Assembly (NCBI RefSeq): GCF_029023725.1
Contig: NZ_CP119075.1
Location: forward strand, 181,501 to 245,500
Length of the DNA stretch: 64,000 bases
Direction: 5' to 3'
Source of the DNA: Synoicihabitans lomoniglobus
GTDB taxonomy: Bacteria; Verrucomicrobiota; Verrucomicrobiia; Opitutales; Opitutaceae
Below the pieces are notes generated by a model. The model ran no database searches. It saw nothing but the letters and a program-made list of their open reading frames with translations, and was not told where the DNA came from. The position numbers and the translations under genes were made by a program. This document shows, in pieces, positions 1 through 64,000 of the stretch (position 1 is the stretch's first letter; each line of letters opens with the position of its first letter).

Positions 1-473
1 TGGTCGATCCAATCGGGCCAGCGTTCCGGATCGTAGAGCGCTTCGATTTGGGCGAGAGCGGCGGCGCGGCAGGCTGCGTCGCCGGTGATGAGGTGAACGA
101 GAGCGAATCGAACGAGTCGGGTGCCGGTCGCCTCGCACAGGTGGTAGTCGAGATTGCGGTCGCGAATTGAAGCTGCCGCGCGGCGCGGCACGGGGGAGTG
201 AGGCAGGAGCGGTGGCTGTGTGGCTTCGGTTTGCGCGAGTTGAACGATGCGGTCCCACGTGGCGCGACTCCATGCGTCCGATGCGATGGCGGCGCGAAGA
301 TCGGCCGGCGTGCGTAACCCGGCATGGCCGGAGGCGGAGAGGTAAATACGGGGATGAACGTGCGTGGTCGGCGTTTCGCTGCCGAACAACCGGGGAGAGA
401 TCCACCAAGCCGCCGTGGCGGTGGAGGCTTGTTGGAGAAAACGACGACGCGCCAGCGGCGGCAGTTCACTCAT
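1..473 (-). CDS. Heparinase II/III-like polysaccharide lyase, N-terminal part (gene cut by window edge)
   Basis: Reading the minus strand from the ATG at 473 gives about 157 codons without a stop up to the window edge, so only the N-terminus is visible. It opens with a twin-arginine-like signal (RRRFLQQAS at residues 9-17, then a hydrophobic stretch), suggesting Tat export. The following HPRIYLSASGHAGLRTPADL segment and the helical continuation resemble the N-terminal region of heparinase II/III and alginate-lyase-like proteins. Its ATG overlaps the TGA of the upstream heparinase-like gene (ATGA at 470-473), so the two are probably translationally coupled and act on the same polysaccharide. 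The substrate cannot be read from the sequence. Confidence 0.75.
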   Translation of the reverse strand, partial: MSELPPLARRRFLQQASTATAAWWISPRLFGSETPTTHVHPRIYLSASGHAGLRTPADLRAAIASDAWSRATWDRIVQLAQTEATQPPLLPHSPVPRRAAASIRDRNLDYHLCEATGTRLVRFALVHLITGDAACRAAALAQIEALYDPERWPDWID

Positions 474-2503
474 GGGGTGGAGACCGGTTGAATGGAGACC
501 TGCAACTGGCTGCGGGTAGCGGCCCGGCGTTCGATGAGTTTGATGAGATGCACCTCCGGGCCCCAGACGGCGCGCAATCGCGGGTCGGTGATCGTCTTGT
601 GCTCGACGCTGGGAGTGAGGAGGGACGCGTCATAAGTGAGCGTGGCATCCCGGCCGGTGTCGGCCCCGGGAAAGCGTCCGAGGCGGACGACTCCGGCGGT
701 GGACAGGTCGACCGGACGGGCGGTGAGAAAATGCAACGCGCTCGGAGTTTGTGCGGCGGTGAGCTCGTAGGCGTCGGTAAGGCGCAGGGCATGGCCGCGT
801 TCGAGTTCGAAGGTCCGTTGCCAGGAGTTCACGCCGGCGTCGGTGGGATAGGCGGTCGCGAGATCGAGCGTCAACGTGGCGGTGGTGTCGGTGGACGCGT
901 GGCGCACGTTGCGAGCGGTGAACGCTCGGCCAGGCGCTTGTTCGTGGCCGTTGATCATCGGCACGTTGTGCCAAGCCGAACGCATGGTCCAAATCTCGTA
1001 GCGTTGCGGACTGAAGGTTTTGCGCGTGTAGGCCTCGGGGCCGGCGTCGATGAACAGCGGCCAGCCATCGAGATACGCGATGAACGACCCCACGTCGTTG
1101 TGGTTGTGACTCTCGTCATTGTGGCCGCCCTTGGCGGCGAGATAGATGCCGTCGGTTGTGCCGCCGGCGTCGCGGGCGGTCATGAATTGCAGATCGGGCA
1201 GCCAGGCGTCGCGGACCAGTGGTGCGGCGGAATTTTGGGCGGCGATTTCTCGGCGCAGAAACAACGCGGGCAGCGTGCGCCCGAGGGAGCGCTCTTCACC
1301 GGGCACAAACGCCGGATTGCGTTGCCACAACCACGCGCCAAAGGCCGCCAATTCCGGGTCTTGCACGGCGCGACCGTAGCGGTAAACGAGCGTGCCGTCG
1401 GCCACGATTCTGGCCCGGGCGTCCGCAAAGTTTGAATACCAATCGCCGCCGATGTGGGCGGTCATGATGTAGCGCCCCATCGCTCCAATGAGCGGTTGAT
1501 CGAAGATGGAAATGCGACCCTCGCTGGCGCTGTCCATCCAGTGGAGCGCCTCGAACAGACTCGCGCCGGCGCGGGCCCAGTAGGACGGCCCTTCGTCGCA
1601 GCCACCGTCGGCCGGATAGCTGTTGATAAAGATATCGAGCACGCGCTGAGCTTTTTCGACATGGCGCGCGCGGCGTTCCGGATTTTCTTCGAGGAGCAGG
1701 GCGGCCGCCAGCCAGTTGGAAGCGATCCACGGATTCCAGTTGTTGATCGGGTGTCCCTGGGTGTCCCAGCCCATCCACCAAAAGTCGGCGCGGTCGAAGC
1801 AGGGTTGAAGGAGGCGTCGCTCCACTTCGTGGCGAATGCGCCGGTCGACCAACGGCGACACCGTGTCGAGTTGCGGACCGAGCAAGTAGCTGATCCAGGC
1901 CATCATCGCGCCGGTTTCGCTCACTCCGAGATCGACGGTGGGTTCCGCCACGTCCGGCAGACCGGCTCCGGCGCGTTGCATGAAAACGTGCGCCTCCATG
2001 CCCCAGTAACTTTCCTCGCAGACGGCCCACACGCCGTCGGTGATGGCATCGAGAAAACGCCCCTCGCCCTCGACGCATTCGGCGAGAACGAGACGCATGA
2101 GGCGGCGGCGCCGTTCGAGCCGCGGGACGGCGTTGGCGCTGCGATCACCCACCCGCACGTAGTTCAGAATATCGGTGGCGCGAAGGACGGACCATTCGCC
2201 CGTCACGGCGGCCTCGCCTGCGGCCGTGATGTCAGCGCGCACGGTGGCGTCGAGTGCCCGCCATGCTTCGCGTTCCGAGGCGCGGGGAAAGGGGTGCCAT
2301 TCCCCCGGAGGCAACAGCGCGGCTTGCACGGCGGGAATGTCGCGTCCGAGTTCATGCAACTCTGGCGCGCCCGCGAGCAGGTTGCGGGGTGTCAGCTCGA
2401 CGGCCGACATGGTGAACGAACTGACGACGAAGCCGCTGGCGAGAGCGACGTGCCGGGCAATTTTGGAGGAGCGAAGACGGCGGCTGAAGGGGTGAAATAT
2501 CAT
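470..2503 (-). CDS. Secreted heparinase II/III family protein
   Basis: A 677-residue protein with an N-terminal signal region (basic start, hydrophobic residues about 18-33, Ala-rich end). It has the two-part plan of heparinase II/III-like lyases: an alpha/alpha-toroid (about residues 60-400, with NNWNPWIASNW and DGGCDEGPSYW, the typical Asn/Trp and Tyr/Trp-rich active-site segments) and a C-terminal beta-sandwich beginning near GGHNDESHNHNDVGSF, where His and Asn residues are expected to bind substrate or metal. Family members cleave acidic polysaccharides such as heparin, alginate or ulvan-type chains by beta-elimination. It is coupled through ATGA to a second lyase-like gene, suggesting a small polysaccharide-degradation operon. 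Confidence 0.85.
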   Translation of the reverse strand: MIFHPFSRRLRSSKIARHVALASGFVVSSFTMSAVELTPRNLLAGAPELHELGRDIPAVQAALLPPGEWHPFPRASEREAWRALDATVRADITAAGEAAVTGEWSVLRATDILNYVRVGDRSANAVPRLERRRRLMRLVLAECVEGEGRFLDAITDGVWAVCEESYWGMEAHVFMQRAGAGLPDVAEPTVDLGVSETGAMMAWISYLLGPQLDTVSPLVDRRIRHEVERRLLQPCFDRADFWWMGWDTQGHPINNWNPWIASNWLAAALLLEENPERRARHVEKAQRVLDIFINSYPADGGCDEGPSYWARAGASLFEALHWMDSASEGRISIFDQPLIGAMGRYIMTAHIGGDWYSNFADARARIVADGTLVYRYGRAVQDPELAAFGAWLWQRNPAFVPGEERSLGRTLPALFLRREIAAQNSAAPLVRDAWLPDLQFMTARDAGGTTDGIYLAAKGGHNDESHNHNDVGSFIAYLDGWPLFIDAGPEAYTRKTFSPQRYEIWTMRSAWHNVPMINGHEQAPGRAFTARNVRHASTDTTATLTLDLATAYPTDAGVNSWQRTFELERGHALRLTDAYELTAAQTPSALHFLTARPVDLSTAGVVRLGRFPGADTGRDATLTYDASLLTPSVEHKTITDPRLRAVWGPEVHLIKLIERRAATRSQLQVSIQPVSTP

Positions 2504-2671
2504 GGGGGGCAGGGGAGGCGTGGAACGCGCAAAGAACGTCCCTCAATGAACGACTCCGCCCTGCCGAACCCAAGCGATAAACCCGTCGGCATGGCGCAAA
2601 AATGGCATGAAATTTCAAAGCACCGAACCCTCCACGTGGGCCGATTCGCGCGCATATTTTTCCTCCGGCGC

Positions 2672-2743
2672 GTAGGCTGCGAGCTTGCTCGCGCTTCCGC
2701 CTGCTGGCTGCGGTGCACAAGCGCCCGCGAGCGGGCGGCCTAC
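2672..2743. repeat. REP-like imperfect palindrome
   Basis: Begins GTAGGCTGCGAGCTTGCTCG and ends with GCGGGCGGCCTAC, so the outer ends GTAGG(C)/(G)CCTAC are complementary around nested GCGAGC-type arms. It lies between mgtE and the heparinase-like gene in a 292-bp gene-free stretch, downstream of the mgtE stop. A close relative is at 44900-44981. The sequence resembles the REP elements well known from Pseudomonas. No RAYT transposase gene is in the window. Confidence 0.75.
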
Positions 2744-2795
2744 GGTGGAGTTGCGGGCATGTGTCCGGGGGGGCAATCCGACCGCCGAGGCGATT

Positions 2796-4154
2796 TCACA
2801 CCAGGTGTGGCAGCAACATGGTCGCGAGACTCAGCACGAAGAAGAAGCCGCACATGTCGGTCACGGTCGTGAGAATCGGACCCGACGCGAGGGCGGGATC
2901 GAAGTCGAAACGTTTCAGGGCCAGCGGAATCAAACCGCCGAGGCTCACCGCGACGATGGTATTGACCATGAGGGCACCGCCGACGACAGCGCCGAGCCAC
3001 GGGTTGCCTTTCCAGAGCAAGGCGACGACGGCCAGCAGGGCGCCGAGCGCGAGCCCGTTGATGCAACCGAGAGCCATTTCCTTGCCGAGCACGCGCATCA
3101 TTTCGACAGGTCGCACCAGGCCGAGCGCGAGTTCGCGAATACTCACGGCAACGGCTTGGCTGCCGCTGCAGCCGCTCATGTCGGAAATGATGGGCAGGAA
3201 GACGGCCAGTGCGATGACCTGCGCGAGGGTGTCCTGGTAGGCGGCGATGACACTCGCCGCGAGGACGTTGAGCAGGATGTTGATGCTGAGCCACGACAGG
3301 CGGCGGCGGGAGCGCACGACGAGCGGCATGGAACGCAGTTCCTCGCGACCGCCGAGACCGCTGACTTTGAGGAAGTCTTCCGCGACATCGTCGGCGGCGG
3401 CTTCGCGGACCGATTTGCGCATGACGACGCCGACGAGTTTTTTCTCATCGTCGACCACGGGCAGACCCACGAAACCCTTGTCGTCGAAAAGTTGGGCGAG
3501 CTCATCGAGCTCCATGGCGTGATGCACGACCAACGGCCGCGGCAGCATGATTTTCGTTACCGGGGTGGCGGGGGTGGAAAGCAACAAATCGCGCAGACGC
3601 AACACCCCGACCGGGCGTTCGTCCGCATCGACGATGTAAGCGTATTGCACGTCGTAGTCGGTGTAAGTCTCGGCATTGGACCGCATGTCCTCCGTGACAC
3701 TGCCGACCGTCGCGTCGAGCGGGTAGGCGAGGAACTCCGATCGCATGAGACCACCGGCGGTGTCTTCGTCGTAGGCGAGGAGTTCGCGGGCATCGGCCGC
3801 CTCCTCGGGTTCCATCTCATGGAGAATGGCCTCGGCTTCGTCGTCCTCGAGCGTGCCAAGCAAATCGGCCACCGCATCGCTGTCCAACTCCTCCATGATG
3901 TCGGCGGCGCGTTCGGGGGCGAGGCCATCGAGGATGTCCTCGGCCTGTGCTTCGGGCATCTTTTCGAGCAGGGACGCCGCCTGTTCAGGCGTCACGAGCA
4001 TCATGAGGTCTTCCTGCGTGTCGTCGTCGAGTCGGTCGATGAACCGCGACTGTTCGACGGCCGGCAAAGCCTCCAGCAGGGCGCTCGCACCCGACGCATC
4101 GCGGGCGTCGATGAGTTCCTCCAAGCGGTCGATCATTTCGTCGGGTTCAGTCAT
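2796..4154 (-). CDS. mgtE: Magnesium transporter MgtE
   Basis: A 452-residue protein with the full MgtE plan. An acidic N-terminal superhelical domain (about 1-130, rich in EEL/DD motifs) is followed by two CBS domains (about 130-260; PVGVLRLRDLL and FVGLPVVDDEKKLVGVV) and a C-terminal five-helix membrane domain (about 275-452). The membrane part contains the ion-path segment PIISDMSGCSGSQA and the final TDMCGFFFVLSLATM helix. MgtE is a homodimeric inner-membrane Mg2+ channel gated by Mg2+ binding between the N and CBS domains. Length and domain order are normal. It stands alone, and I found no M-box riboswitch on its upstream side. Confidence 0.95.
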   Translation of the reverse strand: MTEPDEMIDRLEELIDARDASGASALLEALPAVEQSRFIDRLDDDTQEDLMMLVTPEQAASLLEKMPEAQAEDILDGLAPERAADIMEELDSDAVADLLGTLEDDEAEAILHEMEPEEAADARELLAYDEDTAGGLMRSEFLAYPLDATVGSVTEDMRSNAETYTDYDVQYAYIVDADERPVGVLRLRDLLLSTPATPVTKIMLPRPLVVHHAMELDELAQLFDDKGFVGLPVVDDEKKLVGVVMRKSVREAAADDVAEDFLKVSGLGGREELRSMPLVVRSRRRLSWLSINILLNVLAASVIAAYQDTLAQVIALAVFLPIISDMSGCSGSQAVAVSIRELALGLVRPVEMMRVLGKEMALGCINGLALGALLAVVALLWKGNPWLGAVVGGALMVNTIVAVSLGGLIPLALKRFDFDPALASGPILTTVTDMCGFFFVLSLATMLLPHLV

Positions 4155-4336
4155 ACGGTGGTGGAGGGCATGTTAGGACAAGCGGAGGGCGGTGGAACAT
4201 CCTTAATGAGATTCCAGACATTTTTGCGCCAACCTGACCAGCCGCGCCACGCCGCCGGGAAACGCCCCGTCAATTTGGGCTTACTGAGCGACCAACCGCA
4301 CGCCGCGGTGCGCTCAGCTCACAGGATTAGAAACCC

Positions 4337-4492
4337 ATGCCCATGGACGACGAGATTTCAGACTATTTTCAAGCACGTGAGGAACGACGGCTATCGCATT
4401 TGCAGGAGATCCGCCAACGGGATGCCGGGCAGTTGTTTTTCCCATTTTACCGACCTGAAACCGATTCAGACTGGTTCGACTCTTGGCCCTGA
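4337..4492 (+). CDS. Possible small acidic/basic protein, 51 residues
   Basis: An ATG at 4337 opens 51 codons ending TGA at 4490-4492. The product starts MPMDDEISDYFQAREERR and ends with PETDSDWFDSWP. It is highly charged in its first half, with a predicted helix, and aromatic and acidic at the end, a composition more like a real protein than a shadow frame. AGGA lies about 13 bases upstream of the ATG. It sits between the divergently oriented mgtE and the repeat array, with no overlapping gene. I recognise no family and assign no function. Confidence 0.45.
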   Translation: MPMDDEISDYFQAREERRLSHLQEIRQRDAGQLFFPFYRPETDSDWFDSWP

Positions 4493-4761
4493 CGCGACGG
4501 TCCGTTCTCGCGAAAAGTTGGCGGCGGGGCAGGTGCGATCGCGCGCAAGCGCGCTCCTACCGAGAGGAAACGAAACCGGACAGAGAGGCTCTGATTTGAC
4601 CAAGTCGGTGGAACTGGTTCTGCGGACCTTTGCGTAACCTTTCCGATAAACGCGCCCGTCAGAGCAACTGCGTGACGGTATCGCTGGGCATGGCGACTGA
4701 CTTTTCTTACGCGCAATGGGTTTGACCCCGCGAGGTTGGCGCTGGCTGTTGCGGCTCGGCC

Positions 4762-4841
4762 GTAGGAGCGAGCTTGCTCGCGACGAACGCGATAAGCTGG
4801 CGGCGGGGGCAGGTGCGATCGCGCGCGAGCGCGGCTCCTAC
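4762..4841. repeat. REP-like palindrome, array copy 1
   Basis: Starts GTAGGAGCGAGCTTGCTCGC and closes with GCGGCTCCTAC. The outer arms (GTAGGAGC/GCTCCTAC) are complementary, and inner GCGAGC/GCTCGC arms make a small hairpin. The sequence closely matches the classic GTAGGAGCGAGCTTGCTCGCGA REP core known from Pseudomonas genomes. Confidence 0.8.
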
Positions 4842-5042
4842 CGAGAGGAAACGAAACCGGACGGAGAGGCGCTGGTTTGACCAGGTCGGTGGAACTGGTT
4901 CTGCGGACCTTTACGTAACCTTTCCGATAAACGCGCCCGTCAGAGCAACTGCGTGACGGTATCGCTGGGCATGGCGACTGGGACTTTTTTACGCGCGATG
5001 GGTTTGATCCCGCGAGGTTGGCGCTGGCTGTTGCGGCTCGGC

Positions 5043-5123
5043 CGTAGGAGCGAGCTTGCTCGCGATGAACGCGATAAGCTGGCGGCGGGGGCAGGTGCGA
5101 TCGCGCGCAAGCGCGTCTCCTAC
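5043..5123. repeat. REP-like palindrome, array copy 2
   Basis: Same structure as the copy at 4762-4841, with a few substitutions (CGCGTCTCCTAC at the right end). It is the last complete hairpin before the genuine end of the GNAT gene. Confidence 0.8.
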
Positions 5124-5221
5124 CGAGGGGAAACGAAACCGGACGGAGAGGCGCTGATTTGACCAGGTCGGTGGAACTGGTTCTGCGGACCTTTGCGTAA
5201 CCTTTCCGATAAACGCGCCCG

Positions 5222-6025
5222 TCAGAGCAACCGCGTGACGGCGTAGCTGTGCATGGCGACTTGGAAACCGATGCTTTGGTAGACGGTCTTCGCGGGGTTG
5301 GTGTCTTCGGCGCCGGTGTTGATCACGAGCAGGTCGGGTTTCACGGTGGCGAAGGCGTGGCGGATCACGTGATCTAGGAGGGTGGTGCAGACGCGTTGAC
5401 GGCGGTGACTGGCGCGGGTCGTGACATATTGAAATCGGCCGACCGATCCGGCGGCATCAAAGTAGAGGCCCATACTGCCCACCAGCGTGTCACCGTCGAA
5501 GGCTCCCCAATAATGGCCGCGGCCGCGCGCGGTAAGTTTGCGGTAGGAGGCGGCTTGATTGGTGCGAAACTCGCCGTTGTCGGCCCTGTAGCTGAAATCG
5601 TCGCGATCCACTTCAACCTGCAGCGCGGTGACGGCCAACCAATCGGCATCGTTGAGAATGGGGCGAATGGTCAGCTGCGGGTGGATGCGCACTCCGCCCG
5701 CGTAGGCGGACATCGCCAGCACGATGTCGCGGTTGAACTCGAATCCCGCCGCCGTGAAAGGGTCGGTCTCACCCGGTGCATCTTCGTCCCAGCCGAGCGT
5801 GATGTGGTTGAGCGTCTGACCGAACGCGGCGGCGTGAATCTGATGCCAGCGCTCGAAGTCGCCGGGGAGGGGGGCGGTTTTGAACAAAACGAGGTTGCCG
5901 AACCAGAAGGTCGGGTTGGTCGGCGTGCGTATGACCCAATGGTCCTCCCGCTCTTCCACCATGCCATCTTGTTGGTGAAAGATACAGTCGGTGTGGTAGC
6001 CGAGGTTTGCGATCCGGGAAGGCAT
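5222..6025 (-). CDS. GNAT family N-acetyltransferase
   Basis: A 267-residue protein. The C-terminal half (about 135-267) shows the GNAT fold: GAFDGDTLVGSMGLYFD (beta strands 2-3), then RFQYVTTRASHRRQRVCTTLL matching the acetyl-CoA pyrophosphate loop (motif A, R/Q-x-x-R/G-x), and a final NPAKTVYQSIGF motif B. The N-terminal part (about 1-125) is unlike a typical single-domain GNAT and may be a degenerate second GNAT or a substrate domain. The substrate is unknown. It is followed 76 bp upstream by the SRPBCC gene on the same strand. Copies of its 3' end are amplified in the neighbouring array. Confidence 0.8.
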   Translation of the reverse strand: MPSRIANLGYHTDCIFHQQDGMVEEREDHWVIRTPTNPTFWFGNLVLFKTAPLPGDFERWHQIHAAAFGQTLNHITLGWDEDAPGETDPFTAAGFEFNRDIVLAMSAYAGGVRIHPQLTIRPILNDADWLAVTALQVEVDRDDFSYRADNGEFRTNQAASYRKLTARGRGHYWGAFDGDTLVGSMGLYFDAAGSVGRFQYVTTRASHRRQRVCTTLLDHVIRHAFATVKPDLLVINTGAEDTNPAKTVYQSIGFQVAMHSYAVTRLL

Positions 6026-6101
6026 GCGGGACTGAGCAAGGACCCGGGCTTGCTCGCACTCAAGTCCGAGTCGCGGTGCCCGAGTCCCGTCCGGTCCGGA
6101 T

Positions 6102-6527
6102 CTACGATGCGGTGGCCAGCGAATCCTCCAAATGGCCCCTCATGATCGCAGGCAGTTCGTCCATTTCGATGCGCAGGGAAGCGTGTTGCCGGGCGAAAAG
6201 CTGATCGGGCATTCCCTGAGGTTGGAAGAACGTGAAGATCACGGCGGTCTGCTCGGGGGCGAGTTCGAGCACCCGCAGGGGAAACACACCCGATTCCGCT
6301 TCCCCGGGCGAGCGCGCCCACATGTCGATCACGCCGGTGCGGGCGTCGGTTTCAAAGCGAGTGATCATCTCCCCTTGGCTGGTCATGACTTTGAATGTGT
6401 CGCCATCCCAGCGACCGCTTTCGCAGTATTCGGTGGCCCATTTGGGCAGGTTTTCGACGTTGGCGAGAAAGTCGAAGACCACGGATTTTGGTTGGGATAG
6501 GAAGGCTATTTCGGTGACGTTTTTCAT
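6102..6527 (-). CDS. SRPBCC (START/Bet v1-like) family protein
   Basis: 141 residues. The opening VTEIAFLSQPKSVVFDFLANVENLPKWATEYCE is the typical strand-helix start of SRPBCC proteins (polyketide-cyclase/dehydrase or AHSA1-like), which form a helix-grip cavity for hydrophobic ligands. No catalytic residues can be assigned, so the ligand is unknown. It lies between a GNAT and a WYL-regulator gene on the same strand, 88 bp downstream of the latter, so co-transcription is possible. The ATG at 6527 is the only good start. Confidence 0.75.
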   Translation of the reverse strand: MKNVTEIAFLSQPKSVVFDFLANVENLPKWATEYCESGRWDGDTFKVMTSQGEMITRFETDARTGVIDMWARSPGEAESGVFPLRVLELAPEQTAVIFTFFQPQGMPDQLFARQHASLRIEMDELPAIMRGHLEDSLATAS

Positions 6528-6615
6528 ACGGCGATCACCTTAACAGCCCGCAGTGACAGCCCTATGTCAGCAGGTCGAACGGACGCCGGATTTTTTTCAA
6601 AGCCCGTCCCTGACT

Positions 6616-7548
6616 TCAGGTGTAGTGTGCGGCCAGAGCCGCTATTTCGTCCCGCACGGCGGCGCGCAACGATGGCGGGTCGAGCACCCGTGCCTCGGAT
6701 CCGAACGACAATATCCAGCGCGCGATCCAAGCGTGTCCCCAGACAATGGTTTCGAGGATCCACCCGTCGTCCCCTTGGTCGCGGGATCGCAAGCAGGGGC
6801 CGAGCTCGCGCAAGGCCCGTTCCACTACCGGGGAGGAAAACCACAACCGCACGACTTCGGTGTCGGTTTCGGAAAACGCCGTGCACAGATACGTTTCGAT
6901 ACGGAAGTTCTGGCGCGGTGGCACGTGTTCCGTGAGCGGCGCCATTTCCTCCACGCGATCCAACCGAAAACTGCGCGGATCACGACGAAGACGACACCAC
7001 GCGACGAGATACCAGTAGTTTTGGTAGAGCACGACCCCGAGCGGCTCGACCACGCGCTGGGAACGCACGCCATCGGGTTTACGATAGTGCAATCGCAACG
7101 CGCGTTGATCGGCGACGGTCTGCGCGCACACGACCAGATGTTCGGTGCCCGGCACGGCATGCGTGCCAAAGACGGTGACCTGTCGACCGAGGCGAATCAG
7201 ACGTTCGCGCGCCTCCGCCGGCATGATACTTTGGATTTTGAGCAACGCCGCTGCGGCCGAGCCGCCCGTGTCGGCGCCGCCGAATTTGGCGACCATCATC
7301 GCGCCGATCGACAGCGCCTGAGCCTCGGTTTCGGTAAACGCCACCGGTGGCAGAAAATATCCTTTGGCCAGCGAGTAACCGACGCCGGCCTCGGCGGCCA
7401 CCGGGATGCCGGCTTCGGACAATGCGCCCAAATCGCGATACACGGTGCGCAGGCTGATTTCGAAGTGGCGGGCAATTTCCGCCCCGGTGATGACCCGCTT
7501 GGATTGCAGCAGCAGGGCGATGGCAAAGAGGCGGTCGATCCGGTTCAT
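6616..7548 (-). CDS. WYL-domain transcriptional regulator (YafY-like)
   Basis: 310 residues. An N-terminal winged helix-turn-helix (about 3-60; MNRIDRLFAIALLLQSKRV, then EIARHFEISLRTVYRDLGAL) precedes a linker and a WYL domain (about 140-225) with the hallmark YQNYWYLVAWCRLRRDPRSFRLDRV. A C-terminal WCX-type extension follows (about 235-310). Such proteins sense ligands or nucleic acids through the WYL module and often control DNA-damage or phage-defence genes, but also ordinary metabolic genes. Here the neighbours (SRPBCC, GNAT, M61) give no defence context. The ATG at 7548 begins the HTH directly, as in homologues. Confidence 0.88.
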   Translation of the reverse strand: MNRIDRLFAIALLLQSKRVITGAEIARHFEISLRTVYRDLGALSEAGIPVAAEAGVGYSLAKGYFLPPVAFTETEAQALSIGAMMVAKFGGADTGGSAAAALLKIQSIMPAEARERLIRLGRQVTVFGTHAVPGTEHLVVCAQTVADQRALRLHYRKPDGVRSQRVVEPLGVVLYQNYWYLVAWCRLRRDPRSFRLDRVEEMAPLTEHVPPRQNFRIETYLCTAFSETDTEVVRLWFSSPVVERALRELGPCLRSRDQGDDGWILETIVWGHAWIARWILSFGSEARVLDPPSLRAAVRDEIAALAAHYT

Positions 7549-7616
7549 GTCGGTTCACCACCAAGACGCCGGAATCGATGGCGGTCGATCCCAGACCATT
7601 CGCCATGGCCGGGGAT

Positions 7617-9458
7617 TTACGGGGCTTGGCCCAGCCAGGCTTCGACGCGGGCTTTTTGTTCAGCCGTGGCGTCGGCGCGGAAATTCAGCCGCCACGTTTC
7701 CTCGGGTTTGAGCGCAAGCGTGGCAGGGACGGAGATGATTTGGTCGCGGCGGCTCACGAGCAGCTCGACCGTGGTGCCGGCCCCGAGCAGTTCGAGGCGG
7801 CGGATCACATCGCCGGCGCTCATGCGGTGGCCGTCGACGGCGATGATCTCGTCGTCGACGCTCAGACCGGCGGCGGCGGCGGGCGTGTCGCGGCGCACCT
7901 TGGTGAGCACGATGCGACCGTCTTGATTGGCGATGTCGATGCCGAGCCAACCCTTGGCCAAGTCGGTGTCGTCAGCGGCGGCGGGGGTGCCGGGTTCGGG
8001 CGGGGCGGGTGGTTTCGGCGTTTCGAATTCCAATCCCCACCAATCGAGAGCGGGTTGGTAATCCCACTCTCCGGGGGTTTGCACGAGAGCGTGAAACCAA
8101 GCCGTGAGGTCGTGGCCGGCAATCTCGCTGGCGAGCGCGATGAACTCGTCCTGGGTGTAGCCGCGTTCCGCGCTGTAGCGCTCGAAGGCGGCCCGCATGA
8201 CGTCGTCGAGCGAGTGGGCGCCGTCACTGACGCGTTGAATTTCGGCGTCGATGAGGAAACCCGCGACCGCGCCGCCGCCGTAGTAGCTGAACAAGGCGTT
8301 GGTCGAATTCTCATCGGTGCGGTAGGCTTTGATCCAGGCGTCGAAGGACGATTCGCTGAGCGCCTGCACGTGGCGACCGGGGGTATTTTGCACGCCTTTG
8401 AGTGAACCACTGACCGCGCCGAGATAGCGGTCGGGCGTGTAGAAACCGGCGCGGGTGAGCAGCACGTGTTGATAGTAGCTCGTGAGTCCCTCCACCACCC
8501 ACAGGGAGGGCGAATAGTTTTCGTGTTCGTAGTCGAACGGTCCCAGCTCGACCGGGCGCAGGCGTTTGCCATTCCAGGCGTGGAAGAACTCGTGACTGGC
8601 GAGCGAAAGCCACGACGTGATGCCGCCGTGCGTGCGGGACAACCAGCGGTCGGCGGAGAGGGAAAGCGACTGACGGTGCTCCAAGCCACCGCGATTGCCG
8701 GTCAAGAGGTTGAAGAAATAGTAGGGCTGGTCGTAGGGCAGTTCGCCCCAGAAATCGCGTTGGGCCTCGACCACGCGGTGCAGGTTGCGGGCGACGCGAG
8801 GGTTATCCCAAACTCCGCCACCGCTGACCGTGACCAAGGTGTGGCGAATGCCGTCGACTTCGAAGCTGTCGACCTGGGGCGAACCGGCGACGATCGGACT
8901 GTCGACGAGGGTGTCAAAATCGGGGGACGTGAACGTGTCGGCCCGGCCCTGGTCCGGGAGGAGCGACGTTTGCACGGATTGCCAACCCTCCGGCCGGTGC
9001 ACGGTCACAGTGTAGGGGCGCTGAAAATCGTCGACCACGGTGATGAAGGTCGGCGCGCCGTTAATCACGGCAAAGTCGGCTTCCACCCAATTGCCCCGCA
9101 CGTTGATGGTGCGGCCGTAGAGGCGATAGTGCACGGTCACGTTTGCTGTCCCCGCGGTATCGATACGCCAGCGATTTTTGATGGTTTTTTCCGCGGCCAA
9201 TGGGGAGCCGTCGTCGCCGGTCGCGGACAGCTCGACGATGTGACCGGCGTATTCCCGCACCAAGTAGGAGCCGGGAGTCCACACGGGCATGAAGACCGTG
9301 AGGGAGTCCGCTCCGGCGGCTGGAATCGCCGCAGTTACATCCACGTAGTGCGCCGCGGCATCGGGGAAACTGAGGGTGTAGGCAATCGGAGCACGCGTCG
9401 CGGCCCGGAGGGGCCACGCGGCGAGGCAAAGCAGAAGCAACGAACAGCGGGTCAACAT
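7617..9458 (-). CDS. M61 family metallopeptidase with PDZ domain, secreted
   Basis: 613 residues with a signal peptide (MLTRCSLLLLCLAAWPLRA). The N-terminal beta-rich domain (about 25-190) is followed by the gluzincin domain with the zinc motif HEFFH at residues 289-293 and the downstream WVVEGLTSYYQ segment supplying the third ligand Glu. A C-terminal PDZ domain (about 510-590; GLSVDDEIIAVDGHRM) completes the plan of glycyl-aminopeptidase-like M61 enzymes. The protein is probably periplasmic or secreted and removes N-terminal residues (Gly/Ala preferred in characterised members). Length and order are normal. It stands 68 bp upstream of the WYL gene on the same strand. Confidence 0.92.
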   Translation of the reverse strand: MLTRCSLLLLCLAAWPLRAATRAPIAYTLSFPDAAAHYVDVTAAIPAAGADSLTVFMPVWTPGSYLVREYAGHIVELSATGDDGSPLAAEKTIKNRWRIDTAGTANVTVHYRLYGRTINVRGNWVEADFAVINGAPTFITVVDDFQRPYTVTVHRPEGWQSVQTSLLPDQGRADTFTSPDFDTLVDSPIVAGSPQVDSFEVDGIRHTLVTVSGGGVWDNPRVARNLHRVVEAQRDFWGELPYDQPYYFFNLLTGNRGGLEHRQSLSLSADRWLSRTHGGITSWLSLASHEFFHAWNGKRLRPVELGPFDYEHENYSPSLWVVEGLTSYYQHVLLTRAGFYTPDRYLGAVSGSLKGVQNTPGRHVQALSESSFDAWIKAYRTDENSTNALFSYYGGGAVAGFLIDAEIQRVSDGAHSLDDVMRAAFERYSAERGYTQDEFIALASEIAGHDLTAWFHALVQTPGEWDYQPALDWWGLEFETPKPPAPPEPGTPAAADDTDLAKGWLGIDIANQDGRIVLTKVRRDTPAAAAGLSVDDEIIAVDGHRMSAGDVIRRLELLGAGTTVELLVSRRDQIISVPATLALKPEETWRLNFRADATAEQKARVEAWLGQAP

Positions 9459-9606
9459 GGGTTCAGAGGCTCAAGGCTTTCGATGGCGGGGGCAAAATGA
9501 ACATTGCTGAAAGTTTCTCCGCGTCGGTTTTGCTTAACGGTGCCGCGTTCGTTCCCATGGGCTGACTTGCATTCGGGGAGCGCGCGCCGACGTTGGACGT
9601 ATCGCC

Positions 9607-10806
9607 ATGTTTTCTTTGCCCAAAACACTTCTGCTCGCGGTCGTCGCGACGTCCCTGTCTTCAATCAGTCACGCCCAGTTCCGGGATGACTTTGACGGTT
9701 CTGAAATCGAGGGCTGGTTCCCGGTGGCGGGCGATGGCACGGCGACGTTGGAAATGCAGCCGAATGACGGGTTCGTGCGGTTGCATGTCGACGCGACGCC
9801 CGATGAATACGGCGTGTGGTGGAGCTTCATCAAGCGCGACATCAGCGCCGAATTGGACCTGAAAAAATTGGCGGATCCCGCCTACGAGCTTCGCGTGGAA
9901 GCGCGCGTGCGCAGCAGCCATGCGCCGCGTCGGGTGAATTTCATGCTCAATACGTCACGCACCACCGATTACCATGAGCACCTGCGTGAATTCTACATCA
10001 ACGACACGACGGACTGGCATGTGATCAGTTTCACCACGACGGACTTCGATGCGAAACCTGGCGATGAGGTTTTTGTGCAATTCTGCGCGACGGATTTTGG
10101 GCCGAATCAATACGACGTGGATGTGGATTACTACCGGGCCGACGTGGTGCGGCGCGACGAGGCCAAACCGGACCTGGGCGAACCGTTGCACTACCATCCG
10201 ACGGTGCCGCCGATGAACACCTTCAAACACCATCTCGGCGTGAGCGGAGACAGCGTGATTAACACGGAATTTCCGTCCGTGAACTTCAACGACTGGCACG
10301 TGATGGAGAAAAGTGGTCCGACCCGGGTGCTCACCATTTCCGCCGGTCAATGGGCGGTGCTGCGGTGGGATCTGAGCAAATTCAAGAATCGCAAAGCTGA
10401 CGGTGCAGGCATTCTGGAACTGACCACGCAATCCCTCGCGCTGGGCGGAAAATACCGTGCCGCCATGGGGAATGAGCTGGGTGAGGAGTTCGGCAAGGTT
10501 CACGTCATTGAGATCATGGGCGGTGACGCCGCGTGGGATCAGGAAACCGTGAGTTATGACAGCCTGCTCGCGGGCAAATCCTACGAGGATGTTTTCAACA
10601 CCCAGATGATCATCGATCTGGAAGTGGCGGAGAAGCCCGGTGGAAAAGCCTATTTTACCTTCCCGCGTCCGGTGATGCAGCGTCTGCTCGATGGCACGAC
10701 GAAGGGGGTGTTGATTCGACCGCTCGGCGCGATTGCTGCGTCGATCTATGCCTCGGAGAACGCCAGCGGCTCCGGTCCGAAGCTGCATTTCAATACGAAG
10801 CCGTAG
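9607..10806 (+). CDS. Secreted protein of unknown function with carbohydrate-binding-like beta domains
   Basis: 399 residues with a clear signal peptide ending SSISHAQ (about residue 23). The mature part begins FRDDFDGSEIEGWFPVAGDG, a motif typical of beta-sandwich laminin-G/CBM-like domains in polysaccharide-active proteins (DDF...W). A second part (about 200-399) has DWHVMEKSGPTRVLTISAGQWAVLRWDLS, resembling a family of C-terminal beta-sandwich modules seen beside glycoside hydrolases. No catalytic residues are identifiable. The next gene (47 bp downstream, same strand) is also exported, so the two may form a unit. Confidence 0.65.
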   Translation: MFSLPKTLLLAVVATSLSSISHAQFRDDFDGSEIEGWFPVAGDGTATLEMQPNDGFVRLHVDATPDEYGVWWSFIKRDISAELDLKKLADPAYELRVEARVRSSHAPRRVNFMLNTSRTTDYHEHLREFYINDTTDWHVISFTTTDFDAKPGDEVFVQFCATDFGPNQYDVDVDYYRADVVRRDEAKPDLGEPLHYHPTVPPMNTFKHHLGVSGDSVINTEFPSVNFNDWHVMEKSGPTRVLTISAGQWAVLRWDLSKFKNRKADGAGILELTTQSLALGGKYRAAMGNELGEEFGKVHVIEIMGGDAAWDQETVSYDSLLAGKSYEDVFNTQMIIDLEVAEKPGGKAYFTFPRPVMQRLLDGTTKGVLIRPLGAIAASIYASENASGSGPKLHFNTKP

Positions 10807-10853
10807 GTTCAACGGGAACCCTCCAGCACCGCGAGGGTCCCACGGAGGACCCC

Positions 10854-11669
10854 ATGAATTTTCGTTCCTTGCCCCGGTTGGTGGCGTTGTGGTTGAGCAT
10901 CGCTGGCATCTCTTCCGCCGCCGATAAACTCGATGTCGCTGTCATCAATGAGCTCACCTTCCTCGGTGAACAGCAGGCTCCGGCTGACTTGGATCTGAAT
11001 CCGGTTTACTACCAGTTCATCACGCGAGGTTACGTCTTGTTCGGTCGTGCGCTACCGGGCGATGTGGAGCCGGAAGAAGACGCTTTGCTCCAACACATTG
11101 CCGCCGTGCTGCGACCGAAAGGTTACTTGCCAGCCGATGCGGAGCATCCACCCCGCGTCGCCATCACGGTGATGTGGGGGAGTGCGATTGGCGAATGGAA
11201 GCATGCGATCGAATATCTCAATACATCGCCTGCCGGTATCAAATGGGAGCCGTTGCCATCGGAGTCGGGCCATAAGAACACTGATTTACGTCGCACGTGG
11301 AGTGAGATTCGCGGTGACGACGTGAGCCGTATTTTACGTCTCAGTTATCAGGATCCTTACATTTTCTCTCTCACGGCTTGTGACTGGCGCAATGCCTTCA
11401 AGGGGCAGGAGATTCCGCTGTGGCAAGTCCGAGCGTTGGTGGCGTCGCCCCGGGTGACGGCGGAGCAGGCGTTTCACCGGATAATCGATGCGGTCGAGCC
11501 TTATTTCGGACGGGACAACGATGCGCCGCATATCGTGAAGGCGAAGGGCGAGCGAGAAGCGACAAGTATGGCGTTTGGCTTTGATGACCCGGCACATCGT
11601 CCGGCACCGATTGACATGGACCCCGTCGTGGCGCTCGCGCTCGGTGGCGAGCGTTTCAAGCGCAAGTGA
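10854..11669 (+). CDS. Exported protein of unknown function
   Basis: 271 residues starting with a signal peptide (LPRLVALWLSIAGISSAAD). The mature sequence is mixed alpha/beta, with many aromatic and charged residues and paired histidines, and matches no family I recognise. The ATG at 10854 has GGAGGA 6-11 bases upstream. Part of that ribosome site lies in a small hairpin (GGGTCC at 10835-10840 with GGACCC at 10847-10852), which could moderate translation. It directly follows another exported unknown. Confidence 0.6.
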   Translation: MNFRSLPRLVALWLSIAGISSAADKLDVAVINELTFLGEQQAPADLDLNPVYYQFITRGYVLFGRALPGDVEPEEDALLQHIAAVLRPKGYLPADAEHPPRVAITVMWGSAIGEWKHAIEYLNTSPAGIKWEPLPSESGHKNTDLRRTWSEIRGDDVSRILRLSYQDPYIFSLTACDWRNAFKGQEIPLWQVRALVASPRVTAEQAFHRIIDAVEPYFGRDNDAPHIVKAKGEREATSMAFGFDDPAHRPAPIDMDPVVALALGGERFKRK

Positions 11670-11711
11670 TCGGTGGTATTCGCGGCGCGTTCGCCGCCGA
11701 AGCTTTCCCGC

Positions 11712-12179
11712 TTACGGGGCAACGGCGGGCTCGGGCGGAGCGACGGCGAAATTACGCACGCAAAAATAAAGTGACCGCGTATCGCCAGCCACCGTGGCAC
11801 CCGCTTCCGTCGTCGTGAAAGTCAGGGGAGAGATGCCGGCCGACAATTCAACCGAGATTTTTTGGTGCACCCATTCGTTTAAGGGGAGCGCGAGGGTCGG
11901 CAGGGACTTGTTGCCGAGGGTCATCTGCAGGGAACGGGCGGAGATCGACAGGACGTCGAACTCGACGACAACGGTTTCGGCCTGCGCGGCGTCGTTGGTG
12001 AGTGCAATGGAAGCGGTCGGCTCACTCCAGCGCCATTCGCTGGTGCCGTCCTTTTCCAGATCGAGCCAACCGGTGGTGAAGGTGGCGGAAAGCGTGGGTT
12101 TGGCTTGGGGTTCGACCCGATTGCAACCGGCCAAAACCAACAACGACAAGAGAACAACGAACGTGGAAAAGCGCGGCAT
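11712..12179 (-). CDS. Small lipoprotein of unknown function
   Basis: 155 residues. The N-terminus MPRFSTFVVLLSLLVLAGC carries a lipobox (LAGC, Cys19), so the protein should be lipid-anchored. The rest is predicted beta-strand (TGWLDLEKDGTSEWRWS ... VVVEFDVLSISARSLQMTLGN), ending in a Pro-rich tail. It follows the TonB-receptor gene on the same strand with a strong hairpin between them, so it is probably transcribed separately. The family is not recognised. Confidence 0.65.
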   Translation of the reverse strand: MPRFSTFVVLLSLLVLAGCNRVEPQAKPTLSATFTTGWLDLEKDGTSEWRWSEPTASIALTNDAAQAETVVVEFDVLSISARSLQMTLGNKSLPTLALPLNEWVHQKISVELSAGISPLTFTTTEAGATVAGDTRSLYFCVRNFAVAPPEPAVAP

Positions 12180-12241
12180 AGCACCGCAAAATGCCTACGG
12201 TCGCCGCCGCAAGCGAGCTTGTTCACTGGTCCGCCAAGCAT

Positions 12242-12273
12242 GAAGGCGCGAACCCCGGAGGGTTCGCGCCTTC
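12242..12273. terminator. Strong hairpin between the TonB receptor gene and the lipoprotein gene
   Basis: GAAGGCGCGAACCC (12242-12255) and its exact complement (12260-12273) form a 14-bp perfect stem with a 4-base loop. It lies 25 bp past the receptor stop codon. There is no U-run on either side, so it may be a processing or stabilising hairpin rather than a classical intrinsic terminator. Confidence 0.55.
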
Positions 12274-12297
12274 GACAGATGGGTGGACCAAACCGGC

Positions 12298-14358
12298 CTA
12301 GAACGAATACCGCACGGTCAGGCCGACTTGGCGGGGATCGGCGGGGGACTCGTAGCGGGTGGTTTCCCAATTGGGACCGGCGTTGGCGAAGTAGAAGATC
12401 CGCTTTTCATAGCGTTCATCGAGGAGGTTGCGGGCCCACAGCGTGACGCTCCATTGCTCATGGCGATAGCCTACGCTGGCGTTGACGACGTTGAACGCAC
12501 TGCGCGTTTGGTCGTGGGTGTTGGACTCGAAGTAGTCGTCGCGGCCATTGAGCTCGGCGCTGGCCCAGAATCCGTTGCCGGCGTCGTAGCGACCGCCCAG
12601 TGAGTAGGTGTAGGCGGGAACGTTGGCCAACTCCCGCCCGCCTGCGGGGGTTTGCGCGGTGTTGTGCAGCGTGAACGCGTCGAGGTCGGAATTCATGAGG
12701 CCGAGACTGCCATAGGCCGAAAAGCCTTCGGCGAGCTGCGCGCGAAAACTCGCTTCGGCTCCCGTGATCGAGGCGCTTTTGCCGTTGTCGACGAAGTAGG
12801 TGAAGCTGCCACCGTAGCCCGCGGAGTCGCGGACCTGGGGGGTGTCGCGATCGAGGTGGAACGCGATGATTTCACCGGAGAGCCGACCGTCCGCACTGCG
12901 CGTGCGCAGACCGATTTCGTAGTTCCACATGATCTCGGTGTCGTAGCCGGCCGGACCTTCGTCGGGCACGACGAGGTAGTTGTAGATGTTGGCACCGCCG
13001 GCCTTGTAACCGCGGGTGAGTGACGCGAAACCGAGGGTGCGTTCGCCGAGGTCTTGTTCGAGCGTGAGCTTGCCGCCGACGAGCGTGTCGGAGAAGTCGA
13101 GGGGGGAGCGGAACTCGATGTCGGTCGCCAGATCGTAGTCCTCGACGCGCAGGCCTGCCACGAGACGGGTGCCGGGCGTGAGCTCTTGTCCCCATTGTCC
13201 GAATACAGCCATGGTGGTGGCATCGTAGCGGGTGGCGGCGTCGCCGAAGCCTTCGGTGAGAAACGTGTCCTCGACGAGCGATTCGTAGTAGGCTCCGAGC
13301 GTCCAGCGGCCGGTTTCGCCGACCTCGCGGTCGACGCGGAATTCCTGATTGAAGGTTTCGCGCTCGCGGGAGAGTTCGAGGAACAGATCGTAGCCGCGCG
13401 GATCGGCGGCGTAGGTCCAGTCGGAGTCGTAGCTGTAAAGGGAGTCGGCGGTGGTGAAACTCGTCTTGGTGGTGAACACCAGGGCGTTGCCGGTGTAGAC
13501 GCCGCGCAGACTGCCCGCGGTGGCTTCCTGGATGTCGTGACCCGGGATGTCGGAGTAGGTCGTGAAGCCGGTGTTATCGAGGGAGAATTCGTCGTAGCCG
13601 TTGTCTTGATCGGCGTAGAAGAGCGTGGCGTCCCATTGCCAGGCGTCGCTGGGCAACACGCGCAGTTTCAGGCGCAGGGCGGTTTCGTCGATGCCGTCGG
13701 TGTCGTCGCGATTGAGGAAGGCGTTGTCGCGCCAGCCGTTGGCGGTGGTGCGTTGGGCGGCGACGCGAAACATGACTTTGTCGGACAACGGTCCACCCAC
13801 GGCGAAACCACCGGAGAGGTGATCGTCGTTGGCCACGGTGGCCTCGGTGTAGCCGGTCCAGAAAGGCGTGGGATCGGCGGACACGAGCTTGATCACACCG
13901 GCGGCGGCGTTGGCGCCGAAGGCACCGGCCTGCGGACCGCGCAGCACTTCGACCTGCTGGGTGTCAAAGAGCGTGGCGGCGCCACCGATGCCGGTGAAAT
14001 CGAGATCGTCGATGAGAAAACGCACCGAGGAGTCGGGCGATTCGCCTTCGAATTGGGAGTTTTCGCCGATGCCGCGGATTTGAAAATAACGGGCGCGGGA
14101 CGTGCCGGCCGCCCAAGTGAGATTGGGCGTGGCGTTGACGAGATCGCCGAAGCTCTGGTTGCCGTTGGCGGCCAGTTGTTCGGCGGCGAACACGGTGGCC
14201 GAGGCGCTGGTGCGAGCCAGTTCGGACGACCAGAGGTCGGCGGTGACGACGAGCGTATCCAGTTCCTGGACGTCGCTTGACGGGACGGTTTGAGCCGAGG
14301 CCGGGAAGGCGGCGGCGAAGAGCAGACTGCCGAGAGCGGCAATGCGGGAGGGTTTCAT
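12298..14358 (-). CDS. TonB-dependent outer-membrane receptor, probable thiamin transporter
   Basis: 686 residues from the ATG at 14358 (a TTG 12 bases further out lies inside a hairpin and is less likely). A signal peptide ends at FPASAQ, followed by a TonB box (DTLVVTA), a plug domain (about 50-160; RGIGENSQFEGESPDSSVRFLIDD and VEVLRGPQAGAFGANAAAGVI) and a 22-strand barrel ending in YSF with a terminal Phe. The ligand is inferred from regulation: a TPP riboswitch lies in its leader. TPP-riboswitch-controlled TonB receptors have been proposed to import thiamin in Gram-negative bacteria. No other thiamin gene is adjacent. Confidence 0.88.
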   Translation of the reverse strand: MKPSRIAALGSLLFAAAFPASAQTVPSSDVQELDTLVVTADLWSSELARTSASATVFAAEQLAANGNQSFGDLVNATPNLTWAAGTSRARYFQIRGIGENSQFEGESPDSSVRFLIDDLDFTGIGGAATLFDTQQVEVLRGPQAGAFGANAAAGVIKLVSADPTPFWTGYTEATVANDDHLSGGFAVGGPLSDKVMFRVAAQRTTANGWRDNAFLNRDDTDGIDETALRLKLRVLPSDAWQWDATLFYADQDNGYDEFSLDNTGFTTYSDIPGHDIQEATAGSLRGVYTGNALVFTTKTSFTTADSLYSYDSDWTYAADPRGYDLFLELSRERETFNQEFRVDREVGETGRWTLGAYYESLVEDTFLTEGFGDAATRYDATTMAVFGQWGQELTPGTRLVAGLRVEDYDLATDIEFRSPLDFSDTLVGGKLTLEQDLGERTLGFASLTRGYKAGGANIYNYLVVPDEGPAGYDTEIMWNYEIGLRTRSADGRLSGEIIAFHLDRDTPQVRDSAGYGGSFTYFVDNGKSASITGAEASFRAQLAEGFSAYGSLGLMNSDLDAFTLHNTAQTPAGGRELANVPAYTYSLGGRYDAGNGFWASAELNGRDDYFESNTHDQTRSAFNVVNASVGYRHEQWSVTLWARNLLDERYEKRIFYFANAGPNWETTRYESPADPRQVGLTVRYSF

Positions 14359-14361
14359 GTT

Positions 14362-14391
14362 GGATCTCAAGTTTGGTGGATTTGAGATCCG
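14362..14391 (-). promoter_or_regulatory. Hairpin covering the ribosome-binding region of the TonB receptor (candidate riboswitch expression platform)
   Basis: On the mRNA strand GGATCTCAA and TTGAGATCC form a perfect 9-bp stem that ends 3 bases before the ATG at 14358. The only SD-like GAGA sits in its 3' arm. The 5' arm contains ATCTCA, complementary to the TGAGAT in the aptamer's conserved CUGAGA element. This fits a switch in which ligand-bound aptamer frees the 5' arm to sequester the start site. The pairing is visible; the mechanism is inferred. Confidence 0.6.
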
Positions 14392-14430
14392 GCCTTTGGG
14401 CGCGAAACGGACGTGTGATATGTTCCTTTT

Positions 14431-14522
14431 CCTACGCCGGTATTAACCGGATCAGGTTCAAAGGGATCGCCACGCTGCCGAAGCACTGTGGACATCTCAG
14501 ACCCAAGCCGGGTCACCCCTAA
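14431..14522 (-). promoter_or_regulatory. TPP (thiamin pyrophosphate) riboswitch, THI element
   Basis: The minus strand reads AGGGGTGACCC ... GGTCTGAGATG ... CCCTTTGAACCTGATC, then CGGTTAATACCGGCGTAGG. This reproduces the conserved TPP aptamer: the GGGGUG start, the CUGAGA pyrimidine-binding element and the ACCUGAUCnGGUUAAUACCGGCGnAGG 3' half. It lies about 70 bases upstream of the TonB receptor ATG on the same strand and should repress that gene when TPP is abundant. Confidence 0.96.
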
Positions 14523-14668
14523 GGACGCGGAGAGATGTCCGAGTGATTGCGCCGCTTGTCAACGCGAGATTCTGAAAACGCAAATACCGGTCGGTCGGTC
14601 GCAGGAACGCGGGGATTCATCGCCACCGCATGGCGTTTCGACGTGGGTGAGGTCATGCATGGGTCGTT

Positions 14669-14947
14669 TTGAACCGGATTTTCATCACGACAAAAAGTTG
14701 GAAAATATTGCAGTGGATCACGTTGGTCGGGGTCCTGACCGGCTGTCGCTCGACCAACGGTTTGTCGGACGAGGCGCGCGAGCAAAAGCGGGAGCGTTAC
14801 GAAACAGTCTACACCGTGGGGAGTCACATCCCCAAGACCGTGCGCCGCGGGGAAAATCCCGATGCGAACAATGGCGCGAGTCCGGTCGCGGTCATTGAAG
14901 GCGAACGGGCCCGGGATGCGGTGCGCGCCATGCAACCGCGGCCTTAG
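14669..14947 (+). CDS. Small lipoprotein, 92 residues
   Basis: MNRIFITTKSWKILQWITLVGVLTGC carries a hydrophobic signal and a lipobox with Cys26. The short mature part is charged (EAREQKRERYETVYTVGSHIPK...) and ends in an Ala/Arg-rich helix. It matches small lipoproteins of unknown function that carry a GSHIPK...RRG motif in some Verrucomicrobia, a resemblance I recall and cannot verify here. It converges on and overlaps by 4 bp the stop of the gene on the opposite strand. The opposing 138-residue minus-strand frame lacks such features. Confidence 0.6.
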   Translation: MNRIFITTKSWKILQWITLVGVLTGCRSTNGLSDEAREQKRERYETVYTVGSHIPKTVRRGENPDANNGASPVAVIEGERARDAVRAMQPRP

Positions 14948-16737
14948 TTGCCTTCGTCGGGGGTCTCGTCCTTCGAACCGCCCAGCAAGCCCTTGAGCAA
15001 CCCGCCCGCCTTTTCACCGATGGCTTCCGTGGCCTTTTCCTTAATGAGTTGGGTGCCCGCTTGTTTCGCGATGCGGCCCAGTTGGTTCTGATCAAGTTTG
15101 ATACGTGGGCTGTCCAGTGCCCCGGTGAGACCGATGGGCAGGGTGAAGTTGTCCAACGGCACCGCCCGGCCGGCGATGCGGGCGGTGGTGTGGTGCAGGG
15201 TGACGTCAAGCGGCCAGTCGATGGTGCCGTCGATGGCGGAGTAGGTGCCATCGAACGCGAGGTCGACCGTGCCCCCGTCGAGCAAAGGCTCGGCACTGTC
15301 GCGCTTGAGGGCGTCGGAAATCGTGGCGGCGGGCACGCCGCGGTAGTGCGCGGCGAGGCGACTGGTGGAGCCGGCTTGCACGGTGAGTCCGGCGGTATTG
15401 CCACTCGAAGTGATTTCGACGGAAGCAGGTGCATCCACCAACCACGGTTGGGTGGACAGGTTGCGGGCGTGGATCGCGAGCGTTTCTTCGGGAAGCCAGG
15501 CGGCTTTGACATTGTCCGCCTCGAGATCCGACACGAGCAGCGTGGGAGAGTCGGCGATGAGATGATCGGCGGTGACTTCGGCGTAACCGCGCTCAGCCGC
15601 GATGCGTTGCAATCGCTCGGACCATGTGTCCTCGGTTCCGCCTTCGGCCCCGATTTCGGTCGATTCACCCGGAGGCGTGCTTCCGCTGAAACGATCGAGC
15701 CAACTCTTGGCCTGGGCGAGGCGTTGGCGCCAGAGTTTGGCGTTGGCCACATAGTCTTCGATGGTGCCGGTATCCGGTAGTTTGATACCCTCACCATCGG
15801 CGTCCGGTGCGGTGGACACGCGGCGACCAGGAACGCGACGCGCTTGGCTGAGGGTGGCGCCCTGCATGACAATGCGATCGATGGTCAGACGTTTGCGCAG
15901 GAGATCGGTGCCGCTGATGTCGGCTTCCAGGCGTTCGGCGGCGAGTAGATTGGTATCGAGGTTGTTGGGATCGGTCACCGCCAGCCCCGTCACGACCAGT
16001 CGACCGGCGCCCAGATCGAGGTCGGCGGTGGCGATGTCGACGGTGGCACCATTGGCGCGTTCGAGTCCGTCGCGGAGAGCGGTGGTGATGATGGTAGGCG
16101 CGAAAAATTTCAGCACGGTGACGGTCAACACCAGCGACAGAATCACGAATGCGGCGCCGAGCGGGCGGATGGGATTTCCCACCTTTTTGGCGGCGAGCGC
16201 AGCGTAGTCGGGATCCTTGAGTCCGCCGCCGGCGAGGAGGAAAACGCTCCAACGCACCCAGGCGCGGTTGTTCCACTTTTGGAATTTTTCGGAGTGTTCA
16301 CTGGCGTTGGCCATGCGGTGCCGAAACGTGGTGACGCCACGCACGACGAGCCACCCGAGGATGAGCCCAACGACAAGACCCATGACGAGGCCGCCCGTCG
16401 CGGCGTAGTTTTCGACGCCGAGCAGGGCGAGTCCCGGGGTGTTGACCATCGCCCGGAAGAGCCCCTCGGTGGGCCCCTCCAACAGTAGACGGCCGATGGC
16501 GAAACTCACGGGGAGGAGTGCGAGCGAAACCAACTTGGCGAGGGCACCGGCGACGGCGGCGAGGAAGAGATTGGCGTTGAGCAGGACCAGCAGCAGCGCG
16601 AGGGCGAGCGTCAGCCCGGGGGCGGTCATGAAGCCGGGCAGAAAGCCCAGCAGGGCACCCAGAGTGCAGCCGACCATGAGTTGAAAAGGCGTGGCTTTGC
16701 CGCGAAGTATGGATCCGATTTTGCGGGTAATGATCAT
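14944..16737 (-). CDS. Membrane protein fused to an AsmA-like domain (TIGR03546-like plus TIGR03545-like)
   Basis: 597 residues in two parts. Residues 1-190 contain several hydrophobic helices (TPFQLMVGCTLGALLGFLPGF, LALALLLVLLNANLFLAAVAGALAKLV, GLVMGLVVGLILGWLVVRGV) like the DUF2062-related TIGR03546 proteins. After a further helix (about 205-220), residues 225-597 resemble TIGR03545/AsmA-type proteins (FAPTIITTALRDGLERANGATVDIATADLDLGAGRLVVTGLAV, many repeated strand-turn units, and a conserved end GLTGALDSPRIKLDQNQLG). The two families are usually separate adjacent genes, so this appears to be a fusion. A role in the envelope or in lipid handling is possible but unproven. Confidence 0.65.
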   Translation of the reverse strand: MIITRKIGSILRGKATPFQLMVGCTLGALLGFLPGFMTAPGLTLALALLLVLLNANLFLAAVAGALAKLVSLALLPVSFAIGRLLLEGPTEGLFRAMVNTPGLALLGVENYAATGGLVMGLVVGLILGWLVVRGVTTFRHRMANASEHSEKFQKWNNRAWVRWSVFLLAGGGLKDPDYAALAAKKVGNPIRPLGAAFVILSLVLTVTVLKFFAPTIITTALRDGLERANGATVDIATADLDLGAGRLVVTGLAVTDPNNLDTNLLAAERLEADISGTDLLRKRLTIDRIVMQGATLSQARRVPGRRVSTAPDADGEGIKLPDTGTIEDYVANAKLWRQRLAQAKSWLDRFSGSTPPGESTEIGAEGGTEDTWSERLQRIAAERGYAEVTADHLIADSPTLLVSDLEADNVKAAWLPEETLAIHARNLSTQPWLVDAPASVEITSSGNTAGLTVQAGSTSRLAAHYRGVPAATISDALKRDSAEPLLDGGTVDLAFDGTYSAIDGTIDWPLDVTLHHTTARIAGRAVPLDNFTLPIGLTGALDSPRIKLDQNQLGRIAKQAGTQLIKEKATEAIGEKAGGLLKGLLGGSKDETPDEGN

Positions 16738-16855
16738 GGGATTGAAGACTGGTTGAGGGGCACAGACCAGAGATCGGCTGATCGGGTCCCGAATCTGACC
16801 CCGAGGGGGGGCGCAGTGGCTGGTTCAGCCTGTCGGATAGCAGCCGCCGGTCGTG

Positions 16856-17686
16856 TTAGCTCGGGGAAGCTTGATGCCATTGCTGGTGGCGCCAGGTGCG
16901 CGGGCTGGCACCGAAGCGGGCGCGGAATCGGCGCGAAAAATGGAAGGCATTGGGAAACCCGCCTTGCTCGGCGATTTCGGTGATGGTCAGGCCGGTGTCG
17001 CGCAGGAGTTGAGCACCGCGTTCGGTGCGGAGATTCCACACGTAGTGCATGGGCGTGGTGGCCAACTCGGTGCGAAAGATGCGCCCTAGTTGGGCGCGGG
17101 AGACGCCGGCGACGCGAGCCATGGTGTTCACGTCGATGGGTTCGGCCAGATGTTGTCCCAGCCAATCGAACACTCGCTGCAGGGGAGCGCGGGCGGGGTC
17201 GATTCGCGGCGGGGCTCCGGTGTGATCGCTGGCGGCAAACTCCGCCATCGCGGCCAGGGCCAAGGCCCGCACCAGACCGGGCGTCGCGGCCACTGCCCGG
17301 GGCGCCAGGCTCAAGCCGAGTTCCATGAGCTGGGCAAGGCGCGCGGTGATGGGGCGAATCTCCGGTCCGCGACCCCAGCGGTCGGCGCCGGCGGCAACCG
17401 CGAATTCCGGCGGCACGGCGCACCAGGTGTGGTGGGTGCGTTCCTCGCGATCCCAGTGAAAGTGTTCGCGGCGACCGGGGTGAAGCAGGATGGCGGACCC
17501 CGCGGTGACGAGCACGGACCGGTCATCGATATCGACGGTGGCCGTGCCGGAAAGAACCAGGACGAGTTGGAAGTCCGCCTGCACGCGGGGACCGAACCCG
17601 GTCCCGGCGACATACACGACATCGCCGAATCCGGCGTCGGGTTCGATAATCAATCTGAGCCGTTTGGATAGGTTTTTGAGCGACAT
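16856..17686 (-). CDS. AraC family transcriptional regulator
   Basis: 276 residues. An N-terminal cupin-like sensor (about 15-110; QADFQLVLVLSGTATVDIDDRSVLVTAGSAILLHPG) is followed by two C-terminal helix-turn-helix motifs (about 175-270; DVNTMARVAGVSRAQLGRIFRTE and LTITEIAEQGGFPNAFHFSRRFRARFG). It is transcribed divergently from the PhyH gene, with only 41 bp between starts, so it very probably controls that gene and itself. The ligand is unknown. A second regulator/PhyH pair with the same layout lies at 24510-26324. Confidence 0.9.
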   Translation of the reverse strand: MSLKNLSKRLRLIIEPDAGFGDVVYVAGTGFGPRVQADFQLVLVLSGTATVDIDDRSVLVTAGSAILLHPGRREHFHWDREERTHHTWCAVPPEFAVAAGADRWGRGPEIRPITARLAQLMELGLSLAPRAVAATPGLVRALALAAMAEFAASDHTGAPPRIDPARAPLQRVFDWLGQHLAEPIDVNTMARVAGVSRAQLGRIFRTELATTPMHYVWNLRTERGAQLLRDTGLTITEIAEQGGFPNAFHFSRRFRARFGASPRTWRHQQWHQASPS

Positions 17687-17727
17687 AGGGATGGCGGTTC
17701 GGGCTATTTGGGGGTATTAGATATGGA

Positions 17728-18729
17728 ATGTCCAATTCGACTGCTGCCCCTGCTCCGGTTTCCACGTTGCGCGCCAACGGCTATTTCGGCCCTGATTTCG
17801 ATCCGGCCGAGCTGCGCCGATTCTACGATGAGCACGGGTATTTCGTCATCGAAGATGCGCTGACGCCGGCCGAAGTGACCGAACTGAGAGACGACGCGAC
17901 TGCGATTTGTCGCGGGCAGCGCGGGGAACTGAAGGGGGCGCAATCCTTTCCGGCGGATGCGACCGACGACGAGGTATTGCGCAATTATCTCTGTATCCAT
18001 TTTCCGGGTAAAATATCTCCGGTGATGCACGCCAACGTGCATCATGAGGTGGCGGTGCGGGCCTTGGTGGCCGCGCTCGGTCCCAATGTAAAATGCATGC
18101 AGACGATGCTCTTCATCAAGTCGGCGGGGAAACCCGGGCAGGCCTGGCATCAGGATGAAGATTACATTCCGACGCGTGATCGGTCGCTGATTGGCGCGTG
18201 GATTTCGATCGATCACGCCACGGTCGAAAATGGCGGGTTGTGGATCATTCCCGGTTCGCACCGGCATGGCATCCTGTGGGACCAGCACTGGCATGACGAC
18301 CGGCGCTTCGATTGCAGTGAGGAATCCGTGGGGTTTCCCTATACCGACGACGACGCCGTTCCGGTGGAGGTGAAACCGGGATCGATCGTGTTTTTCAACG
18401 GCTACACCCTGCATCGCTCGTTGCCCAATCGCGCGGCGCCGGGCACGTATCGTCGTGCGTTGGTCAATCACTACATGCGGGCGGAGTCGTTCCTGCCGTG
18501 GATGCTGCCGACGGCGGGTGAGGCGGGGCCGTTGGCCAAACTCGATTTTCGGGATGTGGAGATGGTGGCCGGAGTCGATCCGTATGCACATCGCGGATAC
18601 GAGAAAATCACCCAGCCCATGTTGCGACCCGATGGCCGGAGCGGTTGCATCAGTTGGTCGCAGAGCGGCAACGTGAACGAGTATTCCGCCGCGCCGGTCG
18701 ATCATGCGGCCGAAGCGCATGTGGACTGA
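17728..18729 (+). CDS. Phytanoyl-CoA dioxygenase (PhyH) family protein
   Basis: 333 residues with the Fe(II)/2-oxoglutarate oxygenase core. The metal motif HxD is in GQAWHQDEDYIPT (about residues 141-143). The conserved ENGGLWIIPGSHRHG follows, and the distal His and the Arg for 2-oxoglutarate are in GYTLHRSLPNRAAPGTYRRAL. The start ATG at 17728 gives an N-terminus like other bacterial PhyH proteins. Family members hydroxylate diverse small molecules, and the substrate here cannot be read. It is divergent from an AraC gene that probably regulates it. Confidence 0.88.
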   Translation: MSNSTAAPAPVSTLRANGYFGPDFDPAELRRFYDEHGYFVIEDALTPAEVTELRDDATAICRGQRGELKGAQSFPADATDDEVLRNYLCIHFPGKISPVMHANVHHEVAVRALVAALGPNVKCMQTMLFIKSAGKPGQAWHQDEDYIPTRDRSLIGAWISIDHATVENGGLWIIPGSHRHGILWDQHWHDDRRFDCSEESVGFPYTDDDAVPVEVKPGSIVFFNGYTLHRSLPNRAAPGTYRRALVNHYMRAESFLPWMLPTAGEAGPLAKLDFRDVEMVAGVDPYAHRGYEKITQPMLRPDGRSGCISWSQSGNVNEYSAAPVDHAAEAHVD

Positions 18730-18836
18730 GTGGGCGGTTTGCAGGTGGAGGCTCCGCGCGAGAGCACCCTGCGAAAAACAGATCCAGCGAAAAGGCCTCG
18801 CCTGACGGCCGGGATGTGGCGCAATGGCAGGCGATC

Positions 18837-19625
18837 GTGAGCGTGCCTCCACAATTCGTTTCTCCCCCGATTCCTTGGCGACTGAGTCTCCGGACGATTT
18901 GGCGGTTGGTCGGCGTGCTGACGGTCGCGGCGGGGGCGGGTTTGTCCTACCTGTTCGTGGCATCCAACCGCCGCACGATTGCCGGCCGGGCGGCGTGGCT
19001 GCAACGCACGTGCCAGCATGTGCTGCGTCGACTGCGCGTGGAGGTGAAGTCGGTCGGGTCGCTTCCCGCGGGGGTCATGTTGACGCCGAACCATGTCAGT
19101 TATCTGGATATATTGGTGCTCAACGCCCTCACGCCGACAGTGTTCGTGTCCAAAGCGGAGGTGAAGGGTTGGCCGTTGTTTGGTTGGTTTGCGCAAAAAG
19201 CCGGCACACTTTTTCTGCGCCGGGAAGTGCGGGCAGATCTCGTGCGGGTAGGCGCACAACTCGAGCCGGTGGTGGCGTCGGGGGTGAATCTGGCGGTGTT
19301 TTTGGAAGGGACGAGCAGCGACGGCCGTGGGGTCCGTCCGTTTAAACCGGGCATGTTGGCGCCGGCGGTGGCGGCGGGGTGGCCCGTGGCGCCGGCGACG
19401 CTCCATTACGCGGTTCCGACGGGGCGGGACGCGGCGGTCGCGGTGGCGTGGTGGGGCACGATGCCCCTGTTGCCCCATTTGCTCACGTTGACGGGTTTGC
19501 CCTGGATCAAGGCGACGGTGGAGTGGGGGAAGACGCGTTCGGCGGGCGGTGATCGCAAAGCACTGGCTGCGGCGTTGCAAAGCGAGGTGGCCGCGGGCCT
19601 CGCCCGGGCTTATGAGCGCGGATAA
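18837..19625 (+). CDS. plsC: 1-acyl-sn-glycerol-3-phosphate acyltransferase family protein
   Basis: 262 residues from the GTG at 18837; an in-frame GTG at 18816 and a longer N-terminal extension are also open but look non-coding. A membrane helix (WRLVGVLTVAAGAGLSYLF) is followed by the PlsC motifs: NHVSYLD (the HX4D catalytic motif), FGWFAQKAGTLFLRR, and FLEGTSSDG in place of the usual FPEGTRS. Such enzymes acylate lysophosphatidate at the inner membrane, and paralogues act on ornithine lipids or other lysolipids. It follows the PhyH gene by about 107 bp. Confidence 0.85.
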   Translation: MSVPPQFVSPPIPWRLSLRTIWRLVGVLTVAAGAGLSYLFVASNRRTIAGRAAWLQRTCQHVLRRLRVEVKSVGSLPAGVMLTPNHVSYLDILVLNALTPTVFVSKAEVKGWPLFGWFAQKAGTLFLRREVRADLVRVGAQLEPVVASGVNLAVFLEGTSSDGRGVRPFKPGMLAPAVAAGWPVAPATLHYAVPTGRDAAVAVAWWGTMPLLPHLLTLTGLPWIKATVEWGKTRSAGGDRKALAAALQSEVAAGLARAYERG

Positions 19626-19711
19626 CACCTGCGAAGCGGGTCTTGTGCTAACGCCGGAGGTTCCCTTCAGTCGGGAGGTTTTCTCGGTTTCAACCCCTGT
19701 CATACTCCCGC

Positions 19712-20818
19712 ATGTCCACCCCTTCCAGCGCCCCCTCCGGAGCCTCGGTTACACGTCAACCCTACGGCCGCACTGCCGACGGGCAGGACGTCGAACTCTT
19801 CATCCTCACCAATGCGAGTGGCATGCGCGTCGACGTGATCACTTACGGGGCCACGATTGTGCGTCTCTTCACCCCTGATCGCGACGGACGCAGTGCCGAC
19901 GTGGTGCTGGGCTACGACACCTTGGCCGGCTACGAGGCGGGCAGCTGTTTCTTCGGCGCCACCATCGGTCGTTTTGGCAACCGCATCGCGGGCGGCCGGT
20001 TCACGCTGAACGGCGAAACCTATGAGCTGCCGATCAACCAGGTCGTCGAAGGTAGGCCTTGCCAGCTGCATGGCGGTCCGGAGGGGTTTCACCGTCAGAT
20101 TTGGAAAGCGACCCCCCGCACGGGAGACGGGGTGGCGGCGGTGGAGATGAAGCACTTCAGTCCCGACGGCCACATGGGTTACCCGGGCAACGTTTCGGTG
20201 ACCGTGATCTACCGCCTGCTCGCCGACAACACGTTGGAGGTGGAATTTGCCGGCGAGACCGATGCCCCCACGCCGCTCAATCTCACCCAGCATACTTATT
20301 TCAATCTCGGTGGACCCGCGGCCAAGCCGATTGTCGACCACATGGTGCAGATCGCAGCAGCTCGTTATCTCGCCGTCGATGCGGGCCTGATTCCGGAAGG
20401 TCCGCCCGCTCCGGTGGCGGCGACGCCGTTTGATTTCACCGCTCCCCACGCCGTCGGCGAGCGCATCAATGAACCGGGAGACCAGTTGGCCCGGGGGGAA
20501 GGTTATGATCACTGTTGGGCGCTCGACGGCGTGGGGGGCGAAATGCATCCCTGCGCCGTGGCGCACGATCCAGCGAGCGGCCGACGGCTGGAGGTGACGA
20601 CCACCGAGCCCGGGGTGCAGTTTTATACCGGCAACCATCTGCCGCCGGAGGGAGAACCCGGGAAATCGGGCGTGCGTTACCTTCCGCGCACGGGGTTTTG
20701 TCTGGAAACGCAACGTTTCCCGGATTCGCCCAATCGTCCGGATTTTCCGGATACCGTGGCGTTGCCGGGTAAGCCGTGGCGCAGCCGGACGCGTTTTAAG
20801 TTTACCGCGGACGAATGA
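19712..20818 (+). CDS. galM: Aldose 1-epimerase (mutarotase)
   Basis: 368 residues, normal length for GalM. Visible motifs are TYGATIVRLFTPDRDG near the N-terminus, GATIGRFGNRIAGGRF (substrate-binding Arg), LHGGPEGFHRQIW (binding His), NLTQHTYFNLGG (catalytic His) and GFCLETQRFPDSPNRPDFP (catalytic Glu). It interconverts alpha and beta anomers of galactose and related sugars in the cytoplasm; no signal peptide is visible. It stands alone between plsC and a convergent methyltransferase. Confidence 0.95.
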   Translation: MSTPSSAPSGASVTRQPYGRTADGQDVELFILTNASGMRVDVITYGATIVRLFTPDRDGRSADVVLGYDTLAGYEAGSCFFGATIGRFGNRIAGGRFTLNGETYELPINQVVEGRPCQLHGGPEGFHRQIWKATPRTGDGVAAVEMKHFSPDGHMGYPGNVSVTVIYRLLADNTLEVEFAGETDAPTPLNLTQHTYFNLGGPAAKPIVDHMVQIAAARYLAVDAGLIPEGPPAPVAATPFDFTAPHAVGERINEPGDQLARGEGYDHCWALDGVGGEMHPCAVAHDPASGRRLEVTTTEPGVQFYTGNHLPPEGEPGKSGVRYLPRTGFCLETQRFPDSPNRPDFPDTVALPGKPWRSRTRFKFTADE

Positions 20819-20836
20819 TGCCCGCCGAGCGTGGCC

Positions 20837-21907
20837 TCAGACTTTGAGTAAAAACGTCTGACCCGACTCCAGATAAACCGGCACGCAATCGGTCGCCTTC
20901 GGATCGCGGAGGAACTCGTCGAGGGCGAGCCGGGCACCACCGAGCAGGGGCGTGCGGCCAGGGTCCTGCACAATGCAGATTCCCCCCGTCGCAATCAATG
21001 GCCACGTTTTATGAAGTGCGGTTGCGATCGCGTCGTAGATATCCACGTCGATGTTGCACAACGCGATCGACGTGATCGTGGCAGGCAAATTGTCCTGCAT
21101 GATGTTGGATCTTACGAGCGTGAAGGAAACGGGCGCGTTGGCGGGCAGGGGCGTCGCTTCCAGTCGGGTGGCGACCTGTTCCATCGAGGCTTCGTGTGTG
21201 CCTTGCCAGTGGGCGTCGGCACTCTCTTTTGATTCGACGTAGTCGAAGCCCGCCCACGTATCCATGAAGGTGCAATGCCGCGCCAAATTACTCGCGCCCA
21301 TGTAATGGTAGGCGAGGCGGGCGCTGGTGCCTTTGAACACGCCGATTTCGACGTAGTCGCCGGGAATCGCCCGGGTGATGTCGATTGCTTGCGTCAGGTT
21401 GGTGAGTTGATCGAGGGCGAAATGGGAATGGCCGTGTCGGCGGCAGTCGGCTTCCTCCGCTTGCAGGACTTTCCGCGCTGTGTCGCGGATATGCCACCAG
21501 CGGGCGTTGCTCGCATCCCCGGCGCAAAAATATTTGCCGCCGCGTTGCGTCACCCAAGCGAGGTAGGTGCTGATTTTTTCGTCCGAGTCGAACCCGAATA
21601 CGAAGGCCGTCGAGGCCACGTCGTAAGCCGTCAGATCACGTTCCGGGTCCCCGGAGATGAGTCCACCATTCGTCTTCCAGATGGTGGAGAACGGCACGCG
21701 GTGAGCGTCCTTTTTCTCATCGGTAAACACGACGACGGTGCGCTCGGGGAACAATTCACGGGCCCGCTGGATTGACAGGCTCAGACCTGCAATGGTGACC
21801 CGCGATGTGCTGAGCGTGGTGGCGGCACCATGAGGGGGAGGCAGGCGATCAAGGCGTAAGCCGAAACGAGCCAAGACCCGGTTGGTAAATTGAGTGAAGA
21901 AGGGCAA
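20837..21907 (-). CDS. TylF/MycF-like class I methyltransferase
   Basis: 356 residues. The C-terminal half (about 150-356) has the TylF-type pattern: GDYVEIGVFKGTSARLAYHYM (SAM-binding motif I), FMDTWAGFDYVE, and ALCNIDVDIYDAIATALHKTWPLIATGGICIVQDPG, with the conserved Asp-rich metal-binding segment. Such enzymes O-methylate sugars or natural products. The N-terminal about 140 residues contain RARELFPERTVVVFTDEKKDAHRVPF, resembling a small glycan-related domain, so methylation of a surface sugar is a fair guess. The longest frame starts at a TTG (21907) without a clear ribosome site, so the start is uncertain. Confidence 0.75.
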   Translation of the reverse strand: MPFFTQFTNRVLARFGLRLDRLPPPHGAATTLSTSRVTIAGLSLSIQRARELFPERTVVVFTDEKKDAHRVPFSTIWKTNGGLISGDPERDLTAYDVASTAFVFGFDSDEKISTYLAWVTQRGGKYFCAGDASNARWWHIRDTARKVLQAEEADCRRHGHSHFALDQLTNLTQAIDITRAIPGDYVEIGVFKGTSARLAYHYMGASNLARHCTFMDTWAGFDYVESKESADAHWQGTHEASMEQVATRLEATPLPANAPVSFTLVRSNIMQDNLPATITSIALCNIDVDIYDAIATALHKTWPLIATGGICIVQDPGRTPLLGGARLALDEFLRDPKATDCVPVYLESGQTFLLKV

Positions 21908-22096
21908 GCGAACGAATGTGGGGTAGCGGCGGGAAGACGAAAGCTTTCACATTGATTCAGCGCAAGGGAGTATCTCATGGGCGACGATCTTGAACCGGAC
22001 GTGTTTCAACGGGGATGCTGAGACCAGCCATCTCGATTTGCGACCACTCGTGCACGGTGGCTTGCGCGTCGCGTCGCGTCCCCGCATGTTGCCCCC

Positions 22097-23977
22097 ATGT
22101 TGAAACTCACTCGTTTCGCTGTCGTCATGGCAGCATGGGCCTTCGGATTGGTCGTGGTATCGACGGCGGCCGAAAAACCGAAGATCACCTCGCAGGACCA
22201 GCTCCCGCGTTTCGAATATCCGGTCACGGGTCCAGTGACTGACATCCTCACCGATGAAGCAGCCTACACCGCCCTGGCCACGGCCGTGCGCGCGGATCTC
22301 GAAAAGCTGCTCGCGGACTACGACATCGAGGATCGCACCACCCTGCAGGGAATCATTGGCACCTTGATGAGCATGGATTTCCAGGCCGGGGACTATGATT
22401 CGGCCTTGGCCCATCTCGCGACGATTCGAGAGCTGGAGTCCAAACCCGCCAACAAGCTCACGGCCGGGCATTTGATGGAAAGTGTGATCGAGGCCCGCTC
22501 GATCGACTACGCGACCGATGCGGCCTACCGCGCGGCTTTCGCCAAGATCTATGCCGAGAAGATCAATGCACTGCCGTTTGAGATCGTGGGCGACAACATC
22601 AAGAGCTCCAAAGCCAGCGCCGAGATCGTCACCGAATCGCTCCTCGTGGGAGCGATGGAATCGCAAGTGCAGCCCGGTGTGGACAAGACCGGAACCATCA
22701 GCGGCGACGTTGCGCAGGGCCTGATCGGCCGGCATGTATCGATCGCCAGCTACATTCCGCTGCGGGAGGAGCGAGCCGCCGTTTTACAGGCGTTTATCGA
22801 TGCCAATTTTGTCGCCAAGGCCGACATTTGGGCAGCGCGCAATGTCGTGTTGACCGACCATGCTGATCTACACCCGGTCACCATTGCCATTTGGGACAGC
22901 GGTATCGATACGGCGGTTTACCCGGACAACCTTTGGAGCAACCCGGCGGAAAAAGCCGACGGGATCGACAATGATGAGAATGGCTTCATCGACGACCTGC
23001 ACGGCATTGCCTTTGACCTGCACTCCAATCGTGAACCGGAGTTGCTCGCACCGCTCACCGCCGAGCAACAAGCCGCGTATCCGGCCATGCGTGACATGAC
23101 CAAGGGTCTGCTCGATCTGCAGGCCAGCATCGACAGTCCGGAGGCGACCGCGATCAAACAACACATGGGCAGCATCGAGCCCGACAAAGTGCAGCAGTTT
23201 TTCGAAGACCTCGGCCTCTTTGGCAACTTCACTCACGGCACGCACGTCGCCGGCATTGCGGCGGCGGGTAATCCGGCGGCCCGACTGATGGCTGCCCGGA
23301 TCACCTTTGATTTCCGCACCATTCCCGACGTGCCGACCATGGAGCAGGCGATCAAGGATGCCGAAGCCTCTCGCGATGTCGTGGCCTATTTCCGCGATCA
23401 TGGCGTGCGCGTCGTCAACATGAGCTGGGGCGGTTCGCCGCAGGGCATCGAAGCTGCCTTCGAGGCCAACGGTGCGGGTGGCACGCCCGAGGAGCGTCGG
23501 GTCAAATCGCGCGAAATGTTCGACGTCGCGCTCAAAGCGCTGACCGAGGCCATGCGCGATGCGCCCGACATTCTGTTCGTGGTGGCGGCCGGCAATAGTG
23601 ACAACGACGCCGAGTTCTCCGACCTGATTCCGTCCGGTATCGATCTACCCAACATCCTGACCGTCGGGGCCGTTGATCAAGCGGGAGAGGAAACGTCCTT
23701 CTCGACCTTCGGCTCCAACGTCGATGTGCATGCCAACGGTTTCGAAGTTCCCAGCCATGTGCCGGGTGGCGAAGAGATGAACTACTCCGGCACGTCCATG
23801 GCCGCGCCCAATGTGGCTAACCTTGCTGGCAAATTACTGGCGGTGGCGCCCGATCTCACCACCTCGCAACTCGTGAGCCTCATCACGCTCGGCGCCCAGC
23901 GCAACGAGGACGGTCGCATCAACCTGATCAGCCCGAAGCGCAGCTTCGAGCTGCTCGCCGTGGTGCAGTCCGAATAA
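22097..23977 (+). CDS. Subtilisin-like serine peptidase (S8 family), secreted
   Basis: 626 residues with a signal peptide (VVMAAWAFGLVVVSTAA). The catalytic triad is visible: Asp267 in IAIWDSGID, His380 in THGTHVAGIAAAGN, and Ser567 in YSGTSMAAPNVA. Oxyanion Asn lies in VVAAGNSDNDAEF. An insertion of about 100 residues between Asp and His is longer than in subtilisin. The N-terminal about 240 residues have no I9 inhibitor motif I can recognise and may serve as a propeptide or separate domain. It is probably extracellular or periplasmic. A REP-like palindrome follows the stop codon. Confidence 0.92.
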   Translation: MLKLTRFAVVMAAWAFGLVVVSTAAEKPKITSQDQLPRFEYPVTGPVTDILTDEAAYTALATAVRADLEKLLADYDIEDRTTLQGIIGTLMSMDFQAGDYDSALAHLATIRELESKPANKLTAGHLMESVIEARSIDYATDAAYRAAFAKIYAEKINALPFEIVGDNIKSSKASAEIVTESLLVGAMESQVQPGVDKTGTISGDVAQGLIGRHVSIASYIPLREERAAVLQAFIDANFVAKADIWAARNVVLTDHADLHPVTIAIWDSGIDTAVYPDNLWSNPAEKADGIDNDENGFIDDLHGIAFDLHSNREPELLAPLTAEQQAAYPAMRDMTKGLLDLQASIDSPEATAIKQHMGSIEPDKVQQFFEDLGLFGNFTHGTHVAGIAAAGNPAARLMAARITFDFRTIPDVPTMEQAIKDAEASRDVVAYFRDHGVRVVNMSWGGSPQGIEAAFEANGAGGTPEERRVKSREMFDVALKALTEAMRDAPDILFVVAAGNSDNDAEFSDLIPSGIDLPNILTVGAVDQAGEETSFSTFGSNVDVHANGFEVPSHVPGGEEMNYSGTSMAAPNVANLAGKLLAVAPDLTTSQLVSLITLGAQRNEDGRINLISPKRSFELLAVVQSE

Positions 23978-23995
23978 CCGTCGCAGGCAGGTTAT

Positions 23996-24076
23996 GTAGG
24001 AGCGTGCTCGCGCGCGATGAACGCGGCGCGCTGGTGCTTGAGAGGCAGGTGTTATCGCGCGCAAGCACGCTCCTAC
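23996..24076. repeat. REP-like palindrome between convergent genes
   Basis: Starts GTAGGAGCGTGCTCGCGCGC and ends GCGCGCAAGCACGCTCCTAC. The arms are complementary over about 23 bp with one mismatch, around a 35-base centre. It belongs to the same family as the hairpins in the 4.5-5.2 kb array. It sits between the convergent subtilase and DUF488 genes, where it could act as a bidirectional terminator. Confidence 0.8.
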
Positions 24077-24090
24077 TTTAGGCAGACGAA

Positions 24091-24477
24091 TTACGCCATA
24101 TCCGCGCCGGCTTCGGCGAGCAGCTCACGCAGGATGGACCGGTGGCAACGCGTCTCGTTTTCGCAGTAGCAACCCACGGAAAAATGGGTCGTGTGCGACA
24201 ACGTCGCCAGCAAGTTGATGTCGTGCTTGGCGGCAGGCGTGGCCATCTCGGCTTTGAATTTGCGCCCGAACGTCGTCCACTGTGCCGACGTTTCCGCAGC
24301 CAGCCCGAGCTTCATGGTATCGACACTCGGCGCGAGATTGGGGAACCACACGTCATACCAATCTTGTGAGGCGAACTCGCTCTTCAGCACGCCGCGCGGA
24401 GGACGTCGCACCGTGCCGATGCGGGTGCCTTCATCGGGTTTTCGAGGACTGCCAAGTCGAACCACGCGCAAGCTCAT
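24091..24477 (-). CDS. DUF488 family protein
   Basis: 128 residues from the ATG at 24477, which begins MSLRVVRLGSPR; a longer open frame reaching 24564 overlaps the neighbouring AraC gene and has no support. Conserved DUF488 features are RLGSPR near the start, PPRGVLKSEFASQDWYDVWFPNLAPS, and the C-terminal LATLSHTTHFSVGCYC then CHRSILRELL, with the Cys-x-Cys and CHR motif typical of the family. The function of DUF488 is not established. It lies between convergent and same-strand neighbours with no obvious operon. Confidence 0.85.
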   Translation of the reverse strand: MSLRVVRLGSPRKPDEGTRIGTVRRPPRGVLKSEFASQDWYDVWFPNLAPSVDTMKLGLAAETSAQWTTFGRKFKAEMATPAAKHDINLLATLSHTTHFSVGCYCENETRCHRSILRELLAEAGADMA

Positions 24478-24509
24478 GGGAAAGATTTGGCGCGAATTGC
24501 CGGACGGCG

Positions 24510-25367
24510 TCAACGATCGGCGTTTCGGATGCCGCGTCGATAGGCCGTGGGCGGCACGCCGCATTTGGCGCGGAATTGGCGGGAGAAAAAGTAAACGTCA
24601 TTGAAGCCCAACGCGGTCGCGATCTCGCCGACCGACAGCCCCGTTTCGGCGAGAAGCATGCGGGCTCGCATCATCCGCGCCTGCACGATGAAGGCCTGCG
24701 GTCTCATCCCGATCACGGCCGTGAAGACCTTGGAAAAATGATCGGGAGCGTAACCAGATTCTGCGGCGAGCTGAGCGATCGACCACGGTTGACCGGGTTC
24801 GGCCGAGATGCGCGCCGTGATGGCGTGAACGATCGATTCCTGCCGCCGTCGCGGACCGTTGGCGCGGTTTGATTCGTGGGTTGTCGAAGCCATGTGATCC
24901 CGCGCCAACACGTCGAGGGTCGTTCCCAATAGACGGCCCGCCAGTGCCGCATCGGAATCGGCCCAGCGCACCACCTCGGCCATGCTGGCGGCGGCGAAAT
25001 CCAACGAGCGCACGGTGGTGATTTCAAACGGCGGCGCGATCGAATTGGATTTGGACAGAGTGAAGTGCACGAAGCTCACGCCGAGCCGGTCCTGGTCGTC
25101 CTGTTCGGCCAGGTAAGTTCGGCCCGGACGCATCCAGAGGCAGGTTCCGGGGGTGAGGGCAAACGACTGTCGGTCGATACGCACGCGACCTCGGCCCGCC
25201 CACACCAGCCAGAGGTCAAAGTCACGCAAACGCGCCGACCAAGCTGCATCCAAGCGCCAACCGGACTCACAACGCACACGCCCTGAAATACCGGATAAAC
25301 GCAATGAACTGAGTGAAAATAACTTCAATAAGACGGAAAAATACAAATAAATGCCCGAAGAGTCCAT
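24510..25367 (-). CDS. AraC family transcriptional regulator
   Basis: 285 residues. An N-terminal cupin sensor (about 45-120; FDLWLVWAGRGRVRIDRQSFALTPGTCLWMRPGR) and a C-terminal double helix-turn-helix (about 185-280; WSIAQLAAESGYAPDHFSKVFTAVIG and LSVGEIATALGFNDVYFFSRQFRAKCG). Transcribed divergently from the PhyH gene at 25428 with 60 bp between starts, so the pair probably forms a regulator/target unit, mirroring the pair at 16856-18729. The ligand is unknown. Confidence 0.9.
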   Translation of the reverse strand: MDSSGIYLYFSVLLKLFSLSSLRLSGISGRVRCESGWRLDAAWSARLRDFDLWLVWAGRGRVRIDRQSFALTPGTCLWMRPGRTYLAEQDDQDRLGVSFVHFTLSKSNSIAPPFEITTVRSLDFAAASMAEVVRWADSDAALAGRLLGTTLDVLARDHMASTTHESNRANGPRRRQESIVHAITARISAEPGQPWSIAQLAAESGYAPDHFSKVFTAVIGMRPQAFIVQARMMRARMLLAETGLSVGEIATALGFNDVYFFSRQFRAKCGVPPTAYRRGIRNADR

Positions 25368-25427
25368 TTCGATTTGGACGCGTTTCGCGTAGAGTGGGGA
25401 GGTGGGCGATGGCTCACGCTTTTTTAT

Positions 25428-26324
25428 ATGGAAACCTCTTCAACTTCTTCCGCTCCCGCCACCGTGGTGGGGTCCGATGGCACCCGTTTTGACGAAGGTG
25501 CCGAACTACATGCCCCCGAACTTTATCGCCCGACGAGCACGGCGCCGCAGGTGGATACGTTGGCCGACATCGGTCCGGCCGAAATCGCGTTTTATCGCGA
25601 ACACGGTTACCTCTCCGTTCGCCAGGCTTACACGCCGGCCGAAGTTGACGATGCGATGGCGGGACTCAGCTCGCTGGTCATGGGGGAGAAACCCGATTTC
25701 AAAGACGTCTACTTCGAAGCGGCGGCGCGCGATCGCCTGCCACAAATGAAGGCGGAGGAACGTCTCGATGCGGTGCGTAAACTGGGCTGCTTCGTCGATC
25801 ACGAAGCGCGCCTCAAAGCAATTTCCCATCATGCCCAACTGCTCTCCGTCGTCACGCGCTTGCTCGATGACCAGGAGCCCGAAATGTTCCAGGACATGGC
25901 ATTGCTCAAGCCGCCGCGCATCGGCCGGGAGAAGCCGTGGCATCAGGATCACGCGTATTTCGATTACCCGCTCGACGCCAAGATCGTGGGGGTGTGGATC
26001 GCCCTCGATGAAGCGACGATCGACAACGGCTGCATGCAACTCCTGCCCGGTCGCCATCGCGAAGGACCGCAGATTCATTTCAAGCGCCGCGACTGGCAGA
26101 TCTGCGACAAAGCCGTGCTCGGGCAAGAGTCAGTGGCTGCACCGCTCAAGCCCGGTGGTCTGTTGTTGTTCGATGCGAAGCTGCCGCATGGCACCCCGCA
26201 CAACACCTCACCCAATCGCCGCCGTGCGCTGCAATTCCACTACGCGCCGACCGGTCTGAAGAACGCCCCAACGGCCGAACGCCTTGAGCACTTCGGGAGC
26301 GAAGGCAAAAACGTGAGCTGCTGA
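25428..26324 (+). CDS. Phytanoyl-CoA dioxygenase (PhyH) family protein
   Basis: 298 residues from the ATG at 25428 (METSSTSSAP); an upstream in-frame extension overlaps the promoter region and is unlikely. Iron and 2-oxoglutarate motifs are KPWHQDHAYFDYP (HxD), EATIDNGCMQLLPGRHREGP, and PHGTPHNTSPNRRRALQFHY (distal His and Arg). Its sequence differs substantially from the PhyH at 17728, so the two are old paralogues rather than a recent copy. It is divergent from an AraC gene that probably controls it. Confidence 0.88.
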   Translation: METSSTSSAPATVVGSDGTRFDEGAELHAPELYRPTSTAPQVDTLADIGPAEIAFYREHGYLSVRQAYTPAEVDDAMAGLSSLVMGEKPDFKDVYFEAAARDRLPQMKAEERLDAVRKLGCFVDHEARLKAISHHAQLLSVVTRLLDDQEPEMFQDMALLKPPRIGREKPWHQDHAYFDYPLDAKIVGVWIALDEATIDNGCMQLLPGRHREGPQIHFKRRDWQICDKAVLGQESVAAPLKPGGLLLFDAKLPHGTPHNTSPNRRRALQFHYAPTGLKNAPTAERLEHFGSEGKNVSC

Positions 26325-26352
26325 TTTGCGGCACCGCATGATCCCATAGTGG

Positions 26353-26371
26353 CCGAGGCTTCCAGCCTCGG
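26353..26371. repeat. Small palindrome after the PhyH gene
   Basis: CCGAGGCT and AGCCTCGG form an 8-bp stem with a 3-base loop, about 30 bp past the PhyH stop. There is no U-run, so it is a weak terminator candidate. The rest of the 235-bp gap before the PEP-CTERM gene is AT-rich, with nothing else I can name. Confidence 0.5.
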
Positions 26372-26559
26372 GGCTGCAGGGCGCGGCATCTTATTACCAC
26401 CTTGGACGTGGGGCGGATCGTTTATGCATATGGTGCTAATTTGCCATGATGTGGGGGCATAAAAGGGGATGGGAAATAGGTGGTAAGCAGTTAAATAGTA
26501 GTAGTTTAAATAGTTTTCGAAATCTTGACCTGTTCGGCGGAGGAACCTGCGCTTAATGG

Positions 26560-27441
26560 ATGATCTTACCTGATTTTGGCGTTCGTTTCGTATCGGTCAT
26601 TAAACGAACGGGAGCGTTGGGCTTAGTAGCGGGAATCGTAGGGTTTACCGGTTCTTCGGATTTGACTGCCCAGCAGATTACCGCGTTGGGTGACGAAGGG
26701 TGGGGGGATCAAAGCGGCAGCACGGGCAACAGCTTTGGCGACTACTCTTATGAGTTCACGGAGAGCGGGCCGTTGGGCGAAAATGCAGTGAGACTAGTTG
26801 CGACGGGAACAGGAGAGCAGGCTGCTCTCGCCACCTTGGAACAGTTCAGCGGATTGAAAATCGCGGAATTCGACGGACTTGATTATTCCATTGAAAGCGT
26901 GCTCGGCACTTACTCGGCGTGGGCGGAAACTGCGGCGGCGGGATCGATGCCCAATTTAAAGATCTCACTCTACATTTCCGATACGTCATATACGGCTTCC
27001 CAAGTCGTGGACCGTTTGGATACGGAGGATCTGGAATGGGCGAAGACGTTGGTTTACCTCCCGGGCGGCTCGACCCCGACATCGGGCAGTTGGGAGTCGT
27101 TTGATGTAAGCAGCGCGGACTGGTGGTGGACCGGCGCATCGCAGGCGCACCAGTCGTTTGATTCCTGGATACCTGATGTCTTCGACTATGTCGACGGACT
27201 GCCGACACCGGCCTACCTTTACATCGGTTCGATCCAGTTCGGTCTCGGAGGGAGCTCGAACGAGAATTTACTCACCGGCTACGTCGACGAAATGGACGTG
27301 AGTTTTGGCAGCGCCGGCAGCTTTACCTACGACTTCGGTGCCTCCGCCGTGCCTGAACCCGCGCACTTCGCGCTGGGGTTGAGCATGTTGGCATTGGCCT
27401 CTGGAGTGATGCGCCGGAATCGCTTGCGTCCAGAGTATTGA
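26560..27441 (+). CDS. PEP-CTERM sorting-signal protein
   Basis: 293 residues. The C-terminus shows a PEP-CTERM signal: VPEPAHFALGLSMLALASGVMRRNR, that is a VPEP motif, a hydrophobic helix and a basic end. The N-terminus has a signal-like hydrophobic stretch (GALGLVAGIVGFTGS). The body is Gly/Ser/Asp-rich, with WETA/Trp motifs and no recognised catalytic domain. Such proteins are sorted and cleaved by an exosortase and end up at the surface or in extracellular matrix. No exosortase gene is in the window. GGAGG lies about 20 bases upstream of the ATG, which is far, so the start is moderately certain. The region is lower in GC than its neighbours. Confidence 0.85.
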   Translation: MILPDFGVRFVSVIKRTGALGLVAGIVGFTGSSDLTAQQITALGDEGWGDQSGSTGNSFGDYSYEFTESGPLGENAVRLVATGTGEQAALATLEQFSGLKIAEFDGLDYSIESVLGTYSAWAETAAAGSMPNLKISLYISDTSYTASQVVDRLDTEDLEWAKTLVYLPGGSTPTSGSWESFDVSSADWWWTGASQAHQSFDSWIPDVFDYVDGLPTPAYLYIGSIQFGLGGSSNENLLTGYVDEMDVSFGSAGSFTYDFGASAVPEPAHFALGLSMLALASGVMRRNRLRPEY

Positions 27442-27585
27442 CCACGCGGGAAACAACTGCTTTTCCAGATAAGTGGACTCTTGAGTCCCTGCCAACCTAG
27501 ATTCCGGACCTCTCGGTGATCGACAATAGGAGGGGGCTCCGACGAAGGATAACGAAAACTCAATCCGCTAACTCGACGGTTGTTG

Positions 27586-28299
27586 TCAGTAAGAGAGGAG
27601 TGCTTTGCCTTTGGTTGGGTGCAGCAAAACGACCTTTTCCCAAGGGGCTATCCTAGGACATGTGGAAATGACTTGAGCCTGCTCTTCGGCGTTTAAGTGC
27701 AACGCGATGTAGTCAACCAAGACTAACCACCATCGGTCGTATCGATCCAAGTAGGGAGCTACTTTCTTCGATTTTTCCTGCATGCAGTGGGTCAGATTCT
27801 GAGGAAGGAGTGAGAGCAGCCAACCCCCTTGATCCAAATCCTCCAAACCAGCCAGAGCGAATCGATTTTCATCGAGACCTGCCACGGGTCCCAGATATCT
27901 GATTTCAAGTTCCACGTTGGGGAGAATTTTGGCGCGGTAGTCTTTAGCCTCTAAGTTCTGCTCGAAATCTGCCAGCGCGCGGCTCAGGGCCTGGCGGTAG
28001 TTTTTGTTGGATGGTAATGGTCGCCGGATGAAGGTGGTGACCCAGTAGGTTTTCGCGTCATTGGTTTTCGGAAATTCGCGACAAATTTTATCGGTTAGGT
28101 GCCAAATCGGTATTCCACGAACATCCAGCCCTTGAGGGTTATCCTCAGTAAAATACTGCTCATCGAGACGTCGGACTTCTACGCCGATCTCGCTGTTGAT
28201 AGCAAAGTCAGGTGTTTCGTTGAGGTAGGGTTCGTGAACCACCGATCCGAGGGTCAGAGTCTGAAGATACTTCAGGACGGTTTCTTCATCTCTATTCAT
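27586..28299 (-). CDS. Unrecognised protein with a possible PD-(D/E)xK-like core
   Basis: 237 residues, lower GC than the surrounding genes. ETPDFAINSEIGVEVRRLDE places a PD and an E-x-R about 10 residues apart, like a PD-(D/E)xK nuclease core with Lys replaced by Arg. Later, a conserved-looking Trp-rich stretch (YDRWWLVLVDYIAL) resembles the C-terminal part of small nuclease-like proteins. I cannot name a family and the nuclease idea is speculative. The gene starts 15 bp after the mobile mystery protein B stop on the same strand, so the three genes here probably form one cassette. Confidence 0.5.
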   Translation of the reverse strand: MNRDEETVLKYLQTLTLGSVVHEPYLNETPDFAINSEIGVEVRRLDEQYFTEDNPQGLDVRGIPIWHLTDKICREFPKTNDAKTYWVTTFIRRPLPSNKNYRQALSRALADFEQNLEAKDYRAKILPNVELEIRYLGPVAGLDENRFALAGLEDLDQGGWLLSLLPQNLTHCMQEKSKKVAPYLDRYDRWWLVLVDYIALHLNAEEQAQVISTCPRIAPWEKVVLLHPTKGKALLSY

Positions 28300-28314
28300 C
28301 GCAAAAAGGTTCAG

Positions 28315-28920
28315 TTAACTGCGCGAGAATGCGAGGAGTGAGGCAAAATCTCCGGCGTCGGCTGCTTTGAGTGCAGTGAGGTAGTTGGATCGGGTTTCGC
28401 CTGAGGCGGTCAGTTTCGAGCCTCCTCCCCATGTAAAGATGGGACGGTCGAGCGCGACGGCGAGCCGGTCGGCCAAAAGCCGCGCGTGACGTCCGTTCCC
28501 GTTGCGCCAGGGATGGATGGCGACGAGGCCGTGGTGCAGGCGAACGCAGGTTTCGTCGGCCGGAAAGGTGGTGTAATCGATCCACGCTTGCGCGTCACCG
28601 AGGAGAGCGGTCAACCGAGTCGTGATTTCCGGCACGGGCACGCCGAGGTTGAGGTCGATGTCCCGTATTTTCCCGGCCCAGCGCCACACGCGCCGAAACA
28701 TTCGTCGGTGCAGTTCCCGGACCAAGAGATGGTCGAGCAGGTTTGCAGGATTGAGCTTTCGCCGTGGCGAGAACAACCAACGTCGGGCTGCGAGAATATT
28801 TTCGCGTTCCAGTAAGTTGAGTTCGGCAAGGGTGACCACACTGGGAATGAGCCAGCGTTCCTCGTCCGGCGAAACGGGCGTGGTTCCGGAACCGTCGTGG
28901 CCGGATCGAGGGAAGGGCAT
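28315..28920 (-). CDS. Mobile mystery protein B (Fic domain protein)
   Basis: 201 residues. The Fic core motif HPWRNGNGRHAR is at residues 136-147, close to the HPFxxGNGR consensus but with Trp in place of Phe. The N-terminal part (ERWLIPSVVTLAELNLLERENILAARRWLF) matches mobile mystery protein B, a Fic family found next to mobile mystery protein A on mobile and chromosomal islands. Fic proteins transfer AMP or related groups to target proteins. Its ATG overlaps the mobile mystery protein A stop by one base (TGATG), so the pair is coupled like a toxin-antitoxin unit. Confidence 0.85.
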   Translation of the reverse strand: MPFPRSGHDGSGTTPVSPDEERWLIPSVVTLAELNLLERENILAARRWLFSPRRKLNPANLLDHLLVRELHRRMFRRVWRWAGKIRDIDLNLGVPVPEITTRLTALLGDAQAWIDYTTFPADETCVRLHHGLVAIHPWRNGNGRHARLLADRLAVALDRPIFTWGGGSKLTASGETRSNYLTALKAADAGDFASLLAFSRS

Positions 28921-29330
28921 CAGCTCAGTCGCTCTTTGATTTGTTGGTCGAGGTCATTGCTACCTTGATCCTCAAGCGACATGGAATGTTCGGTGGCCCG
29001 CAGGTGGGCGATCTCAGGATCGTGCTGAGCGGCAAGCTCCAGAAAAGTTTTTCTGTGGCGGGGGACAAGTGCGACCACGAGTTCGCAGTCGAGCGCCCCG
29101 GCGTAGCGTCGCAGGGTCGCGAGGGTGATGGTATCGGCTTTCTCGGACTTTTCGTAGTCTTGCACGGTGGGCACGGACACACTCAGGCCGCGCGCAATCG
29201 CTAAGCGCGACAGTCCCACTGCCTCACGAATGGCGCGCAACCATCCATGAATCGGGCGAGGGGTCGGGTGTAGTCCGTTCGTTGCGGATTCAAGACTACT
29301 TATGGCTATAGCCTTTTCAATTCTCTTCAA
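28920..29330 (-). CDS. Mobile mystery protein A (Xre-type helix-turn-helix)
   Basis: 136 residues. A helix-turn-helix (about 33-65; IREAVGLSRLAIARGLSVSVPTVQDYEKSEKADTITLATL) of the Xre type is followed by ALDCELVVALVPR, as in mobile mystery protein A. The longest frame starts at a TTG (29330); no in-frame ATG exists nearby, so the TTG or a later start is probable. A likely autoregulatory site, the perfect palindrome GGCTATAGCC at 29304-29313, lies just inside the start. Upstream, TATGG/CCATA arms at 29334-29351 form another dyad. Confidence 0.82.
   Translation of the reverse strand: MKRIEKAIAISSLESATNGLHPTPRPIHGWLRAIREAVGLSRLAIARGLSVSVPTVQDYEKSEKADTITLATLRRYAGALDCELVVALVPRHRKTFLELAAQHDPEIAHLRATEHSMSLEDQGSNDLDQQIKERLS
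29304..29313. promoter_or_regulatory. Palindrome at the start of the mobile mystery protein A gene
   Basis: GGCTATAGCC is a perfect 10-bp palindrome; a second dyad (TATGG...CCATA) follows within 40 bp, in AT-rich sequence. The position fits an operator for the HTH protein, but no binding data exist. Confidence 0.4.
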
Positions 29331-29574
29331 AGTATGGATAAGGCCATATAAAAAGAAATAAATAGCAAGTTATAACCATGATTGAGAACAGATGGGTCAA
29401 TACCGTCAGGAGAGCGAAGAGTCTCAACTGTGCTCGAGTGGTTCAAGGCGCCTATAGGCGCACCGGAGAGGTTCGTGAGCCGGACGGTGCTTTTGCCTTC
29501 TCATTCCCGGTCACTGGCAGCGATTGTTGAGCGCCACTACCTAAGAAACTCACCCCTGGCACGTATCTTTCCCA

Positions 29575-30123
29575 ATGCCCTCTTTACCTTTTCGAATTAC
29601 TTTGGCGATTGGCTTGGCACTGGCGGGGTTGAGCGGTCTTTCGGCTCAGTCGTTCACGGCACCACTGCCATCGGCGGACGAGTTCGTGGCGTTGGCGAAG
29701 CGGGCGAATCGAGCGACCTTGGTCTATTTTAGACCGCCTCGGAGAACCGTTGAAATTACGGAACCCTCATGGTTCGAATTTCTTTCCGGCCTAGTCGATA
29801 AAACAACTTACGAACCACGAGAGCATTGTTTTTGTATGGTCGACCCCCTGCTCGAACTTTTCGAAAACGAGAAGCTGCTGCTCCGAATCACGATTCACCA
29901 TGGCAATCGCATTCGTTTCAATCCGGCCTCCGGAACGGGCGGTGATTTCTTCATTGGTGATGAGGCGGGCCGGAGCTTCATCACTCTCATTGTGGGCGAA
30001 CCGCTTCCTCCCATGGAACCGCCTTCGGTTTCCGAGCCGACGTGGTCGCCTCAACACGTTCCGCCGATCACGCCGCCCGCCTTTGAGTTGAGACTGGATC
30101 TGGACGTGTTGAGCCGGTTCTAG
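29575..30123 (+). CDS. Exported protein of unknown function
   Basis: 182 residues with a signal peptide (FRITLAIGLALAGLSGLSAQ). The mature protein has LAKRANRATLVYFRPPRRTVEITEPSW and a Pro-rich C-terminal half (EPLPPMEPPSVSEPTWSPQHVPP). No family is recognised. It converges with the MOSC gene, overlapping its 3' end by 4 bp. The gene lies next to the mobile-mystery cassette but has normal GC. Confidence 0.6.
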   Translation: MPSLPFRITLAIGLALAGLSGLSAQSFTAPLPSADEFVALAKRANRATLVYFRPPRRTVEITEPSWFEFLSGLVDKTTYEPREHCFCMVDPLLELFENEKLLLRITIHHGNRIRFNPASGTGGDFFIGDEAGRSFITLIVGEPLPPMEPPSVSEPTWSPQHVPPITPPAFELRLDLDVLSRF

Positions 30124-30738
30124 CTAGCGGTGTCGCGGCCGTCCACCGAGACTGCGGATCGGGCATAGACGGCGTCGCCGATGCGGAGGTGTGCCGACTT
30201 CGCGGCGGGGTAAATGCCGTAAAATCCTCGGGTGCCGTGGTTGAGAAACTGCAGGGCGGTTTTGAGTGCCGTCGTGGCAGCGGAGGGATTCGCGAGCGCG
30301 TAGGTGGCAAAGGGGGCGCAGGGTGCGGCGACCACGACTTTTTCGATAATCGCCGGGCCGCCGGCGGTAGCGATCTCGATCCCGCCCGCCACCTGCGCAA
30401 GCGTGATGGTCGACTCCGTTTCGATGATAATGTTCTCGCCGGCGGAACCGAGGGTCAGGTGTTCGCCGAATTCCCGCGCCATGGCGGCGTAGTGCGACGT
30501 GAAGCCGAACGACAGCCAGTTCGCACCCCAATGTTTGGAACGCGGATGGGTGGTGTTGTGCACGTCCAGAGTCTCCTCGCCGTTCGCAGCCAAGGCGGAG
30601 GCACCGGTGTTTGTCAGGCGGATCGAATCGACGCCTTGCAAGCCGCCAGGGTGGTAGACCTTTCGACCGTCGATTTCCTGCTTCAGGCTTTCCGGCTGAA
30701 TTTGCAGCCGAACGATCCGGCCGAGAAGGACGGGTTCA

Positions 30739-30749
<11 letters not shown>
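30120..30749 (-). CDS. MOSC-domain-like protein
   Basis: 209 residues from ATG ATG at 30749/30746. The pattern ...[16 protein letters not shown]...[15 protein letters not shown]...[15 protein letters not shown]...[24 protein letters not shown] matches the MOSC beta-strand fold (GENI-type loop, PC motif with Cys, RGxYxxV, GD at the end). MOSC proteins bind molybdenum cofactor or handle sulfur through the conserved Cys; the role here is unknown. Its ATG lies inside the end of the metH C-terminal gene (overlap of 11 bp), so the two are co-translated. Confidence 0.7.
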
Positions 30750-33465
<2,716 letters not shown>

Positions 33466-33488
33466 GGTGGGAAAATCGTTCTCTTAAT

Positions 33489-33575
33489 CGTTATCGTTTC
33501 TCGTTCTCGGTTGGGTCTAGGTTCGACTCGAAGGCGACGGGCTCGAGAACGAGAAAGATTACGAGAACGAGAACG
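33489..33575. repeat. Palindromic repeat between the two metH genes
   Basis: CGTTATCGTTTCTCGTTCTCG (33489-33509) faces CGAGAACGAGAAAGATTACG (33544-33563). The arms match over at least 13 bp, with a second CGAGAACG unit beyond. It fills most of the 117-bp gap between the two metH genes and could attenuate or process the shared transcript. Confidence 0.75.
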
Positions 33576-33582
33576 AATAAAT

Positions 33583-34656
33583 TTAGGCTACGACCAGAGG
33601 TTCGAGGCCGGAGAGTTGCATGGTGGTGCGGCGGGCGGGAACCGGGCGGGGAGGGAGGCCTTTGACGGCTTCGGCGATGGCTTGGATGTGGTCGGGGGTG
33701 GAGCCGCAGCAGCCGCCGACGAGGTTGACGAAGCCGTCGGTCGCAAAGCTGCCGAGGTCTTCGCCCATGTGGGCGGGCGACTCGTCGTAACCGCCAAACG
33801 CGTTGGGCAAGCCGGCGTTGGGGTAACAGGTCACGTAGCACTCGGCGATGGAGGCGAGCTCTTCGAGATACGGGCGCATTTCCTTGGCGCCGAGGGCGCA
33901 GTTGATGCCGACGCTGAAAGGCTTGGCGTGGCGAATGGAATTGTAGAACGCAGCGATGGTCTGGCCGGACAGGGTGCGGCCGGAGGCGTCGGTGATGGTG
34001 ACGCTGATCATGATCGGCAGGCGGGTGCCGGTTTCCTCAAACACGGTTTGAGCGGCGAAAATCGCGGCCTTGGAATTGAGGGTGTCGAAGATCGTCTCGA
34101 TCAGGAGTGCATCGACGCCCGCGGCGACGAGGGCGCGGATCTGTTGAGTGTAGGCCGTGACGACCTGCTCCCATGTCACGGCGCGGTAGTCGGGCCGGTT
34201 GACATCGGGTGACATGGAGAGGGTGCGGTTTAGCGGACCGATGGCTCCGGCCACGAAACAACGACGGCCGGGCGCGGCGGCCTCGGCGGCATCGGCGGCG
34301 CGGCGGGCGCAGGCAACGGCAGCGGCATTGAGGTCGTCGACGATGGCTTCGAGCTTGTAGTCGGCCTGGGCGATCGTTGTGCCGCTAAAAGTGTTGGTTT
34401 CCACAATGTCCGCGCCGGCGGCGAAGTAGCGGGCGTGGATCTCCTCGATGATGTCAGGGCGGGTGAGGCTCAGCAGGTCGTTGTTGCCCTGCAGATCGTG
34501 GGCGTAGTCGGCGAAACGTTCGCCGCGAAAATCGGCTTCTTCGAGTTTGTAGCCCTGGACCACGGAACCCATGGCGCCGTCGAGCACGGCTATGCGCTCG
34601 GCGAAAAGGGCGTGGAGTTCGGCAAAGGCGGGAGAATCGGCAATGGCGGTCGTCAT
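33583..34656 (-). CDS. metH: Methionine synthase, N-terminal homocysteine-binding module
   Basis: 357 residues from the ATG at 34656 (MTTAIADSP; a TTG further out is open but less likely). It is the homocysteine S-methyltransferase domain: [14 protein letters not shown] at the start, [15 protein letters not shown], and zinc ligands Cys253 (GINCALG) and Cys316/Cys317 ([11 protein letters not shown]). In most bacteria this module is the N-terminus of a single MetH of about 1,200 residues; here it is a separate gene 117 bp upstream of the rest. It lies divergent from the btu genes, downstream of a cobalamin-riboswitch-like leader. Confidence 0.94.
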
Positions 34657-34700
34657 GGCAGGGCTTCGAACCAAGCACGGCTGACGCGCAATGCAAGAAA

Positions 34701-34732
34701 CATATCAAGACATCGAAATATGTTGATATATG
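34701..34732. promoter_or_regulatory. AT-rich dyad upstream of metH, candidate operator
   Basis: ATATCAA (34702-34708) and TTGATAT (34723-34729) form a 7-bp dyad, with inner ACAT/ATGT arms, within an AT-rich island in GC-rich DNA, 45 bp before the metH ATG. Symmetry, spacing and location fit a dimeric repressor site. ArsR-type regulators of the SAM cycle are one candidate, by analogy only. Confidence 0.5.
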
Positions 34733-34832
34733 AAATGAAAATTGATTCGTCGGGCATGCCGTCCACCACGGCGAAGGTTCGGGGTTGATCTCTGGCCGGG
34801 AAGTCGTGGAGATCGCGGTCGTTCTTTCGATA

Positions 34833-34962
34833 CACCGTTCCAGGACGCAGGGAAGGCCGTGTAATTCGGTCACAGTTGCGCTGCGGTAACACACCAGTCT
34901 GAAGCCCCATTCGGTCCCGCTCTGCGGGATCGGAGCACAGCCAATCATTCGCAGGAATGGTG
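34833..34962 (-). promoter_or_regulatory. Cobalamin riboswitch-like element upstream of metH
   Basis: On the minus strand: a terminal stem (CACCATTCC with GGAACGGTG, 8 of 9 pairs), then a hairpin CCCGC/GCGGG, then ACCGAATGGGG matching the UUAAUAGGGAA element, then GGTGTGTTACC, and GCGCAACTGTGACC matching the B12 box (CCGCnACUGUnA). Order and spacing agree with a short cobalamin (Cbl-II type) aptamer. It lies about 177 bases upstream of the metH ATG and on that strand, not on the btuB strand. Confidence 0.65.
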
Positions 34963-35012
34963 AAGGCGGGGTAGAGGCAGAGCGCGCGAAGCGCGTAGGT
35001 CACAAGTGCCAG

Positions 35013-35095
35013 GGATCAAGTAGCAAGAAGTCGGAATCACCGGCCTTATCTTGGGACTTGAAACTTGAATCTTGTCACTTGCGAGCAAAGCGAGC
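35013..35095. repeat. Intergenic CTTG-rich repeat
   Basis: Contains GGATCAAGTAGCAAGAAGTCGG (35013-35034), related to the insert in metH, and a following GACTTGAAACTTGAATCTTG stretch with opposing orientation. It lies between the cobalamin aptamer and the btuB leader. Confidence 0.5.
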
Positions 35096-35127
35096 CCGGG
35101 GCGTGTGAAGTCCGAACACCTGACCTG

Positions 35128-35212
35128 GAGCATCTCACGCGTGGGCCGCGAAACTTTTGCGCGCGGCCAATCACGCCTACTTCATCGCAAAAATGAAGCG
35201 TGAGAGCAGCTC
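35128..35212 (+). promoter_or_regulatory. Structured leader upstream of btuB, type unknown
   Basis: On the plus strand an outer stem (GAGC-a-TCTCACGC with GCGTGAGA-gca-GCTC) encloses two hairpins: GGCCGCG/CGCGGCC (35144-35168) and CTTCAT/ATGAAG (35180-35198). This three-way junction ends 67 bases before the btuB ATG. A second TCACGC at 35171 could compete for the GCGTGA arm, allowing two alternative folds. I could not match it to the cobalamin aptamer consensus. Confidence 0.45.
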
Positions 35213-35279
35213 ATCTGCCGAAAGTCCCGACCGGACCGGAGGCAACTGCTCTTGCCTTATAAGACAGTTGTCCGAGTCC

Positions 35280-37154
35280 ATGAATAACCTCCCTTCATTC
35301 GCTTCCGTGGGAAGCGTCCTTCGTATTGCGTCTGCCGTCACGGCGGGGGCCGCGCTCGCGAGCTTCGCCTCCGCGCAGACACCGGCCACGCCGCTCGATC
35401 CGTTCGTCACCACCGCCACGCGCACGCCGGTTTCGGCTGCGCAACTCGGTTCGGCCGTCGACGTGATTTCGGCGGCCGACCTGCAACGTCGCCAAGTCAA
35501 CACGCTCGCGGGCGCCCTCAATACCGTGCCCGGCACGCCGAATTTTGCCTCCGGTGCAATGGGGGCGTTGGGTTCGATCTTTCTTCGCGGTGCCGAATCA
35601 GACCAGACGTTGTTTCTGGTCGATGGCATTCGGCTCAACGATCCCAATACCGACTATCAACTTTTCCTTGGCGGTTCCTGCGTGAGCGCGTGCGACAGCT
35701 TGGAAGTTTCGCACGGTCCGCAGAGCACGCTCTATGGTGGGGAAGCGATGGGCGGGGTGATTGCGATTGCGGCGCAACCCGGCACGGGCGAGCCGACCAC
35801 GCGGCTCGGCTTTGAGGCCGGCTCCTTCGGCACGGTGCAGGGCACGATTTACACGCAGGGCCAGCTGGACGCGACGGCCTACGTCGTGTCGATCACGGGT
35901 GGTCACACCGAAAACGATCGGCCGAACAACGCTTTTGACAGCGCTAACCTCGTGGCGCGCATCGATCATGCGCTGGCGTCGGGCGTGCGTATCGGCGCGA
36001 CGCTGCGCGGCTTTGAGGGGCGTTACGAATCGCCCGGTGATCGTTTCACCAACGATCCCGACAATACCGAAGACGAGTCCAACTGGCTCGCCACGGCTTA
36101 CGCCGAGTTTGACCCGTCCGAGGATCTGCATGTGCGCGTGACGCTCGGCGGTCAGGCTCGCGAGTTTGTCTCCACCAACCCCGGCGGTTTCGGCACGCAG
36201 GTGACGACCGTGACCAACAAGCGCGGCGTGCTCGACAGTCAGGTTTCCTACACTGGTCTCGCCGGACATCGGCTGACGGGCGGAGTGACGGCGGAAGCCA
36301 ACCATACGAAAAATGATGGTTTCGGTGACATCGACGAGAGCCAGTCACTGCTCGCCCTGTTCGTGCAGGATGAGATTGCACTCGGCGAACACGCCTGGCT
36401 CACGCTCGGCCTGCGTAGTGATGATCACGATACGTTTGGCCGCGCGACGACCGGTCGCGCGACGATTGCGTGGCAGGTCGTGCCGGAGCAGCTCAAGCTG
36501 CGCGCCAGCTACGGCACGGCGTTTCGCTCGCCGAGCTTTTTGGATCTGTATGGCCAGAGTTCCTATTACGCGGGCAACCCGGATCTGAATCCCGAAGAGG
36601 CGCGCGGTTGGGATGTCGGGGCGGATTTTTACTTCGCCGACAATCGCGGCACGCTGAGCGCGACGTATTTTGATTCCGACTACGATGATCTGATCATCTT
36701 TGACTTCGGGGTGTCGCCCGGCACGACGGCCAATGTCGATGCGGCCCGCACGCGCGGGGTCGAGACCAGCGGACGTTGGTCGGTGGGCGAGGGCACGGAG
36801 CTGCGCTTCAACTACACTTATCTCGACGCGACCAACGAGAGTAACGGCACGCGCTTGCTGCGGCGTCCGCGTCACTCGGGCGGCGTCGATGTTTGGCACG
36901 ACTTTGGCAACGGCTTCGATCTTGGCGTGGGGCTCGGTTTCGTGGCCGACCGCGAGGATGTTCACGCCGCGACGTTTGGCACCATCGACGCGGAGAACTA
37001 TGCCGTCGCCCGCGTGTATGCGGCGTGGCAGGTGCGCGCGGACGTGAAGCTGCGGGCTCGCGTCGAGAACGCGTTGGACGAAAGCTACGAGCAAGTGCAC
37101 GGCTTCCCGCAACCGGGCGTCGGCGCTTACGCTGGCGTCGAGTGGACGTTCTAA
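35280..37154 (+). CDS. btuB: TonB-dependent receptor, probable cobalamin transporter BtuB
   Basis: 624 residues from the ATG at 35280; a longer upstream frame runs through the structured leader and is unlikely. A signal peptide ends FASAQ, followed by a TonB-box-like segment (DPFVTTATRTPVS), a plug (about 40-150; GSIFLRGAESDQTLFLVDGIRLNDP and VSHGPQSTLYGGEAMGGVIAI) and a barrel ending VEWTF. The plug sequence resembles BtuB. Immediately downstream are btuF, btuC, btuD and cobO, so the ligand is very probably cobalamin or a cobinamide. It takes B12 across the outer membrane using TonB energy. Confidence 0.92.
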   Translation: MNNLPSFASVGSVLRIASAVTAGAALASFASAQTPATPLDPFVTTATRTPVSAAQLGSAVDVISAADLQRRQVNTLAGALNTVPGTPNFASGAMGALGSIFLRGAESDQTLFLVDGIRLNDPNTDYQLFLGGSCVSACDSLEVSHGPQSTLYGGEAMGGVIAIAAQPGTGEPTTRLGFEAGSFGTVQGTIYTQGQLDATAYVVSITGGHTENDRPNNAFDSANLVARIDHALASGVRIGATLRGFEGRYESPGDRFTNDPDNTEDESNWLATAYAEFDPSEDLHVRVTLGGQAREFVSTNPGGFGTQVTTVTNKRGVLDSQVSYTGLAGHRLTGGVTAEANHTKNDGFGDIDESQSLLALFVQDEIALGEHAWLTLGLRSDDHDTFGRATTGRATIAWQVVPEQLKLRASYGTAFRSPSFLDLYGQSSYYAGNPDLNPEEARGWDVGADFYFADNRGTLSATYFDSDYDDLIIFDFGVSPGTTANVDAARTRGVETSGRWSVGEGTELRFNYTYLDATNESNGTRLLRRPRHSGGVDVWHDFGNGFDLGVGLGFVADREDVHAATFGTIDAENYAVARVYAAWQVRADVKLRARVENALDESYEQVHGFPQPGVGAYAGVEWTF

Positions 37155-37217
37155 AAATTAACCACGAAATACACGAAACACCCGAAAGCTGAGGGACGAA
37201 CTTGGCTTTCGTTTTTT

Positions 37218-37301
37218 AACCACAGATGAACACAGATGGACACAGATTCAGAGGCACCGCGCTGCAGGCTTGTCTGGGTTTATCTGTGTTCATCTGTGGT
37301 T
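37218..37301. repeat. Inverted repeat containing the start and signal peptide of btuF
   Basis: Left arm AACCACAGATGAACACAGAT (37218-37237) is the perfect complement of the right arm (37282-37301). The btuF ATG (37226) is inside the left arm and the hydrophobic core of its signal peptide is encoded by the right arm. A related TTAACCACGAAATACACGAA stretch lies just upstream near 37158. Confidence 0.85.
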
Positions 37302-38125
37302 GTTTTTTGGGCGGATTGAAGGCGGAGGCGGCCGACCCTATCCGGGTGGTTTCGCAGACGGTGGGGACGGATGAATTGTTGTTGGCGGTGGCGGACGCGG
37401 AGCAGATTGCGGCGTTGAGTCACTTGGCGGCGGAGACGGAGTTTTCGGCGGTGGTGGCGGAGGCGCGGGATTTTCCTTTGCTTACCAAGGGCGGGGACGC
37501 CGAAACGATTTTGAAGTATCGGCCCACGCACGTGCTGGTCGCCGATTACAGTCGGGCGGACTTGGTGGCGCAGCTGGAACGCGCGGGCATCGTGGTGATG
37601 AAGTTTACGAAGTATCACACGCTGGATGATGCGTTTGAGAATTTACGGTGGTTGGCGGAGGTATTGGGGCCGGAGGCGGAGGCGCGGGCGGAGCGCGTGA
37701 TCGCGGACACGCAGGCTCGCTCGCGGGCGCTCGCGACGCGGCTGGACGGAGTGCGCTTGGTCAAAGTGATCGCACCATCGACCTACGGCGTGATTGGCGG
37801 TGCGGGCACGACGTTTCAGGATTTGTGCGACCATGCGGGCGGAGAAAATCTGGCGAGCACGGTGGGTGGTTTGACGGGCCATGAGCCGACGCCGCGCGAG
37901 TCGATGCTGACCTGGCCGGTGGAGAAAGTTGTGGTGGCGGGTAAAGATCGGGCGATGGCATTGGAGCCGTATGCGCGGTTGGCGCCCTATCAGTTCATGG
38001 CTGCGGTTAAGGACGGTCGGGTGGCGTTGATCGAGCCGTGGATGATGAGCACGGTGTCACATCATCGCGTGGCGGCGTATGAACAACTGGCGCGTGAACT
38101 GCATCCGGAGGTGTTTGCCAAGTGA
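37226..38125 (+). CDS. btuF: Cobalamin-binding periplasmic protein BtuF-like
   Basis: 299 residues. The N-terminus (MNTDGHRFRGTALQACLGLSVFICGC...AEAAD) is signal-like but encoded by an inverted repeat. The mature part has the two-lobed ABC binding-protein plan of the BtuF/TroA type: RVVSQTVGTDELLLAVADAEQIAALSH, then TILKYRPTHVLVADYS, a linking helix and C-lobe (VKVIAPSTYGVIGGAGTTFQDLCDHAGGENLA). It delivers B12 to BtuCD. The stop overlaps the btuC GTG by 4 bp (GTGA). The true start could be different if the repeat is not translated. Confidence 0.88.
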   Translation: MNTDGHRFRGTALQACLGLSVFICGCFLGGLKAEAADPIRVVSQTVGTDELLLAVADAEQIAALSHLAAETEFSAVVAEARDFPLLTKGGDAETILKYRPTHVLVADYSRADLVAQLERAGIVVMKFTKYHTLDDAFENLRWLAEVLGPEAEARAERVIADTQARSRALATRLDGVRLVKVIAPSTYGVIGGAGTTFQDLCDHAGGENLASTVGGLTGHEPTPRESMLTWPVEKVVVAGKDRAMALEPYARLAPYQFMAAVKDGRVALIEPWMMSTVSHHRVAAYEQLARELHPEVFAK

Positions 38126-39099
38126 AGAGCGACACCGGATCGACGGGACCATTGTTGGCCGCAGTCGGCGTGCTGTTGGTCGCGTTGCTGGGATCGCTCG
38201 GCGTGGGCGACATGGCGTTGTCGCCGAAGATGATTTGGGCGGGGTTGACGTATCAGGACGACATGGCGGCGGTGGTATTGTGGAACATCCGATTGCCGCG
38301 GGCCTTGGTCGCGGTGGAAATCGGGGCGGCGTTGGCGGCGAGCGGCTTGGTGATGCAGGCGTTTTTTCGCAACAGCCTCGCGAGCCCTGGACTTCTCGGC
38401 GTGAGTGCGGGTGGTTCGGCGGGAGCGGTGGTCGCGATCGCGGCGGGTTGGGCGACGACGTCGTTTTTTGTGGTGCCGACGGCGGCGATCGTCGGTGCGA
38501 TGCTGGCGACAGTGGCGGTGATTGGCTTGGCCAAACGGGGGGCGAGCACGGAGCGACTGCTGTTGGCGGGTATTGCGCTCAACGCGTTGCTCGGTGCGAT
38601 CACGAGTTACGTGTTGTCGAACTTTACGCTGAGTTATGAGCGCAACGCGCAGATCATTTTCTGGCTGTTGGGGGGACTGGAGGATCGCACCTGGGAACAC
38701 GTGACGATGGCGGCGCCGATTGTGGTGGGAGCGGCGTTGTTGTGGCCATTGGGGCGAGCGATGGACCTGCTGAGTTTGGGGGGGGACGAGGCGCAAAGTC
38801 TGGGCGTGGATGTGCGCAGCGTGCGCCGACGCATGTTGGTCTTGGCGACGGTGATGACGGCGTTGGCGACGGCGGTGGCGGGCACGGTGGCGTTTGTGGG
38901 GCTGGTGGTCCCGCATCTGTTACGGCTGGCGTTTGGCCCGGGACATCGGCGGCTGGTGCCGTTGTCACTGATCGGGGGCGCGGCGTTTGTCTTGATCTGT
39001 GATGTAATCGGCCGTTCGGCCGGCAATGTGCGGCTGGGTATTGTCACCTCGCTGGTGGGCGGTCCGTTTTTCCTGTGGATGCTAAGGAGGGCCGGTTGA
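38122..39099 (+). CDS. btuC: Cobalamin ABC transporter permease BtuC-like
   Basis: 325 residues with a GTG start. About ten membrane helices are visible. It has the FecCD/BtuC family signatures NIRLPRALVAVEIGAALAASGLVMQAFFRN, LLGVSAGGSAGA, and at the C-terminus VAFVGLVVPHLLRLAFGPGHRR then ICDVIGRSAGN. As a homodimer it forms the inner-membrane channel for B12, driven by BtuD. Coupled to btuF by a 4-bp overlap. The next gene, btuD, is separated by a long hairpin. Confidence 0.95.
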   Translation: MKSDTGSTGPLLAAVGVLLVALLGSLGVGDMALSPKMIWAGLTYQDDMAAVVLWNIRLPRALVAVEIGAALAASGLVMQAFFRNSLASPGLLGVSAGGSAGAVVAIAAGWATTSFFVVPTAAIVGAMLATVAVIGLAKRGASTERLLLAGIALNALLGAITSYVLSNFTLSYERNAQIIFWLLGGLEDRTWEHVTMAAPIVVGAALLWPLGRAMDLLSLGGDEAQSLGVDVRSVRRRMLVLATVMTALATAVAGTVAFVGLVVPHLLRLAFGPGHRRLVPLSLIGGAAFVLICDVIGRSAGNVRLGIVTSLVGGPFFLWMLRRAG

Positions 39100-39121
39100 T
39101 GAGCTTTTGCCGACGCCGGAG

Positions 39122-39190
39122 TGTCGGGCGTAAAGCCCGACCCACATCGTGGTATGGAGCTCATGCGTGGGTCGGGCTTTATGCCCGACA
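39122..39190. repeat. Long hairpin repeat between btuC and btuD
   Basis: Two 24-bp arms (39122-39145, 39167-39190), each containing GTCGGGC and GCCCGAC, are complementary with one mismatch around a 21-base centre. Each arm is itself partly palindromic around the sequence TAAAG/CTTTA. It interrupts the btu operon. Confidence 0.85.
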
Positions 39191-39244
39191 TCATTCTCGA
39201 TGGCACTCGATTGTCTCTGGTGAAAAAAGAACGGAGGCGTGGAT

Positions 39245-39958
39245 ATGAAGGCGCTCGAGTTGAACAACGTCGCGGTGGCGGGGCGCCTTGAGCCGATGAG
39301 TCTGGCGTTGGAGCCGGGGCAATTGGTCGGGTTGGTGGGACCAAATGGTAGCGGGAAGTCCACGTTGTTGTCGATCGCCGCCGGACTGTTGGATGGTGGC
39401 GGCGACGTGCGTTGGGGCGGGAAACCGTTGGCCGGTATTCCAATGGTGGAGCGCGGCCGACTGGCGGCGTGGGTGCCGCAGGAGGCGCGGTTCGAGTTTG
39501 GGTTTTCGGTCCGCGAGGTCGTGGGGCAGGGACGTTTCGCGCACGGCGATGATGACGAGGGCGTGGCGGAGGCGCTGGCCCGGTTTGATTTGGAGGCGTT
39601 GGCCGAACGGCCGGTAAATCGGCTTTCGGGTGGGGAGCGTCAGCGGGTGATGTTGGCGCGGGCTCTCGCCACGGACGCGCGGTTGCACTTTTGGGACGAA
39701 CCCTTGGCGGCGCTCGATGTGCGGCACGGATTGGCGGGGTTGAAGCTTGCGGCTGAACTGACCGGTCGGGGCAAGACGGTGGTGATGTCCCTGCACGATT
39801 TGCGGGCGGCCCACTGTCTTGATCGGCTCATCCTGCTTGATCGGGGCAAACTGGTGGCAATCGACAGACCGGAGGCCGTGTTGACGGCGGAGCGGCTGAG
39901 CGCGGTGTTTGGCGTGCGGTTGCGTCACGGCGAAGGCCCGATATTGGAATTACCATGA
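39245..39958 (+). CDS. btuD: Cobalamin ABC transporter ATPase BtuD-like
   Basis: 237 residues from the ATG at 39245, chosen because GGAGG lies 8 bases upstream (an earlier GTG is only 2 bases from it). Walker A GPNGSGKST at residues 32-40, signature LSGGERQ, Walker B LHFWDEPLAALD (with catalytic Glu), and switch His in MSLHDLRAA. It powers BtuC. It ends in an ATGA overlap with the adenosyltransferase gene. Confidence 0.93.
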   Translation: MKALELNNVAVAGRLEPMSLALEPGQLVGLVGPNGSGKSTLLSIAAGLLDGGGDVRWGGKPLAGIPMVERGRLAAWVPQEARFEFGFSVREVVGQGRFAHGDDDEGVAEALARFDLEALAERPVNRLSGGERQRVMLARALATDARLHFWDEPLAALDVRHGLAGLKLAAELTGRGKTVVMSLHDLRAAHCLDRLILLDRGKLVAIDRPEAVLTAERLSAVFGVRLRHGEGPILELP

Positions 39959-40554
39959 GCAAAACCAGCGCAGCCGACGAGCATCGTGAGAAAATGGAAA
40001 CGATGCAGCACAAGATGAAGGCCAAGATGAAGGCGGCGCAGGAGAAGCGTGGTCTCATCATTGTGAATACGGGCAACGGCAAAGGCAAAAGCACGGCCGC
40101 TTTCGGCGTGCTGGCTCGCACCCTCGCCCACGGTGGCAAGGCAATGGTGGTGCAATTCATCAAGGCGACCGCGGATGCGGCGGAGAAAGTGCTGCGGGGG
40201 CCGCAGCTCACCTGGCACGCGGTGGGCGGAGGGTTTACCTGGGACACCCAGGACAAGGCGGCAGATATTGCACTGTGCGAAAAAGGTTGGGCGCTGGCGG
40301 TGTCGGCCATGAGCGATCCTGAGTTGAAACTGCTGGTGCTCGATGAGCTCAACGTGGTGTTGAGCTTCAACTATCTGCCGCTGGGGGCGGTGTCGGCCGC
40401 CCTGCGCGAAAAATCGCCGGACCTGCATGTCGTTATCACGGGACGCGATGCGCCGGATGACTTGATCGAACTGGCGGACTTGGTGTCGGAGATCGGCGAG
40501 CTGAAGCACCCGTTTTCCCGGGGCGTAAAAGCGCAGGCCGGACTGGAATTTTAA
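39955..40554 (+). CDS. cobO: Cob(I)yrinic acid a,c-diamide adenosyltransferase (CobA/CobO type)
   Basis: 199 residues. A charged N-terminal helix (about 8-32) precedes a P-loop GNGKGKST at residues 40-47 and the CobA/BtuR-type segments FIKATADAAEK, GGGFTWDTQDKAAD, LLVLDELNVVLSFNYL and VVITGRDAPDDLIELADLVSEI. It transfers the adenosyl group of ATP to Co(I) corrinoid, making coenzyme B12. Translationally coupled (ATGA) to btuD, so imported corrinoids are adenosylated at once. No de novo cobalamin synthesis genes are in the window, so it acts in salvage. Confidence 0.95.
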   Translation: MSKTSAADEHREKMETMQHKMKAKMKAAQEKRGLIIVNTGNGKGKSTAAFGVLARTLAHGGKAMVVQFIKATADAAEKVLRGPQLTWHAVGGGFTWDTQDKAADIALCEKGWALAVSAMSDPELKLLVLDELNVVLSFNYLPLGAVSAALREKSPDLHVVITGRDAPDDLIELADLVSEIGELKHPFSRGVKAQAGLEF

Positions 40555-40591
40555 GTAGAGTTCAATTGAGGTCGCGGCTAAAGGTAGCGCC

Positions 40592-42094
40592 GTGAAATCC
40601 ATTATTGCCTGCGTCGTCGCGGCGCTGCTGATCGGTTGCTCGCGGACCGAAGCGCCACCACTCATCACCACCGAATCGGGACTGACGATTGAAGTGACTC
40701 GTCGGGGTGACGGACCGCTGCCGCAGGAAGGGCAGGTGGTGATCGCGCATTATACCGGCACGTTGGCCGACGGCACGGTGTTCGATACGAGTCGGGACGG
40801 CGGGCAACCCTTCGCGTTCACGCTGGGTCAACGGCAGGTGATCAAGGGCTGGGACGAAGGGTTCAGACTGTTGCACGTGGGTGATCAGGCGACGCTGACG
40901 ATTCCGCCGGAGCTGGCTTACGGTGATCAGGACCGGGCGAAGATCCCCGCCCATTCGACGCTGCGTTTCGAGGTGGAGCTGATCGCGCTGAAAACGCACG
41001 CGCTGGCTGACTTGTTAAGGGCGGCGTTTGAGTCCGGTGGAGTCGACGCGATGCAGGCGAAGTATGCCGAACTCGCCGCCATTGATTTCGGGGATGCGCA
41101 CGTGAGTGAAGGGCAGTTGAATGGATTGGGCTATCGGCTCCTGTTTACGAACGAAACGGCGGCGGCACGGGCCGTGTTCGAGTGGAACGTGGCGCAGTTT
41201 CCGGAGTCGGCCAACGTCTACGACTCGCTGGGCGAAGCGTGCGTGAAGGCGGGAGACCGCGAGGCGGCGCTGGCGAACTATCGCAAGTCGCTCGAGCTCG
41301 ATCCGACCAACTCAAATGCGGAAACCTTCATTGCCGCCCTCACGGCCGCCGGTGACGGAGCGGATGGCCTCGCGCTCATGCAGGAGAAGATGGCGATCGA
41401 GAGCGAATTGATGACGGTCTTCTCGCTGCAGGCCGAGGGCGAGGTCGTCGATCTGGGGGCACTGGGCGGGAAGATTGCCGCATTTTTGACCAAGCCAGCG
41501 GATGATGCCGCGGGCTACGCGCTGGTGCGAAATTATTCCTATTTGGTGGAGTCGGTGGACTTGGATCAGGCAGTGGCGCTGTGGCGTTCCTATCTGAACA
41601 GCCCGAATGCGGCGGTGCGGGAGTTTGCGACCAACAAGATGCGATTCGCGTCCGAGTTGGAAGCTCCGCTGGAGCTCTCGTTTACGGCGATTGATGGACG
41701 CGAAGTCGATCTCGCCGCGATGCGCGGGAAAGTTGTGTTGGTGGACTTTTGGGCCACGTGGTGTGGCCCGTGCATCGAGGAGCTGCCCAACGTGAAACGC
41801 GTTTACGCGGCCTATCACGATCAGGGATTCGAGATCGTCGGCATCTCGCTCGATCGTCCCGGCGACCTGCAAAAACTCACAGACTTTGTGGCGCGCGAAC
41901 AGATGACCTGGCCTCAACAGTTTGAAGGGAAAAAGCACAATGAAGGCGGCAACGCCATGGCTGAGCGTTTCGCCGTCACCGGCATCCCGGCGATGTTGCT
42001 CGTCGATCGCGACGGCATGATCATTTCAACCAACGCTCGCGGCGAAAAACTCGAAACCGAAGTGCGCCGACTGCTGGGTTTGACGCCGTTGTAG
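40592..42094 (+). CDS. Lipoprotein fusing FKBP prolyl isomerase, TPR and thioredoxin-like domains
   Basis: 500 residues. The lipobox LLIGC (Cys16) indicates a lipoprotein. An FKBP domain (about 25-132) has GQVVIAHYTGTLADGTVFDTS, QVIKGWDEGF and ELAYGDQ. A helical TPR-like region (about 135-290; FPESANVYDSLGEACVKAGDREAALANYRKSLELDP) follows. A TlpA/ResA-like thioredoxin domain (about 345-500) carries the redox motif WCGPC (Cys391, Cys394). It should act in the periplasm as a combined folding factor and disulfide reductase. The fusion is unusual, since the parts normally occur separately. It starts 37 bp after cobO and may share its transcript. Confidence 0.88.
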   Translation: MKSIIACVVAALLIGCSRTEAPPLITTESGLTIEVTRRGDGPLPQEGQVVIAHYTGTLADGTVFDTSRDGGQPFAFTLGQRQVIKGWDEGFRLLHVGDQATLTIPPELAYGDQDRAKIPAHSTLRFEVELIALKTHALADLLRAAFESGGVDAMQAKYAELAAIDFGDAHVSEGQLNGLGYRLLFTNETAAARAVFEWNVAQFPESANVYDSLGEACVKAGDREAALANYRKSLELDPTNSNAETFIAALTAAGDGADGLALMQEKMAIESELMTVFSLQAEGEVVDLGALGGKIAAFLTKPADDAAGYALVRNYSYLVESVDLDQAVALWRSYLNSPNAAVREFATNKMRFASELEAPLELSFTAIDGREVDLAAMRGKVVLVDFWATWCGPCIEELPNVKRVYAAYHDQGFEIVGISLDRPGDLQKLTDFVAREQMTWPQQFEGKKHNEGGNAMAERFAVTGIPAMLLVDRDGMIISTNARGEKLETEVRRLLGLTPL

Positions 42095-42113
42095 CCGACG
42101 CGGGTCGGGCCGT

Positions 42114-42884
42114 TCAGTGCCGGTCGTTGAGGTCCCAGTCGTAGTCCAGATAGCTTACCTTCCAGCCGTCGGGATCGCGGCGCAGGCTGCGGGCGATGTC
42201 GGCGGTGGTGAAATCGGCGATGAAGTCGAGGATGGCGGTTTGGTTACCGCCGAAGTCATCGGCGAACCAATTGAATATTTGGGAGAGGCGGGCGGTGCGT
42301 CGGCGACCATCGATCTCGTTGCGGTGCGCGAGAAACCACCGGCCTTGGTCGTTGAGTTGCGCGTTTAAGTCGGTGGCAGTGTAAGCCTCGTGGCGCAGCT
42401 TGGGGCAGGAAACTGCCGCGCAAACCAGCGCGAAATGGATGCGTGCATCGTTGAATTGGGGCCGGATAATTTCGTGTTCGATGAACTCCAGCGTGTAGGC
42501 GCGGCCGCCGACGATCGCCAACGGGATGTCCCACGGCTTTCCTTGGTCGACATCGTCGGTTTGGCCCACGGCCGTGATCGTGCGGATGGTGTCGACCGGA
42601 TACACGGAAGCGATGAGCTTCAGCGTGTAAGCGTTGTAGGCATTGATCCAAAACGCGAGTTGGGCATCGCGGGACGCCAATGTGGTCGGATCAGTCGCCG
42701 CGAGCTCGGCGAGGTAGGCGTCGAGACGTGGATCCTTTTGAATCCGGCGGTAGTCAACCTCGGCCCCCCGCACGTGGTCCTGGAGCAATGCGGTATAAAC
42801 GGCGTCATTCACTCCCGCGACGGCCGTGGCAGCTCCGAAAAGAAGCACGATCAAGCTGGGCAGGAGATGGAGGCGTTGCCGCAT
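42114..42884 (-). CDS. DUF547 family exported protein
   Basis: 256 residues with a signal peptide (LPSLIVLLFGAATAVAG). DUF547 features are visible: AFWINAYNAYTLKLIASVYPVDTIRTI, PWDIPLAIVGGRAYTLEFIEHEIIRPQFNDARIHFALVCAAVSCPKL, and the conserved SCP segment. The role of DUF547 is unknown. It converges with the FKBP fusion gene (19 bp between stops) and lies upstream of the ABC transporter genes on the same strand. Confidence 0.9.
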   Translation of the reverse strand: MRQRLHLLPSLIVLLFGAATAVAGVNDAVYTALLQDHVRGAEVDYRRIQKDPRLDAYLAELAATDPTTLASRDAQLAFWINAYNAYTLKLIASVYPVDTIRTITAVGQTDDVDQGKPWDIPLAIVGGRAYTLEFIEHEIIRPQFNDARIHFALVCAAVSCPKLRHEAYTATDLNAQLNDQGRWFLAHRNEIDGRRRTARLSQIFNWFADDFGGNQTAILDFIADFTTADIARSLRRDPDGWKVSYLDYDWDLNDRH

Positions 42885-42972
42885 GGGTCAAATTGAGCGC
42901 CGAGCGGTCCGGACTATTCCCGCTGGTTTCACGTTTGAGAAGTTTAGCCACCGCCGGAGGTGGAGTGAAGGT

Positions 42973-44841
42973 TCAAGTCGCATCGGGGCTGCTGAACTGG
43001 CGGTAGAGTTCGGCGTAGGTGCCGGCCTGCTGGACGAGTTCGTGGTGGGTGCCGCGTTCGATGATGCGGCCTTGGTCGAGCACGAGCACGAGGTCGGCTT
43101 CCCGAATCGTGCTCAGGCGGTGCGCGACGATGAAGCTGGTGCGTCCGGCGAGCAGCACGCGCAGGGCGTGTTGCAGGCGCGACTCGGTGACGGCATCGAT
43201 GGAGCTGGTGGCTTCGTCGAGCACGATGAGGCGCGGGTTGGCGATCATGGCACGGGCGATGCACACGAGTTGGCGTTGGCCGAGAGACAGACCGGAGCCC
43301 CGTTCCCCGACGTCGGTGTCGAGCCCGCGGGGTAACGCGTCGAAGAGATCGGCGCAACCGAGTTGGTCGATGGTGGCGCGCACGGCGGCATCGTCGGCGT
43401 CGGGTCGACCGCGCCGGATGTTGTCGCGAATCGTGCCGCTGAAGAGGAAGTTGTGCTGGGTGACCATGCCCATCCGGCGATGCAGGGAATCGCTGTCGAT
43501 GCCGGACAGGTCGCGACCGTCGAGCCGGATCGTTCCGGACGTGGGCGGGTAGAACTTGGTGACGAGATTGAGAATGGAGCTCTTGCCGCTGCCGGTGTGG
43601 CCGACGAGTGCGATGCTTTGCCCGGCGGTGGCGGCAAAAGTGATGTCGTGCAGGACCGGTTTGTCGGCGGTGTAGCCGAAGTGAACACGGTCGAACTCGA
43701 CGGTGACGCCGGCGGATTCGGCGTCGTTGGGCTCGGCCAGAGGCGTGGCGTCGGGCGGATCGCTCCACTCGGGTTTCCGGTCGATGAGCCGGAATACGCG
43801 CTCGGCTCCGGCCATGGCGATGAGGGCCTGGTTGAACTGGTTACCCAACGTTTGGATCGGCGCGAAAAACACGTTGGCGAGGAAGAAGAACTGGATGAGG
43901 TCGGCGACTTCCATGGCGCCGTCAAACGCCCGCCAGCCGCCGAGCAGCAGGAGGCACGAGATGAAAAACTGGCTGTTGAGTTCGAGCAGCGGCTGCAACA
44001 CGGCAGAGGTGCGGGCGAGCGCCATGTTGTAGCTGGCGTGATCGGCCACGAGTTCGCGGAAGAGGCCGGCGTTGTGACGTTCGCGGACGAAGCCCTGCGT
44101 GACCCGGATGCCGCCGACGGACTCGGCCAGGCTGGCGGTCACGCGGCTAAAACTCTCCTGCGTCGCGCGCGAGTCGCGGCTGAGTTTGCCCCGAAAATGA
44201 TGATTGAGGCCCCACAGCACTGGCGCGAGGCCGGCGATGATGAGAAACATGACCCAGTCCGTCCACGCCATGAGCAGCGCCGCGCAGGTCATTTGTCCGA
44301 GTTGCACGATACTCACGAAGAACACGTCCTGGATGCCGGTGCGCAACGTCTGCACATCGGAGGTCATGCGGCCGATGATGGAGCCGGTTTTTACGCGATG
44401 GAAAAACGCCATCGGTTGCCGTTGCACGGCGGCGAAGATTTCACCCCGCAGGCGGTTGACCACGGACTCACCCAATTCCTGGGCGAAGCGTTGGCGGAAG
44501 TGGAACAGAAAATCGGTGCTGATCGCGAGGGCGAGATAGCCCAGCACCGCCCAGGTCAGCGTGGACGTATCGTGTCCCGAGATGGGGCCGGAAATGATTG
44601 CACCCACCATCCACGCCAGGGCGGGCAGTTGCCCGGAACGCACGAGCGTGAGCGCCACGAGAGCGTTGCGCTTGGCGGCGATGGGCCGGGTGTAGGAAAA
44701 GAGCCGCTGCAGGATGCCCCAGTCCAGTGGTCGGGTCCGGGCTTCGTTTTCCTCCTCGTCGCGGCGCAGGCGCACGAGCCCCAGATCGCGCGGCGTGCGA
44801 GGTGGGCCGCTGGGGGTGCGGATCGGATCCATGGCGCTCAT
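42973..44841 (-). CDS. ABC exporter half-transporter, subunit 2
   Basis: 622 residues from the ATG at 44841 (MSAMDPIRTP); an earlier in-frame start would run through a REP element and is rejected. Six membrane helices (about 80-345) precede the ATPase domain with Walker A GHTGSGKSS, signature LSLGQRQ, Walker B RLIVLDEATSSID (normal catalytic Glu) and H-loop IVAHRLS. The signature departs from LSGGQ (Leu for Gly). It forms a type IV heterodimeric exporter with the upstream gene product, where the altered signature pairs with the partner's altered Walker B. The substrate (drug, lipid or peptide) is unknown. Confidence 0.9.
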   Translation of the reverse strand: MSAMDPIRTPSGPPRTPRDLGLVRLRRDEEENEARTRPLDWGILQRLFSYTRPIAAKRNALVALTLVRSGQLPALAWMVGAIISGPISGHDTSTLTWAVLGYLALAISTDFLFHFRQRFAQELGESVVNRLRGEIFAAVQRQPMAFFHRVKTGSIIGRMTSDVQTLRTGIQDVFFVSIVQLGQMTCAALLMAWTDWVMFLIIAGLAPVLWGLNHHFRGKLSRDSRATQESFSRVTASLAESVGGIRVTQGFVRERHNAGLFRELVADHASYNMALARTSAVLQPLLELNSQFFISCLLLLGGWRAFDGAMEVADLIQFFFLANVFFAPIQTLGNQFNQALIAMAGAERVFRLIDRKPEWSDPPDATPLAEPNDAESAGVTVEFDRVHFGYTADKPVLHDITFAATAGQSIALVGHTGSGKSSILNLVTKFYPPTSGTIRLDGRDLSGIDSDSLHRRMGMVTQHNFLFSGTIRDNIRRGRPDADDAAVRATIDQLGCADLFDALPRGLDTDVGERGSGLSLGQRQLVCIARAMIANPRLIVLDEATSSIDAVTESRLQHALRVLLAGRTSFIVAHRLSTIREADLVLVLDQGRIIERGTHHELVQQAGTYAELYRQFSSPDAT

Positions 44842-44899
44842 GTCGGGATGATTTCCGGCCAGGTCCGGGGAATTTCGGAAGGGCGGCGGATGTCGTGAA

Positions 44900-44981
44900 G
44901 TAGGCTGCGAGCTTGCTCGCGCGGGTTGTGGGGGTGGGGCGAGGGAGCGGCCGCGGGAGCGCCTGCAAGCAGGCGGCCTAC
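44900..44981. repeat. REP-like palindrome between the two ABC genes
   Basis: Starts GTAGGCTGCGAGCTTGCTCG and ends GCAAGCAGGCGGCCTAC. It is closely related to the element at 2672-2743. It lies in the 154-bp gap between the ABC genes and extends a spurious N-terminal reading frame of the downstream one. Confidence 0.8.
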
Positions 44982-44995
44982 GAAGGGACGTGGGG

Positions 44996-46888
44996 TCATG
45001 CCGCACCTCCTGTCTCCGGGGACGCGGACCACTCGCCGGCGTCGATGAGCTGCAGGCGGGCGACCTTCAGATACGGCCCCGGCTGCCGGACGAGCGCATC
45101 GTGGGTGCCGCGCTGCACGATGCGGCCGTTTTCCATAACGATGATCTCGTCGGCCCGGCGCAGCGTGCTGACCCGGTGGGCGACGAGAAACGTGGTGCGG
45201 CCGGAGATCGCATTGTCGAGGGCGGTGAAGATCTCGTGCTCGGTTTCGCTGTCGATGGCCGCGGTGGGATCGTCGAGCAGGAGGATGGGTGGTTCGAGTA
45301 GGATGGCGCGAGCGAGCGCGAGACGTTGGCGTTGACCGCCGGAGAGGGTTTTACCGCTCTCGCCGAGCACGGTGTCGTAGCCCTCGGGGAGCGCCATGAT
45401 GAAGTCGTGGGCGGCGGCGATGCGGGCGGCGCGTTCGACTTGCTCGCGGGTCGCGTCGGGGTGACCAAAGGCGATGTTGGCGGCGACCGTGTGGGAGAAC
45501 AAAAAGCTCTCCTGAAAGACGATGCCGATATTGCGACGCAGATCGTCGAGACGCAGATCGCGGGCATCGATGCCATCGAGCAGGAGACGGCCCTGGGTCG
45601 GGTCGAAAAAGCGCGGAATGAGGCTCATCAACACACTTTTGCCCGCGCCGGTTGCGCCCAGGATGGCGATGCAACGACCGGCCGGCACGTGCAGGTCGAT
45701 GTCGCGCAGCACCGGGTCAATGCCGTCGTAGGCGAAACCGATATTGTCGAAGCGCACCTCGCCGCGCAGGCGGGGGTGCGCGGTGGCATCGGGTTTGGCG
45801 GCCACCTCGATCGGGGCGTCGAGAATCTCAAACACGCGCCGCGCCCCGACGAGGGACTGTTGGATGGTATTGACGAGGGTGGCGACCTGGTTGACCTGAC
45901 CGGAATATTGTTCGAGCAGACCGGCGAAAACCACGAGACCGGCGCCAAGGGCGAGTTGCCCCTGGATGACGAGCCAGCCGCCGTAGCCGAGCAGCACCAT
46001 GATATTGACGCGGGTCAGAAAACCGACCGCCGGGGAAAACAAACTGACGCGCCAGAAGATGCCCTGTTGTTGGCGCAGCATCGCGTCATTTTTGGCGTCG
46101 AAAGCGGCGCGGTCTTCGGGCTCGCGGCCAAAGGCCTTCGTGACCTGGGCGCCCTCGATGCTCTCGACGAAGTGATGAATGAGGCCCTCCTCAAGCTGGC
46201 GATTGGCGGCGTAACGCGGCTGGATGTGGCGCGAAAAAATCACCGACATCACCCACAACACCGGAGTGGTGGCGAGACAGGCGAGGGTGAGCGACACGCT
46301 CAATCGCGCCATGTAGGCGATGTAGATCGTGAGCGAGATGCCCATGATCACCACTTGGATGAGCACCTGATCCACAAACATGCGCACGGCCTGCACATCG
46401 CCGGTGACCCGGGAAATGATCGAGCCGGTGGTATTGGCGTCGAAAAAGCGGAAGCTCAGCCGCTGGAGTTTTTCATAAATCTCGCCGCGCAAATCGACGA
46501 CCAGTCGCTCCTGCACGAGCCGGTTGACTGCGATGGTGTAGGAGAAGTTGAGCACAGCGCGCAGCAGGGCAAACGACAGGATGGCCCCGGCCACCAGCCC
46601 GACGACCTGCAAGGGGGGCCACGATGGCGGGAGGGAAAGTCCGAGTGGTCCGACCGGAAAGGGGATGACGGGACCGATGACCTCGCGTTGAGCCAGGACG
46701 TAGCGGATGTAGTCGATGCCGAGCCCGGTGAAGCTCAAGCCGCTCAATCCCAGCAAAAGCAGAAACAACTGCAGCCCCAGCACCTTCAGGCAGTCGGCCC
46801 GGTAGCGCCAGGCGAGCCCAAACAAACGCCGAATCAGAACGGCGTTGGTGTAAGGTGAAGGACGGGGCGATGACGCGGAGGCGGACAT
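44996..46888 (-). CDS. ABC exporter half-transporter, subunit 1 (degenerate ATPase site)
   Basis: 630 residues from the ATG at 46888 (MSASASSPRP). Six membrane helices (about 25-330) precede an ATPase domain with Walker A GATGAGKSV, signature LSGGQRQ, Walker B ILLLDDPTAAID and H-loop LVAHRVS. The residue after Walker B Asp is Asp rather than the catalytic Glu, the hallmark of one subunit in heterodimeric exporters such as TM287/288. With subunit 2 (LSLGQ) it would give one competent and one degenerate ATP site. The two genes share a strand, separated by 154 bp with a REP element. No sign of substrate. Confidence 0.9.
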   Translation of the reverse strand: MSASASSPRPSPYTNAVLIRRLFGLAWRYRADCLKVLGLQLFLLLLGLSGLSFTGLGIDYIRYVLAQREVIGPVIPFPVGPLGLSLPPSWPPLQVVGLVAGAILSFALLRAVLNFSYTIAVNRLVQERLVVDLRGEIYEKLQRLSFRFFDANTTGSIISRVTGDVQAVRMFVDQVLIQVVIMGISLTIYIAYMARLSVSLTLACLATTPVLWVMSVIFSRHIQPRYAANRQLEEGLIHHFVESIEGAQVTKAFGREPEDRAAFDAKNDAMLRQQQGIFWRVSLFSPAVGFLTRVNIMVLLGYGGWLVIQGQLALGAGLVVFAGLLEQYSGQVNQVATLVNTIQQSLVGARRVFEILDAPIEVAAKPDATAHPRLRGEVRFDNIGFAYDGIDPVLRDIDLHVPAGRCIAILGATGAGKSVLMSLIPRFFDPTQGRLLLDGIDARDLRLDDLRRNIGIVFQESFLFSHTVAANIAFGHPDATREQVERAARIAAAHDFIMALPEGYDTVLGESGKTLSGGQRQRLALARAILLEPPILLLDDPTAAIDSETEHEIFTALDNAISGRTTFLVAHRVSTLRRADEIIVMENGRIVQRGTHDALVRQPGPYLKVARLQLIDAGEWSASPETGGAA

Positions 46889-47005
46889 GACGACGAGCGA
46901 AGGGACGTCGTTCAAACCAGCACCGCTGGCAGGGGGTTGGCGACTTGTAACCGTCAGAGTCGCACAAATGAATCCGGAAGGGGCGCGGCCTCCGCGCTGC
47001 CTTTC

Positions 47006-47044
47006 AAAAAGAAAAGCCCGCCGTCGCACGAGGCGAGGGCGGGC
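47006..47044 (-). terminator. Intrinsic terminator of the tmRNA gene
   Basis: On the minus strand GCCCGCC and GGCGGGC form a 7-bp GC stem around a 15-base loop, followed by TTTTCTTTTT. It lies 22 bp past the tmRNA 3' end. Confidence 0.8.
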
Positions 47045-47066
47045 AATATTTTGGCCGAGCCAAAAG

Positions 47067-47423
47067 TGGTGGAGGTGGCGGGAATTGAACCCGCGTCCCT
47101 GTGACCTTCACGGCCCGCATCTACCGGTATAGGTTCAAATTAATCTCGCTCACGTCAGGCATCGAACCCAGCCAAACGCTCGCCAACCCCCGGGTCGAAG
47201 ATACGACGCAAACTCCGCGGGTCGCAGAATGCGTTATGCCTGAAGTCGGCGATCGCGTCAGCTATCAGGTGTCACTGGGCGATCGTCACTGCGTTATTTA
47301 AGCAGCGAGGGGCATTTCTTCGTAGGTGCCATTTATTTTGTGTCGAAGGGGTTTTAACGAGCGACCTTCATACTCGACCGGCAGCGAGACGATCCAACCA
47401 GAGGTCGAATCCAGAACACCCCC
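47067..47423 (-). ncRNA. ssrA: Transfer-messenger RNA (tmRNA)
   Basis: The 5' end GGGGGTG (47423-47417) pairs with CACCTCC before the terminal ACCA at 47067, and the T-arm CGGGTTCAATTCCCG is intact. The D-like stretch TTCTGGATTCGAC follows the 5' end, as in other tmRNAs. The mRNA-like part contains a short reading frame ending in NGTYEEMPLAA then TAA (stop at 47298-47300), matching the degradation-tag consensus that ends LAA. The resume codon is not certain. tmRNA frees stalled ribosomes and tags their products for degradation. Confidence 0.95.
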
Positions 47424-47646
47424 AAAAGTCAGGTTGGTCGCCGGGGCGGCCGAGGACTTGGTGTCTGATTGAGAACTCGCTCAATCAAAGAACAGATCGG
47501 TCAATCTGCGCCCTTTTTAGCCGAAAGCAAGCGCCGCTTGCATGGGGCCCCGGGGGTTGCCGGTGATATTGATGCCGAGGCAACGGGGTGATTTTACACC
47601 TTTTTTAGTGCATTAGACCCGGTTGTAAGCATGGTCGCCGTTTGTT

Positions 47647-48477
47647 TTGATTAGCGAAGCCCACCTGAATCAGTTCAGCCAAGCCAGTGTGCAGCTCTAT
47701 CGCCCGGGCTTGGGTCTGGGCAATTATGCGGAGCGGGCGTTCGGATTTTTGTCTCAGCTGGTGTCGTCGGAGTTCATCGTTTTTGGGGCATTGGATTTGC
47801 AGACAAAGCAGATGGAAATGGCGCTGAATGCGTCCGTCCCGACCTTTTCTCCGGCCATGGAGGCCTTCGGGGAATTGATGACAAAGTATCCGTTGTTTCG
47901 CTGGGACCCCGAGGTGAACCTGGGGAAACCATTTACGCGGAGTGACTTTTATTCCCGTCGCGAGTTCGCTCAGACCGACATTTTTGCCGAGGTCTATGAC
48001 CGGTTGGGCATCGACGATCATTGTGCGATATTCGTGCCCGGGACTGAGGGGGAAGTCTGCTTTTTCGGGGTGGAGCGCTACAAGGGACAGGATTTTTCGG
48101 CCGAGGAGCGCACGCTGTTGGAGTTCGCGCAAAACCATCTGGGCAACGCGCGCGAGCTCGCCAAAGCCCGCGATCGCCTCTCGCAGGATGGGGCCCGTCC
48201 CGAGGCTCTCGTGCGCGCGGGACTGACCGTGCGTGAGGCCGATGTGCTGATGTGGCTGGCGGAGGGCAAGAGCAACGAGGAGATTGCGATCCTGCTGCGT
48301 CTCCAACTTTACACGGTCAAAGGTTACGTGAAAACGATCTTTCAGAAAATCGCCGCGCCCAATCGGTTGGCGGCGGCATTGTGGGCGTTGCGGGTGAGCC
48401 GGGAGGATGAAGTGCGCAGCCTCGCGCCACAGGACCGGCTCGTGACGGTCTCCGTGGCCGATGGCTCGCCCGACTAG
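47647..48477 (+). CDS. LuxR-type transcriptional regulator
   Basis: 276 residues. The C-terminal helix-turn-helix (about 195-255; GLTVREADVLMWLAEGKSNEEIAILLRLQLYTVKGYVKTIFQKI) matches the GerE/LuxR class. The N-terminal about 185 residues (EFIVFGALDLQTKQMEMAL ... CAIFVPGTEGEVCFFGVERYKGQDFSAEERTLLEF) look like a GAF-type or autoinducer-domain-like sensor. The start is a TTG at 47647. It lies 141 bp before the giant gene on the same strand, so it may regulate that gene. No target site is identified. Confidence 0.8.
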   Translation: MISEAHLNQFSQASVQLYRPGLGLGNYAERAFGFLSQLVSSEFIVFGALDLQTKQMEMALNASVPTFSPAMEAFGELMTKYPLFRWDPEVNLGKPFTRSDFYSRREFAQTDIFAEVYDRLGIDDHCAIFVPGTEGEVCFFGVERYKGQDFSAEERTLLEFAQNHLGNARELAKARDRLSQDGARPEALVRAGLTVREADVLMWLAEGKSNEEIAILLRLQLYTVKGYVKTIFQKIAAPNRLAAALWALRVSREDEVRSLAPQDRLVTVSVADGSPD

Positions 48478-48618
48478 ATTTTGCCGCCGCGGCGCTTTCC
48501 CCCCAAAGAGGGGTTTGGACCTGTCGTCGCACAAGGTATGGTTTGCCCCGTTAATGTTTCGTCCTGTCGCTACCCCTCCCGCTGATCCCCGATCCGTGCG
48601 CCCGACCCTCACTGGCTG

Positions 48619-51600
48619 ATGGCGGTGCGTCGCGCGGAATTTGCTGATCGGTTTGCCGTCGAGGCCCTCGAGCCTCGCGTCATGTTGTCGGCGGATGGAT
48701 TGGGCGTGGGAGCGGTTGGTTTCGATGCCGGGGCGCGGCTGGAAATCAATGTTGCCGCGGACGATTTTAACGGTGGATCAACGGCGCTGATTGATGGCGG
48801 TGACAGTGATGACTTTGGCGATGTCGACACGCCGATCGCCATGGCCGATGAAATCGTCGAGGCCACGTGGACGGCGGCGGCGGGCGGCGATTGGGCCGAC
48901 GCGGCCAACTGGCAGGACGGGCATGTGCCGGTCGCGGGTGACGATGTCGTGATCGATGGTTTGGGCGCGGATGCGACCATCGAACTGGCAGGAGACACTC
49001 CCGCCTTTTCCAGTTTCACGATCAATGGAGGCACGGTCGCCATCGACGGCTCTTTGCAGACGGGGACACTAACGGTGGCGGATGGCGCGACGTTGCAGCT
49101 CAGCGGGAATGGCGCGAGCTCGATCACCGGAGTTGTGTCGATTGCGGCCGGCGGGACGATGACGCTGACCGACACTGCTTCACTCAATTTTTCCGGTTCG
49201 ACCTGGACTCATGAAGGCAATTTTTCGCTGAGCAGCGGCACTGGTTTTGAGCAGTCCGACGGCGCGGTAAACATTGATGGCGGCGAATTCCGCATCGCGG
49301 AAGGAGCCACTGCCCGCATGACCTACACGTGGGCCGACTTTCTGGTCAACGGCGGCGAGTTGATTGTCGATGGTCTGCTCGAGGGACAGGGCAATACCGA
49401 AATCAACATCTACGCGGGTGCCACGTTGAGTGGCCACGGCACCGTGTCGAACGATCGCGCCGTTTCGGTTTACGGGACGGTTAATCCCGGCGACGGGGCA
49501 GGGGGCGTCGGCACCCTGACGATCGATGCCGATGTCTTGTTCCGCAGCCAAACCGATGATCCCGCCAACCCTTGGTCGTTGCATCTGGACATTATCGACG
49601 CTGATCAGGCGGACCGTCTGGTCGTGACCGGGAGCGCGGAGCTCAATGCCCATGGCGAGGTGACCTTGGATGCTTCCGCCGCTGACTTCGGCGACACCGC
49701 CACCGGCACTTTGATCGACACCGACGGGCGGTTGATCACGGTCGGCACGGCGCTGACCACTCCAATCGTGACCATCATCGCAGGCGCAGACGACACCGTC
49801 AGCAGTTCTTGGGTTGGCACCAACGGCCGGCTCACGGTTGAAACTTATTCTCCGCTGGTTGTGGCGTGGACCAACGCTGCCGGTGGCAATTGGTCCGACA
49901 CCGCCAACTGGGCCAACGGCCGCGTGCCATCGGCCGGCGAAGGCGTCACCATCACGGGTCTCAACGAAGATGCCGTGATCACGGTCGATGGACTCGATCT
50001 CTCCCTGGGCAGTCTGTCGCTTGACGCGGGTGAGTTGGTCCTGACGAACGGGACGTCCCTCACCGTGAGCACGGGGGGCACGCTGAGCCTGGTCGATCTC
50101 ACCTTGACCGGTTCGGCGCTGAATCTTTCCGGCGACGCCGTCGCGACGATCACCGGCGATGTGGCCATCGACACGACTTCCGAGATCGCCTTGGGCGGTT
50201 CGGCACAACTCACGCAAAGCGGGGGCAGCTGGACCTTGGCGGGCAGCGCGCGATTCAGCGTGGCGGGCACCGCCGCCTTCGCGCAGAATGGTGGCGTGTT
50301 CGCGTCCAATGATACGTCGGATGTGGCGTTCACCGAGTCCAGCACCTGGACGATCAGTGGTGGCGAATACCGCTTGAGTCCGACCGCCACGGCGGGATTG
50401 AGCGACGCCGCGGCGCTCACGGTCAGCGGCGGCACGATCACCTTTGGCGGCAGCGGTTCGAACTTATCGGCGGCGGCTTTGATCGAATTCACCGCCGGCA
50501 CGATCGCGGGCTACGGTGCCTTGTCGGCAAATGGTGGCATCAACGTCGGCGGCACGATCAATCCGAGTTCGCCGGAGGGTTCCACCGGGTGGATTCAGAT
50601 CAGCGGTGCGGTCAACTTCACCGCGGACTGGAATGTTCACCTTGATATTCTCGATGTGACGACGACCACCTCGGCGTCGATGGATTTTCTCAGCATCAAC
50701 GGTGATGCGACGTTCGGCGGCACGGGGGCGGTGGTTCTCGACGCGTCCGCGGCCGACTTCGGGAGCACGGCGTCAGGCACCCAAGTGGGCGACGCTAGCG
50801 GCCTCTTTTACGTGACCGGCACCGCGACCGGCGCGCCGACCATCCAGGTCACCGACGGGGTGGACGACACGGTGGTCGGAGTCTGGGACGCCGATCGCGC
50901 CGCCATCGTCACCGAAACGTATTCACCGTTGGCCGCGACTTGGATCGCAGCGGCGGGAGGCAATTGGTCCGACACCGCCAACTGGGCCAACGGCCGCGTG
51001 CCATCGGCCGGCGAAGACGTCACCATTACGGGTCTCAACGAAGATGCCGTGATCACGGTTTCCGGTCTCAGCATCACGCTCGGCGATCTTTCACTCGACG
51101 GCGGTTTGGTCGTCGATGACGCGAGTGCGCTCACCCTGGGCAACCTGGCGGTCGACGGCGCGCTGACGGTTCAAGGGAACTCCACGTTCAATCTCACCGG
51201 CGCCACTCATGCGGTGGGCGGCGACCTGACGGTCGCGAGCGGATCCACGCTCGATATCAGCAGCACCGGCGTGCTCTCCTGGACCGGCACCGCTGTGAAC
51301 TTGAGCGGCACGATGCGTCTTAACGACACTGCTCAGTTTAATCTCAGCGGCGGTGAACTGAACATTCTGGCCAGCGGTTTCCTGGAGTTGCTCGACCAAA
51401 CGGTATTGAACCAAACCGGCGGCACGCTCGCGTTGGTGGCGGCCGACTCGGACATGGCGTTGAGCGATGACTCGACCTGGAACCTTTCGGCCGGCTTGGC
51501 GACAGTGGCGGACGGCGCGGTCCTGCGCACGCACTGGCGCACGACGATCAATTTCAGTGGCGGCGTGATCGAGCTCGACGGTGGGCGGATCGGCACGTCA

Positions 51601-54600
51601 CCCGAAGTCGGATTTTCCGATTCGGTCTTTAACTTCACCGGCGGTGAATTGCGTGGATCCGGCACCCTGTGGATCGACAACGACGTGACCATCGGCGGCA
51701 CGATTTCACCCGGATTGGGTGACGGCGGCACCGGCACGATCGTGATCGATTCCTACACGCCGGAAGCCAATACGATCAGTTTTGTCGCCGGCTGGCGGGT
51801 CAATTTGGACATCGCCTCCGCCGCTGACACCGACGTGCTCGAATTGCTGGGCGCGGTGAATTTTGCGGGAGCGGGCACCGTGGCCCTCGATGCCTCGTCG
51901 GCTGATTTCACTGGCGTCGATTCCGGAACGGTCCTGGCCGATCCGAATGGATTAATCGAAGTCTCCGGTGCCATCACGGGAGAAGAAGGCACGATCACCG
52001 TGACTTCGGGCGCCACGGACACGGTCGTCGGTTCGTGGAGCGAGACCGGACATCTGGTCGTGCAAAAGTATTCGCTGACCATGATCGCGTGGAGCAATGC
52101 CGCCGGTGGCGATTGGAACGAGGCGTCCAACTGGGCCGGTGGGATCATGCCCACGGCAGGAGACACGGTCACGATCAGCGGACTTGATGGCGACGCGACG
52201 ATTTCACTGACCGGGAACACGCCGGTGCTGGCGGGACTCTCAATTGATTCCGGCGCATTGACGATCAACGGTGGATTGCTGACCAGCGATTTGACCGTAT
52301 CGGGAGATGCGGCCGTGAGCATCACCGGTGCGGCGGACAGCGTGGTGACCGGAAATGTCAGTGTGGCGACCGATGCTTCGTTGGAGCTACGCAGTGGAGC
52401 AACGCTGACATGGTCGGGCGCGACCTGGCAGCAAACGGGCTTCTTCAATGTCGATGGAGTCAGCACCACGCTGGTGCAGACCGCCGGTGTCATCACGTTG
52501 AGTGATACCAATGTCTTTGCCGCCAATTCCGGTGGCACCATTCAGCTCAGTGGCGGTGAATTTGAAGTGCCTACCGGCGCTTACCTCAATTTTTATCATT
52601 CCAGTAAGCTCACCATCGATGGCGGCAACCTGATGCTCAGCGGTGGCACGGTGTCGGCCTACAATGAATCCGTGGTCACGTTGTCCGCAGGAACGATCGC
52701 GGGCGTCGGGACCTTCATCGTGAACCACGAAATGAATGTGGCCGGCACGATTCGGCCGGGGGGCGACGGCGCCACCGGCACGCTCAACTTCGTGCAAGGC
52801 GAGGACAATGTAGACGGCGCCATTTCATTCACGGGTGCGTGGGCCATTGAACTCGATGTATTGGGCGCGGCTGATTTTGACGTGCTGACGTTCGACGCCG
52901 CAGTAAGCTTTGGCGGCACCGGCGCGATCGCCGTCGACGCCTCCGCCGCCAACTTTGCCGACACGGTGGAAGGCTCGGCGATCAACGGCATGATGACGGT
53001 CGACGGCACCGTGACGGGTGACCCGACGGTTAATGTGACCGCGGGCGACACTTACTCGGTGACCGCGGACTGGTCGGGTGCGGCACTGACCGTCGCCACG
53101 GTCGGAGGCATCTCCGCCACCACGGCGGCCGAGATCATCAACGACGGGCTCACGGCGGCGACCGCGACACTCCAAAGCATGCTCGGCGGATTCAATCTCG
53201 GCACCATCGACTTTGCCGGGCAGGGCCGGACCGCCTGGACCGTGCCCACGCTGCCATCGGCCCTGACGGATTTGTTCAACCTTAGCGCGCTGAGCGATTC
53301 ACTCGCGCTGCCCGCGATCGATGCCGCCACCTCCACGGCGGATGCCATCACGGCCTTGGAGGCCGCCGGTTACACGGTCACGACTCCGGGCACGGGGGCG
53401 GATCTGGTCGCCACCCTCGCGCGCAACGTGGCGACAGACCGACCCGTTGACGGTGGCTATGCCGGTGCGACTTGGAGTTTGCCCGACGGCCTGCTGGCTG
53501 GAGTCGCCGACGAAGTGACGTTAGCTGCAGTGCTCAAGCTGACCGCGACGCTCATGCAGAACGTGGTCTTCGAACTGCGCGACGGCGTCTTCACTCTCCT
53601 TTCCGATACCTATCTTGCGCTCGCTTTGGCGGGGGGCGCGGCGCTCTCCGGCACGGCGCGGCAGAGCAACCAAACGGTCGCGACAACCGGCACCTCGACG
53701 TTTGATGTCGACGTGCGCGTGCACCATGCAGAGGGCGGAACCACGGCGTCCGCGGCCGGCACCGTGGCAGTCGAACTGGCATTGGCGGGTGAACCCGTGG
53801 CGCTGAGCTATGGCAACACTTACACTCTGGCGCGCGACGTCGGTTCGCTTTCCACCACGACGACATCGACCGAGACCTTGACCGGCGTGCTCACGCTCGC
53901 GGGGGTGACCGATAGCGAAGGCGTCTCCACGACGTTTGCGCTGAACGGCACCGAGGCCGGCGATGGGTTGAGCTGGACGCTGGCCGGAGCCGGTAGCGAT
54001 CTGCAATGGCTGACCTTCGCGGTTTCAGGCTGGAGCTTTAGCGTGGGACTGAATGCGTCGACCTTTGCCGGCACCGGCTCGTTTACCACCGCTCTCGATT
54101 TCCTCGCTGGTGACGACGGAGCCCCGAGCACGACGCTCGCCGCGACCTTCACGCAGGACGAATTGACCTTCACGGGAACGCTGGATGCCGCCTCGATCGC
54201 GGTGACCAATCCGGCGGGTGGCATCTATCTCGACATCACAACCTTCAGCTCGACGACGACGGTCACCGGTGATCTCGACGCGGGCACCTGGAGCGGCCAA
54301 CTCACCTTCAGTGGCGGTGAGAGCGACTTCACCGCAGGCGGCGATACCTTTGCCGGAACGATTACCGATGGGGACGATGCCGATGCGTTTGCGGTGGAGG
54401 GGTCTTATGATTTCGCGACCCAGGCTTTTTCAACGACCGTCGATCAACTCGAACTGGTGGCGACGACGATCGTTCGCATCGCCGCGGCCGGAGTGGTGCT
54501 GCGTCACCAGCGCAACGTGACCGAAGAGCAGGAGCTGCTCGCGATGGCCGATGTGCCGGTGGAACTCCTTTTCCTGACCAGCGCCCCGAGCACCGGCCCT

Positions 54601-57600
54601 CCGAGTTTTACGGCTGCCAGCCTGTCACTCCGCACCAACGGACTGACGATTGGTTCCGGCAGCCTGACCACCGATTCTCTTACCCTCGGTGAAGGCATTG
54701 CCTTGGCCGACGTGTCCGTGAGTTTGGACGGATTCTCGTTCCTCGACGGCACGACGATGGGCCACAATGTGGCGATCACCGCCGCGAGTGCGGCGCTCTT
54801 TGACGGCAACGGCGAATATGTCGCCACGGCCGGAACGTTGAGCGGCACCTATGATTTTTCCAGCGCGACCGATCGGTTGGCATTGAATGCGGAGGAGTTT
54901 GATCTGAATGCGGCGGGTGAGTTCAGTCTGAGCCTGAGCGGCGTGGCACTGAGACCAGAGTCCACGGTGGTCTTTTCCGCGACGGATGTCACCGTCACAT
55001 TCGACGGCTTAGGGACGGAGGGCACGATCAGTCAGCTTGCGATCGCGGGCGATGGCACGCTCTCATTCACAACGTTCGACATCGATGACGGGGCGGTCGG
55101 GCAGACCGTGCGGCTGGGGGGAATTCTGTCGTTTACCGTGACCGCGGTGGAGGTGGGGTTTGCCGAGGACACCAACGGCAACGGTGTGCAGGATGAAGGC
55201 GAGGCGATCTTCACGCTCGCCCATTCATTCCTGCGGGCCACCGGCACCGTCGATTTTGACGCCTTGGCGATGTTGCCCTTCGCGACGGTGGTAACGATCG
55301 GTGCGACCACGCTTGATGACGGGACGGACACGGCGGAGGTCGATCTGCGCAGCGTTGACGGAACGTTGATGCCTTGGGCGAGCGACGCGATCGGGTTGGG
55401 CCTTGCGGGCATCACGATTGGGGATGTGTTTGCGCTCTCGGGCAGCGTCACTCTCGGTTACTACGCCGCCGGTGCATGGTTGGCCGATTTCGGTGGCTCG
55501 CTGGCAATCTCCGCGAGCACTGTTGCCGATGATTTGTCGGGCAGCCTGACTGCGACGATCACCGGATCGGTCGATGTCGAGACCGGTGTTCTGACCATCG
55601 GCGCGGAGTTTGCCATAAGCTTCACGATCGGTGATTACGTGAACGTCACCGATGCGGCGATCGGCTTTGGGATGACGGTCATGACGATCGACGGCGAGTC
55701 GGGTGGTTTCACCTTTGCGGAGCCGAGCGTGGAGCTACAGTCGGCGTCGGTGGGTGAGATTGCGGTGACTTTCGGGGCGCTGCTCGAACTTTCCGCGACC
55801 GAGGCGACGTTTGATTTCACGGCGACGGGGGACGAAGTCATGCTTTCGGTCGGGAGCCTCACCGCCGCGCTGCCGGGTATCGGCCTGTCGGGCACGGCGT
55901 CCAATTTCGCGGTCGCGGCCAACGGCCTGCCCGTGCCGCTGGAGGACTTCGGCGTTTCGTTTAGCTGGGATGCGACGGCGAGCGGCCTTATTCCGATCCC
56001 GGATTGGCTACCGATCTCCGTATCCGTTTTTGAATTGAAATGGCCTGACCTGGTCGCGGACCCGCTCGACTTCACCCTGCGGCTGAGTGCTGAGGTGGGC
56101 ATCGATCATCTTGCCGGTTCGGACCTCACGATTTATGGTAGCATCGAAAATCTGATCATCGACATCGGCGCGCTCAAATCCGGCGCATTCCCAATCGTGG
56201 GTCTCGGCGAGGTGGCACTGGCCGTCGGGGGCAATATCTCGACCGCCAAGGTCTCGGCGGGGCTCGTGCTGGGCATCCTGCGCCTCGACGCCGATGGCAA
56301 CGAAATCGCGGCCGACGACACCACCACGCCGGTGGCGGACGGAATTCTTTGGGGCGCGGTGCAGGGCGCCATTAACGTCGCGGGTTACGGCGGATTGCAG
56401 ATCTATCTGGGGCTTTCCGAATTCGGCCCGCTGCAGGGCTACATCAAGGCGACCGTGCCCGTCACGATTCCCTATGTGGGCATCGCCTTCACCGACTTCC
56501 GGGCCGGCATCACGTTCAATTCCTCGCTGCCGTCGATCGACAGCGCCCTGGAGCTGCAGGAGCATCCGGAGTTCACTCCGGCGGGAGATCTCAGTTTCTC
56601 TCAGTGGCGCGACTTGCTGAAGACTTCCCTGTCCAACCAAGTTGCGGCTCACGCCGAGGCGGGTAACTTCGGGGTCCTGCTCAATCCGTTCACGATCGAA
56701 GGCGGTGTGACCATCTTCTCGATCTACGCGAGCACGGCATCGTTCAACATCCAGGCCGACTTCAAGATGGATTCGACGGGCAATTTCCTCGCCCGAGGCG
56801 CGTTCCAGCTCGGCGGCACGATCAGCTTCACCGCCAATCTCTACATCAACATGAGCGACTTCATCACCGAGGGTGAGGGAAGGGTTCTCTTCCTGGCGGA
56901 ACTGCCCAACGAGCTCCCGGTGGCGATGATTTACGGCGAGCTCTCCTTTGACTTCGGCGAAACGGTCGATCCGGACAATCCACCCTCTGCGCCGTTCGAG
57001 CAGTTCACCATCCGGCTTGCTGGGGGGGCGCGACTGGAGGTGGCGGGAATCCCCGGGTTCGCGCTCGAGGGCAGTGTGTCCTTCGAGGTCGCGCTCAATG
57101 CGCCCAGCCTGCACGTCATCATCGACGGCCACGCGGCCCTGCCGTTCCTGGGAGACGTCGTTGGTCTCGCGGGCGACTTCCGTGTGTTCTTCGGCGCCGA
57201 CGAAACGGTGGAGCTGGCCGGCATTCTCGCCCTGGCCCCGGCCGACTTCACCTTGCTCGAAGCCCTGGGTATCACGATGGATGCGGTGACACTGCTGCGT
57301 TTCAACACCACCAGCGAAGCGATCGACTACACGCTGACGATTGCCGGCCAAAGCGAACCGCGCACCTTCACGGTTGATGCGGGCGAGGCGAGCATTCTCG
57401 TCGAAGGTGTGATCGGCCTCGCGCCTCTCGGCACGGAACTCTTCCGCCTGGGCGGCCTGTTCAGTATGACCTTCTCGGCCAACGGTCTCGACGTGCTCGC
57501 GGCCGGCGAGCTCACCGCCGGGCCGGTGGCCGCGCCGTTGCTGCGCTTCAATGCCACCGGCTACCTGCACTTCGAGGTCGTGGGAATTGTGCCGGGCGTC

Positions 57601-60600
57601 GCTGCGCAACTTACCCTCGACCTCGATCCGGATGACGACGTGCTGGCCGCCGTCGGGCTCCAGCTCGATGGCAGCTACCAGTTCATCATGAACACGACGG
57701 GCGAGGACGTGGACTTCGCGCTGCCCACGGAGTTGGCCGCCACGGCTGCGGTGGAGCGGATTCATCTGCCGCGGGGACCGCCGTCGCCGGATGGCGAGAG
57801 TGTCGGTGAAGCCGGCGCCTACCTCATCGTGCGCGCCAACGGCACGCTGAACATTCTCGATGCCGTCGCCATGGAGGGGGTCTACGATCTCACCATCGCG
57901 GGCGGGGTGCTCGAACTGGCGTTCGACGCGACCGTGCGTCTCGGCCTAGGCGAAGTGACGTTCTACTCCTACGCGGCGACTGGCCGTTTCCGGATCGATG
58001 ACAGTGGCATCTACGGGCAGTCGGAACTCGAACTCGACGTGTCACTGGGTCTGCCGATCCTCGGACTGGGTTTCAGTTTGGACGCTGATTACTTGTTGCA
58101 GGTCAACACGACCGGCGAGGACCAGGTGCTCGATGATGTCGATATCGAAGGGGGCAACTATGCCCGGGTTCGCGCCGAAGGCAGCCTGACCGTCGGTCTG
58201 CTCCAGCTCGATGGAGTCTACAACATGGCCGTCGGCCTCCATGGTTTGGACGTTGCCGCAGCGGGGTCGGTGAGCATCGGCATCGGCGATGCGATCCTCT
58301 ACTCTTACGGCTTCGCCGGTGCGCTGCGGATTCAGGAGGATGGCATCTACGCGAGCCTCGACCTGAGTGTCACTTACAACGGCGGCACGGCCTACGGATT
58401 CAGCTTTGGCAGCGACGCGAGCTATACGCTGAGCTTTAATACGACCGCGTCCGAAATTGACGGCGTGCCGGCCGGGCTCGGTGCCCGCATTCGCGTGATC
58501 GGCACCTTGATCATCGGCAACTGGGAAATCGATGGCTCCTATGATCTGACCGTTACGACGACGGGAATCGCGCTCAAGGTTTCGGCGGCGCTCGTGATGC
58601 GAGCGGGCGAGGACGAGCTGTTCAGCGTGCCGCTGGATTTTGAAATCGAGCTAACCTTCCCGGGCATCGTGGAAGAAGTCGAACTGGCGATTTCGCTGGA
58701 TGATCTCGGCATTGATATCCCGGGTCTCGAACTGAGCGGTGTGGCCAAGGTGATCATCAACACCACGGCGGAGGCGCAGGGTGACATTCCGGCGGGACCG
58801 ATTCTGCAGTTCACGATCGATGGTCAGGCCGTGATCGGCGGGTTGGCGCTCGACGGACACTTTGCGTTCGAAAGCTCGCTCAGCGGCACCACGATGGCGG
58901 CGGATTTCGCGGTCAACCTCGGTCCGGAGGAAGCGCCGTTGCTGAGCTTTACCGGCGAGGGCTCGTTCCGACTCGGACTGCTCGGCGTGGCGGGTTACGT
59001 CGAGATTGCGCTGACCGGAGGCGTTGAGACCTACACGGATTTCTTTGGCGCGGACTTTGTCTACTTCATCGAGGCCAACACCCGGGCCGTCCCGGTGACG
59101 CTCGGAGAGCGCGAGTTGCCGGCCGGACCCTCGGTGACGATTGGGGCGGCGGGCACGTTGTCGGTGGTGGGGTTTGATTTCTCCGGTGCCTACCGGCTGA
59201 GCGCTGGCTTGAATGGCGTGGAGATCGCGATGAATGCGAACGTGGCGATCAGCCTGCCCGATGTGAGCGGAGGCGGGGACGACTTCACGCTGATGACCTT
59301 TACGGCGGCGGGCGGACTGCAACTCGGGCTCGATGGCCTGGTGGCGGCGTTCGATGTGACGCCGGACTTTGTGGACTTTGCCGCGGTGGGCTTGGAGCTC
59401 AATGTCGATGCGACCTACTCCCTGCGCGTCAATACGACCGGCGACGCTCAGACTGTTGGCGACGTGGAGTTGGAGGCCGGTCATTATGCGCGGGTCACCT
59501 TCGCCTCCAGCCTGACTTACGGCATTTACCACTTTGATGGCCTCTACAGCCTTTCAATCGTCGACGACACCGCCGAGCTGCTGATGGATGCGGAAGTCGT
59601 CGCGGTGCTGCCGGCGATCCTCCCGGGCGGAGATGACATCGAGCTCTTCCGCATGGGCGCGCAAGGCGGATTGCGGATCGCACCGGAAGGCGTAGTGGCT
59701 GCAATCGAATTGGACGCCGGGTTGCTCGATCAACTCACCTTGCTGGATATTGCGTTGCCGATTGGCGCGACTCAGACCTTTGCCCTGCATTTCAACACGA
59801 CCGGCGAAGCCCAGACGCTCGGTGAAGTCGAACTGGTGGCCGGTCGCTACGTGAAGGTAGTCACCACGGGTGAGATGCAGGTGGGACCGGCCCGCCTCTC
59901 GGGACTTTACAGTCTCATGGCGGGCGACACCGGGTTGGAAATCGTATTCGACGCCGATATCTTTCTTGGTGTGCCGGACACGGATCTCAGTCTGCTGCGC
60001 TGGCATGTGGAGGGCGGCTTCTCGTTGAGTGCGCGCGGCATCGCGGGGGCGGTCGAGCTGGAGACACCGTTGGGTCTGGCGGGGCTGGAAGAAGTCGGGC
60101 TCCAAATTGAAACCCTCGGCCAAGAGGCGATCCGAATCTTCCGCATCAATACGACCGGCGAGGAAGTGACGCTGGACGATGTGGTGCTGGAAGCGGGGCA
60201 CTACATTGAGTTCATCACCTCCGATACGTTTTCAATTGGCTTCGCCCGCATCGTCGGCACCGCAACGTTCCGGCTCGGCAGTGAGGGACTGCTGATCGAC
60301 GTGCATGGCGAATTGTTCTTTGGCCTGCCGGAGGTGCCGGGCTTCGAGGAGTTCGGGTTCTACGACCTGGACATCAACGCGGAGCTCGCGATCACCGGCG
60401 AAGGCATTTTCGGTCGGGCGGCTCTGACGCTCGGCGTCGACTCGATCGAGGTCGCCGGCATCGATCTGACACCCGACTACGACTACGGCATCTTCCTGTC
60501 GGTCAACACGACGGACTCGGCACAGGTGGTCGATGGCGAGTCCATCCGCGCTGGTTCCACCAACTTGTCCATGCGGATTTCATTGGGAATCGCCGGTCAG

Positions 60601-63600
60601 ACCCTGGTGCAGGAAGTGCTCTTCACCATCGACTACGAGCAGCACGTCATCCTCGGATTGATGCGCGGCAGCTTCGACATCACGCTGGGGGATTGGAATC
60701 CGTTCCACTTCGACGAGACGGGCATCATGCTGTTGGCGGCGGACGGCATGGCGCTGGACCTGTCGCTCACCCTCGATGGCGGCGACGGCATTCCCGGAGT
60801 CACGCTCGACGGCGCGTGGAATCTGCGGGCGAGCACCTTTGCCGGGGCGACCACCCTCGGCGGCTACACTGTCGGTGAAACCGTGGTGCCCGAACTGGTA
60901 TTTGATTCCGGCAGTGTGTTCCGCCTCGGCATGAGTGGCACGATGGAAGTCGGCGGCCTGCTGCTGGACGGTGACTACCTCTTCGAGATCGCCGATGGCA
61001 TCGGTCTCTTCGACACGACACTCACCGTGACCTTTGACGCTACGCTGCGGCTCCAGATTGCGGATACAACGTTGCTGGCCTTCCACGCCGCGGGTGGTCT
61101 GCGGCTGGGCGTGACGGGAATTTACGGTGGCCTGGATCTCTCTCTCGCGACCGACGGACTGGATACCGATGGACTCGGCTTCAATCTCGACGCGACCTAT
61201 CGGCTCGAACTCAACACGACGGGCGATGCGCAGACGGTCGGCGAGTTGGAGTTGCCCGGAGGACCCTATGCCCGGGTGCGGGTGGAGGGCGACCTGATCA
61301 TTGGCGCGTTGCGGATGTCGGGCGTTTATGCGTTCAGTGTGGCGTCGGACGGTATCATGATCGACGCGACGGGGACGGTGTCGCTCGGCGTCGCCGGGAT
61401 CACGTTCTACACCTACGATTTTGACGGCGAATTCGCGCTCGATTCGACGGGGCTCTACGCGAGCCTGAATCTCGACGTGGCGGCCAGCGGTCGCGACCAA
61501 TACGGCTTCGGTTTCGGGGCCGACGCGAGCTACACCCTCGGGATCAATACCACCCATACCGAGCGCGACGGCATCGCGCCGGGCCTGGGTGCGCGGGTGC
61601 GGGTCGAAGGGAATCTGGAGATTGGCGATATATCCATCGCGGGCGTCTACGATCTGACGGCGTCGACCACCGGGATCGGCTTCGCCGCTTCGGCGGCGCT
61701 GGTGCTCAAGGTGGAGGACACGGTGCTGTTCGAGGCGCCGCTGGAATTCAGTTACGAGTTGGAAATCCCGGGCATAGTGGACGAGATCACCCTCGATCTT
61801 TCGGCGGAGGAGCTGGGCATCGATATTCCGGGTCTGGCGTTGGCCGGGGAGGCGGCGATTGTCATCAACACGACGGGAGTGGCGCAGGGTGACATCCCGG
61901 CCGGCCCGCTGCTGCAACTCGCGGTCAACGGCACTGCGACGGTGGGGGATCTGGAGCTGTCCGGCCGGTTTGGCTTTGAGAGTTCGCTCAACCGCACGCG
62001 CATGATCACCAGCTTCGACTGGATCGTGGGCGATGAAGCGGATCCGTTGCTCAGTTTTGCCGCGACTGGTGCGTTCAACCTCGGGCTTGATGGGATCGCC
62101 GGCATCTTTGATCTGCAGATCTCCGGTGGCGATGAGAGCATCACCGATCTCCTCGGCACGGATCTCACGTATCAATTGGTGGTCAATGCGACCACGAGCG
62201 AATACGAGCTCTTCGATCAGACGCTGCCGGCCGGTCCGCTTTACCAAATCGAGGCCCACGGCGCGATGCATCTGGCCGGCCTTACCTTCAACGGGGACTA
62301 CGTGCTGCGGATCAGCGGCGACGGATTGCAGATCGCGACCGACGCGACGTTGAATGTCACGGTGCCTTCGCTGACCGGCGGCGACGACTTGGAAATCCTG
62401 AGCTTTGCGGTCGCGGGTGGCCTGGCCGTGGACAGTGCCGGCGTGGCGGCAGCTTACGAACTTTCGCTCAACTCCTCGGGGCTCGATGCGTTCGGCTTCG
62501 AAATTGATCCGGCGGCTTCTTATGAACTGCGCCTCAACACCACTGGCGAGTCGCGGACCTTTGGTGACATCGAACTCGAGGCCGGCGTTTACGGCCGCGT
62601 CGAGATCGACGGCACGCTTTCCTTTGGCATTGCCGAGATGACCGGACTCTACCGCTTGGAAGTCGACACGGCGGGCGTCGTCGAGCTGCAGTCGCAGGCG
62701 GAGTTGGTGATGAATCTGCCGGGCGTGGGCGAGTTGATGAGGTTCTCGCAATCGGGTGGCTTCCGGATCGATGGCAGCGGCGTTATCGCGGCCATGGATC
62801 TGGAGCGCAGCCTGGTCTCCGATCGGTTGGAGATCGCAGGAATCACGCTGCCATTCACGGCCGAGCAATCCTTCCTGCTGCGCGTCAACACCACCGGAGA
62901 GGCGCGGGAGATCGCGGGAGTCGACTTGGAGGCGGGCAACTACTTTGCGATCGATTCCGTCGGCGAGCTCGACCTGGGCTTGATCCATGGTCTGGGCGAA
63001 ATGACGTTCCTCGCGGGCGACGGGGTGCTCGACATTCGTTTGAATGAAGAGGCCGTGCTCGGGATTCCGTTTACCGATGTGCAGCTTTATTCGTGGAATG
63101 TGCAGGGCACGCTGCACGTGGACAGTGCGGGTGCGTATGGCGCGTTGAGCCTTGATCAGCAAGTGGGGCTGACGGGCCTCGATTCGATCGGCATCGCGTT
63201 GGACGATCTCGGCATGGAGCAATCGCAATGGTTGATCTTCAACACCACGGGAGCGGAGCAGACGGCGGGTGATCGCACGTTGGAGGCGGGCAATTACGTC
63301 GAACTTGAGAGCACCGGATCGTTTTCCATCGGCGTGATGCGGCAGGTCGGGACGACCCGGATCCGTGGTGATGGCGAAGGTCTCACCGTCTCGGTCGATG
63401 GCGTGCAGTATTTTGGCATCCCGGGTGTATTCACTCTGATGGAAACGGGCATCAACGCGGATTTCCACATCACCGGCGAAGGCGTTTACGGACGCGCTCA
63501 TCTCACCCAAACCCGCGACGGCATCGAAGTGGGTGGTCTCAATCTGATTCCGGAGCTGGACGCCGAATCCGTGCTGGCGATCAACACGACCGGTTCGACG

Positions 63601-64000
63601 CAGACCGTTGACGGTGTGGACTTGGCGGCGGGCACCTTCAACCTCGCCTCGAAGGTATCGTTCGAAGTGTTCGCGCAGCGATTCGACGGTCAGGCGATCT
63701 TCACGATCGATGCGGTGCAGGGCTTTGGCGCCATGCGGTTTGAAGGTGAAGTGGGCATTGGCATCGGCGATTGGGAACCGTTCACCTTCGACGCGGACGG
63801 CTTCATCGTGATCGGCGAGGCGGGCGCGGCGATCAATCTCAACCTGGCCCTGGCGGGCGGCGTCGGCGTCCCCGGACTGTCGTTTGAGGGCGATTGGTCC
63901 CTGCGGGCCAGCACCATGAGCGAAGGGATCACCATCGCGACCTTCTCCGTCGGGGGCATCGACGTGCCGGAAGTTTCGATCGAGGCGGGCACGATGTTGC
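48619..64000 (+). CDS. Giant LEPR-XLL surface protein with repeat arrays (runs off the window)
   Basis: From the ATG at 48619 the frame stays open to the last base, at least 5,127 codons. The N-terminus (RFAVEALEPRVMLSADG, LEPR at residues 17-20) is the LEPR-XLL signature of giant Planctomycetes/Verrucomicrobia proteins. Residues about 84-1,450 hold four solenoid-like modules starting at Trp84, 417, 775 and 1158 (WTNAAGGNWSDTANWANG..P..G). Residues about 1,500-2,880 are less repetitive, with DTNGNGVQDEGE, a possible Ca2+ site. From residue about 2,895 an array of units of about 110 residues, each centred on NTTG (INTTGEAQTVGDVELEAGHY), continues to the edge. No catalytic domain is seen. It is presumably a secreted or surface adhesin or structural protein. 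Confidence 0.9.
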   Translation, partial: MAVRRAEFADRFAVEALEPRVMLSADGLGVGAVGFDAGARLEINVAADDFNGGSTALIDGGDSDDFGDVDTPIAMADEIVEATWTAAAGGDWADAANWQDGHVPVAGDDVVIDGLGADATIELAGDTPAFSSFTINGGTVAIDGSLQTGTLTVADGATLQLSGNGASSITGVVSIAAGGTMTLTDTASLNFSGSTWTHEGNFSLSSGTGFEQSDGAVNIDGGEFRIAEGATARMTYTWADFLVNGGELIVDGLLEGQGNTEINIYAGATLSGHGTVSNDRAVSVYGTVNPGDGAGGVGTLTIDADVLFRSQTDDPANPWSLHLDIIDADQADRLVVTGSAELNAHGEVTLDASAADFGDTATGTLIDTDGRLITVGTALTTPIVTIIAGADDTVSSSWVGTNGRLTVETYSPLVVAWTNAAGGNWSDTANWANGRVPSAGEGVTITGLNEDAVITVDGLDLSLGSLSLDAGELVLTNGTSLTVSTGGTLSLVDLTLTGSALNLSGDAVATITGDVAIDTTSEIALGGSAQLTQSGGSWTLAGSARFSVAGTAAFAQNGGVFASNDTSDVAFTESSTWTISGGEYRLSPTATAGLSDAAALTVSGGTITFGGSGSNLSAAALIEFTAGTIAGYGALSANGGINVGGTINPSSPEGSTGWIQISGAVNFTADWNVHLDILDVTTTTSASMDFLSINGDATFGGTGAVVLDASAADFGSTASGTQVGDASGLFYVTGTATGAPTIQVTDGVDDTVVGVWDADRAAIVTETYSPLAATWIAAAGGNWSDTANWANGRVPSAGEDVTITGLNEDAVITVSGLSITLGDLSLDGGLVVDDASALTLGNLAVDGALTVQGNSTFNLTGATHAVGGDLTVASGSTLDISSTGVLSWTGTAVNLSGTMRLNDTAQFNLSGGELNILASGFLELLDQTVLNQTGGTLALVAADSDMALSDDSTWNLSAGLATVADGAVLRTHWRTTINFSGGVIELDGGRIGTSPEVGFSDSVFNFTGGELRGSGTLWIDNDVTIGGTISPGLGDGGTGTIVIDSYTPEANTISFVAGWRVNLDIASAADTDVLELLGAVNFAGAGTVALDASSADFTGVDSGTVLADPNGLIEVSGAITGEEGTITVTSGATDTVVGSWSETGHLVVQKYSLTMIAWSNAAGGDWNEASNWAGGIMPTAGDTVTISGLDGDATISLTGNTPVLAGLSIDSGALTINGGLLTSDLTVSGDAAVSITGAADSVVTGNVSVATDASLELRSGATLTWSGATWQQTGFFNVDGVSTTLVQTAGVITLSDTNVFAANSGGTIQLSGGEFEVPTGAYLNFYHSSKLTIDGGNLMLSGGTVSAYNESVVTLSAGTIAGVGTFIVNHEMNVAGTIRPGGDGATGTLNFVQGEDNVDGAISFTGAWAIELDVLGAADFDVLTFDAAVSFGGTGAIAVDASAANFADTVEGSAINGMMTVDGTVTGDPTVNVTAGDTYSVTADWSGAALTVATVGGISATTAAEIINDGLTAATATLQSMLGGFNLGTIDFAGQGRTAWTVPTLPSALTDLFNLSALSDSLALPAIDAATSTADAITALEAAGYTVTTPGTGADLVATLARNVATDRPVDGGYAGATWSLPDGLLAGVADEVTLAAVLKLTATLMQNVVFELRDGVFTLLSDTYLALALAGGAALSGTARQSNQTVATTGTSTFDVDVRVHHAEGGTTASAAGTVAVELALAGEPVALSYGNTYTLARDVGSLSTTTTSTETLTGVLTLAGVTDSEGVSTTFALNGTEAGDGLSWTLAGAGSDLQWLTFAVSGWSFSVGLNASTFAGTGSFTTALDFLAGDDGAPSTTLAATFTQDELTFTGTLDAASIAVTNPAGGIYLDITTFSSTTTVTGDLDAGTWSGQLTFSGGESDFTAGGDTFAGTITDGDDADAFAVEGSYDFATQAFSTTVDQLELVATTIVRIAAAGVVLRHQRNVTEEQELLAMADVPVELLFLTSAPSTGPPSFTAASLSLRTNGLTIGSGSLTTDSLTLGEGIALADVSVSLDGFSFLDGTTMGHNVAITAASAALFDGNGEYVATAGTLSGTYDFSSATDRLALNAEEFDLNAAGEFSLSLSGVALRPESTVVFSATDVTVTFDGLGTEGTISQLAIAGDGTLSFTTFDIDDGAVGQTVRLGGILSFTVTAVEVGFAEDTNGNGVQDEGEAIFTLAHSFLRATGTVDFDALAMLPFATVVTIGATTLDDGTDTAEVDLRSVDGTLMPWASDAIGLGLAGITIGDVFALSGSVTLGYYAAGAWLADFGGSLAISASTVADDLSGSLTATITGSVDVETGVLTIGAEFAISFTIGDYVNVTDAAIGFGMTVMTIDGESGGFTFAEPSVELQSASVGEIAVTFGALLELSATEATFDFTATGDEVMLSVGSLTAALPGIGLSGTASNFAVAANGLPVPLEDFGVSFSWDATASGLIPIPDWLPISVSVFELKWPDLVADPLDFTLRLSAEVGIDHLAGSDLTIYGSIENLIIDIGALKSGAFPIVGLGEVALAVGGNISTAKVSAGLVLGILRLDADGNEIAADDTTTPVADGILWGAVQGAINVAGYGGLQIYLGLSEFGPLQGYIKATVPVTIPYVGIAFTDFRAGITFNSSLPSIDSALELQEHPEFTPAGDLSFSQWRDLLKTSLSNQVAAHAEAGNFGVLLNPFTIEGGVTIFSIYASTASFNIQADFKMDSTGNFLARGAFQLGGTISFTANLYINMSDFITEGEGRVLFLAELPNELPVAMIYGELSFDFGETVDPDNPPSAPFEQFTIRLAGGARLEVAGIPGFALEGSVSFEVALNAPSLHVIIDGHAALPFLGDVVGLAGDFRVFFGADETVELAGILALAPADFTLLEALGITMDAVTLLRFNTTSEAIDYTLTIAGQSEPRTFTVDAGEASILVEGVIGLAPLGTELFRLGGLFSMTFSANGLDVLAAGELTAGPVAAPLLRFNATGYLHFEVVGIVPGVAAQLTLDLDPDDDVLAAVGLQLDGSYQFIMNTTGEDVDFALPTELAATAAVERIHLPRGPPSPDGESVGEAGAYLIVRANGTLNILDAVAMEGVYDLTIAGGVLELAFDATVRLGLGEVTFYSYAATGRFRIDDSGIYGQSELELDVSLGLPILGLGFSLDADYLLQVNTTGEDQVLDDVDIEGGNYARVRAEGSLTVGLLQLDGVYNMAVGLHGLDVAAAGSVSIGIGDAILYSYGFAGALRIQEDGIYASLDLSVTYNGGTAYGFSFGSDASYTLSFNTTASEIDGVPAGLGARIRVIGTLIIGNWEIDGSYDLTVTTTGIALKVSAALVMRAGEDELFSVPLDFEIELTFPGIVEEVELAISLDDLGIDIPGLELSGVAKVIINTTAEAQGDIPAGPILQFTIDGQAVIGGLALDGHFAFESSLSGTTMAADFAVNLGPEEAPLLSFTGEGSFRLGLLGVAGYVEIALTGGVETYTDFFGADFVYFIEANTRAVPVTLGERELPAGPSVTIGAAGTLSVVGFDFSGAYRLSAGLNGVEIAMNANVAISLPDVSGGGDDFTLMTFTAAGGLQLGLDGLVAAFDVTPDFVDFAAVGLELNVDATYSLRVNTTGDAQTVGDVELEAGHYARVTFASSLTYGIYHFDGLYSLSIVDDTAELLMDAEVVAVLPAILPGGDDIELFRMGAQGGLRIAPEGVVAAIELDAGLLDQLTLLDIALPIGATQTFALHFNTTGEAQTLGEVELVAGRYVKVVTTGEMQVGPARLSGLYSLMAGDTGLEIVFDADIFLGVPDTDLSLLRWHVEGGFSLSARGIAGAVELETPLGLAGLEEVGLQIETLGQEAIRIFRINTTGEEVTLDDVVLEAGHYIEFITSDTFSIGFARIVGTATFRLGSEGLLIDVHGELFFGLPEVPGFEEFGFYDLDINAELAITGEGIFGRAALTLGVDSIEVAGIDLTPDYDYGIFLSVNTTDSAQVVDGESIRAGSTNLSMRISLGIAGQTLVQEVLFTIDYEQHVILGLMRGSFDITLGDWNPFHFDETGIMLLAADGMALDLSLTLDGGDGIPGVTLDGAWNLRASTFAGATTLGGYTVGETVVPELVFDSGSVFRLGMSGTMEVGGLLLDGDYLFEIADGIGLFDTTLTVTFDATLRLQIADTTLLAFHAAGGLRLGVTGIYGGLDLSLATDGLDTDGLGFNLDATYRLELNTTGDAQTVGELELPGGPYARVRVEGDLIIGALRMSGVYAFSVASDGIMIDATGTVSLGVAGITFYTYDFDGEFALDSTGLYASLNLDVAASGRDQYGFGFGADASYTLGINTTHTERDGIAPGLGARVRVEGNLEIGDISIAGVYDLTASTTGIGFAASAALVLKVEDTVLFEAPLEFSYELEIPGIVDEITLDLSAEELGIDIPGLALAGEAAIVINTTGVAQGDIPAGPLLQLAVNGTATVGDLELSGRFGFESSLNRTRMITSFDWIVGDEADPLLSFAATGAFNLGLDGIAGIFDLQISGGDESITDLLGTDLTYQLVVNATTSEYELFDQTLPAGPLYQIEAHGAMHLAGLTFNGDYVLRISGDGLQIATDATLNVTVPSLTGGDDLEILSFAVAGGLAVDSAGVAAAYELSLNSSGLDAFGFEIDPAASYELRLNTTGESRTFGDIELEAGVYGRVEIDGTLSFGIAEMTGLYRLEVDTAGVVELQSQAELVMNLPGVGELMRFSQSGGFRIDGSGVIAAMDLERSLVSDRLEIAGITLPFTAEQSFLLRVNTTGEAREIAGVDLEAGNYFAIDSVGELDLGLIHGLGEMTFLAGDGVLDIRLNEEAVLGIPFTDVQLYSWNVQGTLHVDSAGAYGALSLDQQVGLTGLDSIGIALDDLGMEQSQWLIFNTTGAEQTAGDRTLEAGNYVELESTGSFSIGVMRQVGTTRIRGDGEGLTVSVDGVQYFGIPGVFTLMETGINADFHITGEGVYGRAHLTQTRDGIEVGGLNLIPELDAESVLAINTTGSTQTVDGVDLAAGTFNLASKVSFEVFAQRFDGQAIFTIDAVQGFGAMRFEGEVGIGIGDWEPFTFDADGFIVIGEAGAAINLNLALAGGVGVPGLSFEGDWSLRASTMSEGITIATFSVGGIDVPEVSIEAGTML
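48877..52120 (+). repeat. Four solenoid-like repeat modules in the giant gene
   Basis: The motif W-x-A-A-G-G-(N/D)-W ... N-W-x-x-G-x-x-P-x-x-G occurs at Trp84, 417, 775 and 1158 (near 48868, 49867, 50941 and 52090). Two modules share the exact string TANWANGRVPSAGE. Each is followed by Thr/Ser/Gly-rich strands, a G-G-T-(I/V)-(N/S)-P-G stretch and VVLDASAADFG-like motifs. Spacings are 333, 358 and 383 residues. Confidence 0.85.
57304..64000 (+). repeat. NTTG array with a 3.1-kb higher-order duplication in the giant gene
   Basis: NTTG-type motifs start at 57304, 57691, 58105, 58438, 58759, 59077, 59431, 59794, 60148, 60505, 61213, 61546, 61867, 62185, 62536, 62887, 63241 and 63583. From 58105 the spacings run 333, 321, 318, 354, 363, 354, 357, 708 and from 61213 they run 333, 321, 318, 351, 351, 354, 342. 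The same irregular pattern repeating shows duplication of a 3,108-bp block. The window ends before the second block finishes. Confidence 0.9.

Follow-up and report, generated by a model that had tools for sequence, protein, structure and literature searches.

The analysis of the window, i.e., the whole stretch of 64,000 nucleotides from Synoicihabitans lomoniglobus, indicated that the signal peptide of its BtuF protein is probably a captured dispersed palindromic repeat, which would have replaced an earlier signal derived from a repeat of another family. The proposed mechanism starts from a hyphenated palindrome of a family that we call B, inserted in frame where btuF begins. The start codon and the polar n-region would be provided by its left arm; most of the hydrophobic h-region would be encoded in its right arm, and the native DNA that follows would complete the h-region and add the cleavage region (LKAEA^AD). 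The earlier signal would have been of the same kind and derived from family A, a truncated remnant of which lies just upstream. The features concerned, all on the plus strand, are as follows.

35277..37154 (start approximate), +: btuB-like TonB-dependent receptor gene directly upstream of btuF (Pfam/NCBIfam)
37160..37211, +: truncated family-A palindrome (CCACGAAATACACGAAA...CTTTCG) with the left arm, the loop and the first right-arm bases
37217..37219, +: in-frame TAA at the left edge of the family-B repeat, so that no upstream start is possible
37218..37246, +: left arm of the family-B inverted repeat with the btuF ATG; reads MNTDGHR (polar n-region)
37226..38125, +: btuF, periplasmic cobalamin-binding protein homologue of 299 aa (PF01497, Peripla_BP_2, E 6e-13)
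37247..37272, +: loop of the family-B repeat; encodes FRGTALQA and part of C16
37273..37301, +: right arm of the family-B repeat; encodes LGLSVFICG (L17-G25), the main part of the hydrophobic h-region
37302..37334, +: stub from the repeat to the conserved mature domain; FLGG and the c-region LKAEA, with AEA^AD as the candidate signal peptidase I site
38122..39099, +: btuC-like FecCD permease gene (Pfam/NCBIfam)
39239..39958, +: btuD-like ABC ATPase gene (Pfam/NCBIfam)
39955..40554, +: cobO/btuR adenosyltransferase gene (Pfam/NCBIfam)

The identification of BtuF was based on its Peripla_BP_2 domain and on its btuB, btuC, btuD and btuR neighbours; BtuB, BtuC and BtuD fall short of the equivalog cut-offs and were assigned by Pfam together with NCBIfam. 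The gene order btuB-btuF-btuC-btuD-cobO is intact, as is the btuF frame, whose product is 70% identical to that of the relative G090. In Escherichia coli, BtuF is the periplasmic cobalamin-binding protein of the BtuCDF transporter and has a Sec signal peptide. The protein studied here would be alike in its role and in its predicted Sec signal, but the signal in E. coli is native and free of any repeat, whereas that in the window would be repeat-encoded. Additionally, a full-length but sub-threshold match to the cobalamin riboswitch was found at 34799-35062 (+), with 23 bits against a gathering score of 31.5 and an E value of 0.011; its position just upstream of btuB suggests that it is real. 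In the same region, MetH is split into two adjacent genes, 30742-33465 (-) and 33586-34674 (-), one with the homocysteine S-methyltransferase domain and the other with the pterin, B12 and activation domains. The gap between them holds an inverted repeat of another type, TCGTTCTCG...CGAGAACGA, with arms at 33491-33509 and 33562-33580.

An earlier note on this DNA had described a perfect 20-bp inverted repeat at 37218-37301 with the btuF ATG in its left arm. Both were found exactly there (the ATG at 37226-37228), and the arms in fact extend to 29 nt with 90% complementarity around a 26-nt loop. The outer 20 bp have no mismatches on both arms, and no such match was expected by chance in the window (100 dinucleotide shuffles). 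The hydrophobic core LSVFICGC, which the note placed in the right arm, can be kept as LGLSVFICG (codons 17-25); the codon of its final Cys only straddles the arm end (37301-37303). The stub that follows reads CFLGGLKAEAADP and continues into the conserved RVVSQTVG of BtuF, and the predicted leader is MNTDGHRFRGTALQACLGLSVFICGCFLGGLKAEA. As RNA, the 84-nt repeat has a predicted fold of -48.5 kcal/mol (z = -7.9). An Rfam match of the hairpin to mir-3149 (E 0.0047, far below the gathering score) was discarded and attributed to chance, given the stability of the stem.

Because the in-frame TAA abuts the repeat, an upstream start of BtuF is ruled out and no part of the N-terminus can come from upstream. 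The starts after the repeat consist of two in-frame TTG codons (37307 and 37316), which would give MGGLKAEAADP or MKAEAADP. Signal peptides were assessed by simple hydropathy: the best 10-residue mean is +0.52 from these TTG starts compared with +2.57 for the full N-terminus, and the latter falls inside the range of about +1.87 to +2.84 that was obtained for the leaders of BtuF in the relatives. The leader has the features of a predicted Sec signal, i.e., an n-region with a net charge of +1, the core LSVFICGCFL (mean +2.57) and the candidate site AEA^AD. Since the TAA closes the frame upstream and the downstream starts yield no hydrophobic segment, the repeat would have to encode both the start and the signal of BtuF if the protein is exported. 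The same two observations favour the co-option of the repeat as an export signal, which the earlier note had offered as one possibility, and nearly exclude its alternative that the true start lies elsewhere and gives a different N-terminus. From the sequence we infer translation from ATG 37226, export and cleavage at the candidate site. No Shine-Dalgarno motif was seen for this ATG, and the ATG lies within a stem of about -48 kcal/mol, so that initiation could be weak. The insertion at btuF looks recent, judging by its near-consensus arms. The openness of the frame is not in itself strong evidence, because 19 of 48 readings of family-B copies have no stop between the left-arm ATG and the end of the right arm anyway.

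The repeat belongs to a dispersed family; the earlier note had called it a type common in intergenic DNA. Genome-wide counts were obtained by pattern searches and by reading fetched regions. With up to two mismatches, 40 family-B arm matches were found in the 5.93-Mb genome and none with the reversed-pattern control. About 20 two-armed copies were read; their loops vary, and the loop of the btuF copy is unlike the others. The family-A arm matches numbered 77 in the window's genome and 36, 37 and 14 in its relatives G111, G128 and G145, respectively (reversed controls, 0-5). Most copies of both families are plainly intergenic, often with a conserved native start immediately downstream, so the capture of a repeat by a gene is uncommon per copy. 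The mobility of the repeat is presumed, as is the domestication of which the earlier note spoke.

REPs and RAYT-driven REPINs are likewise short, dispersed and mostly intergenic palindromes (PMC3733652; PMC3116915), and Di Nocera and colleagues found REPs to be abundant, and some of them intragenic, in Opitutus terrae (PMC3733652). REPs are defined by a terminal tag, GTAG or CGTC, on one side of the palindrome (PMC3733652), whereas the copies of A and B that were read end in AACCAC and GTGGTT and have no such tag. The window's genome has 18 matches to the Y1 transposase (PF01797); at the 12 of these 18 loci that were inspected (L213-L224), no A or B palindrome was found beside the Y1_Tnp gene, and one B arm was located more than 1 kb away. 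Y1_Tnp was also not found in Geothrix G152, which has repeats. A REP/RAYT origin was rejected, given the missing tag and the unlinked transposase genes. Terminal inverted repeats of the MITE type are present, with arms at both ends of the copies, and the flanks of the family-B copies are often a complementary T-run and A-run, not direct repeats. The repeat at btuF is dispersed, in frame and open and, if it is translated, may count among the intragenic palindromic elements of the RPE/RU type. Families A, B, D and E (D and E are described below) share the ends AACC(A/G)C...G(T/C)GGTT (e.g., L104-L123 and L163-L182), and their arms are tandem units of roughly 8-11 bp. The common ends and the similar tandem-unit arms suggest that these four are one superfamily with changing inner units. 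Nothing on point was found in the literature on AACCAC-ended families in Opitutaceae or Geothrix.

Comparison of the btuF 5' ends in relatives, which the earlier note had proposed as a check, showed that the signals are unrelated and unconserved and that several are written by other repeats; a conserved unrelated signal with the repeat placed upstream was not seen among them. In G111, G128 and G145, all of the same genus, the hydrophobic segment of BtuF comes from the right arm of a family-A palindrome, with the ATG in the loop. Family A consists of CACGAAATA units, and its right arm is read as RVISCLFVGFL and similar. The btuF genes of G020, G064 and G090 have ordinary, unrelated signals, and the BtuF N-terminus of G150, also of this genus, matches that of Candidatus Synoicihabitans palmerolidicus (L057), so that the genus corresponds to Actomonas/Synoicihabitans (Opitutaceae). 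A family-A palindrome in G090 was considered and rejected: 38 of 500 shuffles scored as high as its arms, which are therefore not significant.

In the tree of mature BtuF, the window groups with G090, G111, G128 and G145 (93/92). Intact A copies in the window's genome have the same layout as the remnant upstream of btuF and then a right arm of about 22 nt, which is absent at btuF; family B occupies the place of the rest of this arm. The truncated A, with B standing in for its right arm, suggests a serial replacement of A by B at btuF. On the simplest reading, and with the order of insertions presumed, A was captured in the common ancestor of this group; it then decayed or disappeared in G090, and in the window's lineage B replaced its right arm. 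It is possible that family A was instead inserted independently in different species.

Similar arrangements were found outside the genus. Among 34 btuF loci of Holophagae, seven have palindromes in the N-terminal coding region of btuF, which belong to four further families:

Family C: CACCAAG units; L083 (Geothrix fermentans), L077 and L089
Family D: GCAGATGAC units; L072 (Geothrix fuzhouensis) and L074
Family E: CACAGAG units; L071
Family F: seen as an inverted repeat; L085

C, D and E proved to be dispersed, multi-copy inverted repeats in the genomes that carry them. In Holophagae, the btuB stop usually overlaps the btuF start (TGATG). This overlap is kept in five repeat-bearing loci, all five of which are in frame and open through the repeat, and its ATG is lost (TGACG) in both loci in which the repeat puts it out of frame. 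In L072, the only in-frame ATG, GTG or TTG starts that retain the signal are two ATGs in the left arm of the repeat, and we regard this locus as an independent copy of the arrangement predicted for the window. Strict inverted repeats were present in the 160-bp 5' zone of btuF in three of the 34 Holophagae loci; the remaining parts of these loci gave an expectation of 0.22 (nominal P 0.0015, which ignores shared descent). The Opitutales loci of the same set showed no enrichment in this zone (1 vs 0.27 expected). In the BtuF tree, neither the carriers of C nor those of D form a single clade, which makes event counts uncertain; families, not carriers, were counted as the minimum number of events. 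The apparent recurrence at btuF comprises at least six repeat families in two phyla. Moreover, in four Opitutales loci (L035, L038, L052 and L063), the hydrophobic leaders of BtuF come from low-complexity repeats of a tandem type upstream of RVVSQ, examples of which are LLLFTLHLSPFTLR, CTTTCACCCTTCA, TTCAGCCTTCAG and TTGAAATTTGGGA.

Three other explanations were weighed. The first, which we consider unlikely, is that the repeat is non-coding, i.e., an extragenic hairpin in the 5' leader that acts on the mRNA, with translation starting downstream. It agrees with the very stable stem, with the position of most A and B copies between genes and often just before a conserved native start, and with the argument that in several species the true start is downstream of most REPs at annotated N-termini (PMC3733652). 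However, the only in-frame starts after the repeat are the TTG codons in the stub, which give proteins without a hydrophobic segment; L072 obtains a signal from no start other than those of its repeat, and all five Holophagae loci that retain TGATG are open and in frame through theirs. Slightly less probable still is a start inside the repeat at GTG 37286 in the right arm (MFICGCFLGGLKAEA) instead of at ATG 37226. The left arm is not needed in that case, and repeat-derived GTG starts at the right-arm end look likely in L196, L205, L195 and L077. Such a start could give a shorter and weaker signal that would still be repeat-encoded, but it would lack a positive n-region, its core would reach +2.15 compared with +2.57, and it is as buried in the stem as the ATG. 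That btuF is being lost, with the insertion having removed the native signal and the open frame being a relic, is improbable: the insertion looks recent and the ATG is sequestered, but the 299-codon frame, its identity to G090 and the operon order are all preserved, and the relatives in the genus already have repeat-derived signals with intact genes. The capture of the family-B repeat as start and signal remains the preferred reading.

Repeat-derived N-termini were not confined to btuF. When the family-B right arms were read in 30 loci of the family, several ran into Pfam-verified genes with no other start before the conserved part of the gene. An abhydrolase with a predicted lipoprotein-type signal appears to start in the left arm or the loop of a B repeat (L190), and a DUF3999 protein with a strong predicted signal starts at an ATG in the left arm or at a GTG at the right-arm end (L196). 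For the Ppx/GppA and tRNA-synt_1c genes of L205 and L195, the GTG of the repeat is the probable start. A T2SSG-type pseudopilin in the window's genome (L165, 1023-1778, minus strand; PF08334, PF07963) has a leader that is encoded by a family-A palindrome just before GFTLIELLVV. In G010 (L186, 887-2095, minus strand), an NAD-dependent epimerase gene appears to contain, in its middle and in frame, an inserted family-B-like repeat with an adjoining GGAAACC tandem repeat.

The ease of such captures could be explained by the genetic code, since an A at codon position 2 of one strand pairs with a T at this position of the other; this complementarity is known as antisense hydropathy. The codons of an A-rich left arm would specify polar or charged residues, and those of its T-rich complement Phe, Leu, Ile, Val and Cys. 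In either orientation, such a palindrome would give a polar arm and then a hydrophobic one, in the order found in signal peptides. In the three frames of the six families, the mean hydropathy of the left arms was about -0.9 to -4.2 and that of the right arms about 0 to +3.2. The polar left and mostly hydrophobic right arm in every family follow from the swap at position 2. In random inverted repeats, the left and right hydropathies had a correlation of -0.38, and differences above 3 occurred in only 1%. The right arms of all six families have no stops in the three frames, families B and D have an ATG in the left arm, and every family has GTG or TTG in at least one right-arm frame. The presence of different repeats at the same place suggests that palindromes are ready-made raw material for export signals.

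One related precedent is the RU-2/Yersinia palindromic sequence in YPO1552 that was described by Delihas (2007; PMC2759123). It concerns a different, 168-bp element in a single putative protein of unknown function, with no recurrence at one gene, no arm-derived start codon and no repeat replacing a repeat; by contrast, the gene here is a conserved transport gene, at which six or more families were found across two phyla. Rickettsia palindromic elements (RPEs; Ogata et al., 2000, as recounted in PMC2229807) are hairpin-forming repeats that are located in frame in conserved genes and are translated, and in that account their insertions have a neutral or mildly harmful effect, whereas the repeat in the window would supply the start codon and a needed targeting signal. 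What seems to be new is the predicted provision of the start and core for a conserved transporter subunit, the recurrence at one gene and what appears to be the displacement of family A by family B.

Signal peptides change rapidly in evolution, those of relatives seldom share homology, and the origin of new ones is poorly documented. The common palindromes, whose arms already resemble an n-region and then an h-region, offer a concrete and testable source, and the btuF loci provide natural replicates at a single gene. Such N-termini in PVC and Acidobacteria genomes would not always be annotation errors. We suggest tentatively, and with somewhat less than even confidence, that palindromes with an A-rich left arm are pre-adapted, that any of them landing at the 5' end of the gene for an exported protein can donate or replace its signal, and that btuF is a recurrent site at which different repeats follow one another. 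If true, this would be a general and hitherto unrecognised route for the birth and turnover of bacterial signal peptides.
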